DNA of 41,366 nt. Origin: an uncultured Candidatus Saccharibacteria bacterium (GTDB taxonomy: Bacteria; Patescibacteriota; Saccharimonadia; Saccharimonadales; Saccharimonadaceae). The translations under genes were made by a program, and so were the position numbers. The notes under the pieces are model-generated. The model was not told the DNA's origin and searched no databases. It worked only from the letters and a program-made list of their open reading frames with translations. This document shows positions 1 through 41,366 of the stretch, piece after piece. The stretch's first letter is position 1. Every line of letters starts with the position of its first letter. Location: positions 1-41,366 of the forward strand of contig CAMZHH010000006.1 in assembly GCA_947306745.1 (NCBI GenBank), written 5' to 3'.

Positions 1-115
1 AAAGACCAGTCTTGCTGATTGGCTCAATGCGGCCATATGCATCGACATAGCGCTGCAAAGTTTTTACATCGCGATAGTCGAAATACATATTTGGATCATT
101 CTTGTATCTCTTCAT
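1..115 (-). CDS. rpsR: 30S ribosomal protein S18, 5' part (cut by window edge)
   Basis: The first 38 codons are present and the rest lies outside the window. The translation begins MKRYKNDPNMYFDYRDVKTL and continues QRYVDAYGRI, which is the S18 core (YFDYKDVKTLxRY in the family). S18 binds the 30S platform next to S6. The ATG at 115 is preceded by an AAAGGA Shine-Dalgarno, 13 nt after the ssb stop. It is the third gene of an rpsF-ssb-rpsR operon, the usual bacterial order. Confidence 0.93.
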   Translation of the reverse strand, partial: MKRYKNDPNMYFDYRDVKTLQRYVDAYGRIEPISKTGL

Positions 116-128
116 TTAACTATCCTTT

Positions 129-581
129 CTAAAATGGAATTTCACTTAAGTCGATAGGCTCGTCGCTGATATCTTCTGGGGCAACATCCTGGCTAGCGCT
201 AGCGCTTGAGCTAGAACCACCACGGCTACTGCCGCCACCTTCACCGGCGTTACCGCCAACGAAGTTGAAGTCTTCAACTACGATTTCGACACGGGAGCGC
301 TTCTGACCTTCCTTGTCCTCCCAGCTACGCTGTTCAAGACGACCGGAAACTAGAATGCCACTACCCTTCTTGGCATACTGCGCGATGATTTCAGCAGCTC
401 TACCCCAAGCCGAACAGTCGATGAATGATACCGATTCCTGTTGCGAGCCTGAGCTATCTTTATAGTTGCGATTTACCGCCACGGAGAAGCTACAAACCTG
501 TGCTCCACTTGGCGTACTGCGTAATTCTGGGTCACGAGTCATGTTACCCACAATAATTGCTTTGCTAAAACCCCGCGCCAT
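129..581 (-). CDS. ssb: Single-stranded DNA-binding protein
   Basis: 150 residues. An N-terminal OB fold (about 1-110) has the family pattern: MARGFSKAIIVGNMTRDPEL, then VSFIDCSAWGRAAEI and GSGILVSGRLEQRSWED. A Gly/Ser-rich linker (about 111-132) follows, and an acidic tail ends in DLSEIPF, the partner-docking tip of bacterial SSB. It binds ssDNA in replication and repair. The start ATG lies 3 nt after the rpsF stop, and its ribosome-binding site (GAGGAGGAA) is made from the last Glu codons of rpsF, so translation is probably coupled. Confidence 0.96.
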   Translation of the reverse strand: MARGFSKAIIVGNMTRDPELRSTPSGAQVCSFSVAVNRNYKDSSGSQQESVSFIDCSAWGRAAEIIAQYAKKGSGILVSGRLEQRSWEDKEGQKRSRVEIVVEDFNFVGGNAGEGGGSSRGGSSSSASASQDVAPEDISDEPIDLSEIPF

Positions 582-584
582 ATA

Positions 585-935
585 CTATTCCTCCTCTTTT
601 GTTTCTTCTTGCGCTTTGCGTTCTTGGCGTTTTGCGGCCAACTTTTCACGACGTGGATCCTTGGCTACGAGCAAGTAGCGGATAACTTCATCGGTAATAT
701 TGAGTACCGAAGAAATCTTGGCTGGTGCTGCAGCTGGGAGTTCCAATTCGTAGTAATAATAGACTGCAAAGTCTTGACCCTCGATTTGATAAGCAAGCTT
801 CTTCTTGCCTTCGTTGGCTTCCTTGGTAATCTTACCACCATTGCCTTCGATAAGGGCTTTGACCTTGTCGGTCGCCGGCTCAAGATTCATCTCTAAATCA
901 GGATGAACGAGCACGGTTAGTTCGTATTCTCGCAT
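585..935 (-). CDS. rpsF: 30S ribosomal protein S6
   Basis: 116 residues starting MREYELTVLVHPDLE, the typical S6 N-terminus, with the VYYYYELELPAAAPAKIS strand and an acidic/basic Glu-rich tail. The open frame runs upstream to 1085, but ATG 935 is chosen because AGGAGT sits just before it and family homology starts there. The longer frame would also run through the promoter. S6 pairs with S18 on the 30S platform. First gene of rpsF-ssb-rpsR, with its own promoter (1009-1037) and a leader that can form a hairpin. Confidence 0.95.
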   Translation of the reverse strand: MREYELTVLVHPDLEMNLEPATDKVKALIEGNGGKITKEANEGKKKLAYQIEGQDFAVYYYYELELPAAAPAKISSVLNITDEVIRYLLVAKDPRREKLAAKRQERKAQEETKEEE

Positions 936-953
936 GAACACTCCTTTGGTTAA

Positions 954-991
954 AGCAAGAGCACAATGTTTTTTGCTAACTGTCTCTTGCT
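954..991 (-). promoter_or_regulatory. Hairpin in the rpsF leader
   Basis: A perfect 8-bp inverted repeat, AGCAAGAG (954-961) and CTCTTGCT (984-991), lies in the ~65-nt leader between the promoter and the rpsF Shine-Dalgarno. S6:S18-binding leaders that autoregulate rpsF are known in many bacteria. Here only the position and pairing are seen; the known consensus was not matched. Confidence 0.4.
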
Positions 992-1008
992 GAGCTAATA
1001 TTGCGGTT

Positions 1009-1037
1009 ATTATACCATACCACCCCTTAAATCGCAA
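1009..1037 (-). promoter_or_regulatory. Promoter of rpsF-ssb-rpsR
   Basis: -35 TTGCGA (1032-1037), 17-nt spacer, -10 TATAAT (1009-1014). The spacer ends in TATGG, giving an extended -10. Confidence 0.75.
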
Positions 1038-1049
1038 GGATAACCAATG

Positions 1050-1076
1050 AAAAAGCCCGGGTCTGAGACCCGGGCT
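1050..1076 (-). terminator. Intrinsic terminator after the 1099-1845 gene
   Basis: Perfect 10-bp stem AGCCCGGGTC/GACCCGGGCT with a 3-nt loop, followed on the minus strand by TTTTTC. It separates the orphan gene from the rpsF promoter. Confidence 0.9.
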
Positions 1077-1098
1077 CGTGTGCAAAAATCAATGTGAA

Positions 1099-1845
1099 TC
1101 AGCTAAACGGAAAAATCGGTCCGTCACCCCAAATATCACCGTTGCCTTCATGGACCTCGCCATCGCTTGCCTCATCGCGATACTCCGGATAATCCATCAG
1201 TAGATCATCCAGACGCTCATTAATAGCTTCCAAGGCCTCGTAGCCTTCGCGCTGCAACCAAACCTCGTCAAAGTCCAGTTCACGGCCATCCAGCTTACTC
1301 AACGCCGTTTCACAGGCCTCCTGGCCCATTTTCAGCATCTCATACAGGGCCGGATGAAGCTCGCCCAGGTCCTCTTCGCACCATTCGTCGTAAAGCTCAG
1401 CAAACTTGGTTGCCAGCACAAACTCCGCATTTGGTGCAGCCTCACCGAGGCTTTCGAGCAACTTGGTTCTCACCTGCATAAGAGCCTCTTCCAGTGATTC
1501 TGCCGGAATAACCATAACGAGATCACCCCGTTTGGCCAATTCTTTCGGCATCTCCTCACACTCTTTCGCCAGGCGCTGCACAGCACGCTGCTGCTCGATA
1601 GCCATCGCGGCCGCCTTCGACGGAATCAGATAATCCTCTTCATCCAGCCTATGCTCCAGCACGTTAACCATCTCGCCATTAATCGGAATCATGTCCGACA
1701 TTTCGTATAACTGGCCAATCATCGGGCCAATCAGGTTTTCCAAAACCATCAACTGACCGAGCGTTCCCACCTCATCGAGATTGCAGGCGCCAGCCAGAAG
1801 CGCACGCGTAAAATTCACACCGTTGTAAAAGGTCTTGTTCTCCAT
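1099..1845 (-). CDS. Orphan acidic protein of unknown function
   Basis: 248 residues from ATG 1845; the frame also opens with GTG at 1860. ATG 1845 is preferred because GTGGGG lies about 9 nt upstream, as in the 14708-15169 gene. No domain is recognised. The protein is mostly helical-looking, acidic (many EE/DE pairs), Leu/Met-rich, has no signal peptide or membrane segment, and ends GDIWGDGPIFPFS. It is a single-gene unit between its own promoter (1921-1949) and a strong terminator (1050-1076). Codon use is visibly richer in CTG/GCC/GAG than in the neighbouring AT-leaning genes. Probably cytoplasmic; function unknown. Confidence 0.8.
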   Translation of the reverse strand: MENKTFYNGVNFTRALLAGACNLDEVGTLGQLMVLENLIGPMIGQLYEMSDMIPINGEMVNVLEHRLDEEDYLIPSKAAAMAIEQQRAVQRLAKECEEMPKELAKRGDLVMVIPAESLEEALMQVRTKLLESLGEAAPNAEFVLATKFAELYDEWCEEDLGELHPALYEMLKMGQEACETALSKLDGRELDFDEVWLQREGYEALEAINERLDDLLMDYPEYRDEASDGEVHEGNGDIWGDGPIFPFS

Positions 1846-1883
1846 ACATTCATACCCCACTTTCGTAAAATTTTTGGAAAAAC

Positions 1884-1911
1884 ACTATAAGATGCAGACC
1901 GTAAGAGGTCT
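1884..1911 (-). other. Small hairpin in the leader of the 1099-1845 gene
   Basis: AGACC-TCTTAC-GGTCT can pair in the ~70-nt leader downstream of the promoter. Could be a stability or attenuation element; only the pairing is seen. Confidence 0.3.
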
Positions 1912-1920
1912 AACCATATA

Positions 1921-1949
1921 ATTATACCATACTTGGCCACAAAAGTCAA
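1921..1949 (-). promoter_or_regulatory. Promoter of the 1099-1845 gene
   Basis: -35 TTGACT (1944-1949), 17-nt spacer, -10 TATAAT (1921-1926) preceded by TATGG. Near-consensus sigma-70 type. Confidence 0.8.
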
Positions 1950-1960
1950 TTTAATCAGCC

Positions 1961-1994
1961 AAAAAGAAGCCCCCGGGCTTTTCGTCCCAGGGGG
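1961..1994 (-). terminator. Intrinsic terminator after the 2008-2544 gene
   Basis: Stem CCCCC-T-GGG/CCC-GGGGG, then CTTCTTTTT on the minus strand. Same CCCCCTGG/CCGGGGG design as the terminator at 14658-14687. Confidence 0.85.
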
Positions 1995-2007
1995 TAAAAC
2001 ATTTTTG

Positions 2008-2544
2008 TTAGGTTTCCAGATCGCTTACATACTTCAGCGCTACGTTTGTTGCATAGCGATGAACATGGTCATACAACTGCAGTACGTTGGCATATTCTCT
2101 CGTGCTGTCCGTTTCGCAGCGCAGGATCATACTGGATGGCGCCCATGCCAAAATCGTATCCAGTACACGGCGTTCCAGCCACAGAGTGTCCTGCACGAAA
2201 TTCAACTGCGCAGTGCGGATCTCATCGATATCTTCCCCATTCTGGTCGATATAAGCAACTAAATCCGTCAGCATTGTCAGCTGCTTCGTGAAGGTTTCGT
2301 TTATGGCGAACACCCAGTTCGTAGCCGTCGTAAGATTAACGCTTTTGCCCGCTTCCTCACGAGCTTCTCGAATCGCTTGCTCATACTGAGCCCGCAAATC
2401 GCAATCTGTAGGCAAGGCGAAATAAATCGCCTCCAAATAGCGCCGATAGCACTCTCGGTCGAGACCATTTGCGAGTGCCTTCGCAACACATGCCTGATTG
2501 CAACCTTCAAGATAAACCTGGACCTTTTCATTGGAATTAACCAA
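2008..2544 (-). CDS. Orphan protein of unknown function
   Basis: About 178 residues. The frame opens with GTG at 2553, but that codon touches the AGGAGG. A TTG at 2544 has AGGAGGTGG at an ideal distance, so it is preferred; the protein then begins MVNSNEKVQVYLEGCNQA. No family recognised. It is helical, with no signal peptide, and has Trp/Tyr-rich stretches such as TLWLERRVLDTILAWAPSS. It stands alone between its own promoter and a strong terminator, like the 1099-1845 gene, and shares that gene's GC-leaning codon style. Function unknown. Confidence 0.75.
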   Translation of the reverse strand: MVNSNEKVQVYLEGCNQACVAKALANGLDRECYRRYLEAIYFALPTDCDLRAQYEQAIREAREEAGKSVNLTTATNWVFAINETFTKQLTMLTDLVAYIDQNGEDIDEIRTAQLNFVQDTLWLERRVLDTILAWAPSSMILRCETDSTREYANVLQLYDHVHRYATNVALKYVSDLET

Positions 2545-2590
2545 AAAGACCACCTCCTCCTAATCTATACGCGATCAATAACCTGAAAGA

Positions 2591-2617
2591 GAACACTGTC
2601 GCTACTGCTACAGTGTC
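2591..2617 (-). terminator. Hairpin after uvrD (weak terminator or leader element)
   Basis: ACACTGT/ACAGTGT stem with a 10-nt loop, followed on the minus strand by TCTCTTTC. The T tract is poor. It may end uvrD transcripts or sit in the leader of the next gene, whose promoter is just upstream. Confidence 0.4.
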
Positions 2618-2621
2618 CATT

Positions 2622-2650
2622 ATTATAATATATTATTCATAAATAGGCAA
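2622..2650 (-). promoter_or_regulatory. Promoter of the 2008-2544 gene
   Basis: -35 TTGCCT (2645-2650, inside the 3' end of uvrD), 17-nt spacer, -10 TATAAT (2622-2627). Confidence 0.55.
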
Positions 2651-4648
2651 GTCTGGCGGAAATGGATCATATTCGTCCTGCTCCGGTGCAAAGCTATGTT
2701 TTCCCGGCTTTCGCGTCCAAAGGCCATCCGAACCACCACCAAAATCATCTTCACCGTAATCGTCCTCGTCCGTGAAACCATCGCCATCATTATCGTGATT
2801 ACCGTACGGATTATATCCTAAATCCTGCAAAAAGCGTGACGGAAAATTATAACTACGACCACCATAAGCGAAGCGCGATTGCGCATAGCTCATAAACAAC
2901 TCTTTCATCGCTCGCGTCATGCCTACATAAGCTAAGCGACGCTCCTCCTCAACATCTTCTACCGATTCATCCATCGAACGTGTATGTGGCAGTAGCCCTT
3001 CTTCCATACCCACCAAGAACACTACCGGAAATTCCAAACCTTTCGCCGCATGCAAAGTCATTAATGTAACAGAGTTCTCGCCTGCACTTTCATCCGCCGA
3101 AGACATCAGAGCCGCATCGGCCAAAAATTCATCCAAAGTCGAATAGGCGCCCACCTCACCCACTAGAGCTGTCACGTTTTCGTTACGCTCGTCGGCCTTC
3201 AACTTATCGCCATCATTTAAGTAGCCCCGGTAATCAATCCGACGTAACAACTCTTCAATGATATCCGCTGGGCCGACTCCATTGGCCACCTTTTTGCGTA
3301 AATCAGCCAAAATCGCCAAAAACTGCTCATAGGCACGCAAAATCTTTGGCGTCAAAAGTTGCGTCTCGCCCGCCATAATTTTCTGCATCGAGACAGCGCC
3401 AATGCCACGTGTCGGTACGTTAATCACGCGTTCTAATGCGACCACATCGAGTGGGTTCACAATCAAATGTAAATACGCCACGATATCTTTAATCTCTTTG
3501 CGGTCATAGAAACGTACCCCGCCAACCAACTTATACGGCAAACGCGCTTCCATAAAGGCTTTTTCAAAAGCCTGCGATTGCGCATTTGTGCGGTATAAAA
3601 CTGCATATTCCGACAATGGTCGCCCTTCAGATTTTATCTTCAAAGCCACCCAACGCGCTTCTTCTTGCTCGTCACGTACACCATGAATTTCTACCGGCGC
3701 TCCTGCGCCTTCCTCGGTAAACAAGACTTTGTCACTGCGCTGCGTATTCTTCGTAATTACCTTCTGAGCCGCATCCAAAATATTCTGCGTCGAACGATAA
3801 TTTTGTTCCAGCTTAATCACTTTCGCGCCTGGAAAATCGCGCTCGAAGTTCAAAATGTTCGTAAAATCCGCCCCGCGCCACGAGTAAATCGACTGCCAGT
3901 CATCACCTACGCAACAGATATTGCGCTTTTCGTTCACTAATAACTTCACAATCTCATACTGAATGTGGTTCGTATCCTGATACTCATCGATCAAAATATG
4001 CTGAAATTTCTGCTGCCATTTTTGGCGGATATCCGTCCGTTGACGCAATAACTTCGCAACATAAACTAGTAAATCGTCAAAATCTACCGCATCTGCCTTC
4101 ATGCGCATATCTTCATAACGCTCATATACTTCCGCAATTTGCTTCTGGTTCGGATAAAAGGCTTTCTCCAGCATCTCGTCCGGGCTCTCGCCCTCATTCT
4201 TCGCTTTCGAAATCGCCGCTTCGCATGCTTTCGGTTTTACGGTTTTATCGTTCACATGCAAATCCTTCATCGCGCGCTTAATTAAAGCCAAGCGATCATC
4301 CGTATCGTAAATCACAAAGTTCTTCGACAAACCTACACTCTCTGCCTCGATACGCAAAATCTTCACACAAATCGAGTGAAAAGTACCCATCCAAGGCATG
4401 AAACTGAAATTATTTTGCATATCCAAGAGGCCCGCCAAACGCTCACGCATTTCCCGAGCGGCCTTATTTGTAAAGGTCAGCGCCAAAATCTCATATGGCC
4501 CCACTCCATTCGCAATCAAATTCGCAATCCGATGCGTCAAAGTTTTTGTCTTACCAGAACCGGCACCCGCCAAAATCAGCACTGGGCCTTCCAGCGTCTC
4601 TACGGCCTCTTTTTGCGCCGCATTTAATCCCTCCAAAATATCAGACAT
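2633..4648 (-). CDS. pcrA: UvrD/PcrA-family ATP-dependent DNA helicase
   Basis: 671 residues, superfamily 1A 3'-5' helicase acting in repair and removal of replication blocks. Motifs in order: Q motif LNAAQKEAV (8-16); Walker A GAGSGKT (28-34); motif II DEYQDT (221-226); motif III VGDDWQSIYSWRGAD; motif IV EQNYRST; motif V TLHAAKGLEF; motif VI EERRLAYVGMTRA. The last ~60 residues are an acidic tail holding DNDGDGFTDEDD (about 617-628), a DxDxDGxxDxxD calcium-loop pattern unusual in this family. The usual PcrA C-terminal Tudor-like end is not obvious. The -10 box ends 6 nt before the ATG, so the mRNA is probably leaderless. pcrA or uvrD would both fit as a name. Confidence 0.93.
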   Translation of the reverse strand: MSDILEGLNAAQKEAVETLEGPVLILAGAGSGKTKTLTHRIANLIANGVGPYEILALTFTNKAAREMRERLAGLLDMQNNFSFMPWMGTFHSICVKILRIEAESVGLSKNFVIYDTDDRLALIKRAMKDLHVNDKTVKPKACEAAISKAKNEGESPDEMLEKAFYPNQKQIAEVYERYEDMRMKADAVDFDDLLVYVAKLLRQRTDIRQKWQQKFQHILIDEYQDTNHIQYEIVKLLVNEKRNICCVGDDWQSIYSWRGADFTNILNFERDFPGAKVIKLEQNYRSTQNILDAAQKVITKNTQRSDKVLFTEEGAGAPVEIHGVRDEQEEARWVALKIKSEGRPLSEYAVLYRTNAQSQAFEKAFMEARLPYKLVGGVRFYDRKEIKDIVAYLHLIVNPLDVVALERVINVPTRGIGAVSMQKIMAGETQLLTPKILRAYEQFLAILADLRKKVANGVGPADIIEELLRRIDYRGYLNDGDKLKADERNENVTALVGEVGAYSTLDEFLADAALMSSADESAGENSVTLMTLHAAKGLEFPVVFLVGMEEGLLPHTRSMDESVEDVEEERRLAYVGMTRAMKELFMSYAQSRFAYGGRSYNFPSRFLQDLGYNPYGNHDNDGDGFTDEDDYGEDDFGGGSDGLWTRKPGKHSFAPEQDEYDPFPPDLPIYE

Positions 4649-4654
4649 GTCTCT

Positions 4655-4660
4655 ATTTTA
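4655..4660 (-). promoter_or_regulatory. -10 box, leaderless promoter of the helicase gene
   Basis: TAAAAT with upstream GGG, 6 nt before ATG 4648. Transcription should start at about the A of the ATG. No clear -35. Confidence 0.55.
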
Positions 4661-4662
4661 CC

Positions 4663-5301
4663 CTATTTCGCCTGCAATGCGTTTAGCTGATTCAGTAATA
4701 AATGATTCTGCCTACCATTTTGCGAAATCAACGTAATTACCGGTACACCGTCACCATTCACCGACGGCGCCGCACTTACAATATCGTCATATCCCTCAAG
4801 CTCGGTTAATTTCGCATTGTTATTATAGATATTCACCCACGTCACCGCGCCATCACCGTGAATCAAAATTAGATTCTCACCACTATAGCGCAAGCCGAAG
4901 CTCAGTTGCGTCGCATTCACAATCCCGCTCGTCGCGATTTTGTAGCCCCTAAAGATCATCTCGTTGGCAATGCCGGTAATTTTCCCCGCCTCAATCTTTT
5001 GATCGGCCATTTCGCCTAGTCCGTTTACTGCCTTCTTCGGCCAGTAATAAACGTCGCCATTTCCAAGCACAAATACGCGCCCGCTCACCATATTTGCAAG
5101 TTCAAATCCTTGCGCCTCCTCTTCCTCTGGCGTCGCACATCCCACATCATAATCACTCACGATCTGCTCAACAGTCTGTCCTTGGCCCAACTTATCAACC
5201 ACCACAACTGTCACCAAAACAATCGCCACTACGTAGAATAAAATTCTAACGCCGTACAAAAACCAAAGACCTTTATCTTTACACTCTCTTTCTTTCTTCA
5301 T
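4663..5301 (-). CDS. Membrane-anchored protein of unknown function
   Basis: 212 residues from ATG 5301 (MKKERECKDKGLWFLYG). The frame opens at 5325, but that ATG lies upstream of the -10 box at 5309-5314 and cannot be in the mRNA. A basic N-terminus, one membrane segment (about residues 15-35, ILFYVVAIVLVTVVVVDKL) and a ~175-residue outer domain rich in beta-type sequence (GRVFVLGNGDVYYWPKK, LILIHGDGAVTWVNIYN), perhaps propeller or WD-like. No family recognised. It ends 14 nt before the helicase start, but each has its own promoter. Confidence 0.75.
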   Translation of the reverse strand: MKKERECKDKGLWFLYGVRILFYVVAIVLVTVVVVDKLGQGQTVEQIVSDYDVGCATPEEEEAQGFELANMVSGRVFVLGNGDVYYWPKKAVNGLGEMADQKIEAGKITGIANEMIFRGYKIATSGIVNATQLSFGLRYSGENLILIHGDGAVTWVNIYNNNAKLTELEGYDDIVSAAPSVNGDGVPVITLISQNGRQNHLLLNQLNALQAK

Positions 5302-5308
5302 ATACCCT

Positions 5309-5314
5309 ATTTTA
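5309..5314 (-). promoter_or_regulatory. -10 box, leaderless promoter
   Basis: ATGG-TAAAAT (extended -10), 7 nt before ATG 5301 and just after the upstream gene's terminator. Confidence 0.6.
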
Positions 5315-5323
5315 CCATGCATC

Positions 5324-5348
5324 AAAAAGCGCCCCTTACGGAGCGCTT
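5324..5348 (-). terminator. Intrinsic terminator after the 5354-6295 gene
   Basis: AAGCGCTCC-GTAA-GGGGCGCTT stem followed by TTTTT-like run on the minus strand. Confidence 0.85.
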
Positions 5349-5353
5349 AATAA

Positions 5354-6295
5354 TTATTTCAATGTCGTCATTTTATCAGCCGTATAATCATAACAATCCA
5401 CCCCAGCGAATGCTGCTTTGAGCTCGTCGGTATTATAATCATTACAGCTAAGCGCTTGCTGAGTACTCATAAAGTGCTTCCATTCCCCACCATCCGTATT
5501 CCGATAAAATAATGCCGCTGCACCCGCAACCGATGCCGTTACGTGTTCATATTTACCATCAGCAGTCTTCGTAATATCATCTAGCGTTGCGCTGACATAA
5601 TACATTTCATCATCCTTAGAATCATCGCTCTTCTTCATAGCATCTATCAGGCTCTTCGCAAAAGTCTTATCTTCTTCTGTTAACCAATTGCTATTCGCAC
5701 AGTTAATACGAACTGGCGAAGACTGAGAAGAGTAATTGCAAATGTAGCCATTATCGTCAGCATAATAGATTCCACCCTCGCCGATAACTGCCGGATCATT
5801 AAATGAAATCTTTTTTAATCCATGGCTATTCATTACTTTATCGACAATCCCACTTGATGCCAGGGCCGTACTATAGTTCGTATTATTTTCCACATCGAAT
5901 ATTAAACCATACGCTCCATTCAAATTCGTTGCATAATTCTTCTCAAATTCATATGTCACGTCTGAATCATAAGTTTTCTCCAATCGAAAATGACCAAAAC
6001 TCGTACCAAACGTAATTAACTCATTTATCACATCTTGAAGAATCTTCTTAGCGCCTTTATTAGTTTCAGCAAAGTTATCAGTCTCCTGCGCTTCTTCTGT
6101 AGTTTTCGTTATACATTTTGTGTCTGTCGGCTCAATAAATTTGTCATAAATTATATAACTTCCTAGACCAACCGCCACTAGAGCAAAGAGTCCGCACAAA
6201 ATTCCCATAACTGGACTGGCCTTTCTCTGCGGTAGTGGCACTTGCACTGCCGGCTTCACCTCTGGCCGCTCCTCAAACTCACCCTTTTCTTCCAT
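5354..6295 (-). CDS. Membrane-anchored protein with Cys-containing outer domain, unknown function
   Basis: 313 residues. ATG 6295 is chosen: AAGGAG lies 7 nt upstream. The earlier in-frame ATG (6319) directly touches the -10 box and would not be transcribed. Layout: Pro/Glu-rich cytoplasmic tail (about 1-28, with VPLPQRK), one membrane segment (about 30-50, MGILCGLFALVAVGLGSYII), then an outer domain of ~260 residues with several Cys. No family recognised. The same tail-membrane-domain plan appears in the genes at 4663 and 37884, a common type in these bacteria. Single-gene unit with its own terminator. Confidence 0.78.
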   Translation of the reverse strand: MEEKGEFEERPEVKPAVQVPLPQRKASPVMGILCGLFALVAVGLGSYIIYDKFIEPTDTKCITKTTEEAQETDNFAETNKGAKKILQDVINELITFGTSFGHFRLEKTYDSDVTYEFEKNYATNLNGAYGLIFDVENNTNYSTALASSGIVDKVMNSHGLKKISFNDPAVIGEGGIYYADDNGYICNYSSQSSPVRINCANSNWLTEEDKTFAKSLIDAMKKSDDSKDDEMYYVSATLDDITKTADGKYEHVTASVAGAAALFYRNTDGGEWKHFMSTQQALSCNDYNTDELKAAFAGVDCYDYTADKMTTLK

Positions 6296-6319
6296 TTCAA
6301 TCTCCTTATACTTAAACAT

Positions 6320-6325
6320 ATTTTA
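6320..6325 (-). promoter_or_regulatory. -10 box of the 5354-6295 gene
   Basis: TGC-TAAAAT extended -10. Predicted start near 6313, giving an ~18-nt leader that contains AAGGAG. Confidence 0.55.
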
Positions 6326-6329
6326 GCAT

Positions 6330-6356
6330 AAAAAACGCCGGCGGTTACCCCGCCGG
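6330..6356 (-). terminator. Intrinsic terminator after the 6364-6882 gene
   Basis: CCGGCGG-GGTAA-CCGCCGG stem, then CGTTTTTT on the minus strand. Confidence 0.88.
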
Positions 6357-6363
6357 TGGGTCT

Positions 6364-6882
6364 TCATTCTGCACTCACTCTGATTGCCTCAAACAATCCT
6401 TCAATCGCATGGCGCGAAAGCCTAAAGCTCGGCAGTTGCCGCTTCGCTATCGCCTCGTCGCCATTTGCGCTACCCACTACGATAAACTCTCGTTTACCCC
6501 GATCGTCGTGACCATCATAGGTATCAAACCACCCCGTAAACTGCCAGTTTTTGTCCAGATAATCCTGCACAGCATCGAGATAGTAGACATCATTCGCCTG
6601 ATGCATCATCAACTTCACGTTATCGCGCGGCCCCAAACATGCCTTGTAGCTATGCACGCCAATTTCCGCCTGATGCGGACGGGGCGAGATTCGGTAGACT
6701 TTGAGCAATCCGGCCAAGTCGAAATATTCGCCATGGCAAAACTGCGCCACCACCGTATCTTTTGTTAGTGTCTTCCGCAGATGTATTGCCGTGATGACAT
6801 TACTCATCCACAAGCAAAACCCCGCCATCAACACCAACGCCATCGAAATAAGGAATAACAGCATGCGCGTGTCCATATTCAT
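6364..6882 (-). CDS. Orphan single-pass membrane protein, unknown function
   Basis: 172 residues from ATG 6882, with GAGAGGA about 8 nt upstream. One N-terminal membrane segment (about 5-33, MLLFLISMALVLMAGFCLWM) is followed by a ~135-residue domain with no recognised family. The domain includes FCHGEYFDLAGLLKVYRI and GWFDTYDGHDDRGKREFIVV. Monocistronic: its promoter directly follows the thrS terminator and it has its own GC-rich terminator. It shares the GC-leaning codon style of the other orphan genes. Confidence 0.78.
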   Translation of the reverse strand: MNMDTRMLLFLISMALVLMAGFCLWMSNVITAIHLRKTLTKDTVVAQFCHGEYFDLAGLLKVYRISPRPHQAEIGVHSYKACLGPRDNVKLMMHQANDVYYLDAVQDYLDKNWQFTGWFDTYDGHDDRGKREFIVVGSANGDEAIAKRQLPSFRLSRHAIEGLFEAIRVSAE

Positions 6883-6960
6883 ATGAACAATCCTCTCTTT
6901 CTCCGTTCATTCGAGCACAGAACCGGTAAAAAAACATCACAATTTCTTGCGATAAATGCA

Positions 6961-6988
6961 ATTATACATCAAAAAATCCCCCTTACAA
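6961..6988 (-). promoter_or_regulatory. Promoter of the 6364-6882 gene, nested with the thrS terminator
   Basis: -10 TATAAT (6961-6966) preceded by TG. A possible -35 TTGTAA (6983-6988) at 16 nt lies in the loop of the thrS terminator hairpin. Confidence 0.5.
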
Positions 6989-6998
6989 GGGGGGATTT
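6969..6998 (-). terminator. Intrinsic terminator of thrS
   Basis: AATCCCCC-CTTGTAA-GGGGGATT stem, then TTTTTG on the minus strand. Confidence 0.9.
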
Positions 6999-7006
6999 TT
7001 ATTTTT

Positions 7007-8758
7007 CTAGAGCTTTTCGATAAAGGCTTTAAGCTCGGTAAGTTTAACCTTCTCTTCCGAATCGCGCAAGCGCACACTAATCTCGCCCGCTTCTGCGTCC
7101 TTCGGGCCAACGATTAGCACGCAAGGAATCTTCATCTTCGTTGCTTCGCGAATCTTCTTGCCGAGGCTCTCATTACGATCATCGACCGTGTAGCGCACCT
7201 TATTATGCTCAATCGGCTCATTCAGCTCCATGCCGTCCAAGACCTCGCGAATCTTCAAAACATAATCATTTACGGAATCATTAATCGTAAGGATGCGAAT
7301 TTGCTCTGGCGCACACCAGAATGGGAACCAACCGGCTGTATGCTCAATAAAGACACTCATGAAGCGCTCAATCGAACCAATCAAAGCACAGTGAATCATA
7401 ATTGGCGTCTTCTTCGAGCCATCTTCGGCGGTATATTCAAGACCGAAGCGCGTTGGCATTGCGTAATCTAGCTGCACCGTAGCGAGCTGCCATTCGCGAC
7501 CTAACGCATCTACCGCCATGAAGTCCATCTTTGGACCATACATTGCGGCTTCGCCGATACCGATGAAGTAATCCATCTGGAATTTCTCGGCCATATCCTT
7601 AATCGCATTTTGTGCCTTCTCCCACATCTCTGGCGTGCCAATGTAGCCATCGCCATCATCACGGAACGATAAGCGCAATTTCAACTTCATGTCTACCTTA
7701 GCGTACAAATCCTTGGCTGATTCAATCAATTCGCCAAAGATATCACCGATCTGCTCTTCCGTACAGAAAACGTGTGAATCGTCCTGCGTAATAGCGCGCA
7801 CGCGACTCAAGCCGCCAAGCTCGCCTTTACGCTCGTCGCGGTAAACCATCGTCGTCTCGAGGAACTTTACTGGAAGTTCCTTATATGAACGTGGCACGCT
7901 GGCAAAAATCTGGCTATGGTGCGGGCAGTTTACCGGCTTCAAAGCTAACTCATCGCCCGATTCTGAGCTCACAAAGCGTAGCATCTCTGGGAATTTCTCA
8001 AAATGACCAGAGGTCTTATAAAGGTCAATGCTGGCAATATGCGGAATGCAAACTTTCTGATAGCCACAGCGCTCGCGGTAGCTATTTGCAAAAGCCGCCA
8101 AGCAATCGCGTAGCACCGTACCGCGTGGCGTAAAGAGTGGCAGACCTGCCCCAACCAAATCCGAGAAGCAGAACAAACCGAGTTCTTTGCCAAGTTTGCG
8201 GTGATCACGCTTCTTAGCTTCTTCCTGCTGAGCAATATAAGCATCAAGCTCTTCTTGCGTTTCGAACGCTAAACCATAAATACGCGTCAACATTTCACGC
8301 TTCTCGTCGCCACGCCAATAAGCGCCGGCAACTTTCTCAAGCTTAAATACGCCAACCTCGCCGGTATTTTCTACGTGTGGGCCACGGCACAAATCTTCAA
8401 AATCACCCAAAGTATAGAAGGAAATCACCTCATCTTCTGGCAAGTCATTAATTAACTCTTCCTTATACTTCTGGCCGTTATCTTTTGCCCACTTCAAAGC
8501 CTCGGCGCGAGATTTCTCACTACGTACAATCGGCAATTTCTGCGCAATAATCTTGCGCATTTCTTTTTCAATCTTCTTAAAATCTTCCTCGGAGATCTTT
8601 TGACCACCAAAGTCGATATCGTAATAAAAACCGTTATCAATTGCTGGGCCAATTCCGAACTGAATTGTTGTTGTGTCAGAATACAATCTCTTAATCGCTG
8701 CGGCCATAATATGGCTAAGCGAGTGACGCATTTTTTCAACATTTTGTATATCTGACAT
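7007..8758 (-). CDS. thrS: Threonyl-tRNA synthetase, TGS domain absent
   Basis: 583 residues (about 640 is usual). It charges tRNA-Thr. Starts directly at the editing domain: HSLSHIMAAA (HxxxH, residues 12-16) and CRGPHVENTG. The class II core follows: KPVNCPHH (zinc Cys), motif 2 YRDERKGELGGLSRVRA followed by TQDDSHVF, and motif 3 IGSIERFMSVFIEHTAGW. The C-terminal anticodon domain includes YTVDDRNESLGKKIR. The N-terminal TGS domain is missing, as in some streamlined ThrRS. Separate transcription unit with its own promoter, leader and terminator. The GAAAGG ribosome-binding site upstream supports ATG 8758. Confidence 0.96.
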   Translation of the reverse strand: MSDIQNVEKMRHSLSHIMAAAIKRLYSDTTTIQFGIGPAIDNGFYYDIDFGGQKISEEDFKKIEKEMRKIIAQKLPIVRSEKSRAEALKWAKDNGQKYKEELINDLPEDEVISFYTLGDFEDLCRGPHVENTGEVGVFKLEKVAGAYWRGDEKREMLTRIYGLAFETQEELDAYIAQQEEAKKRDHRKLGKELGLFCFSDLVGAGLPLFTPRGTVLRDCLAAFANSYRERCGYQKVCIPHIASIDLYKTSGHFEKFPEMLRFVSSESGDELALKPVNCPHHSQIFASVPRSYKELPVKFLETTMVYRDERKGELGGLSRVRAITQDDSHVFCTEEQIGDIFGELIESAKDLYAKVDMKLKLRLSFRDDGDGYIGTPEMWEKAQNAIKDMAEKFQMDYFIGIGEAAMYGPKMDFMAVDALGREWQLATVQLDYAMPTRFGLEYTAEDGSKKTPIMIHCALIGSIERFMSVFIEHTAGWFPFWCAPEQIRILTINDSVNDYVLKIREVLDGMELNEPIEHNKVRYTVDDRNESLGKKIREATKMKIPCVLIVGPKDAEAGEISVRLRDSEEKVKLTELKAFIEKL

Positions 8759-8792
8759 CGCTGCCCTTTCTATAAATTAATAATATTTACAT

Positions 8793-8798
8793 ATTTTA
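8793..8798 (-). promoter_or_regulatory. -10 box of thrS
   Basis: ATATGG-TAAAAT extended -10; no good -35. Predicted leader about 28 nt. No T-box-like structure fits in this length. Confidence 0.5.
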
Positions 8799-8842
8799 CC
8801 ATATTTTCCCTGTTTTGCCGAGCAATCCCATCACTATTAATC

Positions 8843-8871
8843 TTGACTTATTTAAATGTTTATGCTATAAT
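8843..8871 (+). promoter_or_regulatory. Strong promoter of the DUF1704 gene
   Basis: -35 TTGACT (8843-8848), 17-nt spacer, extended -10 TGC-TATAAT (8866-8871). Transcription is divergent from thrS. Confidence 0.85.
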
Positions 8872-8884
8872 TTGCGCAATCGAG

Positions 8885-8939
8885 TGAGAACGCGAGATTT
8901 TTTCGCAGTCTCTTAAAGATTGGCTCGAGATCGTTCTTT
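8885..8939 (+). other. Structured leader ahead of the DUF1704 gene
   Basis: AGAACG-CGAG near 8888-8898 can pair with CTCG-(agat)-CGTTCT near 8922-8938, giving two stacked stems with a 4-nt bulge in an ~80-nt leader. Only pairing is seen; role unknown. Confidence 0.3.
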
Positions 8940-8957
8940 GAAAAGGAGGTATATGAA

Positions 8958-10199
8958 TTGTTCTACGAACAAAACCACACGGCTCGTGAGGCCGCTCAGA
9001 CGGTAGCGAATACTGCCATGACGCTCAATCCCGTTGAGCTCGTCACACCCGTTAACGTCGACGACGAAAAGGAGCTCTGGATTGCTGCCGCCAACGAAGG
9101 CGAATTCATCAATCCGCAGTTCAAATACGACCGCGAGAAGCTTACTCAGGCCGTAATTCACGGCATTCAACTCCGTACAGCTAGCAATATTCTCTTTAAT
9201 TGCTGCTCCCCTATCACCGATATCGATCATGCTATCAAGAAAATCTTGCACCATCGCGTCGACGATGCACTTTGCACCGCCAACATGGCCGCCAGTATCT
9301 TGCTTGGCTCCAACGCCGGCGGAAGCTACGCGCAGCGCATCTATGGCACCCCAGACAAACTCCTGGTAGCAGAATGCCTTCAAGCAGCGCAGCGCACTGA
9401 ACCCGCTGAGGAATTGCCGACAAAGTACACATCCGACCAACGCGCCAAGCTCAAAGAGTGTAAATACGACGCTAGCGGAATTCAGCAAGAATTCTTACGC
9501 GTTGTTAACCTTCATGCATTCAAGAATTGGGGCGTCATCATCAGTGATCAAGCTACGGCAATCGATGTTCGCAACAAAACCTCGTACGGTCATCCGCAAG
9601 TAGTCATTCCAATCACCCGCAAAGTCGACGGACTTAAGTTGGCCGAGCTGATCGGGCACGAACTAGAATGCCATTTGCGCGATTCCGCAAATGCCGAGGC
9701 TCTGTTTGCCGAACATCTTAGCCATGCGCCGCTAGCGCCACTTATTCCACTGCTTGCCAAATCAGACGATGAGTTGTTCTATGAAGGCCACGCCAAACTT
9801 TCCGATGTCGCCATCAATGGCAACGCTTCTCTGCCAAAACCGTATTATACGCTAGCTATCGACGCCGCACTGCGCAACCAATCCTTTGCCGAAATCGGCG
9901 AATATATCTACCGCTTGCGCATCGAAAACGGCGAGGAGAAAACTAGCGCCATCAAAGGCGCTTGGACTGCCACTTATCGCGCCATGCGTGGCTCATTCGA
10001 TACGCTCGGAGGATACGCCTTCACGAAAGACTACGCATATTGGACCGGCTATCGGCTCGCTAGCGAAGTGCAACAGTTCGCGCCGCATTATCTCGACTAC
10101 GCTTCCCTCACCTATGAGGAAATTAAGCTGCTTGATGATGCCGGATTCGACCTGAAACATCCACGCTATCCCGCGATGGATTTAGCTGCCAATCCGTAA
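8958..10199 (+). CDS. DUF1704/MATCAP-type zinc metallopeptidase
   Basis: 413 residues. The zinc motif HELECH (HExxxH; H234, E235, H239) follows the conserved KLAELIG lead-in. About 40 residues on is FYEGHAKL, which matches the EGLA-type third-ligand region, and later GGYAFTKDYAYWTGYR matches the family's aromatic C-terminal block. DUF1704 proteins include tubulin-tyrosine carboxypeptidases in eukaryotes; bacterial roles are unclear. No signal peptide, so probably cytoplasmic. TTG 8958 is the start: AAAGGAGGT is 7 nt away, whereas the nearer ATG (8953) is in another frame. Ends in a strong terminator. Assignment rests on motifs only. Confidence 0.75.
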   Translation: MFYEQNHTAREAAQTVANTAMTLNPVELVTPVNVDDEKELWIAAANEGEFINPQFKYDREKLTQAVIHGIQLRTASNILFNCCSPITDIDHAIKKILHHRVDDALCTANMAASILLGSNAGGSYAQRIYGTPDKLLVAECLQAAQRTEPAEELPTKYTSDQRAKLKECKYDASGIQQEFLRVVNLHAFKNWGVIISDQATAIDVRNKTSYGHPQVVIPITRKVDGLKLAELIGHELECHLRDSANAEALFAEHLSHAPLAPLIPLLAKSDDELFYEGHAKLSDVAINGNASLPKPYYTLAIDAALRNQSFAEIGEYIYRLRIENGEEKTSAIKGAWTATYRAMRGSFDTLGGYAFTKDYAYWTGYRLASEVQQFAPHYLDYASLTYEEIKLLDDAGFDLKHPRYPAMDLAANP

Positions 10200-10217
10200 C
10201 ATTTACCTCTCAGTCGA

Positions 10218-10248
10218 CCGCCCATCACCAGTGGGCGGTTTTCTTTTT
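10218..10248 (+). terminator. Intrinsic terminator of the DUF1704 gene
   Basis: CCGCCCA-TCACCAG-TGGGCGG stem followed by TTTTCTTTTT. Confidence 0.92.
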
Positions 10249-10283
10249 CAAAAAAGTATGATATTATAAGCACATCCGATTGT

Positions 10284-10360
10284 GGGTTGCTAGCTCAGTT
10301 GGCTAGAGCGCCTCGTTTACACCGAGGAGGTCGGGGGTTCGAGCCCCTCGCGACCCACCA
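10284..10360 (+). tRNA. tRNA-Val (UAC)
   Basis: Complete 77-nt cloverleaf. Acceptor GGGTTGC/GCGACCC, D arm GCTC/GAGC, anticodon arm CCTCG-TTTACAC-CGAGG with anticodon TAC, T arm GGGGG-TTCGAGC-CCCTC, discriminator A, encoded CCA. Confidence 0.96.
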
Positions 10361-10372
10361 TTTCCAAAAAAA

Positions 10373-10397
10373 TGACCACTATGGGTCAATTTTTTTA
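10373..10397 (+). terminator. Terminator after tRNA-Val
   Basis: TGACC/GGTCA stem followed by ATTTTTTT. Confidence 0.75.
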
Positions 10398-10417
10398 TAC
10401 TGTCTAAAAAAACGTGC

Positions 10418-10423
10418 TATAAT
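10418..10423 (+). promoter_or_regulatory. -10 box, leaderless promoter of the prepilin gene
   Basis: TGC-TATAAT extended -10, 8 nt before ATG 10432. No Shine-Dalgarno. Confidence 0.6.
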
Positions 10424-10431
10424 AAAAACAC

Positions 10432-11040
10432 ATGAAGCATAAGCGTAATCGTAGCGCTAAACACGGTTTTACTATCCTTGAGGTGGTATTAGTGCTCGCA
10501 ATTGCCGGATTAATCTTTGCAATGGTATTTATTGCGTTTCCAGCCCTGCAGCGTAGCCAGCGCAACAATCAGCGCAAACGCGACGCAGCCCTAATAGCTT
10601 CCGCCATGAATACTTGGTATACACACAATAAAGTTAGCGTCACCGATAATTACTCTAAGCTTAACGCTGAAAACGGTTTTTGTACCTTCTATAAACGCTA
10701 CGTAGGCGAAGAAACCGTAGATCCATCCACTGGTGAGCCATATAAAGTAGCTCTATGGGGATCAACCTTCGTCGTAGACTGTATCTCCGGCAAAACATAC
10801 AATCGCAAGGAATTCGATCTTGATGTTCACGGCTCTCAGAGTGGTCAAGGCAGTGATAACTGGGCCAAGATGGAACCGGGCGATATCCAGTACGACGACG
10901 GTGCAATTTGTACCGACGAAGCATTTAACGATGATATTGGCAATAACCGTTACAGTGGCGTAAAAATGTTCGCCATCCGCATGCGTCTAGAAGGCGGCGG
11001 CACACTATGTGTGGATAACGGCTACGAAATCAATAAATAA
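10432..11040 (+). CDS. Type IV prepilin-like protein
   Basis: 202 residues. A basic leader (MKHKRNRSAKHG) is followed by FTILEVVLVLAIAGLIFAMV, the class III signal: prepilin peptidase cuts after the Gly and Glu5 of the mature protein is present. The hydrophobic alpha-1 helix is followed by a KR-rich segment and a ~150-residue pilin head with four Cys (in FCTFY, VVDCIS, AICTDE, TLCVDN) that could form two disulphides. Likely a type IV pilus or pseudopilus subunit; the assembly genes are not in this window. Leaderless promoter. It may be co-transcribed with the small membrane ORF at 11076, which has its own -10. Confidence 0.88.
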   Translation: MKHKRNRSAKHGFTILEVVLVLAIAGLIFAMVFIAFPALQRSQRNNQRKRDAALIASAMNTWYTHNKVSVTDNYSKLNAENGFCTFYKRYVGEETVDPSTGEPYKVALWGSTFVVDCISGKTYNRKEFDLDVHGSQSGQGSDNWAKMEPGDIQYDDGAICTDEAFNDDIGNNRYSGVKMFAIRMRLEGGGTLCVDNGYEINK

Positions 11041-11062
11041 AAAAAACAAACATAAAAAGTAG

Positions 11063-11068
11063 TAAAAT
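11063..11068 (+). promoter_or_regulatory. -10 box, leaderless promoter of the small ORF
   Basis: TAAAAT, 7 nt before ATG 11076. Confidence 0.45.
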
Positions 11069-11075
11069 AAATACC

Positions 11076-11252
11076 ATGGGCAAAACAAAAATGTCGCATC
11101 AGCAACAGGAATCCAATTCTTGGATTATTTCGATGATCGTTGTAGTGGTCGTCGTCGTTATCGCTGTTGCACTTGCAATTTGGCATCAACATCGCGAACT
11201 CTCAGATACCGATTTTCGTCCGACCGCCATCGAATATCGCGTGCATCACTAA
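11076..11252 (+). CDS. Small single-pass membrane protein (58 aa)
   Basis: 58 codons: MGKTKMSHQQQESN, then a hydrophobic helix (residues 16-36, with a run of seven Val between IISMI and IAVALAIW), then a polar tail ending FRPTAIEYRVHH. It has its own -10 box, and the stop overlaps the stop of the convergent gene by 4 bp. A real start context, a clean membrane helix and tight packing support it as a gene. No family recognised. It follows the prepilin and could be a pilus accessory, which is inference from position only. Confidence 0.6.
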   Translation: MGKTKMSHQQQESNSWIISMIVVVVVVVIAVALAIWHQHRELSDTDFRPTAIEYRVHH

Positions 11253-12592
11253 ATATTTGTATATAAATCTATATAATCCTGCAAATGCTCCGCATCGTAA
11301 GCGGCAGCTCTGCTCATCCGTACATACAGCGCTATGATTAATAGCGCTTTTTTGTATTCCAAATCACGTTCAAAGTATGACAGCACATAATCCATCCCCA
11401 AATGTGTGAAGATTTTTACGTTTGATAATAATGCAAAGTAAAAATCGTACAGATAATCACCTACAACCGGCATCGGATCTATCACACGAATTACCCCCTT
11501 CTCTACTAAGAAGTTATGCGTACCAAAATCACCATGCATCAAGTATTTTTCCTTCAGTTCCGTTGCACCTGCTACGTCTAATGCCGCCATTACTTTATCT
11601 TGCGAAACCTGCGGAATTCGTCTTTGTGCATATTCGATTTCATCTAGCAAAAAAGCGCGCCAGCTCTCCTTCTCATCCCCTAAAAAGCCGTAGCCCGTAT
11701 GTTTATACGGCGTATATCCGCACACAATCTCACATATTTGCTCCGTCGCATCGATCGGATCAATATTGGCCTTATTATATTTTTCACCATCTATGAACTT
11801 AAAGCATACATAGCTAAGTTCCTCATTGAAACACATTACCTGCTGAAAACGACTATCCGGATAGGCGCGCAGAAACTCCAATTGCGTGCGAATCGTTTCA
11901 AAGTTCTCGATCTTGACTAAATATTGATTATCAACATTAATTACCGTCGAGACCGTCGCCCCATCACGATAAAACTTCAAATTCGCACCATTAAGATCGA
12001 CGTACAATTGTTTCTCGATATCTTTCAAAACACGCTCTACGCGACCTTCAGATAACTCATAATCGCGTATCTCGCTATTTTCAAGGTGCCAACTCCAAAA
12101 ATCCGTATCCTCATCCCAGCCAATAATCGCAAAATGAATCGCTTTCAACATCGAGCCGTGCCCCACAATGAGGACGTTCTCCATGCCTGCGCATTCACGC
12201 TTAATCTTTGCTAGAAAATCTTCCGCCCGTGCTAACAAATCTTTAACCGGCTCAATACCGCCAAAGTTCGTATTAATCTTAAAATCACCGATATTTGGCG
12301 CTCGCTCACGCATCTCGGCACCAGGTCTCCCCTCAAATTCACCGAAATAACGCTCCTTTAGCAAATCGTCATAACGAATACTACAACGTTTCCCTACTGC
12401 AATCATTGCAGTTTCGGCCGCCCGTTTCAATGGCGAAGAGTAACAAATATCAAAATCTATCCCGCGAATCTTATCGCGTAAAACTCGCGCCTGCGCAATA
12501 CCGGTTTCATTCAACGGCACATCAGTTTGCCCCTGCACAATCCCGCGCAGATTCCAATCTGTTTGGCCGTGGCGCACTAGATAGATCTTCAT
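11249..12592 (-). CDS. Histidine phosphatase fused to an APH/choline-kinase-like domain
   Basis: 447 residues in two parts. Residues 1 to ~195 are a phosphoglycerate-mutase-type histidine phosphatase: MKIYLVRHGQTDWN with the RHG nucleophile, then SSPLKRAAETA and the second catalytic His in VLIVGHGSMLK. Residues ~205-447 resemble aminoglycoside phosphotransferase/choline kinase: LMHGDFGTHNFL (Brenner motif HxDxxxxN) and RVIDPMPVVGDYLYD (metal-binding Asp). A phosphatase and a kinase in one chain suggests opposing steps on a sugar, choline or nucleotide substrate; the substrate is unknown. -10 TATACT sits 6 nt before the ATG, inside the end of the upstream gene. Convergent 4-bp stop overlap with the 58-aa ORF. 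Confidence 0.85.
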   Translation of the reverse strand: MKIYLVRHGQTDWNLRGIVQGQTDVPLNETGIAQARVLRDKIRGIDFDICYSSPLKRAAETAMIAVGKRCSIRYDDLLKERYFGEFEGRPGAEMRERAPNIGDFKINTNFGGIEPVKDLLARAEDFLAKIKRECAGMENVLIVGHGSMLKAIHFAIIGWDEDTDFWSWHLENSEIRDYELSEGRVERVLKDIEKQLYVDLNGANLKFYRDGATVSTVINVDNQYLVKIENFETIRTQLEFLRAYPDSRFQQVMCFNEELSYVCFKFIDGEKYNKANIDPIDATEQICEIVCGYTPYKHTGYGFLGDEKESWRAFLLDEIEYAQRRIPQVSQDKVMAALDVAGATELKEKYLMHGDFGTHNFLVEKGVIRVIDPMPVVGDYLYDFYFALLSNVKIFTHLGMDYVLSYFERDLEYKKALLIIALYVRMSRAAAYDAEHLQDYIDLYTNI

Positions 12593-12598
12593 CTATCT

Positions 12599-12604
12599 AG
12601 TATA
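12599..12604 (-). promoter_or_regulatory. -10 box, leaderless promoter of the phosphatase-kinase gene
   Basis: TATACT, 6 nt before ATG 12592, at the end of the upstream coding region. Confidence 0.5.
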
Positions 12605-14605
12605 CTACGCCGCAGCGTCGAGATCTTCTACGTCTTCGTCTTCGTCGTCCAAGACTACATCTGGAGAATTATCATATCCATTCATAATATCTTCGTAGCT
12701 CGGGTTCTTGAAGCCGTCGGCTGGTCTCAATACAAAGTCAGGATGTGCTTCCTGGTAGTTATCAATTGATGCCTGGAAACCTGCTATCTCTAGTCTAGTC
12801 TTCGCAATAAATGCCTTGCGTTTCTCTACACTTGGCGCATTAATGCCGTCTGAACCGTTAGCAATAGATTGCTCTTGGTCGCGAATCCATTTCTCGCGCA
12901 TTCTGATATCGCCCAAATAACCACGCGTATGCAAATCGGCATTGATTCTATCCATGCGCGCATCCATTCTGCCGAACGTATCTACCTGGCCTTGTTCCTC
13001 GTCAGATAGCGACTCCGGTAAGCTGGATTCCGCTTTCTTCAACTCTTCTTCATAGTAATTCAAAGACTTAACTGAGGATTCAATTGTTGCGCGTAGGACG
13101 TTCTTACGTGCTCTCGCTTCAGACCACGGCAATGTAAAGAGTGGCATTCTGCGTAGCTCTTGGCGATGTTGCGCGATAATATCCTTCATGCGAGCGACTG
13201 AACGCTCCTTGCGCGCATAGTCTACGGTATTCTTTACGCCCTCACTGCACTTATCGAGCAGTTTACTCATAGCTTCCCAAACGCCACTTTGTTCTTGATA
13301 ACTCAAGATGGAATCCATTCTAGAATTGAGCTTCTCGGTCTCGTCCTCAAATGATTCCACGCCATCCTCGGCACGTTCGACCGCAATGCCATCTACCTCG
13401 CTCGTATCAACATTATACGTTTCTGCAGACACCGTATATTCATTCGTATTCGAAAATTCAGCCGCTGGAGGCATATCCATTGCTTGGCCAGCCATCGAGC
13501 CCTCAGTTTTATCGCCACCGCCAAGATCTTCACCGTCAGAGACTCCCTCCAAGCCATCTGGACCATCATTTCCGCCATTATATTCGTCAATTAAGCCCTG
13601 CAAGGCGTCAACATCCATTTCCTTCATTTGGCCACGGGTCAACTTCTTTACATTTTCGACCCATTCTGCCATCTTACCACCGCCAAGTTGCGCCAATAAA
13701 CCTTCTTTAACCTTTTCGGCATCTTCCTGGCTAGCTTCCGTTTCTACCGCTGGAGCTTCCTTGGTTGAAGCGCCCTCTTCTGTAGCTTCCTCAGTAGACT
13801 CTTCCGACTGTTCTACGACTTCTTCCGCAGATTCCTCTGACTGCTCCGCAGCTTCTTCAGAATCATTGTCCTCATCGCTTTCGGAGCTTTCGCTAGTTGT
13901 TTCATTAGATGTCTCAACTGGAGCTACCTCTTCAGATGCAGCTGCTTCTTCGGATGCAGTCGCCTCTTCGGTTGCAGCAGTCTCTTCGGTTGTCGCTTCC
14001 GCAGTCGCCTCTTCGGTTGTCGCTTCTGCAGTCGCCTCAGTAGTATCTTCTTCTTTTTGGTTCGACTCGGCCTCTACGCCAAAGATACGATGACCTTCCG
14101 AAGCTTCAATACGCTTGCCCCAGTCATTTGTATTTTCACCCTGCTGGCGTGGATATTTATGTAAGAGATCTTCTTTTTCTTGTTCTGTCATCTGGCTCCA
14201 ACGCGACTTCGTCGGATCATATTCGCGACCATCCTCAGATTCGGTTGCATCTTCAACCGCATCTTCAGCCGTAGCACCTTCGTAATGCTTATTTGGATTG
14301 CCGTCACGATCAGTCGGAAAATCTGGGTTAGCATTAGACTTCAACCAAGCCTCGTAAGAAAGGTCATCCTGAGTTGGATTTTCAATCTCACTCGTATCGA
14401 ATGGTGTAGTAACAATATCTGAATCGCCTTCTATTTCCGCTTCCGTATCTGGATTAGCATTAGACTTCAACCAAGCCTCGTAAGAAAGGTCATCCTGAGT
14501 TGGATTTTCAATCTCACTCGTATCGAATGGTGTTGCTAAAGAATCCCATTCGGTTTTGTTTTCGCTGTTTTTATTTTGGCCAGTATCTTGTTCTGCATTA
14601 GACAT
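12605..14605 (-). CDS. Long acidic repeat protein with coiled-coil C-terminus
   Basis: 666 residues, no signal peptide or membrane helix. The N-terminus has two near-identical copies of a unit containing PFDTSEIENPTQDDLSYEAW and LKSNANPD, 42 residues apart. Next is a low-complexity Glu/Ala/Thr tract (about 180-280; TEEATAEATTEE-type repeats), then a Gly/Asp-rich linker. A charged helical C-terminal half (about 385-640) includes KLNSRMDSILSYQEQSG and RKERSVARMKDIIAQHRQEL, and the protein ends in an Asp/Glu run. No enzyme motif seen. Could be a scaffold or cytoskeleton-like filler protein; function unknown. Leader about 27 nt with only a weak purine ribosome-binding site. Confidence 0.82.
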   Translation of the reverse strand: MSNAEQDTGQNKNSENKTEWDSLATPFDTSEIENPTQDDLSYEAWLKSNANPDTEAEIEGDSDIVTTPFDTSEIENPTQDDLSYEAWLKSNANPDFPTDRDGNPNKHYEGATAEDAVEDATESEDGREYDPTKSRWSQMTEQEKEDLLHKYPRQQGENTNDWGKRIEASEGHRIFGVEAESNQKEEDTTEATAEATTEEATAEATTEETAATEEATASEEAAASEEVAPVETSNETTSESSESDEDNDSEEAAEQSEESAEEVVEQSEESTEEATEEGASTKEAPAVETEASQEDAEKVKEGLLAQLGGGKMAEWVENVKKLTRGQMKEMDVDALQGLIDEYNGGNDGPDGLEGVSDGEDLGGGDKTEGSMAGQAMDMPPAAEFSNTNEYTVSAETYNVDTSEVDGIAVERAEDGVESFEDETEKLNSRMDSILSYQEQSGVWEAMSKLLDKCSEGVKNTVDYARKERSVARMKDIIAQHRQELRRMPLFTLPWSEARARKNVLRATIESSVKSLNYYEEELKKAESSLPESLSDEEQGQVDTFGRMDARMDRINADLHTRGYLGDIRMREKWIRDQEQSIANGSDGINAPSVEKRKAFIAKTRLEIAGFQASIDNYQEAHPDFVLRPADGFKNPSYEDIMNGYDNSPDVVLDDEDEDVEDLDAAA
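14321..14407 (-). repeat. 87-bp direct repeat, copy 1
   Basis: Matches 14447-14533 with one mismatch (14327 versus 14453). The period is 126 bp, a multiple of 3, so the reading frame is kept. Confidence 0.9.
14447..14533 (-). repeat. 87-bp direct repeat, copy 2
   Basis: Second copy of the 14321-14407 unit inside the acidic repeat protein. Near identity at DNA level suggests a recent duplication or gene conversion. Confidence 0.9.
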
Positions 14606-14633
14606 TTAGTTGATCTCTCTTATGTTTATCTTA

Positions 14634-14639
14634 ATTATA
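14634..14639 (-). promoter_or_regulatory. -10 box of the acidic repeat protein gene
   Basis: TATAAT preceded by GATGA, about 28 nt before ATG 14605. No clear -35. Confidence 0.5.
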
Positions 14640-14657
14640 TCATCTATGTCTAAAATT

Positions 14658-14687
14658 AAAAAATCCCCCGGTAAAAACCAGGGGGAA
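14658..14687 (-). terminator. Intrinsic terminator after the 14708-15169 gene
   Basis: TCCCCC-T-GG/CC-GGGGGA stem with a TTTTTA loop, then TTTTTTAATTTT on the minus strand. Confidence 0.9.
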
Positions 14688-14707
14688 TGTGGGTTTTGTC
14701 GTACTTT

Positions 14708-15169
14708 TTATTCCATATACGACAGCCAATCTCGATACCCGTCGCGAAGTTCACTTAATATGTGCATCAAGCGCACAATTTGCTCAGCACACAACACGAC
14801 ACTACCTAAATCATTACACTGGTACTTTCGACTCCATTGTTCATATTTCAGCTCATATTCGGTCTGCTTCGCGCCATAATGGCGCACACCTTTTTGGTCA
14901 TTCACGGCCAAATGGATATCCGCCGGAGAATTAATGCGCTTCTCGCGTGACTCAATGACGAACCTTAAGCTGATCGCGTCACATAACGTATAACAAACGC
15001 GAGTTTTCCCCTGCTCAATCTGATGAATGCCTTCGGTGGTTGCGCTCTTACCGTAATAGTCCAATAAGTCATCAAGTAAGAACTGATTACCAGGCGACAC
15101 GAACCCCATCGTGTGCAGAAATAGCAGAACTCCATCCGTTGCGCTCAAGCTAAGTTGCCAAGATTGCAT
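14708..15169 (-). CDS. Orphan protein of unknown function
   Basis: 153 residues from ATG 15169. GTGGGGTGA lies 6-10 nt upstream and supports the start. No recognised family. Some helix-turn-helix-like text (LLDDLLDYYGKSATTEGIHQ), two cysteines near CYTLCDA, and a tail ELRDGYRDWLSYME. No signal peptide. Single gene between its own promoter and a strong terminator, with the same leader end (GAAAGTGGGG) as the 1099-1845 gene. Function unknown. Confidence 0.78.
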   Translation of the reverse strand: MQSWQLSLSATDGVLLFLHTMGFVSPGNQFLLDDLLDYYGKSATTEGIHQIEQGKTRVCYTLCDAISLRFVIESREKRINSPADIHLAVNDQKGVRHYGAKQTEYELKYEQWSRKYQCNDLGSVVLCAEQIVRLMHILSELRDGYRDWLSYME

Positions 15170-15214
15170 ATTTTCACCCCACTTTCTAAGGTACTAGTTT
15201 TTTGGACTTTTCTT

Positions 15215-15220
15215 ATAATA
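15215..15220 (-). promoter_or_regulatory. -10 box of the 14708-15169 gene
   Basis: TGC-TATTAT extended -10, about 45 nt before the start; divergent from tRNA-Ala. Confidence 0.45.
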
Positions 15221-15242
15221 GCATTTTTCTCTTATTTAATGC

Positions 15243-15248
15243 TATAAT
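15243..15248 (+). promoter_or_regulatory. -10 box of tRNA-Ala
   Basis: TGC-TATAAT extended -10, 14 nt before the tRNA; no -35 found. Confidence 0.55.
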
Positions 15249-15262
15249 CTATCTAAGCCTAT

Positions 15263-15338
15263 GGGGTGTTAGCTCAGTTGGTAGAGCGATTGGTTCGCAA
15301 TCAATAGGTCAGGAGTTCGAATCTCCTACACTCCACCA
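15263..15338 (+). tRNA. tRNA-Ala (CGC)
   Basis: Complete 76-nt cloverleaf. Acceptor GGGGTGT/ACACTCC with the G3-U70 pair that marks alanine tRNAs; anticodon arm ATTGG-TTCGCAA-TCAAT with anticodon CGC; T arm AGGAG-TTCGAAT-CTCCT; discriminator A and encoded CCA. Confidence 0.95.
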
Positions 15339-15360
15339 AATTTTTCATTTTTCAATAAAG

Positions 15361-15393
15361 CCGTATTTATAAAATCCAAATACGGTCTTTTTT
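15361..15393. terminator. Terminator between tRNA-Ala and the pilus locus
   Basis: CCGTATTT/AAATACGG stem followed on the plus strand by TCTTTTTT. It lies directly after the stop of the detached anchor (15394), so it may serve both strands. Confidence 0.8.
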
Positions 15394-15492
15394 CTACAAT
15401 CTAATTCGAGCAAATTTTCGCTTCATTACCAAACTTACTACTAAGCCAGTTATAGATCCGATTATTACGAAATATGGTAATAGATTTTCATT
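15394..15492 (-). pseudogene. Detached membrane anchor of the second surface protein
   Basis: Not a gene by itself. In the frame of the 16183-17328 ORF, +1 from the 15488-16186 ORF, the minus strand reads NENLLPYFVIIGSITGLVV, then SLVMKRKFARIRL and a stop. This is a hydrophobic helix with a basic tail, as in sortase-type or simple C-terminal anchors. One base fewer in the AAA at 15491-15493 would join it to the upstream ORF, just after FLPISNQ. Either the gene is frameshifted or the sequence holds an error here. Confidence 0.65.
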
Positions 15493-16186
15493 TCTGATTA
15501 GAAATCGGCAAGAATTCGCCATTCGCATCTTTTACTTGCTGACGAATGTAAATTACTGGCGACAGCACAGTATTGTTATATCTCGTCGTGCCTGCCCAGT
15601 TCGCAATATTAATACTAAAATTCAAAGAATTACCAGCATTAATTACCTGCGTGCCCATATTCGTAAAGTCCAAGGTACCATTTTTTACGGCTTTTGTTGA
15701 AATTGTAGCAACACCAGTTGTATTTGCCGGATTATCTGTATCAAATAATTCTATTTGCGTTATGCCAGGCGTTTCATCAGTTAGAAGTCTACCCATATAA
15801 GCAAAACCTTCAGACCCCGTAGCGTCACGCTGAATCTGTGTACCAGCCGGAATTATACCAAAATCATACTCTAATTCATGAATATAGTCATTCGGCTCTA
15901 AACCTAATTCAACACCAGTAACAACGCCCGCATAACCATATTGGCTACAAGCTTTATTTATATTAGTATCCTTCGTTACACCATTCGCCGAAACTACGTG
16001 CACAACGCCAATCCTACTATTTGGCGAACAGCTCAGCTCTACCGCAAGCACGCCTAAAACATTGTTATCGAAAGTGAATCTGATCGTCTTGTCATTACTG
16101 TCGACACTACCTTTGTTATTGATATAACCAATGCCTAGTGAACCCTGCGAATACTTTTCGACTCTAGCCGTAGAGTTGTAGTTCAA
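15488..16186 (-). CDS. Surface protein, middle segment (probable frameshifted part)
   Basis: 232 residues from a TTG that overlaps the previous ORF's TGA (TTGA). No signal peptide. The content is typical of extracellular beta domains (NKGSVDSNDKTIRFTFDNN, NSLNFSINIANWAG). It ends GEFLPISNQK and stop, with no anchor, although an anchor is encoded just beyond in another frame. Most likely this is the middle of one gene that also includes 16183-17328 and 15394-15492. FLPISN resembles the xPx[ST]N signals (such as NPQTN) used by class B sortases, an inference. A separate, translationally coupled gene is less likely. Confidence 0.6.
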   Translation of the reverse strand: MNYNSTARVEKYSQGSLGIGYINNKGSVDSNDKTIRFTFDNNVLGVLAVELSCSPNSRIGVVHVVSANGVTKDTNINKACSQYGYAGVVTGVELGLEPNDYIHELEYDFGIIPAGTQIQRDATGSEGFAYMGRLLTDETPGITQIELFDTDNPANTTGVATISTKAVKNGTLDFTNMGTQVINAGNSLNFSINIANWAGTTRYNNTVLSPVIYIRQQVKDANGEFLPISNQK

Positions 16187-17328
16187 ATTATGCGCAGCTC
16201 AGTATCGTTCGGGTCCATGCTATTCCAGTTAAGCGTAACCGCTTCGCCGGACGGCAATACTTCAAAGCTTATAGTCTGCGTATTAATAAAATTAACTACA
16301 ACATCCTCGCCACTATCATCCCAATAGGTCGTCACACCATTACTTTTTACTTGATAGATTTTTCCATCTTCAGCGTCTTCTGGTATTACTATCGCATACG
16401 GAACCGCGCCGTCGCCGTTAGCACTAGCCGCAAATGTTCTTGTAATTACATAATTACCATTCGCAGCATCGCTATCGTCAATCGACCATGTAGCATCTGC
16501 ACCTTGAAGCACAATTTTTGCCGCCGGATCATCGACCGACATATAGTAAGTTACGTTTTTAATTAAACGTTTTACATCATACTCACCGAATACGATATTT
16601 CCTCTCACTAGACGATAATACCCCTCGTACGATTGATGCGTCACGCCTGGTTTTACATATACTTTACGACTCGTAACGTAGAATTTACCGCCTGTACTTT
16701 TACCATCTGGCACGCTTACATCGACGCTAGCTGTTTCTATCTCAGAGTTATTTACCATCAACTTTACTAACAATGCATCTTCAATGTAATCAGTATTAAT
16801 AATTGAATCGGCTTTTACAATGATACTAATCGATAATGCCGACGCGCCATCAACTAAGTGATAAATCCTAGTGCCAGAATTCTTAAAGTCATAGCCTAAT
16901 ACTTTTTCGTGATCGAGAGCTACAGTTTCGACGCCGCCAGAACGACTCGTATCTATTTGCGCGGAAAGATTCTGATCGGACGATCCGTCATCAACCCACG
17001 ACATTCCAACTGGCAATTTAACAACCAAATCTTTCGTGCCACTCGGTAAATTTCTCAAAGAGATTTTTGCATTATATATATTCGAATCAGCACTATTACT
17101 ACCGACGCGAGTATAACTAAAATTCGCTACAGCATCATCAATTCCCTGCGAAAAATCCACCAAGCCATTATCGTCCGTGATAGTAGCCGTCATATATACA
17201 GCAGCTGCACGCGAATTATGCAAATTAATCACATTCGCCACGATAATTGTGGTCATCAGCAAAGTCAAAAGAAAACCAAAAATTAAAACAAAGCGTTTCC
17301 TATCGATTCTTCGGCGAATTGTTTTCAT
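16183..17328 (-). CDS. Secreted surface protein, N-terminal segment (candidate accessory/tip pilin)
   Basis: 381 residues. A basic N-terminus (MKTIRRRIDRKR) and hydrophobic core (about 13-35) form a signal peptide or anchor with likely cleavage near NSRAAAVY. The rest is beta-rich extracellular sequence (NIYNAKISLRNLPSGTKDLV, KFYVTSRKVYVKPGVTHQ). It stops after DPNDTELRII with no anchor; the next ORF continues in the -1 frame. Own promoter (17382-17387), GGAGG ribosome-binding site. Its position beside a pilin, a SipA homologue and a class B sortase suggests an accessory or tip subunit like Cpa, but no Cpa thioester motif is recognised. Confidence 0.7.
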   Translation of the reverse strand: MKTIRRRIDRKRFVLIFGFLLTLLMTTIIVANVINLHNSRAAAVYMTATITDDNGLVDFSQGIDDAVANFSYTRVGSNSADSNIYNAKISLRNLPSGTKDLVVKLPVGMSWVDDGSSDQNLSAQIDTSRSGGVETVALDHEKVLGYDFKNSGTRIYHLVDGASALSISIIVKADSIINTDYIEDALLVKLMVNNSEIETASVDVSVPDGKSTGGKFYVTSRKVYVKPGVTHQSYEGYYRLVRGNIVFGEYDVKRLIKNVTYYMSVDDPAAKIVLQGADATWSIDDSDAANGNYVITRTFAASANGDGAVPYAIVIPEDAEDGKIYQVKSNGVTTYWDDSGEDVVVNFINTQTISFEVLPSGEAVTLNWNSMDPNDTELRII

Positions 17329-17381
17329 ATTCCTCCAAAAATAGAAATATTATTAACAACTCACACATTCCACTTACGCTT

Positions 17382-17387
17382 AGTATA
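17382..17387 (-). promoter_or_regulatory. -10 box of the surface protein gene
   Basis: TGC-TATACT extended -10, with a ~48-nt leader ending in GGAGG. Confidence 0.5.
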
Positions 17388-17438
17388 GCAGCATATTCCT
17401 ATCATTTGATACACAAAAAACACTTTCTACCCGAATAA

Positions 17439-18131
17439 TTATAGCCCTATCAACATCAACAGCACGTCGCGCTTCCCACGATCTTGCGCATCGCAAGTGG
17501 ACAATAATAAATATCTATCTCCTTCAATATTATTTCTATATTTTGCTTCTTTAAAAATTAAATCGACGGTAGAAATATTATTCTTACTATGCTCGACATC
17601 GTATACTTTTTGCTCAACTGCGGATATTAGCGCAAATGCTACAGTACGCAACTGATATTTGCTATCGCCAACATATAATTCACCTCCAGTATGCGCGTCG
17701 AAATAATTACGATCCGAAAATTTCGTTACGTCTGAAAACATTTTTCCATATCCCATTCGATGTCCATAAAGCACAGAGAATAAGTCACTAAAATCAGCCG
17801 CATTTCGATAATCTAAAAAGACGCTCCCCGCTGTCGCCCATTCTTTTTTATAATTTCTGGCCAAATAGTAATCATTATCCCCACCCTGCAAAATGGGATA
17901 ATTAATCCCCGTACCATCAACTCGAATCCATCCAATTACATCCTCATTTATCGTTTTTAATGCTTTAAAATCCAATTCTTTGTTATTATTTTCTGGTGCT
18001 AATTTTTCAATTTCCCGCGGTAAATCTGCACTATGCACAACAATCTGCGCATCCGTTAACAAATAACAGCAAATTATCACAATAAACAACGCCATTATTA
18101 CCGCAATCATTTCTCCAATTCGTAATAGCAA
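17439..18131 (-). CDS. Class B sortase
   Basis: About 230 residues from TTG 18131. The frame is open to ATG 18236, but that would overlap sipA by 88 bp in Trp/Arg-rich, out-of-frame text, so the shorter start is preferred; the choice is uncertain. N-terminal membrane anchor (RIGEMIAVIMALFIVIICCY), then a sortase domain: catalytic His in VLYGHRMGYGK (H124), Cys in LLLSTCDAQDRGKRDV (C213) with the following Arg. GWIRVDGTGINYPILQG and NYYL-type text before it are class B features. In streptococcal FCT islands a class B sortase (SrtC2/SrtB) polymerises FctA pilin with help from SipA, and all three are found here. Confidence 0.88.
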   Translation of the reverse strand: MLLRIGEMIAVIMALFIVIICCYLLTDAQIVVHSADLPREIEKLAPENNNKELDFKALKTINEDVIGWIRVDGTGINYPILQGGDNDYYLARNYKKEWATAGSVFLDYRNAADFSDLFSVLYGHRMGYGKMFSDVTKFSDRNYFDAHTGGELYVGDSKYQLRTVAFALISAVEQKVYDVEHSKNNISTVDLIFKEAKYRNNIEGDRYLLLSTCDAQDRGKRDVLLMLIGL

Positions 18132-18148
18132 TCGAATTCCCAGATAGC

Positions 18149-18436
18149 TTAAATCTCGCGCCCCCGCCAAAGCAGAACGGCGCGACCAATGATATCCTGT
18201 TCCCCATTGAAACGTCCTACTTCGCCATTCTTCCATATCACCACGTCCTCCAAATTCGGCGCGAATAATCTTTCATAAAATACCAAATCACCATCACGCA
18301 AATCTGGCGCAAGCTGATTATTATTTATTCTTTTTACACCCATAGCCATACAAATAGCTAAGATACACATACTAACTATCAGCGCACGCCAGCCCAAACG
18401 CCACCACCGATATCCATATTTCCTGTTAATTTTCAT
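18149..18436 (-). CDS. SipA-like signal peptidase homologue without catalytic residues
   Basis: 95 residues from ATG 18436, which overlaps the pilin stop by 11 bp. The frame opens upstream at 18469, inside the pilin gene. One membrane segment (about 18-34) is followed by a signal-peptidase I core, QLAPDLRDGDLVFYERLF and QDIIGRAVLLW. Aligned by eye to SMxPTLxxGD and YIKRV, the catalytic Ser is Gln41 and the Lys is Gly84. Loss of both also marks SipA of streptococcal FctA pilus islands, where it acts as an assembly factor rather than a peptidase. The protein is short, ending soon after the Lys-equivalent region. Confidence 0.8.
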   Translation of the reverse strand: MKINRKYGYRWWRLGWRALIVSMCILAICMAMGVKRINNNQLAPDLRDGDLVFYERLFAPNLEDVVIWKNGEVGRFNGEQDIIGRAVLLWRGREI

Positions 18437-19523
18437 TAACTTTTGCAGAAGCGACTTTGCGAATTGCAAATATGCCAGCTATACAAATTCCTGCCAATAC
18501 CATAAATGGCCAACCCTTTGTAACAATACCAGTTAAGACACTAGCTTCTTTTTTGTTTACGAAGTTTACTTGGTTGTTATCGCTTAACGACTCCGGAGTA
18601 CTTATATTCGCCGTCTCCAGTACTGTCCCATTATTCGTATTCGTTTCTACATCATTAATCCATGCAGTATAGCCATCGTACAAATCTTCAACTACCGTAA
18701 ACGTTGCGCCAACCGGAATTTCCATTTCGTCCCCATTCGCGCCAATTAATGCAGTTTGTCCATGTTTTAAGTAAATATAATTATCATTACCAACTGTAAA
18801 CTGCGATAAAGTTTGAATGGTCTCACCGTTGTATTCTATACTTTCATCCTGACCAGAAATCGTAAACACATCACCATCACTTGCGCCATCAACAGTTACA
18901 CGAAACTTAAAATATTGATCTCTACGAGCTAAATTGCCTTCGACATTCTTCGTAATCTTCGCATATGTTAATACAGCTTCACTAGTGAACAATACGTCGC
19001 CTTTATCGCCGGTACCATTTTTCTTCGCCTGAAGCGACAAAGTCGGAATTAGTTTACCTGTCGGCGCGCCATTAGCATCCAACTCATTACGTACAGATAC
19101 GTAAATATGATATTTCGTCGAATCTATCGGATACGCACTAGCATTCGTACTGCCAGTTTCCGAAAGAATAAAAGTATAATCGCCTACTTCCGTGAAACCA
19201 ACGCCGCTTAGATCTAAGTAATTATTCGCAGCCGCATAGCCATCGAATGCAAAAGCATGATCGAATCTTACATAAATATCATCCGGCAATCCAGTTACTG
19301 TGGCGGGATTATCTGATGCTTCCTCGATTCCATAAGTAAAAGTATTTGTTACTTGATTCTTTAATCCCGTCAGACTGCGCTGAATCGTAATCGTTTGCGG
19401 ACTATCCGAATTGCTAGAAAGCGTTACTGGCGCTTCAATTGCACTTGCCATCCCGCCACCGCTCAAGAATGTTATCAATATTGTCGAAAATGTCAAAAAA
19501 CTCTCACGAATTTTACTTCGCAT
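18426..19523 (-). CDS. FctA/Spy0128-like sortase-dependent major pilin
   Basis: 365 residues. Signal peptide with likely cut after GMASA (residue 28). Two Ig-like domains follow, then the cell-wall sorting region NQVNFVNKKEASVLTGIVTK, a membrane helix (WPFMVLAGICIAGIFAI) and a basic tail. The C-domain has the isopeptide set Lys192 (YAKITKNVEGN), Glu279 (FTVVED) and Asn323 (NFVNKK). The N-domain keeps the Glu (YTFILSETG, E132), but its expected Lys and Asn positions look changed (R49/L185), so it may lack the bond. The TG of VLTG is the presumed sortase cleavage site. AAGGAGG lies just before ATG 19523. First gene of pilin-sipA-sortase. Confidence 0.85.
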   Translation of the reverse strand: MRSKIRESFLTFSTILITFLSGGGMASAIEAPVTLSSNSDSPQTITIQRSLTGLKNQVTNTFTYGIEEASDNPATVTGLPDDIYVRFDHAFAFDGYAAANNYLDLSGVGFTEVGDYTFILSETGSTNASAYPIDSTKYHIYVSVRNELDANGAPTGKLIPTLSLQAKKNGTGDKGDVLFTSEAVLTYAKITKNVEGNLARRDQYFKFRVTVDGASDGDVFTISGQDESIEYNGETIQTLSQFTVGNDNYIYLKHGQTALIGANGDEMEIPVGATFTVVEDLYDGYTAWINDVETNTNNGTVLETANISTPESLSDNNQVNFVNKKEASVLTGIVTKGWPFMVLAGICIAGIFAIRKVASAKVNEN

Positions 19524-19593
19524 ACACCTCCTTATTTGTTTTTATTTTTGCCATCAAAAATATCACGTCACCATCGACTATTTCCTCCGTTAA

Positions 19594-19622
19594 AATTTAT
19601 ATATCACCAATAATATCGTCAA
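19594..19622 (-). promoter_or_regulatory. Possible promoter of the pilin operon
   Basis: -35 TTGACG (19617-19622) with TAAATT at 17 nt or TATAAA at 15 nt. The leader is ~65-75 nt and holds an extra GGAGG. Confidence 0.4.
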
Positions 19623-19658
19623 TAACGGATTAGCCAAGCATAAGTTCAATATTTTTTG

Positions 19659-21281
19659 TTATTTTTTGACGGCTTTATCTGTTACGTCAAATTTTTCCAT
19701 ATACAAACCAAGCAATAGTCTCGTCTGCGAATAGAACGCACAGAATGACGAATATACAATCGCAATAATTGGCGAAATAATCCATTGAATCACCATGAAG
19801 ATTTTTTTGGTCTTTTTATAACGAGCTGGGCGAGGAGGTAATAATTTCAAAGACAATAAAATCGAAATCGAAAGCATACATGCCGCAAAAGTCTGAATAT
19901 AGCTTACGACCATCGGCAAGTTATGCGACAACAAATCGCGCGATTCTAGCTGGAACATCAAAGGCACCCAACCACCAAACGCTACAATCGGCGCAATTGC
20001 AGCCAAAGTAACGTGGCCATCTAACAATCGAATAAATTTCGGCACCAAACTCAAGTAACGCACCGTACGCTGCTTCGAGAACATATACGTACCAACATAG
20101 GCCACATCCGAAGCCCCATAATCCCAACGACGCAATTGCACCCATTGCGCCTTTAATGTCTTGAATAAACCTTTCGATAATACTGCGTCTTGATAAATAG
20201 GCGCGCGAATCGGCACCACATCATATACACCGTCAAAATAGAACAGTGAGCGCCAATATTGGTGTCCATCTTCCACAATCGTACGCGTGCTCCAAAAATT
20301 CATTTCCACAAGCGCATCAAGTGGCTGAGAGTGTGAAGCAAAGTTGCGCAAAACGTGTGGACGCATTGTACAAATTAAGTTCCAGAAAGAGTTTGTACAA
20401 GCCACCACGCGCGTTACTGCTGGTGCATCCCAAATATTATTCGTAAATAATGACACTGGCTGATAACTCAAACGTTTGCGATCTTCACGCACGATAAACT
20501 CATAGGCGACCTGATCGAAATAGCACGGATGTGGGCGATTATCGCAGTCCAAAGTCGTCACAATCACATCACCATAACGCAAACCACGCTTCTTTACATA
20601 TTCACTTAATACCCTACCTGCGTTAGTAATATTTCCACCTTTACCAACTACCTCTCCAGGAATATCTGCGGGGTGCTTCGCAAGAATAAAACCGCCAAAC
20701 TTCTTTTTGTAGTTCTTTTCCAAAACTTTAGCTACTTTTTCGGTTTCTGGACCGCCACGCTCTTCGTACGCAATTACGATAAACATTTGGTCTTTTGGAT
20801 AAGTCGTCTTTAAAACACTCTCCAAAGTAGGAGTTAAAACATCCAAAGTTTCGTTATACATCGTAATAATCACCGCATGATACACTTGGCTCGGCTTCGG
20901 GAAATAACCCTCCTCTGCCGCCGCCATCATGCAAAGATTATTCAAATGTACATCATACTGATATTCGTTCGATTTTCTACCTTTTAGGCGCGAATAACTA
21001 TCATTTGGATCCTCTAAATCTTCCAAACGCTTACGCCAATTGACCTTTACGCCCTTTTTTACGACTTTATAACCTTGAACCGTACGAAAAGCCACCCCAA
21101 TGGCCTTCACTAAACTCATAATTACAATCAAAAGCAAATATACCGAACCAGCAATTGGCGAAATAGCCGATAATACGACCAGCAAAATCACCATCCCATA
21201 ACTTAAGATACCAGGCAAAATCTCAAAAAAACGATACAGCGGCGTGCGCTTACCCGTAGGTATCTCTGTGACTTTTGACAT
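19659..21281 (-). CDS. Membrane-bound GT2 glycosyltransferase (processive type)
   Basis: 540 residues. Two N-terminal membrane helices (about 25-65), a cytoplasmic GT-A domain and at least three C-terminal helices. Catalytic signs: AVIITMYNETLDVLTPTL (nucleotide site), TTLDCDNRPHP (DxD, about 243), TIVEDGHQYWRS (ED base, about 336) and QLRRWDYGASD (QxxRW, about 380), as in cellulose/chitin/hyaluronan synthases. Makes or exports a polysaccharide or glycolipid from nucleotide sugars; product unknown. ATG directly follows the stop of the small membrane gene upstream (TAA-ATG), so the two form an operon. Confidence 0.88.
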   Translation of the reverse strand: MSKVTEIPTGKRTPLYRFFEILPGILSYGMVILLVVLSAISPIAGSVYLLLIVIMSLVKAIGVAFRTVQGYKVVKKGVKVNWRKRLEDLEDPNDSYSRLKGRKSNEYQYDVHLNNLCMMAAAEEGYFPKPSQVYHAVIITMYNETLDVLTPTLESVLKTTYPKDQMFIVIAYEERGGPETEKVAKVLEKNYKKKFGGFILAKHPADIPGEVVGKGGNITNAGRVLSEYVKKRGLRYGDVIVTTLDCDNRPHPCYFDQVAYEFIVREDRKRLSYQPVSLFTNNIWDAPAVTRVVACTNSFWNLICTMRPHVLRNFASHSQPLDALVEMNFWSTRTIVEDGHQYWRSLFYFDGVYDVVPIRAPIYQDAVLSKGLFKTLKAQWVQLRRWDYGASDVAYVGTYMFSKQRTVRYLSLVPKFIRLLDGHVTLAAIAPIVAFGGWVPLMFQLESRDLLSHNLPMVVSYIQTFAACMLSISILLSLKLLPPRPARYKKTKKIFMVIQWIISPIIAIVYSSFCAFYSQTRLLLGLYMEKFDVTDKAVKK

Positions 21282-21647
21282 TTATCCTTCTCCAATGATA
21301 CTCATCAGAAACTTAAGTGCTACCATAGTAATCACCATGCTGACACCCAAGAATAGGCGCGCGATATCCTTGCCACGCTTAGAGTATAATCTTGCACTTA
21401 ATAAATTGTGCCCAATCCCTAATACAACAGCTATGACCGAAAACGAAATCAAATACCACCAGTCACTCTGGGCGTAACCGTTATTAATATCTGAATAACG
21501 TGCCCAAACTTTAGGACGATTTGGATTCGAATTAATGATTGGCAACAAAAATAGCCAAACACTTAACGCAAATTGCGCCGCCATCCACCAAAATAGACCA
21601 CGATCTTTCTTGGCGATAGCCTTAAAATCTTCTGCTAACTCTTTCAT
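21282..21647 (-). CDS. Small three-helix membrane protein, GT2 partner
   Basis: 121 residues with membrane helices at about 20-37 (WWMAAQFALSVWLFLLPI), 65-83 and 97-115. No enzyme motif. Adjacent to and probably co-translated with the GT2 gene, so it is likely an accessory of that synthase (inference from position). -10 TAAAAT lies 11 nt before the ATG, giving a leader of only a few nt. Confidence 0.75.
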   Translation of the reverse strand: MKELAEDFKAIAKKDRGLFWWMAAQFALSVWLFLLPIINSNPNRPKVWARYSDINNGYAQSDWWYLISFSVIAVVLGIGHNLLSARLYSKRGKDIARLFLGVSMVITMVALKFLMSIIGEG

Positions 21648-21658
21648 AGCTTTGCATT

Positions 21659-21664
21659 ATTTTA
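21659..21664 (-). promoter_or_regulatory. -10 box, near-leaderless promoter of the GT2 operon
   Basis: ATATGG-TAAAAT extended -10. Confidence 0.55.
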
Positions 21665-21774
21665 CCATATAAGAGTAAAAAATGCGAATTAGCTCATGTT
21701 TAGCCCAACCTTAAATTTTAAGCTTACTTTCATGCTACTCCACTATTATTGCTAAGGTAAACAAGGAAAAATCT

Positions 21775-22362
21775 ATGAAACAAGCACTTAGAATTACACT
21801 TAATACTATAATGTCGGTCACAATCGTTTGTCTCGGTACGGCGGCCGGCTTTACCATTTATCAAGGATGCACAAACGAAAGCGCCGAAGATTCATCCACC
21901 GTACGGAACTTCCAAAATAAGAACATGCGCGGCAATCGTAATGAAAATAACCAAATGCCAAACAATAGCCAACAGCCACCGGAAATTCCAGACGGCGAAC
22001 AACCTAACGATGACCAACAATCGCCAGAAATTCCGAACAATGATTCAAACGACGATTCCGGTTCTGCTAGCGATAGACGTGGGCGTCGCAACAATTCAAG
22101 TGCCAATCAATCTTCGGTCATAGAAACAACAGCTACCGAAAGCGAGTCAGAAGACGACACGAAAAATACTCAAAACGACATTTCCGACAACGCACCAAAA
22201 CAATTCGAAGGCATTGACGGCCCTACATCAAAGAAAGATTTACTTCCATATTTTATCTGCGTAATCTGCGAAACGTTCGGCGCAACTGTTCTTCTCACTT
22301 ATCTAGTTATTTCGCGCTTCAATAAATGTAGCATCGTAGAATTAATGTCGAATAAAAAGTAA
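21775..22362 (+). CDS. Two-helix membrane protein with long disordered Asn/Gln/Pro linker
   Basis: 195 residues. N-terminal membrane segment (about 8-30), then ~120 residues of low-complexity linker with two PEIP-containing repeats (QQPPEIPDGEQPNDDQQ, QSPEIPNNDSND). A second membrane helix (about 157-180, LLPYFICVICETFGATVLLT) and a short basic tail follow. Not recognised as a family. The layout fits a cell-surface tether or stalk. AAGGA is 8 nt before ATG 21775. Opposite strand to its neighbours, so probably monocistronic. Confidence 0.75.
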   Translation: MKQALRITLNTIMSVTIVCLGTAAGFTIYQGCTNESAEDSSTVRNFQNKNMRGNRNENNQMPNNSQQPPEIPDGEQPNDDQQSPEIPNNDSNDDSGSASDRRGRRNNSSANQSSVIETTATESESEDDTKNTQNDISDNAPKQFEGIDGPTSKKDLLPYFICVICETFGATVLLTYLVISRFNKCSIVELMSNKK

Positions 22363-22369
22363 CTATTTC

Positions 22370-22404
22370 AAAAAAATAAAAGTAGCCGGTCCCTTTGGGC
22401 CGGC
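22370..22404 (-). terminator. Intrinsic terminator after the 22443-22916 gene
   Basis: GCCGG-CCC-AAA-GGG-A-CCGGC stem, then TACTTTTATTTTTTT on the minus strand. It may also serve the convergent plus-strand gene weakly. Confidence 0.8.
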
Positions 22405-22442
22405 ATTATTGTCAATCCGTCGGAAAAGTTAGAGTAAAAGCG

Positions 22443-22916
22443 TCAGTCGTAGTTACAAACTACACAGTCATAGGTGCCATACCATGCCCTATACGGGCAA
22501 AACAGGTTGCCGAGATGCAGAAGGTGATCAATTCCGCACCTGCTAGAGTCGGTAGCAACTACTACCACGAAGGTCTGATCCTCAATCTTCAGAACGGCGC
22601 ATCCCACCATCGTACCACGACCATCAAAGTCAATCGGATCGAAATGCTCTGCTCCATTGGCGATTTCTTTCAAGCAGCACTTGCAGTAGTCAATTACTGC
22701 CTGCCCTCTCAGAACATCGGTCCCATTCTCTTCGTCGATCGGGATTACGTCGGAGATGCCAACATCGATGTAGCCAATCTGGTCAGTCTGAAACCCCATC
22801 ACGATCGCAGCTCCATCAAGATGATGGTATGCCGCTTTCTCATGCAGGGCCTTAATCAACCCACTCACAATTTCCTTGGACTTCTCATGTTTCGCAAAGA
22901 TCTCGTCACTCTTCAT
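22443..22916 (-). CDS. Orphan Cys-containing protein of unknown function
   Basis: 157 residues from ATG 22916; GGTGGAA and a GAAAGTGAGG motif sit upstream. No signal peptide. Sequence suggests one alpha/beta domain (GAAIVMGFQTDQIGYIDVG, GCAVLKIEDQTFVVVVAT) with several Cys (YCKCC, SSRCGIDH, NLFCPYRAW, DCVVCNYD). The paired Cys could bind metal. It lies divergently next to the Fur-type metal regulator, which makes a metal link tempting but unproven. Single gene with its own promoter and terminator. Confidence 0.75.
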   Translation of the reverse strand: MKSDEIFAKHEKSKEIVSGLIKALHEKAAYHHLDGAAIVMGFQTDQIGYIDVGISDVIPIDEENGTDVLRGQAVIDYCKCCLKEIANGAEHFDPIDFDGRGTMVGCAVLKIEDQTFVVVVATDSSRCGIDHLLHLGNLFCPYRAWYGTYDCVVCNYD

Positions 22917-22974
22917 ATTCCACCAACCTCACTTTCATCGAAAACTATTTTCCGTGACGCCAGAAAACATGACT

Positions 22975-23003
22975 ATTTTACCATAAAAATACACAATTCG
23001 CAA
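22975..23003 (-). promoter_or_regulatory. Promoter of the 22443-22916 gene
   Basis: -35 TTGCGA (22998-23003), 17-nt spacer, -10 TAAAAT (22975-22980) preceded by TATGG; leader ~53 nt. Confidence 0.65.
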
Positions 23004-23020
23004 GTTTTGTCTAGAAAATC

Positions 23021-23049
23021 TTGCTTTTGGTCCCAGAAATGACTATAAT
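23021..23049 (+). promoter_or_regulatory. Promoter of the metal-uptake operon
   Basis: -35 TTGCTT (23021-23026), 17-nt spacer, -10 TATAAT (23044-23049). The Fur-type operator starts at the predicted transcription start. Confidence 0.75.
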
Positions 23050-23055
23050 AAAAAT

Positions 23056-23070
23056 TGAAAATCATTTTCA
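23056..23070. promoter_or_regulatory. Fur/Zur-type 7-1-7 operator
   Basis: TGAAAAT-C-ATTTTCA is a perfect 7-1-7 inverted repeat, close to the Fur-family consensus TGATAATNATTATCA. It lies 7 nt past the -10, where a bound repressor would block transcription. It precedes the regulator gene itself, indicating autoregulation of the operon. Confidence 0.8.
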
Positions 23071-23088
23071 TTTTTGAAGAGGTGTGAA

Positions 23089-23490
23089 ATGGCAAATAAA
23101 AACCGTATATTAAACCGAAATTACGTCATGCAAATTGCGCAGAGTTTTTCTACTCCCTTCACCGCTAAGGATGTCGTAACGAAAATCGATGAAGAAGGAA
23201 ATCATCTCGGCGTCACTACAGTTTATCGAATTTTAAATGAGTTCGTAAACGACAGTCTACTCCGTAAAAATCTCGGCGAAAACAATACGGCAACTTTTAT
23301 CCACCTCGAAGAATGCGAAAACGAAAACCATGTCTATTTAGAGTGCCTTAATTGCCATAAAATTATCCATGTCGACTGTCGTCATTTTAACAATTTCCGC
23401 AAGCACGCATCGCATAAGCATGGTTTCACCATTACAAACTTTCAAATGACTATTCCAGGCTATTGTTCCGATTGTCAGGAGGCAAAATGA
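23089..23490 (+). CDS. Fur-family metal-responsive repressor (Zur/Fur type)
   Basis: 133 residues from ATG 23089 with AGAGGTG upstream; the frame opens at a TTG (23074) inside the leader. N-terminal winged helix (FTAKDVVTKIDEE, then LGVTTVYRILNEF, the recognition helix). The C-terminal dimer/metal domain has CLNCHKIIHVDC and CSDC, the two CxxC pairs of the structural zinc site. The partners are a ZnuA/TroA-type importer, so zinc is the favoured signal. The operator also looks like an iron Fur box, so iron or manganese is not excluded. First gene of the unit; overlaps the next by ATGA. Confidence 0.9.
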   Translation: MANKNRILNRNYVMQIAQSFSTPFTAKDVVTKIDEEGNHLGVTTVYRILNEFVNDSLLRKNLGENNTATFIHLEECENENHVYLECLNCHKIIHVDCRHFNNFRKHASHKHGFTITNFQMTIPGYCSDCQEAK

Positions 23491-24386
23491 ATAAAAAACG
23501 CATCCTTCGCATCACTGTCCTCTGCATCGTAATTGTTCTTATTGGCTTATTATTGTTCATACCGCGCATTGCACCAAAAACCGATGACGGCAAAATAAAA
23601 ATCGTTTCCACGACTTTTCCGACCTATGATATCTCACGCGCCCTCGCCTACGGCCTTAGTGCAAATATTAAAATGCTCGTTAAGCCAGGCGTTGAAATCC
23701 ACGAGTACGATCCGTCTCCACAAGACATTATCGACGCGCAATCCGCCGACATCTTCATCTATATCGGCGGCGAATCCGACGCCTGGGTTGATAAAATCAA
23801 TTTCAGCGAAAATACATTAGTTATTAAGCTCATTGATGCCGTCAAAACCATCGCCGAGACAGACGATACCGATAAAATCGATGAGCACATTTGGACCTCC
23901 CCTACGAACTATCTTTCAATGCTCAGTTATGCTAAAAGCCAAATTAGCGCAAAATATCCAGAATTAAATACTGCTTTATATGATAATCTATCTATTTACG
24001 GCGAAACTATCCGCGATCTCGACCAACAATATCGCGAGGCAAAAATTACACAGCCAATCATCGTCGCCGATCGCTTCCCATTTCGCTATTTAGCCAAAGA
24101 ATATCAACTCGATTATATCGCCGCATTCCCTGGCTGTGCCGAACAGACCGAAGCCAATACTGAAACTATCGCAAAGATGATTGATACTGTTAAGAAAAAT
24201 CAGACACCTTACATTTATACTCTTGAAATGTCAAACACAAAAATCGCTCAAACTATCGTAGATGCCACCAATGTTAAGATTCGTACGCTTTACTCCGGCC
24301 ACAACCTTAGTCAAGACGACTTTAATTCTGGCACCACAATGGCCGTTATCTATGAACGCAATTTAAAGGCTCTTCAGGAAAGCTAA
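23487..24386 (+). CDS. znuA: Metal ABC transporter substrate-binding protein (ZnuA/TroA family)
   Basis: 299 residues from ATG 23487 (AGGAGG upstream; 4-bp overlap with the regulator). An N-terminal hydrophobic segment (about 8-28) acts as signal or anchor. No lipobox Cys is obvious, so it is probably membrane-tethered. TroA-fold motifs: VSTTFPTYDISRAL, His72 in VEIHEYDPSPQD, His134 in DEHIWTSP. Where ZnuA has its third His (HxAFGYF) this protein has DRFPFRYL, followed by AAFPGCAEQTEAN, as in a Firmicutes-type subfamily. Metal (Zn, Mn or Fe) cannot be fixed from sequence. No His-rich loop. Confidence 0.88.
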   Translation: MNKKRILRITVLCIVIVLIGLLLFIPRIAPKTDDGKIKIVSTTFPTYDISRALAYGLSANIKMLVKPGVEIHEYDPSPQDIIDAQSADIFIYIGGESDAWVDKINFSENTLVIKLIDAVKTIAETDDTDKIDEHIWTSPTNYLSMLSYAKSQISAKYPELNTALYDNLSIYGETIRDLDQQYREAKITQPIIVADRFPFRYLAKEYQLDYIAAFPGCAEQTEANTETIAKMIDTVKKNQTPYIYTLEMSNTKIAQTIVDATNVKIRTLYSGHNLSQDDFNSGTTMAVIYERNLKALQES

Positions 24387-25055
24387 ATGAGCATCGTTGA
24401 AGTAAAAAATCTGAGTTTTCATTATCACGATCATCCTGTTTTTGATAAGCTAAATTTCAAAGTCGACCGTGGAGATTTTCTCTGCATTGTAGGCCCAAAT
24501 GGCAGTGGCAAATCTACTCTACTAAAATGCCTCCTTGGATTAATCAAACCAACTTCAGGCACAATTAAATTTGGCGACAACTTAAAAGCAAACCAAATTG
24601 GTTATCTACCTCAGCATACCCAAATTCCAGCCAACTTCCCCGCATCGGTTATTGAAATTGTATCTTCCGGCGCGCTTAATCAAACTAAATTATTCCAACC
24701 ATATCCAAAAACTGTCATCAATAAAGCGCTTAAACAGCTCGATATCGAAAAACTTAAAAATCGGCCATATAGTCAATTATCTGGTGGCCAGCGCCAAAAA
24801 GTTCTCCTCGCCCGCGCAATCGTGGCCGCAAATGGGCTCCTAATCCTCGACGAACCGAGCAACAATCTCGACTATGATTCGAAGCGCAATTTCTATCAAA
24901 CGCTGACCAAATTAAATAAACAGTACGCCATCATTATGGTCACTCATGACCTCGATCACCACAACTTACTTGGCAATCACATTCTATCGCTCGACCATGA
25001 TGCTCCATTCTTTGGTAATACCGCAGAATATGTCAGGAGGGTCCATGCTCGCTAG
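24387..25055 (+). CDS. znuC: Metal ABC transporter ATPase
   Basis: 222 residues; ATG directly follows the znuA stop (TAA-ATG). Walker A GPNGSGKST (36-44), Q-loop GYLPQHTQIP, signature LSGGQRQKVLLARAI, Walker B LLILDEPSNNLD, H-loop VTHDLDHH. Typical length for ZnuC/MntB ATPases. Energises the znuB permease. Confidence 0.92.
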   Translation: MSIVEVKNLSFHYHDHPVFDKLNFKVDRGDFLCIVGPNGSGKSTLLKCLLGLIKPTSGTIKFGDNLKANQIGYLPQHTQIPANFPASVIEIVSSGALNQTKLFQPYPKTVINKALKQLDIEKLKNRPYSQLSGGQRQKVLLARAIVAANGLLILDEPSNNLDYDSKRNFYQTLTKLNKQYAIIMVTHDLDHHNLLGNHILSLDHDAPFFGNTAEYVRRVHAR

Positions 25056-25854
25056 TTTCTTTGAAATGATGCAGTATGATTTCATTCAGCGTGCTTTTAT
25101 TGCTGGATTGATTATTTCAATCTGCGCCGCGTTAATCGGTTCCAGCCTTGTATTACGCCGCCAATCAATGATTGGCGATGGACTATCGCATGTCGCTTTC
25201 GGAGCCGTCGCAATTGCAGTCGCATTTGGTTGGGCGCCAATCGAATTTTCAATTATTATTGCTATTATCGCTGCTTTTGCAATTCTTCGTATTAATGACA
25301 ACTCCAAAATTAATAGCGACGCAATTATTGCCGCATTATCCGCATCCGCGCTCGCCATTGGTACTTTCGTAGTTTCCGTAAAAGGCGTAAATATCGATTT
25401 AAATGCCTACTTATTTGGCAGCATCCTCGCCATTTCGACGCACGATCTTATTGTTTGCGCAATTCTTGGCGCGATTATTATTGCTGTTTTTACAATACTT
25501 CGACGCCAAATTTTCGCCATTACTTTTGATGAGGTATTTGCAAAATCCATCGGTATTAAAGTTAATACCTATCAGGGCATTCTAGCTATTCTTTGCGCAA
25601 TTACGATCGTAATTGGTATGAAAATGCTTGGCGCCCTCCTCATTTCTAGTCTCATTATTTTCCCATGCCTCAGTGCTATGCAATTTTCCAGAAACTACCG
25701 CCAAAACACTATCATTTCCGTCGCAATATCTGTCATATGCTTCATTATCGGCCTAGTCGCATCATACATATTCGCCACTCCAGCTGGCGCCTCCATCGTC
25801 CTTGTCAATTTGTGTGTATTTTTACTCTGTTTCATCTATAATAAACTTAGATGA
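25045..25854 (+). CDS. znuB: Metal ABC transporter permease (ZnuB/TroC family)
   Basis: 269 residues from ATG 25045 (AGGAGGGT upstream), overlapping znuC by 11 bp; the frame is open further upstream inside znuC. About eight membrane helices. ABC-3 family text: RRQSMIGDGLSHVAFGAVA near the N-terminus, GALLISSLIIFPCLSAMQFS, and FATPAGASIVLVNLCVFL at the end. Forms the channel with the ATPase. Overlaps the next gene by ATGA. Confidence 0.92.
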   Translation: MLASFFEMMQYDFIQRAFIAGLIISICAALIGSSLVLRRQSMIGDGLSHVAFGAVAIAVAFGWAPIEFSIIIAIIAAFAILRINDNSKINSDAIIAALSASALAIGTFVVSVKGVNIDLNAYLFGSILAISTHDLIVCAILGAIIIAVFTILRRQIFAITFDEVFAKSIGIKVNTYQGILAILCAITIVIGMKMLGALLISSLIIFPCLSAMQFSRNYRQNTIISVAISVICFIIGLVASYIFATPAGASIVLVNLCVFLLCFIYNKLR

Positions 25855-26621
25855 AATTCCCAAAGACGATTCGCTATAAAAGCTTCGATCAAGATTTTGC
25901 CGAAACGCGCAACCAAGATTTTCACCTTCCCGAGAATTATCAATGGACACATAGTAATCCTTTTTATCGCTTTTTTGCGATGTGTTTTTATCCCATCGTC
26001 GTCTTATTTTCACTTTGCTATCTCAAATTAACGGCACATATCACAATCAAAAATCGCTACCTTCTCCGTCACGCCCGTGAAGGATACTTTCTATACGTCA
26101 ATCATACGCAGTGGTTCGGCGACGTCGTAAATCCTTTCGTGCTCACATTCGCTAAGCATCCTTACATTATTTGTAGCCCAGCTAATTTAGGCATACCAAT
26201 TATTGGCAAAGCATTACCAACGGCTGGCGCTTTACCAATTCCAGATAATCTTCACGATATGAAGAAACTTAATGACGCTATCGAAAAACGTATTAAGCAA
26301 AAGAAGGCCATCGTTGTATATCCAGAAAGTCACATGTGGCCATATTATACAGGCGTACGCCCATTCAATCCCGCCGCCTTTCATTATCCAGCCAAATTAC
26401 ATACACCAATCTACGTCGCCACCACAACTTACAAAAAGAGTACTTATCCATGGCGTAAAAAACCAAAAATTACCATCTATATCGATGGACCATTCTATGA
26501 CGACGAAGATGCCCCACGCAAACAAAACATTAATGATTTAATGCGCTACGTACAGCTAACTATGAAACGTCGCTGCAAACATAGCACTTACGAATATATT
26601 AAATATAAACAGAAATCTTAA
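25851..26621 (+). CDS. PlsC-like lysophospholipid acyltransferase
   Basis: 256 residues. A membrane segment (about 38-60, FFAMCFYPIVVLFSLCYL) precedes an acyltransferase domain with NHTQWFGD (NHx4D, 84-91) and IVVYPESHMWP (EGTR-like block). Transfers an acyl chain to a glycerol- or sugar-phosphate lipid at the membrane. The start overlaps znuB by 4 bp, so it is translated with the metal importer, an odd pairing. Its stop overlaps (4 bp) that of the convergent operon which ends in a second acyltransferase. No terminator fits between them. Confidence 0.85.
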   Translation: MKFPKTIRYKSFDQDFAETRNQDFHLPENYQWTHSNPFYRFFAMCFYPIVVLFSLCYLKLTAHITIKNRYLLRHAREGYFLYVNHTQWFGDVVNPFVLTFAKHPYIICSPANLGIPIIGKALPTAGALPIPDNLHDMKKLNDAIEKRIKQKKAIVVYPESHMWPYYTGVRPFNPAAFHYPAKLHTPIYVATTTYKKSTYPWRKKPKITIYIDGPFYDDEDAPRKQNINDLMRYVQLTMKRRCKHSTYEYIKYKQKS

Positions 26622-27490
26622 TTCTTTTTAATGCCACGCTTATAGCCCGCAATATCGCTATAACTAAACTTATAGTCTAACTTCTTACCACACGCCTTTT
26701 CATAAGCCTCTACGCGTTCCTGGTAATCTTTTTCTGCCATAAATTTACTATTTTCTTTGTGGCTCTTCTTAGGATCCGGATAAATTGGCTCCAAAATATG
26801 AATCGTATAATCGAGCTTCACAAACTGCTCGTTATCATCCTCGTCGGTGTCCTGCATTTCAATAAAAATCGGTACAACTGGCGCTCCGGCCTGCGCAGCA
26901 AATAAATACGTGCCACGCTTGCATGGACGCGGTTTGCGATAGTTAAACCACAATTCTTCTTCTGGATAGATAACGATAAAATCGCCATTTTCAACCATAC
27001 TTTTAATTTTTGGAATAAAAGTCTTTAGGATATAATTCGGCGTTTTACGTAGCGGCACTAAACGTTGATTATAAATCAGATAACCATTAAAACCTTCCAT
27101 CGCAAGGTTTGTTTCCTGTGCTACAAGGTGAATTGGTTTATGATATTTCTTCTTAATTACGTAACGCGGAAAGATACTATCGAGAGGATTAAAGTGATTA
27201 TTTGTAATAATCGCACCTTTTTTAATCTTATCTAAGTTTTCCCAGCCTTCAACTTTAATATGCTTTTTATGCATTGCCGTAACGATATCTTCCATCAAAA
27301 ACACCGGACGACTTTTAATGAAATACCAGAGTTTATTTTTGCGATATTTAAAATATTTTTCAATCGCCTCCTCGGCTTGCTCATCAGTCAAAGATGGGTC
27401 ATCCAATTCAGCTTTCGTATTATAATTACCTGCTTTCGCAAGTTTTTTGATGTTTTCAATTACTGGACTTTTATCGCCACCAATAATCAT
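26618..27490 (-). CDS. Second PlsC-like acyltransferase
   Basis: 290 residues. NHFNPLDS (NHx4D, about 97-104) and FIVIYPEEELWFNYRKPRP (acceptor-binding block) mark the family, followed by AGAPVVPIFIEMQDTDED. It has an extra ~70-residue N-terminal part (KSPVIENIKKLAKAGNYNTK) that looks helical, and no clear membrane helix. Last gene of the operon that starts with an acyl-adenylating enzyme, directly joined to the GT8 gene (TAG-ATG). Plausibly uses the acyl-ACP made by that operon as donor. Confidence 0.84.
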   Translation of the reverse strand: MIIGGDKSPVIENIKKLAKAGNYNTKAELDDPSLTDEQAEEAIEKYFKYRKNKLWYFIKSRPVFLMEDIVTAMHKKHIKVEGWENLDKIKKGAIITNNHFNPLDSIFPRYVIKKKYHKPIHLVAQETNLAMEGFNGYLIYNQRLVPLRKTPNYILKTFIPKIKSMVENGDFIVIYPEEELWFNYRKPRPCKRGTYLFAAQAGAPVVPIFIEMQDTDEDDNEQFVKLDYTIHILEPIYPDPKKSHKENSKFMAEKDYQERVEAYEKACGKKLDYKFSYSDIAGYKRGIKKN

Positions 27491-28456
27491 CTAATTCCTC
27501 GTTTCCTGCCCACTTTCAAAAATCTTTTTAAAAGTCACTTCGGCCTTCAAAATTTCTTTAACGCGTTCCGTCATTTGCGCCAAGCGTTCTTCATCTCCCT
27601 TTACGCTCTTCTTTGAGAAAGTTTTCTTTTCTTTCTCAATGGTTTTATAAAATGCCGAGTGCTTTGCATACTCCCAAAATAATTCTTCGTAATCCGTACC
27701 GTCATAATGCCATGGCTTAAAGAATAAGTTATAGTGCACAATTTTTGGGTCTTTCATCGGATGATGATCCGGTGTTGGCATTGCATTCCATGCAATATCC
27801 AAATATTTTACGCGACCCACGCACATTGCATTTAAGTAATCCTGATCTGGCGCCACCGTATCAAAATCATATTTATTTAACAAATACAAAAAGTGTTCGC
27901 AAAATTCTTCTTCGCGGAATTTTTCAAAATCAATTACCAACACACCAGAATTAAAATACCTGTCGTGCTGAATGCCAACCGCATCATCAAAATATTTACA
28001 GAACAACGGATTTCCCTGCGTCGACATATCTACGCAAGCTGCAATCAGATTTCCCTTCAAATCAGTCTCAAATAACTTCGCCACATCATCGTTTACGATA
28101 ATATCGCTATCTAAATATAAACCTTTGTCATACTGCGGAAACATTTCCGGCAAGAAAATACGATAATAAATCGTTGGCGTAAAATAATCTGCCTTCAGTT
28201 GTGTCGACTTGCGATCAGAAATACCACTCAAAGTCTCTTGCATTTCTATCGCAATAATATTTACATTTTCTTCGTGACCAACATTTAGCTTCTGCAACTT
28301 GCGCAACGAACGACGAGTTAAATTATGATATACCACATGTAAGTTATACTGGTATTTCTCGCTCGTATGATCAATCAAAGAAGCCAATGCTGTCGATAAA
28401 TACGGTGCATAATTTTCGTCAACGCTAAAAAATACTGGCACTATTTTCTTTTTCAT
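27491..28456 (-). CDS. GT8 family glycosyltransferase
   Basis: 321 residues, retaining GT-A fold. IVPVFFSVDENYAPYLSTAL at the start binds the nucleotide sugar; GLYLDSDIIVNDDV carries the DxD metal motif (about 115). NSGVLVIDFEKFRE and PDQDYLNAM, then IVHYNLFFKPWH (late His), complete the GT8 signature. LgtC/GspA-like enzymes add Gal or Glc to lipids or glycans. The ~65-residue basic C-terminus may touch the membrane. ATGA overlap with the upstream GT8 gene. Confidence 0.9.
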   Translation of the reverse strand: MKKKIVPVFFSVDENYAPYLSTALASLIDHTSEKYQYNLHVVYHNLTRRSLRKLQKLNVGHEENVNIIAIEMQETLSGISDRKSTQLKADYFTPTIYYRIFLPEMFPQYDKGLYLDSDIIVNDDVAKLFETDLKGNLIAACVDMSTQGNPLFCKYFDDAVGIQHDRYFNSGVLVIDFEKFREEEFCEHFLYLLNKYDFDTVAPDQDYLNAMCVGRVKYLDIAWNAMPTPDHHPMKDPKIVHYNLFFKPWHYDGTDYEELFWEYAKHSAFYKTIEKEKKTFSKKSVKGDEERLAQMTERVKEILKAEVTFKKIFESGQETRN

Positions 28457-29268
28457 TTTTCAATCCTATCCTTCACGGCCAGATACTCTTCAAGGACATC
28501 ATCAAAAGCGTGACATTTCAACACGCTATGCATTTTCTCAATATTCCACGGTTTAATCTTCTGTGTATGAAAAACCGGCCAAAATCTAAAAGTAGTCGAG
28601 AAATGACGAAATACTGTCTCGCCAGTCTCTTGTTTCTGCTCATTAAATTTACGATCCACCAATAGCTTTTTCTTTGCATAAATATTAATCGAAGTCTGAT
28701 CTGGCAACATCATCTTAGCCCACTTGATTCGATTACGCGTCTTCTTAAATAGACCGCTCTCACGAATTAATTCCATATTCATCAACAGTACGCCAGAATT
28801 CATATAATCTTTTTCGCGCAAATTAGTGCGAATCCAGTGCTGACCATAATAATCTACCGCGCCAATGATCTCGTATTCTGAATTATCCATCTTATAGAGC
28901 AAATTCGGCTCTTTTAGCGCGACGACATCCGTATCAAGATACAGAAGCTTCTTTGGTAATTTATCTACTAAATCCGAATAAAGACGCAATAAACAATACG
29001 GCGTAAAGAAAGTAGATAGATTCGCGCGCGGCATATCGGATTGAAATTCTTTAGTCGCGTCAATTAAGGTAATTTTGTGCTTTGGATTCTTCTTTTGTAG
29101 GACTTTCTCAAGTTCGCGCATGCTTTTTTCGGTTATTTCCTTATAGCCGCGCATTTTCATCGTCATCACAAAAATATTCAAATTCGTCTTTGTATTTTTT
29201 GCTAAAGACAACGTCGAGATAATCAGGCCATCGAGGATATTTCTATCACCACAATACAATACGTTCAT
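28453..29268 (-). CDS. GT8 family glycosyltransferase
   Basis: 271 residues. MNVLYCGDRNILDGLIISTL, KLLYLDTDVVALKE (DxD, about 111), DYMNSGVLLMNMELI and LPDQTSIN are the GT8 motifs, and PWNIEKMHS is the C-terminal block. Diverged from the neighbouring GT8, so the two likely add successive sugars. Starts 5 nt after the phosphopantetheinyl-transferase stop, with GAGGAAT upstream. Confidence 0.88.
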   Translation of the reverse strand: MNVLYCGDRNILDGLIISTLSLAKNTKTNLNIFVMTMKMRGYKEITEKSMRELEKVLQKKNPKHKITLIDATKEFQSDMPRANLSTFFTPYCLLRLYSDLVDKLPKKLLYLDTDVVALKEPNLLYKMDNSEYEIIGAVDYYGQHWIRTNLREKDYMNSGVLLMNMELIRESGLFKKTRNRIKWAKMMLPDQTSINIYAKKKLLVDRKFNEQKQETGETVFRHFSTTFRFWPVFHTQKIKPWNIEKMHSVLKCHAFDDVLEEYLAVKDRIEK

Positions 29269-29273
29269 AATAG

Positions 29274-29714
29274 CTATTCCTCATTATAGCATGCTACTAC
29301 ATAATCGTCTTGTAGCCACACTTCAGCTTCTTTTAAGGCTAACGCGTTAATATTATGAAAGCCAAGCGCGATTCCCTTTCCTTTCGCCTTGGCATAACTT
29401 TCCTTAATGGCCCACACCCGGGTGAAATCTTCCGCCGTCTTTATCCATGCCAGCTCCTCTGGCGTACATATCCTTTTCATGGCATGTTTTTTCATACATA
29501 CCTTTTGTATGTCGATGCCAATTTCCTTATCTGATATCGCGCAAGCAACATATTCTCCGCTATGGCTCAGATTAAAAAACAGTTCTCCACTTTCTAAATA
29601 CGGCTTTCCGTATTCGTTATAGCGGAGCTTATAATTCGCAATTCCGTTTAAACGCAAAACTTCGTCTAATAATTCCTTAGACGAAGTATGTTTTTTAAGA
29701 TAAATTTTACGCAT
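29274..29714 (-). CDS. Sfp-type 4'-phosphopantetheinyl transferase
   Basis: 146 residues from ATG 29714, which overlaps the ACP gene by 8 bp (ATGCGTAA). Motifs: FNLSHSGEYVACAIS, IGIDIQKV (GxD magnesium site, about 64) and RVWAIKESYAKAKGKGI (WxxKExxxKxxG). Transfers phosphopantetheine from CoA to the Ser of a carrier protein; the partner is almost surely the adjacent ACP. Shorter than Sfp (about 225) and in the range of single-domain types. The frame opens upstream at 29753, inside the ACP gene. Confidence 0.92.
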   Translation of the reverse strand: MRKIYLKKHTSSKELLDEVLRLNGIANYKLRYNEYGKPYLESGELFFNLSHSGEYVACAISDKEIGIDIQKVCMKKHAMKRICTPEELAWIKTAEDFTRVWAIKESYAKAKGKGIALGFHNINALALKEAEVWLQDDYVVACYNEE

Positions 29715-29943
29715 CCCGTTCTTGGTGCTTCTCGATATACTCAATGATATCACCTACAGTCTGTAAGCTTTTGATATCCTTATCTTGAATTTCGACACCA
29801 AATTCTTCCTCAAACGCGCCTACCAAGTCAACCAAATCCAATGATTCTACGTCGAGATCTTCCACCAAGTTCGTCTTTTCGTTGAGTTTTTCTTTATCAA
29901 CATCCAAAGTCTCGGCAATCAAATTGATGACTTTATTCTTCAT
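29707..29943 (-). CDS. Acyl carrier protein
   Basis: 78 residues. EDLDVESLDLVDLVGAFEEE holds the attachment Ser34 (ESL in place of the common DSL) at the start of helix II. Acidic and helical like other ACPs. Start overlaps the adenylating-enzyme stop by 11 bp. Carries an acyl (or possibly aminoacyl) group as a phosphopantetheine thioester. No fatty-acid synthase genes are in the window. Confidence 0.93.
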   Translation of the reverse strand: MKNKVINLIAETLDVDKEKLNEKTNLVEDLDVESLDLVDLVGAFEEEFGVEIQDKDIKSLQTVGDIIEYIEKHQERDA

Positions 29944-31519
29944 TATTATCTTCCTCTATTAGCTTACTGCGAAGAATCTTACCGTTGTTATTTCTAGGCA
30001 TTGGATCACTACGCAAACGGACCATCGCAATCTGACGGTTCCTCGCTTTATCCTTGTTGTATTTATAAATTATATCATCAAAATACTCTTCGTCGCCAAA
30101 ATACGCGTCATTTGGATAAATTGAGGCGATTATTTTATTGCCATACTCATAAACCGCTACCTCTGCTACTCCCTCATCGCGCGCCAATGCGGCCTCAATT
30201 TCCTCTGGACTAACGTTCTCGCCGTTGCTAAGAATAATCAAGTTCTTTTTACGACCAGTCACATAGATAAAGCCATCCTCATCAATACGGCCTAAATCAC
30301 CCGTATAAAGATTACCGTTCTTCAAAACTTCGGCAGTGGCTTTCTTATCTTTATAATACCCCTTCATTACAATATCGCCACTTATGACAATTTCACCGTC
30401 AATAATCTTAACATCTACTCCGCGACAAGGCTGACCAATGCTACCATCGCGACGCCAATTATTACGATTAACCGATACAACCGGAGAACATTCCGTAATG
30501 CCATAGCCATTCAAAATCTCCACACCGATACTGCGGAACCATTGAATATACTTCGTGTCCAGATGTGCGCCGCCGCAAATAATATATTCCAAATTTCCGC
30601 CAAATTCTTTTAGCACTGAGCCGAAAATTTTCTTGCGCATATCAATGCCAATCTTCATTGCGCCATTACTTAATTTAATTCCGAACGATAATTTCTTATC
30701 GCTCTTCTGACGACGCGCCTGGCGCCAAATTTGACGGTACAAAGTTTCTACCACCATTGGTACAGCAAATACCGTATCCGGTTCGGCAACCTTAAAGTCA
30801 TCAATTAAATGCTTCAAACTACCGCTCACAAAAGTACGATTATGGTAGTAATACGGCATCAATGCAGAAGTAACGAACCCGAAAGCATGATGATATGGCA
30901 AGAAACTAATCACCTTTCCGCCAGGTGTAAAGATAGCCGAGGCGCCATAAATATCCGCTGCAATATTTTTTTGCGATAGCACAACAGCCTTGCTAAAACC
31001 AGTCGTACCAGACGTAAAGAAGATCATCGCATCCGCTTCGACGTCTACTTTAAACTTCTTACTCAATTTCTTACCAGCTCTAATATAACTATCAATCTCT
31101 TCGAGCGGAAAGGTATTGCGCAAGTATTGTTCTACCTGTTCACAGTAATTCAACGAGTAATAAATCGCATACACGTCTGCAGTCTTTAGCTGACGACGCA
31201 TGGTCTCCTCGTCGCCATCTTTATCAATCGCCACGCACACATTGCCACTAATCATAATAGCCAAGGCAGTTATGATCCAGTTGTAGCTATTCTCGCCAAT
31301 CACGGCAATATGTTTATTTTTATACTTGTTTGCAAAATACGCCGCTAAATTGCGCACATCATCGTAAGTTTGAGCAAAAGTCTTTTTTCTAACTTTGCCG
31401 TCATCATTGAACATAAAGGCGATTTTCTTCTCATCGTCTTTATATAGCTCAACTAAATCTTTGATACTATGTATTTCCGGATTCTCATAGTAATCATATG
31501 GCGCATTAGGCTTTTTCAT
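29933..31519 (-). CDS. Acyl-adenylating enzyme (ANL superfamily; probable acyl-ACP synthetase)
   Basis: 528 residues. AMP-binding signature FFTSGTTGFSKAVVLS (about 168-183), FLPYHHAFGF, NGYGITECSP (A5), YTGDLGRIDEDGFIYVTGR (A7/A8), ILSNGENVSPEE, and PRNNNGKILRSKL with the C-terminal catalytic Lys. Activates a carboxylic acid with ATP and loads CoA or a carrier protein. The co-translated ACP and PPTase argue for ACP loading. Resembles long-chain acyl ligases more than DltA. First gene of the operon; the -10 box is 12 nt before the ATG. Confidence 0.9.
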   Translation of the reverse strand: MKKPNAPYDYYENPEIHSIKDLVELYKDDEKKIAFMFNDDGKVRKKTFAQTYDDVRNLAAYFANKYKNKHIAVIGENSYNWIITALAIMISGNVCVAIDKDGDEETMRRQLKTADVYAIYYSLNYCEQVEQYLRNTFPLEEIDSYIRAGKKLSKKFKVDVEADAMIFFTSGTTGFSKAVVLSQKNIAADIYGASAIFTPGGKVISFLPYHHAFGFVTSALMPYYYHNRTFVSGSLKHLIDDFKVAEPDTVFAVPMVVETLYRQIWRQARRQKSDKKLSFGIKLSNGAMKIGIDMRKKIFGSVLKEFGGNLEYIICGGAHLDTKYIQWFRSIGVEILNGYGITECSPVVSVNRNNWRRDGSIGQPCRGVDVKIIDGEIVISGDIVMKGYYKDKKATAEVLKNGNLYTGDLGRIDEDGFIYVTGRKKNLIILSNGENVSPEEIEAALARDEGVAEVAVYEYGNKIIASIYPNDAYFGDEEYFDDIIYKYNKDKARNRQIAMVRLRSDPMPRNNNGKILRSKLIEEDNNEE

Positions 31520-31531
31520 ACAGTCTTATCT

Positions 31532-31537
31532 ATTATA
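31532..31537 (-). promoter_or_regulatory. -10 box, near-leaderless promoter of the acyl/GT8 operon
   Basis: GTGG-TATAAT extended -10, 12 nt before ATG 31519. Divergent from the plus-strand promoter 17 nt away. Confidence 0.6.
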
Positions 31538-31553
31538 CCACTCACGTAAAGAG

Positions 31554-31559
31554 TATAAT
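31554..31559 (+). promoter_or_regulatory. -10 box, leaderless promoter of the NDT-like/STAND unit
   Basis: TATAAT, 8 nt before ATG 31568. The two divergent -10 boxes lie inside a 48-bp gap, so the promoters may interfere. Confidence 0.6.
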
Positions 31560-31567
31560 AATAAGAT

Positions 31568-31945
31568 ATGAAGAAGACGAAAATTGCCCTTTGCGGCAGC
31601 ATGAAAGTTAAAGCACAAATTATCGCTCTAGGCGAAGAGCTCGAAAAGCGTGGCTACGAAGTATTACTACCAGAAGAATGTATCAAATCACTGCCAAAAG
31701 CCGAAGCTTCTCGCGCCCACTTCAAACGCATTATCGAGCAAGCCGACAAAGTCCTCATCGTCAATGCAACCGCCCATGACACTGAAAACTACATCGGCCC
31801 AAATAGCTTTGCCGAAATCGCTTTCGCCTTCTATTTCAACAAGCCTATTTATCTCTGGCATGATATTTATGAGCTATTCCGCGACGAGCTAGAAGCTTGG
31901 GGCGCTGTCTCCCTTAAAGGCAATTTAAATAATTTGGAGCAATAA
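31568..31945 (+). CDS. Nucleoside 2-deoxyribosyltransferase-like protein
   Basis: 125 residues, Rossmann-like. KIALCGSMKVKAQIIALGEE (GSM loop), ADKVLIVNATAHDTENYIGP and NSFAEIAFAFYFNKPIYLWH match the NDT-like fold; the Glu in FAEIA fits the family's nucleophile position. True family members cleave or swap nucleoside N-glycosidic bonds; many relatives are uncharacterised. The stop directly abuts the STAND ATPase start (TAA-ATG), so the two are co-translated. Possible roles are nucleotide salvage or an effector for its partner; neither is shown. Confidence 0.75.
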   Translation: MKKTKIALCGSMKVKAQIIALGEELEKRGYEVLLPEECIKSLPKAEASRAHFKRIIEQADKVLIVNATAHDTENYIGPNSFAEIAFAFYFNKPIYLWHDIYELFRDELEAWGAVSLKGNLNNLEQ

Positions 31946-34822
31946 ATGAAAGCCAAGACCACTGATTCTTACGCCGAATTGGATCCCGTTTTTGTCGGAC
32001 GCAAAGAAGAGTTAAAACGTTTTAATTATAAATACGAAGATTTCAAAAAGCACTATCCTGACAATAACATCAATATAATAAATTACTACGGCATTGGCGG
32101 TATTGGTAAAACCTCTCTGCTCAATCACATTCAAGACATTCTCAATCAAAATAACGAAAAATATTATTTTGTTGATCTAAAGAACAATACAAATCCTAGT
32201 CTCATACTAAAAAACGCCAGCATCAGTTTAGCGAGAGCTTACGATTTTGAATTCCCAAAATTCGATCTTGCCATGTTAGCATATCTACGCCGCACCCTAA
32301 GCGTTACCGAACATGCTGAAATTGAATCTTTCATTGGGCGTAGCAAGTTATTAAGTTTATTATTTGATGCTTCGAGTTTTATCCCTAGCGAGACACTCGC
32401 ACTTACAACTTCAATTATCAAACTCGCAGACTCCACCATCGCATACGTGCGCAATATTTTTGACGACGATCCTAAAACTGCCGTTCAAAAAATCGAGTCT
32501 CTCTCCACGGACGAATTAATCAAACGTCTTCCCGCTTATTTTGCGGCCGACATGCGCGAAAACATTAAAAAGCTCAACGACCCATTTTTCTTCCTTATTG
32601 ATACTTTCGAAAACCTCGTCGACGAAGTCGAAACTAAAGGCCACACCGCATATTACGACAATTGGCTTCGTGGCGATAATGGCCTAATTCAAAACATGCC
32701 AAATTGCCTTTGGATTATTGCCGGTCGCGAAGAATTAAAATGGGATCAAGAAAATAAGGACTGGAAAACGGCTATTCATAAATACGAACTACACGATTTT
32801 TCCGAAGAGGAAACTCTCGAATTGTTGAACGCCCAAAACGTCGCCAGTGACAATATTAAGAAAGCTATCTATAAACTCACCAATGGTACACCGTTTTACG
32901 TTGACACCTGCGTGCGTCGTTATTACAGTCTGCTCGACCGCAACGAAATCGTAACTCCAGAAAAATTTGGCCACGACAAAGATGAACTTATGGAACGTTA
33001 CACGCGCGATTATGATTTAGAGACTAAACAAATTATTTACGTGCTATCATTCGTTCAAAGTTTTAGCAGAGATAAAGCCCAAACCATCTTAGAAAAGGTG
33101 ATTCCAAACTATTCACGCGAACGCTTCCAGAAATTGTTAAATCTATCCGTTATTTCGATCGACAATAATGATAATTACTACATCCAAAATACAATTTCAC
33201 AAATCTTCCGCACTAATTGCGATGAAGATTTGTATCAGAAAATTCTCAATCAACTCGGCGCATATTATTTAGAAGAAAAGCAATATTCGGATTTTCTAAC
33301 ATTATACGAACGAAAAATCTTAACAAATAAAGAAAACCAAAACGCTCTGGAAGCCATTGCTGACGAACTGAACAGAAAATTCAATCACGTACTGCCAAAA
33401 TACATATTCAGTCATTCGTATGATGCGAATTTTTATTACCAAAATCAAAAATACCTTGGCCTACTACCTATTTCATTAGTCCTAGCCAAATATTCCGACA
33501 CAAACAACGAAGATATCGTAACATTCGTCGAACAAATTACCGATAAAATTATTACAGAAAAATATCAAAACTTTAAATATCTCGTCGAATATCACTACAA
33601 CTATAGCAATGCCACATTAATTAATTACTATCGTAGTATCACGCCCATCAGTAAACAGAAAAAAGATTATTACAAAACCTTAATCCGTTGCGAATCACTA
33701 TCTGGAACTCCCGAATCAATCACAGAAACCGTCAATCAAGCCTGGGCGGAAATTACTAACCAATCAGATCGTTTCGATATCTTGCAATACGCTAAACTAT
33801 CAGCCACATTTAAACCATTCGTTGAGCAACTAGACTTATCGTCCGACAATTTCGACAGCACATCACGTTTCGCCTGTGCAGCATTTTTAGCATTTCTCTT
33901 CACTGGTAATCGCTACGATTTATTCACCGTGGATAAAGCATTCATCGACTATTCCGAGTGTAAAAAATATCTCGATATTTGCGAAAAACTTTTGCAAAAT
34001 AATGCCCAATCATCATTCAATGATTACGCAACTTTTATGATGGCAAAAATCACATATTCAAGAAATAGCCAAATCGAACATTCTGAAATCAAAAAATTTA
34101 CCACCGATTTTATAGAAAAGCTAAGAGCCCTGCCCGACTCTTCGGCTGAAAAGTTGACATATTTAGTTCAGTCATTCAATTTAGCTGATGATGGCTTTCT
34201 AGATATACCTTCCGGCAGCATTAATTTCACCTACATCAACGAAGACCATTGTCCATTAAAAGATGTTACCCTCCGTGTCTATGACGCAGATGGACATTTC
34301 CTAGCCGAAGTCGTTACCGACGAACAAGGCAAAGCATCGGTTATTCTAAACGTCCTATACGGTATGCATTATTTATATAAATCAATTAGCACTCCAAAAT
34401 ACTATCGAGACGCAAACTATATTAACGACCCTTACCTCTACCATTTTTATCTCAGCCCAGAACAACCAGATTTACATACTACCGTTACCATTGCCTATCC
34501 AAAAGGAGGCATCGCTTTTCAATTGCTTGATCAAAACGAATTGCCAATTCCAAATCAAAAAATTAAGATTCGTAAAGCAAATGGCGATGAAATTGTTGAG
34601 CTCAAAACTAACGAAAACGGCCAAGCTGGTGCACGTAATTTACCATGCGGACAATATTCGTACCAATTCCTCACGGCCACTGACAAAAGCGAACATCAAT
34701 TTGAAATTGAGTCGGATAAACAAGTTATTATAAAAGATTTAATTGACGAAAAGCTTACTGGCAAAGCATTTCACGAATCGCCGAAAGCTAAAAAACGTAG
34801 TCTACTCCGCCACAAAAAATAG
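31946..34822 (+). CDS. STAND-type ATPase with two C-terminal SpaA/Cna-B-like domains
   Basis: 958 residues. After FVGRKEEL (16-23) comes an NTPase module: Walker A GIGGIGKT (49-56), Walker B FFFLIDTFE (214-222) and sensor-like LWIIAGREE (about 252-260), followed by a winged-helix-like part. The long middle (about 430-740) looks all-helical, TPR-like. From about 755, two prealbumin/SpaA-like repeats follow: INFTYINEDHCPLKDVTLRV and GIAFQLLDQNELPIPNQKIK, each leading to a DEQGKASV/NENGQAGA turn. The chain ends with a basic tail. No signal peptide, so it is probably cytoplasmic, whereas SpaA-like domains are usually extracellular. GGAG ribosome-binding site. Co-translated with the NDT-like gene. 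Function unknown; a sensor or defence ATPase is one idea. Confidence 0.8.
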   Translation: MKAKTTDSYAELDPVFVGRKEELKRFNYKYEDFKKHYPDNNINIINYYGIGGIGKTSLLNHIQDILNQNNEKYYFVDLKNNTNPSLILKNASISLARAYDFEFPKFDLAMLAYLRRTLSVTEHAEIESFIGRSKLLSLLFDASSFIPSETLALTTSIIKLADSTIAYVRNIFDDDPKTAVQKIESLSTDELIKRLPAYFAADMRENIKKLNDPFFFLIDTFENLVDEVETKGHTAYYDNWLRGDNGLIQNMPNCLWIIAGREELKWDQENKDWKTAIHKYELHDFSEEETLELLNAQNVASDNIKKAIYKLTNGTPFYVDTCVRRYYSLLDRNEIVTPEKFGHDKDELMERYTRDYDLETKQIIYVLSFVQSFSRDKAQTILEKVIPNYSRERFQKLLNLSVISIDNNDNYYIQNTISQIFRTNCDEDLYQKILNQLGAYYLEEKQYSDFLTLYERKILTNKENQNALEAIADELNRKFNHVLPKYIFSHSYDANFYYQNQKYLGLLPISLVLAKYSDTNNEDIVTFVEQITDKIITEKYQNFKYLVEYHYNYSNATLINYYRSITPISKQKKDYYKTLIRCESLSGTPESITETVNQAWAEITNQSDRFDILQYAKLSATFKPFVEQLDLSSDNFDSTSRFACAAFLAFLFTGNRYDLFTVDKAFIDYSECKKYLDICEKLLQNNAQSSFNDYATFMMAKITYSRNSQIEHSEIKKFTTDFIEKLRALPDSSAEKLTYLVQSFNLADDGFLDIPSGSINFTYINEDHCPLKDVTLRVYDADGHFLAEVVTDEQGKASVILNVLYGMHYLYKSISTPKYYRDANYINDPYLYHFYLSPEQPDLHTTVTIAYPKGGIAFQLLDQNELPIPNQKIKIRKANGDEIVELKTNENGQAGARNLPCGQYSYQFLTATDKSEHQFEIESDKQVIIKDLIDEKLTGKAFHESPKAKKRSLLRHKK

Positions 34823-34823
34823 C

Positions 34824-34847
34824 CTCATGCTACAATAAAAGCATGAG
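34824..34847 (+). repeat. Inverted repeat across the -10 box and start codon
   Basis: CTCATGC and GCATGAG flank a 10-nt loop. The left arm abuts the -10 box, the right arm contains ATG 34843. In a read-through mRNA the start codon would be paired. Confidence 0.6.
34831..34836 (+). promoter_or_regulatory. -10 box, leaderless promoter of the 34843 gene
   Basis: TGC-TACAAT extended -10, 6 nt before ATG 34843. Confidence 0.5.
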
Positions 34848-35916
34848 CACTTCGCAAGAACCAAAAAAGGATTATGCGCCAATTGTCACGACAATCTTCA
34901 TCGTCATTGCCGGTATTATTGGCGGCATTATATTAATATTTACCACTCTTAATTCCAATCACCATATTCCGCAAAATGGCGAATCTGACTTCATTGAAGT
35001 GACTAGTATAGAAGACCTCGCGCCAAATCTTCAAACCGGCAAAATCTATTCCACCCTAGAAGACGTCGAAAAAGACTTTGAAATCGACTCGACCGATGAT
35101 TTTGATTTTGAAAATAATTCATACGCTCTAGTCGTCGTTTACTATAATATTTTTTCTCAAAAAGACGTCACGCCAGATTACTACACTTATGAAGATAGCG
35201 ACCATATTAAAATCGGCATCAGCTACACCGAACTATGTAGTGAAGGTGGCGTTTATCGCGATTTCGCCTATTACTTGATTCCAGTTGCGCCAGACACACA
35301 AAAAATTCAAATCACCAAAGAAACGACCCCGCGAAATTCCGCCTGCGAAGAAAACAATAATCTATATGAGGTTAAAAAGCCGATTATTTACCTCTACCCA
35401 ACTTCAACTATCGACGTGACCGTAAAGCTCGCTCATCCAGAACTGATTACTAGCAGCTATCCAAAATACCAAGATGTCTGGCAGGTTACTGCCGATCCGA
35501 CCGGCAAGCTAATCGACAAAACCACCGGCCGCGAACTCTATTCCCTCTACTGGGAAGGCGCCAATCGTAACGCCAAAATGCATGAAGATGGTTTTATCGT
35601 CAAAGGCGCCGACATGGCCAGCTTCCTAGAGGCCAAGCTCGCAAAGCTCGGTCTTACCGACCGCGAGGCCGAAGAATTCATCATCTACTGGCTTCCAATT
35701 CTTGAACAAAATAACTACAACTACATTCGATTCGAAACGCTCGCCGAAATCAATTCTTATATGCCGCTCGAAATCAATCCAAACCCAGACACACTCATCC
35801 GCGTCATCATGGATTATAAACCGCTTGACGCGCCAATCGACATCACTGAACAAAAGCTCACCACGCCGACCCGCACTGGCTTCACTGTCGTGGAGTGGGG
35901 AGGGGTTAAAATATGA
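34843..35916 (+). CDS. Membrane-anchored protein with a conserved KPIIYLYP-type domain
   Basis: 357 residues. One N-terminal membrane helix (about 13-37, VTTIFIVIAGIIGGIILIFT), then a variable region with two Cys. From about 180 is a domain with KKPIIYLYPTSTIDVTVKL, ELYSLYWEGANRN, FIVKGADMASFLEAKL and EFIIYWLPILEQNNYNYIRF. I recall this pattern from uncharacterised secreted or anchored proteins of Firmicutes; no function is known to me. The start is within 21 nt of the STAND gene, and the gene overlaps the next by ATGA. Confidence 0.75.
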   Translation: MSTSQEPKKDYAPIVTTIFIVIAGIIGGIILIFTTLNSNHHIPQNGESDFIEVTSIEDLAPNLQTGKIYSTLEDVEKDFEIDSTDDFDFENNSYALVVVYYNIFSQKDVTPDYYTYEDSDHIKIGISYTELCSEGGVYRDFAYYLIPVAPDTQKIQITKETTPRNSACEENNNLYEVKKPIIYLYPTSTIDVTVKLAHPELITSSYPKYQDVWQVTADPTGKLIDKTTGRELYSLYWEGANRNAKMHEDGFIVKGADMASFLEAKLAKLGLTDREAEEFIIYWLPILEQNNYNYIRFETLAEINSYMPLEINPNPDTLIRVIMDYKPLDAPIDITEQKLTTPTRTGFTVVEWGGVKI

Positions 35917-36347
35917 GCAAAACCGCCAAAAAATCCGACACGATTCGAAAAACCGTGTCCATCATCTGCAGTATTCTTCCCGCCCTCGCCGCGCTCTATG
36001 GCCTATGGGGTGGCATTAATAGCATCAACGCCGACTATATGGCTCGGCTAGGCGTTATCTTCATTTGGCCATCAGTCATCGCTCTCGCTATCATTATTAC
36101 CGATTTGCTAATCACTTTCGATATCATTAAAGGCGGTCAATTCTTCTCTTTCGCCAGCTCGGCCGTCAAAATCATCTTCATTCTCATCTTGATTCCAAGC
36201 CTACTTTATAACGTGCGACAAGAAATGATGCACAATATGTCTAACCTAACGTTTGACCTACTCCTAATCGGAACTCTCGCCATGGCCGCCGTTCCATCGG
36301 TTCTAAACTTTATTCGCCGCGCCTCAGAAGCAAAGAATAAAAAATAA
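35913..36347 (+). CDS. Four-helix membrane protein, unknown function
   Basis: 144 residues with membrane helices at about 15-33, 47-70, 80-97 and 113-130, and basic ends (MSKTAKKSDTIRK, RRASEAKNKK). No family recognised. Translationally coupled to the preceding gene (4-bp ATGA overlap; GGAGGGG upstream), so it is probably a partner of that anchored protein. Confidence 0.72.
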   Translation: MSKTAKKSDTIRKTVSIICSILPALAALYGLWGGINSINADYMARLGVIFIWPSVIALAIIITDLLITFDIIKGGQFFSFASSAVKIIFILILIPSLLYNVRQEMMHNMSNLTFDLLLIGTLAMAAVPSVLNFIRRASEAKNKK

Positions 36348-36358
36348 GCAACAAAAAA

Positions 36359-36434
36359 TGGAGCCGTTGACTGGGATCGAACCAGCGACCTGCTCGTTAC
36401 GAATGAGCTGCTCTGCCAGCTGAGCTACAACGGC
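36359..36434 (-). tRNA. tRNA-Thr (CGU)
   Basis: 76 nt with encoded CCA. Acceptor GCCGTTG/CAACGGC, discriminator U, anticodon arm GCTCA-TTCGTAA-CGAGC with anticodon CGT, T arm GCTGG-TTCGATC-CCAGT. Position 31-39 is an A-C mismatch, leaving four good pairs in the anticodon stem. Confidence 0.93.
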
Positions 36435-36446
36435 GTCCGTACGATT

Positions 36447-36452
36447 ATTATA
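36447..36452 (-). promoter_or_regulatory. -10 box of tRNA-Thr
   Basis: TGA-TATAAT, 12 nt before the tRNA. Confidence 0.5.
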
Positions 36453-36462
36453 TCACAATCTA

Positions 36463-36491
36463 TCAAAAGAGCCCAGCATTCCGCCGGGCTC
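36463..36491 (-). terminator. Intrinsic terminator after the 36502-37407 gene
   Basis: GAGCCC-G-GC/GC-T-GGGCTC stem with a GGAAT loop, then TTTTG on the minus strand. Confidence 0.8.
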
Positions 36492-36501
36492 ATTAGTTCT
36501 C

Positions 36502-37407
36502 TCAGTCAATATCGCTTTGATTGAATTTTGCTTCGTAGATAAAATATCGATTCTGCGTTAGTCCGGTCCCGTTCATTAGCACGTATGCCTTTCCGTTTGC
36601 GAAATCAATACTCTCCATTTCAAGATACGGTTCTTTCACGATAAATGCGCGCAAGCGCTCAGTATTTACGTCAAACTGATAGATAATATTTTCATTCATA
36701 TCAAGTCCAACTTCCCAAGCGTTATGCATATCTTCTTTGTCAATCCAGTTAACCAAGTAAGCCTTGTCGTGATAATAGCCAATGTCTTGATTCGTAAACA
36801 TCGTATTCGTGTATTGTTCGGTTATAAGCCCACCAAATAAGCCAGTGGTACTATATAACATGGTGCCAGAACGTAAGTAATACTGACCAACTCCATCGTA
36901 GGCAATACCAGTAGCGCCAGTCGGCAGTTCAAATGTTTCGAGCATCCGAAAATCTTCCGCGTTAATTCGCGCAGCGAGATTATAATCCCCGCTATTACCT
37001 CGAATGCTCACCGCAATTAATTCATTTGAGTTTGGATTATAAGTCATGCCATTAGCATGCCCAAGTTCCATGGTTTCACCGCTCGTAAAAAAGTTGCCAG
37101 TAACGTTCGAAAGATCGTTCCGGTCAATAATTATCAGCTGATTATTTGTTTCTCCGCCTTCAGCCGCACTTCCACGTGGGCGTCCAGCAATTACAAAATA
37201 ATCTTCCGTGATTGCAATACTTTGCACCGAGCCGACACCTTCAGGCTTATCGCCTTCATAGATCAGCTCCAAAGACAGCGGCGTTACCTCGTCGACTCCA
37301 AGAGTCAATGCGTCTAACGTCGATTTCCTTGGCCCTGGAATATACTCCCAAGCTAGCAATCCTAAGATCACCACTGCACATAAAATCTTCATACCACATC
37401 TCTTCAA
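36502..37407 (-). CDS. Secreted or anchored beta-propeller-like protein
   Basis: 301 residues from TTG 37407 (MKRCGMKILCAVVILGLLAW). The frame opens with GTG at 37416, but GGAGGTGG is ideally placed for the TTG. Signal peptide or anchor at 1-24, then ~270 residues of repeating beta text (SIAITEDYFVIAGRPRG, NQLIIIDRNDLSNVTG, NGMTYNPNSNELIAVSIRG, TGIAYDGVGQYYLRSG), suggesting a propeller of NHL/SMP-30 type. No catalytic residues can be assigned. Orphan unit with its own terminator. Its leader shares TAGTACCTTA[A/G]AAAGT-like text with the 14708-15169 gene. Confidence 0.75.
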   Translation of the reverse strand: MKRCGMKILCAVVILGLLAWEYIPGPRKSTLDALTLGVDEVTPLSLELIYEGDKPEGVGSVQSIAITEDYFVIAGRPRGSAAEGGETNNQLIIIDRNDLSNVTGNFFTSGETMELGHANGMTYNPNSNELIAVSIRGNSGDYNLAARINAEDFRMLETFELPTGATGIAYDGVGQYYLRSGTMLYSTTGLFGGLITEQYTNTMFTNQDIGYYHDKAYLVNWIDKEDMHNAWEVGLDMNENIIYQFDVNTERLRAFIVKEPYLEMESIDFANGKAYVLMNGTGLTQNRYFIYEAKFNQSDID

Positions 37408-37505
37408 AACAACCACCTCCAGAAATAATACAGAGAGAACTTTTAAGGTACTATATTAGTATTTTTACATATTTTTTCGCTTAGGTCAAATCCTCGACTT
37501 TCTAC

Positions 37506-37534
37506 TTGCATTCTCCTCGGTTTTCGTATATACT
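37506..37534 (+). promoter_or_regulatory. Promoter of tRNA-Asp
   Basis: -35 TTGCAT (37506-37511), 17-nt spacer, -10 TATACT (37529-37534), 11 nt before the tRNA. Confidence 0.65.
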
Positions 37535-37545
37535 AATCTCAATGC

Positions 37546-37622
37546 GGGCTCGTAGCTCAGTTGGTTAGAGCGCCTCCCTGTCACGGAGGAGGTCGCGCGT
37601 TCGAGTCGCGTCGGGCCCGCCA
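37546..37622 (+). tRNA. tRNA-Asp (GUC)
   Basis: 77 nt with encoded CCA. Acceptor GGGCTCG/CGGGCCC, discriminator G (an aspartate identity base), anticodon arm CCTCC-CTGTCAC-GGAGG with anticodon GTC, T arm GCGCG-TTCGAGT-CGCGT. Confidence 0.96.
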
Positions 37623-37635
37623 TTTTAAGAAATTT

Positions 37636-37660
37636 CACCCTCCGGGGTGCTATTTTTTTA
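37636..37660 (+). terminator. Terminator of tRNA-Asp
   Basis: CACCC-TCCG-GGGTG stem, then CTATTTTTTTA. Confidence 0.8.
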
Positions 37661-37681
37661 TTTAATTTCCTCTTCAGTGCG

Positions 37682-37748
37682 CCCATGGGGTGATTTTTTG
37701 TGAATTACGCCGAAAGGCGGGCGGAATAAAAAAAATACACCCCATGGG
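37682..37748. repeat. 11-bp inverted repeat with an inner GAAA hairpin
   Basis: CCCATGGGGTG (37682-37692) and CACCCCATGGG (37738-37748) are perfect inverse copies. Between them is CGCC-GAAA-GGCG. The right arm is also the tRNA-Gly terminator. Confidence 0.6.
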
Positions 37749-37751
37749 TGT
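37727..37751 (-). terminator. Terminator of tRNA-Gly
   Basis: ACACCC-ATG-GGGTGT type stem, then ATTTTTTTT on the minus strand. Confidence 0.75.
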
Positions 37752-37754
37752 TTG

Positions 37755-37829
37755 TGGTGCGGGTAGAGGGAGTCGGACCCTCATCTCATGCTTGGGAAGC
37801 ATACATAATAGCCGCTATACGATACCCGC
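37755..37829 (-). tRNA. tRNA-Gly (CCC)
   Basis: 75 nt with encoded CCA. Acceptor GCGGGTA/TACCCGC, discriminator A, anticodon arm TATGC-TTCCCAA-GCATG with anticodon CCC, T arm GAGGG-TCCGACT-CCCTC. Confidence 0.94.
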
Positions 37830-37842
37830 AAAACTCTCCTAA

Positions 37843-37848
37843 ATTATA
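37843..37848 (-). promoter_or_regulatory. -10 box of tRNA-Gly
   Basis: ATGG-TATAAT extended -10, 13 nt before the tRNA; divergent from the 37884 gene. Confidence 0.6.
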
Positions 37849-37869
37849 CCATGCACACTGTGCTTATGT

Positions 37870-37875
37870 TAAAAT
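37870..37875 (+). promoter_or_regulatory. -10 box, leaderless promoter of the 37884 gene
   Basis: TGT-TAAAAT, 8 nt before ATG 37884. It lies inside the longer open frame (37851), which rules out the upstream ATG. Confidence 0.6.
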
Positions 37876-37883
37876 ATACTCAT

Positions 37884-38870
37884 ATGCAGCCCAATAATTA
37901 TTTTTATGGCGCAACCCAACAACAAAGGCAACCAAACTATCAATACCAACAGACACCGAACATCCCTACTCCAAAAAAGCGCAACGTTAGCACGATCATC
38001 TGCATCATCTTGTCCGTCATTATTGCCGGCCTCATCATTTTTATTCTCGTCGACAAATTAATCTTCACAAAGAGCGAAATCATCACGCTCGAAGAATCCG
38101 CTCGCGTCGACCTTTCTCCACTCTCCCAAATTAACCCAGACGAAGTGGCCTACAAGGACGCTCTCGCCGGCCGTATCTTCACCGTCGACTCCACTTACCA
38201 TCAATACATTAAATTCATTTCAAACGAAAAATACGAATTCCATTATTGGCGCAATCCTGACACCGACCACTACTACCTAATTCCTAGCATCGACAATGGT
38301 ACATTTACCGTAGAAGGAAAAGAAATCAAACTTAGCGGTGGCGATTCGTTTAAGATTGTTCACAATTACCTCGTTAAAAGCACAAATAGCCATTCCAGCA
38401 ATACCGGTGCTATCTACTTCGATAACTATTCCCTTACGCAAACTTCTCAATACTTTGATGATGCCCTCACGAGCTATATTGAAAAAATCCGCAAAGCCGA
38501 TCCAACGCTCGCGAAGGTAGAATTAGCACGCGTAAGCCTCGACTACTTATCTTGTAAGGCCGACAAGGTAGAGATTGAAGATCCAGATAACGAGTTCGCC
38601 TGCACTGGCACTTACGTCTATTATTTTAATGACGAAGCCGCCGAAAAAATCATCCAAGACACGCCAAACTATCATACTTTTCACGACGTAATTCTCTACG
38701 AAAAAAGTTACTATCGCTATAGCTTTAATCATATTTACACTGACAATGCTCGCCATTCCCTCACCAATCGTAGCCCATTTACTATTCGAGTCAATTCCGA
38801 TAACAGCTTCCGCGTTACGAGCATCAAGGACGACTACAAGCTCGAACAAACCGACGGCCAAGACAGCTAG
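37884..38870 (+). CDS. Membrane-anchored protein with Gln-rich N-terminus, unknown function
   Basis: 328 residues from ATG 37884. A Gln/Asn/Tyr/Pro-rich cytoplasmic tail (NNYFYGATQQQRQPNYQYQQ) precedes one membrane helix (about 38-60, TIICIILSVIIAGLIIFILV). An outer domain of ~265 residues follows, with two Cys (YLSCKADK, FACTGTY) and beta-like text such as TYHQYIKFISNEKYEFHYW. Same plan as the genes at 4663 and 5354; no known family. Own leaderless promoter. Confidence 0.75.
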   Translation: MQPNNYFYGATQQQRQPNYQYQQTPNIPTPKKRNVSTIICIILSVIIAGLIIFILVDKLIFTKSEIITLEESARVDLSPLSQINPDEVAYKDALAGRIFTVDSTYHQYIKFISNEKYEFHYWRNPDTDHYYLIPSIDNGTFTVEGKEIKLSGGDSFKIVHNYLVKSTNSHSSNTGAIYFDNYSLTQTSQYFDDALTSYIEKIRKADPTLAKVELARVSLDYLSCKADKVEIEDPDNEFACTGTYVYYFNDEAAEKIIQDTPNYHTFHDVILYEKSYYRYSFNHIYTDNARHSLTNRSPFTIRVNSDNSFRVTSIKDDYKLEQTDGQDS

Positions 38871-38896
38871 GCATTGCTTTTTACGCGCTTTTATGG

Positions 38897-38902
38897 TATA
38901 AT
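38897..38902 (+). promoter_or_regulatory. -10 box, leaderless promoter of the methyltransferase gene
   Basis: TATGG-TATAAT extended -10, 8 nt before ATG 38911. Confidence 0.65.
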
Positions 38903-38910
38903 AGAAAGAT

Positions 38911-39651
38911 ATGAAGCTTTCTCGCTATAAGCATGACTCTGAATTCTCTTACGCACTTGGCGCCACTCTTGTTTATGAACTTCTAAAAACTCAACCAGAG
39001 CTCATTCAGCGCGTTTTTGTGCGCCCAGGCATTTCTTATGGCGAAGACCTTGCAAAGCTCATAGCGGAGCTAAAAACGCGTCATATCGACATTTTAGAAA
39101 GCAGCAAAGCCTTCAATATTCTCAATGCGAAAGATAACTGTCTATTAATGGCCGAATTTCGCAAACCCGATACAAATCTCGAATGGACCACGGATACTCC
39201 GCATCTCGTACTAGTTAATCCTTCCGACGCAGGTAACCTCGGCACTATCATGCGTAGCGCTGTTGCTTTTGGTTATAAAAATCTCGCTATCATTACACCG
39301 GCCGTCGACCCATACGATCCAAAAGTCATCCGCGCATCAATGGGCGCAGTTTTTCATTTAAATATTCAACAATTCCCTACATTCGACAATTATCAGAGCC
39401 AATACGGTGAAACCGATGGCCGAAAACGCGCGCTCTATGCCTTTATGCTTGACCAAAACGCCAAACAATTACAGCAGCTCAGTCTAGAGGATAGCTACTT
39501 CGCTCTAATCTTCGGCAACGAAGCTTCCGGTCTTCCAGTCGAATTCGCCAAAATCGCACAGCCTATTTTTATACCGCAGAGCCCAAACGTCGACAGCCTC
39601 AATCTCTCCGTCGCCACCAGCATTGCGCTATATACTTTCCGTCAAAAATAG
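38911..39651 (+). CDS. SpoU/TrmH-family RNA 2'-O-methyltransferase
   Basis: 246 residues. SPOUT motifs: motif 1 NPSDAGNLGTIMRSAVAFG (about 107-125), motif 2 FALIFGNEASGLP, motif 3 IPQSPNVDSLNLSVATSIAL, which form the knotted SAM site. The N-terminal ~90 residues look like the substrate-binding domain of RlmB/TrmH-like enzymes. It methylates a ribose in rRNA or tRNA; the exact target is not predictable. Ends in a terminator shared with the convergent foldase gene. Confidence 0.92.
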   Translation: MKLSRYKHDSEFSYALGATLVYELLKTQPELIQRVFVRPGISYGEDLAKLIAELKTRHIDILESSKAFNILNAKDNCLLMAEFRKPDTNLEWTTDTPHLVLVNPSDAGNLGTIMRSAVAFGYKNLAIITPAVDPYDPKVIRASMGAVFHLNIQQFPTFDNYQSQYGETDGRKRALYAFMLDQNAKQLQQLSLEDSYFALIFGNEASGLPVEFAKIAQPIFIPQSPNVDSLNLSVATSIALYTFRQK

Positions 39652-39679
39652 CCCCCGTGTAAGAGGGGCTATTTTTTAT
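39643..39679. terminator. Bidirectional terminator
   Basis: ATAGCCCC/GGGGCTAT stem flanked by AAAAA on one side and TTTTTT on the other, between two convergent genes. The minus-strand gene's stop lies within the T tract. Confidence 0.9.
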
Positions 39680-40788
39680 TCTTCCTTGTTTTCTTCTTGC
39701 TCAGTAGCGGACTCTTCTGAAGTATCTTCATCCGTTTCCGCATCGGCATTTGTGTCGATATCAATCGTAATCTTCTCTACAATCTTGCCTTCATCGCGCA
39801 TCTTCTGCATCAAATTACCAAACCACTTAAATTGAATCCAAATCGATTGATAGCTAACCGTAGTATCGGATTTAGCGGTAAGTTTGATGTAATAATAGCC
39901 ATCACCGTTCTTGGAATAAATTCGCTTCGATACGTCGCCCACATTCTCGAGTTTCACTGCTTCCGCCACGCGACCGTTATCGAGATTATCATAGCTAACG
40001 TCGGTCACTTCCTCAAAAGTAATTGATTTATCTTCCTTAAGTACGTCTGCCACAGCTTTAAAATCGTTATTATTAGCGGTAATTAATTCCTCTACCTTCT
40101 CTGCTTTCTTCGAGGCGTCTTTATCTAATTCAATTGATACTTTCTTGCGCGACAAAGATAGCATAATCAAACGACGGTATTCTTTAATACTCAAACCAAA
40201 ATTATCGCGTACAATACCCTCAAACGCCTCTTCGCTACGCAATTCGCCATCAATCGTACGATGTTCTTTAATTACGGCATCAATTTCTTCATCGGTAACT
40301 TCCTTACCAATTTCTTTGAGCTTCATCATCGCCACACTATATTCTTCGGCATCATTTAGAGCCTGGCGCATAAATTGCTTCTTCTGCGTTTGCGATTCTT
40401 CTGAATCATCGAATTCACCCTGCTGACGTTCAATCGAACGAATCGAGCTACGATACAACATTAGATAATCACTAAAACGCACGCTCACGCCGTCCGCATC
40501 AGCTACCGAAAGTGGAATTACGCGCGTAAAACGATACATCACTTCACTAGTGTTGTGTGCCTTATATAACTGCACCCAGCCCACAATCACAAATACAATA
40601 ATCGCAATCAGACCAATTGCAATCGCATTAATAATCAAACGATGCTTCGCATACTGAAATGGATACTTGAATTTTTTACCCTTTGCCAAAATTTCATCGC
40701 GGCTTTCCTCGATGTTTTGCTGAGTAATACTAGTACCTTTCGCTTTCTTCTCGCGCTTTTCTTTGATTTTTTCTGTAATTTTACTCAT
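39676..40788 (-). CDS. Membrane-anchored SurA-N-type foldase / peptidyl-prolyl isomerase-like protein
   Basis: 370 residues from ATG 40788 (8-bp ATGAGTAA overlap with the PH-domain gene; AAGG upstream). A Lys-rich cytoplasmic N-terminus (about 1-50), one membrane helix (about 53-73) and an outer domain follow. The SurA-N pattern is seen in QALNDAEEYSVAMMKLKEIG and VTDEEIDAVIKEH, with NFGLSIKEYRRLIMLSL. The region after ~235 sits where SurA/PrsA have a parvulin domain, but it is diverged (GDVSKRIYSKNGDGYYYIKL). An acidic Glu-rich tail ends it. Probably a chaperone for exported proteins. Confidence 0.8.
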   Translation of the reverse strand: MSKITEKIKEKREKKAKGTSITQQNIEESRDEILAKGKKFKYPFQYAKHRLIINAIAIGLIAIIVFVIVGWVQLYKAHNTSEVMYRFTRVIPLSVADADGVSVRFSDYLMLYRSSIRSIERQQGEFDDSEESQTQKKQFMRQALNDAEEYSVAMMKLKEIGKEVTDEEIDAVIKEHRTIDGELRSEEAFEGIVRDNFGLSIKEYRRLIMLSLSRKKVSIELDKDASKKAEKVEELITANNNDFKAVADVLKEDKSITFEEVTDVSYDNLDNGRVAEAVKLENVGDVSKRIYSKNGDGYYYIKLTAKSDTTVSYQSIWIQFKWFGNLMQKMRDEGKIVEKITIDIDTNADAETDEDTSEESATEQEENKEE

Positions 40789-41269
40789 GTGAACCTTTCC
40801 GTGCATTATGTACGGCGTCTTCTAATTCATTATACACTGTTTCAGGTTTGCTTACCGCGCTTAAGATTAAATCTCCTGCACCAGTCTGTACTAAAATCGT
40901 GCCGTAATTAAACATCGTCGCAAACATCCCGTGTACGCCAAAAGAGCTACTCTGAATCTTTTCCAAATCAAGATCCACCACGGTCTTCGTAAATATCCCC
41001 TTCTGGCGAACCTGGCGCAGGCGTTGATTCGTAATCATATAGTAACTAAAATGCCACAAGACTAGACTTTTTAGAAAACCGAGCAAACCAATTACACCAA
41101 TCCCGGCCCAGACAAAATAAATCTGGCTAATATTCGGCCAACCCAACACCGGCAAATAACCTAAACCCACCATCACTAGCATAAACACCAACCCCTTCCA
41201 AGCAGTCACGATATGACGGCGAAAAACGAAGATTACCTCTTCTCCACTACGCTGGCCTTCAAAATCCAT
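40781..41269 (-). CDS. bPH2-domain membrane protein (YdbS/YdbT-like)
   Basis: 162 residues from ATG 41269. The in-frame ATG at 41275 touches the -10 box and would not be transcribed. Two membrane helices (about 26-46 and 53-75), then a bacterial PH domain: YYMITNQRLRQVRQKGIFTK, VVDLDLEKIQSSSFGVHGM, YGTILVQTGAG. These small proteins are common in Patescibacteria; their ligand is unknown. Co-translated with the SurA-N gene. Confidence 0.85.
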   Translation of the reverse strand: MDFEGQRSGEEVIFVFRRHIVTAWKGLVFMLVMVGLGYLPVLGWPNISQIYFVWAGIGVIGLLGFLKSLVLWHFSYYMITNQRLRQVRQKGIFTKTVVDLDLEKIQSSSFGVHGMFATMFNYGTILVQTGAGDLILSAVSKPETVYNELEDAVHNARKGSHE

Positions 41270-41275
41270 AAGCAT

Positions 41276-41281
41276 ATTATA
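41276..41281 (-). promoter_or_regulatory. -10 box, leaderless promoter of the PH-domain/foldase operon
   Basis: TATAAT, 6 nt before ATG 41269 and 10 nt from the tRNA-Arg 3' end. Confidence 0.55.
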
Positions 41282-41290
41282 ACATCAAAA

Positions 41291-41366
41291 TGGTGACCCG
41301 GGTGCGAGTCGAACGCACAACCTCCTCCTTAGGACGGAGTTGCTCTATCCATTGAGCTACCAGGCC
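41291..41366 (-). tRNA. tRNA-Arg (CCU)
   Basis: 76 nt with encoded CCA, complete to the last base of the window. Acceptor GGCCTGG/CCGGGTC, D arm GCTC/GAGC, anticodon arm ACTCC-GTCCTAA-GGAGG with anticodon CCT (27-43 is A-G), T arm GTGCG-TTCGACT-CGCAC, discriminator A. Its promoter is outside the window. Confidence 0.93.

What the first reader, a model, noticed from the sequence alone, without database searches (positions are those of the whole stretch)
15394..17328. Surface protein split by two opposite frameshifts, with a stranded membrane anchor
ORF 16183-17328 has the signal peptide. ORF 15488-16186 (-1 frame, TTGA overlap) has more extracellular sequence. A membrane anchor with basic tail lies in the first frame right after the second stop. 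One T more near 16184-16186 and one A fewer near 15491-15493 would give a single ~645-residue anchored protein. This could be decay, phase variation, ribosomal frameshifting or sequence error. The runs are only 3 nt long, so a homopolymer error is not an obvious cause.
Basis: partly seen in the sequence, partly recalled or inferred. Interest (0 to 1): 0.6.

Follow-up and report, generated by a model that had tools for sequence, protein, structure and literature searches.

The report
Broken giant adhesin gene, mostly deleted
In this small gut Saccharibacterium the gene for a very large surface adhesin has been broken by one frameshift and by the loss of about two thousand or more bases from its middle, leaving a membrane-anchor stub out of frame; this is ordinary gene decay next to an intact pilus-type gene cluster, not a new decoding trick.

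Summary
The frames, the TTGA overlap and the stranded membrane anchor are all present as described. In eight intact relatives (seven congeneric genomes and a sheep-gut Saccharibacterium) the homologue is one uninterrupted 1,320-1,584-residue surface protein. ORF 16183-17328 matches its residues ~1-375 and ORF 15488-16186 its residues ~376-612, end to end. After that the window lacks a further 683-925 residues: all Cna_B/SdrD_B-like and MucBP domains and the NPxTxD-type sorting motif. It resumes only at the C-terminal membrane helix and basic tail. So there is one frameshift (both frames open together for only 13 nt) and one internal deletion of ~2.0-2.8 kb whose ends happen to lie out of frame. 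The lost part is nowhere else in the assembly. Best reading: a recent pseudogene of an accessory, sortase-anchored mucin-binding-type adhesin, beside an intact pilin/SipA-like/class-B sortase cluster. Programmed frameshifting is contradicted by the in-frame homologues. A base-calling error cannot explain the missing kilobases, although assembly error is not fully excluded without reads. In passing: related pilin and sortase genes carry a conserved in-frame UGA apparently read as sense, which deserves its own study.

The parts
16183..17328 (-). ORF1: N-terminal fragment of the adhesin (signal/TM segment plus extracellular sequence); start preceded by a GGAGGA ribosome-binding sequence
   Evidence: about 36-49% identical to residues 1-~375 of 1,320-1,584-aa proteins
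15488..16198 (-). ORF2: next fragment of the same protein, -1 frame relative to ORF1; no signal peptide and no clear ribosome-binding site of its own
   Evidence: 40-56% identical to residues ~376-612 of the same homologues
16183..16201 (-). Frameshift interval: both frames open together only at 16186-16198, bounded by TGA on each side; no run longer than 3 nt
   Evidence: homologues continuous in one frame here (alignment)
15489..15499 (-). Deletion junction: homology to the N-terminal part stops after 'LPISN', homology to the C-terminal anchor begins; 683-925 residues (2.0-2.8 kb) missing relative to homologues, including Cna_B/SdrD_B-like and MucBP domains and the NPxTxD-type motif
15394..15489 (-). 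Stranded C-terminal membrane anchor and basic tail of the adhesin, in ORF1's frame, without a sorting motif, ending in TAG
15361..15385 (-). Intrinsic-terminator-like hairpin after the remnant gene
17439..18236 (-). Class B sortase, intact
   Evidence: TIGR03064 169.8 bits, cut-off 153.75; PF04203 over cut-off
18149..18469 (-). Short signal-peptidase-like (SipA-like) protein, 106 aa; residues NNQLAPDLRDGD where active signal peptidases have Ser
   Evidence: weak TIGR02227 match, 18.2 bits, cut-off 47; sequence inspection
18426..19523 (-). Pilin-like surface protein with an isopeptide-type domain and C-terminal VLTG-TM-tail
   Evidence: PF24547 46.3 bits, over cut-off; PF12892 (FctA) 20 bits, just below cut-off; homologues in 42 of 45 genomes

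Best explanation
The locus is a recently inactivated gene (pseudogene) for a large sortase-anchored adhesin. Shown by comparison: intact relatives make one protein with a signal peptide, ~900 residues of largely unclassified extracellular sequence, a Cna_B/SdrD_B-like domain (in most), a MucBP domain, an NPxTxD-type motif (APVTMD in one; the sheep-gut form ends differently) and a membrane anchor; the window copy has a frameshift at ~residue 375 and lacks everything from ~residue 612 to just past the sorting motif. Inferred: what can still be translated is the ORF1 product, a 381-residue N-terminal fragment that may be exported but has neither sorting motif nor C-terminal anchor, so it could not be attached by the neighbouring class B sortase and is probably non-functional. 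The pilin and sortase genes beside it are intact, so the pilus could still be built without this adhesin.
For: ORF1 and ORF2 map to consecutive stretches of single-ORF proteins in all seven congeners with a full-length copy and in a sheep-gut Saccharibacterium, no stops inside; an eighth congener (G012) has a contig-truncated copy, also without stops. Homology ends at 'LPISN' and resumes at the C-terminal TM; 683-925 residues missing. tblastn of full-length homologues against the window finds only the two N-terminal blocks plus chance-level matches elsewhere, and a search of the whole assembly with the missing part finds only a 36%-identical stretch of a different intact 1,575-aa surface protein on contig 31. 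Domain content of the lost part: MucBP in all five family members scanned, SdrD_B or Cna_B in four of the five. In G017 an intact copy sits in the same order, pilin-sortase-adhesin, with the same tRNA-Ala(CGC) 1.3 kb beyond it. No further stops in 617 codons, giving less than ~0.044 neutral substitutions per site since inactivation (95%), i.e. recent. Branch length of the window copy is not unusual (0.46; others 0.27-0.58).
Against: Only one assembly of this species is held; no reads were available. Amino-acid conservation of both pieces is still good: departures at columns invariant in the others are 13/92 for the window, 5/84 and 7/86 in its nearest relatives, 13/92 in the sheep copy. So either decay is very recent or a fragment is still used.
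Confidence: 0.8

Rival explanations
1. Assembly artefact: the organism has an intact ~1,500-codon gene and the metagenome assembly skipped the middle and introduced an indel.
For: Metagenome-type draft assembly in 36 contigs; two defects in one gene; large repetitive-type surface genes are prone to misassembly.
Against: No long shared sequence that would drive a wrong join: longest exact matches between the 2.5-kb region and three other stretches of the assembly are 12-14 nt, and 11 nt between the junction and the rest of the window. The missing segment is on no other contig. Nine of ten other window genes tested match their families as single frames, and the paralogous 1,575-aa surface gene is intact. 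The frameshift interval has no homopolymer longer than 3.
Confidence: 0.13
2. Programmed ribosomal frameshifting or translational coupling joins ORF1, ORF2 and the anchor into a functional short anchored protein.
For: TTGA stop-start overlap; both frames well conserved in sequence; anchor retained.
Against: All homologues are in one frame across the first site; no slippery heptamer in the 13-nt overlap; no clear ribosome-binding site before the TTG; the second site is a deletion scar, not a shift site; the sorting motif is missing; reading TGA as sense does not restore the frame.
Confidence: 0.03
3. Deletion-based phase or antigenic variation: the missing 2.0-2.8 kb is lost and regained in the population, switching the adhesin off.
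For: Surface adhesins often vary; the deletion removes almost exactly the segment from mid-ectodomain to the sorting motif; the adhesin is accessory (9 of 45 congeneric genomes).
Against: No donor cassette elsewhere in the assembly; no repeat detected at the junction; a second independent lesion (frameshift) is present; no tandem-repeat or homopolymer switch.
Confidence: 0.04

Closest known systems
Intact orthologous adhesins of the same genus (e.g. G019 1,564 aa, G067 1,570 aa, G017 1,566 aa; no curated family covers residues 1-~900)
   Same: Signal segment, residues 1-612 at 39-49% identity, C-terminal TM and basic tail; in G017 the same place between the sortase and the tRNA-Ala
   Different: Intact copies are one frame and keep the Cna_B/SdrD_B-like and MucBP domains and (all but the sheep-gut copy) an NPxTxD-type motif; the window copy has lost them
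Group A Streptococcus FCT pilus region (tip adhesin Cpa, SipA, pilin FctA, sortase; PMC4049620)
   Same: Adjacent genes for a Spy0128/FctA-like pilin, a short signal-peptidase-like protein without the catalytic Ser, and a class B sortase; a large surface protein beside them
   Different: The pilin matches PF12892 just below cut-off; the SipA-like match is weak; gene order differs from GAS; the window adhesin is broken and has no family hit that would link it to Cpa

Membership tests
Pseudogene of the long Saccharibacteria adhesin family | Intact orthologues exist with one uninterrupted frame | tested here: met
Pseudogene of the long Saccharibacteria adhesin family | Frame broken and essential parts missing | tested here: met
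Pseudogene of the long Saccharibacteria adhesin family | Relaxed selection on what remains | tested here: inconclusive
   13/92 departures at invariant columns versus 5/84 and 7/86 in nearest relatives; no extra stops
Pseudogene of the long Saccharibacteria adhesin family | No functional product in the cell | not testable with these tools
   needs proteomics
Sortase-anchored surface protein | Sorting motif followed by TM and basic tail | tested here: not met
   motif lost in the window copy; NPxTxD-type motif present in the congeneric homologues (APVTMD in G033)
Class B sortase (neighbour 17439-18236) | TIGR03064 over curated cut-off | tested here: met
   169.8 bits against 153.75
FctA/Spy0128 pilin (neighbour 18426-19523) | PF12892 over curated cut-off | tested here: not met
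   20.0 bits against 22.1; DUF7601 (PF24547) passes
SipA pilus-assembly protein (neighbour 18149-18469) | Signal-peptidase fold without catalytic Ser/Lys | tested here: inconclusive
   weak signal peptidase I match; no Ser at the expected place by inspection; fold not modelled
Programmed ribosomal frameshift gene | Frame break conserved among homologues | tested here: not met
   all homologues single frame

The most novel reading that the evidence does not exclude
The adhesin is switched off reversibly or in a subpopulation by excision of its middle and anchoring segment, leaving an exported N-terminal fragment that acts as a soluble binder.
Probability: 0.05. Interest if true: 0.5.

Novelty: new member of a known kind. 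Interest (0 to 1): 0.2.

Why it matters
It corrects a tempting frameshift story: comparing relatives shows a multi-kilobase deletion where the sequence alone suggested a one-base slip. It also brings to light a family of ~1,500-residue mucin-binding-type adhesins, for which no description was found in the held library, near class-B-sortase pilus clusters in a genus of gut Saccharibacteria: an accessory trait that is gained and lost. These are plausible attachment factors for episymbionts whose attachment is poorly understood.

Tried and rejected
Recoding of TGA as sense in the split gene: ORF1 read through runs only 15 more codons, and ORF2 reads a non-hydrophobic frame. Genome-wide UGA reassignment: prfB passes the cut-off in 42 of 45 genomes, including this one, and TGA ends normal genes. 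The missing middle elsewhere in the assembly: only a paralogous C-terminal region at 36% identity. Repeat-mediated misjoin: no shared exact stretch over 14 nt in the sequence compared. AlphaFold models of ORF1 and ORF2 with a two-sequence alignment gave pLDDT 46 and 53, too poor for a fold search. Pfam and NCBIfam give nothing for either fragment. A pattern search for a Trp suppressor tRNA with UCA anticodon gave only chance-like matches.

Full report
WHAT IS THERE. The window is contig 6 of a 935-kb, 36-contig Saccharibacteria-type assembly (the only named relative found is a sheep-jejunum Candidatus Saccharibacteria genome). On the minus strand, ORF1 (16183-17328, 381 aa) begins after a good ribosome-binding sequence and has an N-terminal membrane/signal segment. 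ORF2 (15488-16186, 232 aa from TTG) lies one frame back with a TTGA overlap. A hydrophobic segment with a basic tail follows in ORF1's frame and ends at 15394.

WHAT IT WAS. ORF1 and ORF2 were searched against relatives. In the 45 genomes of the genus, 9 including this one carry the gene. All homologous matches lie in one uninterrupted frame with no stops, 1,320-1,584 residues in the complete copies. tblastn of eight complete homologues against the window gives two adjacent blocks, residues 1-~375 and ~376-612, and beyond those only chance-level matches. The homologues continue for a further ~700-970 residues with Cna_B/SdrD_B-like and MucBP domains and, in the congeners, an NPxTxD-type motif (APVTMD in G033), then a membrane helix and basic tail. 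The window's anchor resembles that last helix and tail (ENLLPYFVIIG... versus DNNLAIYFILSG... in G067), beginning right after the motif.

TWO LESIONS OF DIFFERENT KIND. (1) A frameshift at about residue 375. Both frames are open together only over 13 nt (16186-16198), so the lesion is tightly placed; homologues are continuous there. (2) An internal deletion. The last homologous residues are 'LPISN', and the next homologous ones are the transmembrane segment. 683-925 residues (2,049-2,775 nt) are missing, depending on the homologue. That the anchor is out of frame is a by-product of the deletion. The proposed 645-residue protein is therefore not the ancestor.

REAL OR ARTEFACT. The missing part is not elsewhere in the assembly; the only match is a 36%-identical stretch of a different, intact 1,575-aa surface protein on contig 31. 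The longest exact matches that might have driven a misjoin are 11-14 nt, in the window and three other fetched stretches. Of ten other genes in the window, nine match their families as single frames (the tenth, a glycosyltransferase-like gene, has no family in that library but is one 540-codon frame). A base-calling error could give lesion 1 but not lesion 2. Without reads, a misassembly cannot be fully excluded.

AGE AND SELECTION. The two fragments have no additional stop in 617 codons, which limits neutral divergence since inactivation to about 0.044 substitutions per site. The branch leading to the window copy is of ordinary length, and departures at otherwise invariant columns are only mildly raised (13/92 versus 5/84 and 7/86 in the nearest relatives). 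The loss is recent, or a fragment retains some use.

SETTING. Upstream on the same strand lie an intact class B sortase, a short signal-peptidase-like protein, and a pilin-like protein with an isopeptide-type domain. This resembles the pilus region of group A Streptococcus, where a SipA without catalytic residues is needed for pilus polymerisation (PMC4049620). Pilin and sortase homologues occur in 42 and 43 of 45 genomes of the genus (the weakest sortase matches may be other sortases), whereas the adhesin occurs in 9. The cluster often lies near a tRNA-Ala(CGC): found within a few kilobases downstream of the sortase in G031, G007, G009, G061, G066 and G020, with no adhesin match in the stretches examined, and in G017 with the intact adhesin between sortase and tRNA. 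The adhesin is thus an accessory gene of a conserved pilus locus. Sortases are known to be common in CPR bacteria (PMC6744442); no paper describing this adhesin family was found in the held library.

MECHANISM. Shown: the gene is broken and lacks its sorting motif and mucin-binding-type domain. Inferred: translation from the ORF1 start gives a 381-residue fragment that cannot be attached by the sortase, so the adhesin function is lost while the pilus cluster stays intact.

A SIDE OBSERVATION. In eight congeners the pilin homologue has an in-frame TGA at one and the same column shortly after the signal peptide, and the sortases of these genomes (in G001 a second copy of the locus) have a TGA at one of two Trp positions. 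G019 and G007 have TGA at the first site and TGG at the second; G020, G031, G001, G005, G026 and G067 the reverse. Sequence downstream of the pilin TGA is under strong purifying selection (dN/dS 0.06-0.15 among three close genomes). Release factor 2 is present in the genus and TGA ends ordinary genes, so this looks like local UGA readthrough. The window's own pilin and sortase have no such TGA.

Noticed in passing
Pilin homologues in L051 (G020), L052 (G031), L053 (G001), L055 (G005), L056 (G026), L057 (G067), L058 (G007), L059 (G019): An in-frame TGA at the same alignment column just after the signal peptide in eight congeneric genomes, always followed by A; downstream sequence under strong purifying selection (dN/dS 0.06-0.15 among three close genomes) although RF2 is present in the genus and TGA is used as a normal stop elsewhere. 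Suggests programmed UGA readthrough gating pilin synthesis.
   Followed up: partly
Class B sortases of the same genomes: L051, L052, L054, L055, L056, L057, L058, L059: Each has a TGA at one of two Trp positions, with TGG at the other in G019 and G007 and a Trp at the first site in the rest: 'A-TGA-L' in G019 and G007, 'D/E-TGA-x-[IV]YN' in the others; G067 has one more TGA near its N-terminus. Supports Trp as the inserted residue. No UCA-anticodon tRNA was found with one simple pattern.
   Followed up: partly
window 15263-15338 and L093-L096, L101, L102, L011: The pilin-sortase cluster lies near a tRNA-Ala(CGC) in many congeners, with different cargo between sortase and tRNA (nothing, the adhesin, or homologues of the 12605-14605 protein): a variable slot for accessory genes.
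   Followed up: partly
L030 (G000 contig 31) 555-5300: A second, intact 1,575-aa surface protein with SdrD_B, SpaA and MucBP domains, ending in NPNTAD-TM-tail, in the same genome.
   Followed up: no
window 12605-14605 (-): A 666-aa protein with an exact repeat of 'TTPFDTSEIENPTQDDLSYEAWLKSNANPD' (first copy 'ATPFDT...') near its start, an acidic Ala/Thr/Glu-rich stretch and a conserved C-terminal part found in congeners (46% identity); no Pfam family.
   Followed up: no
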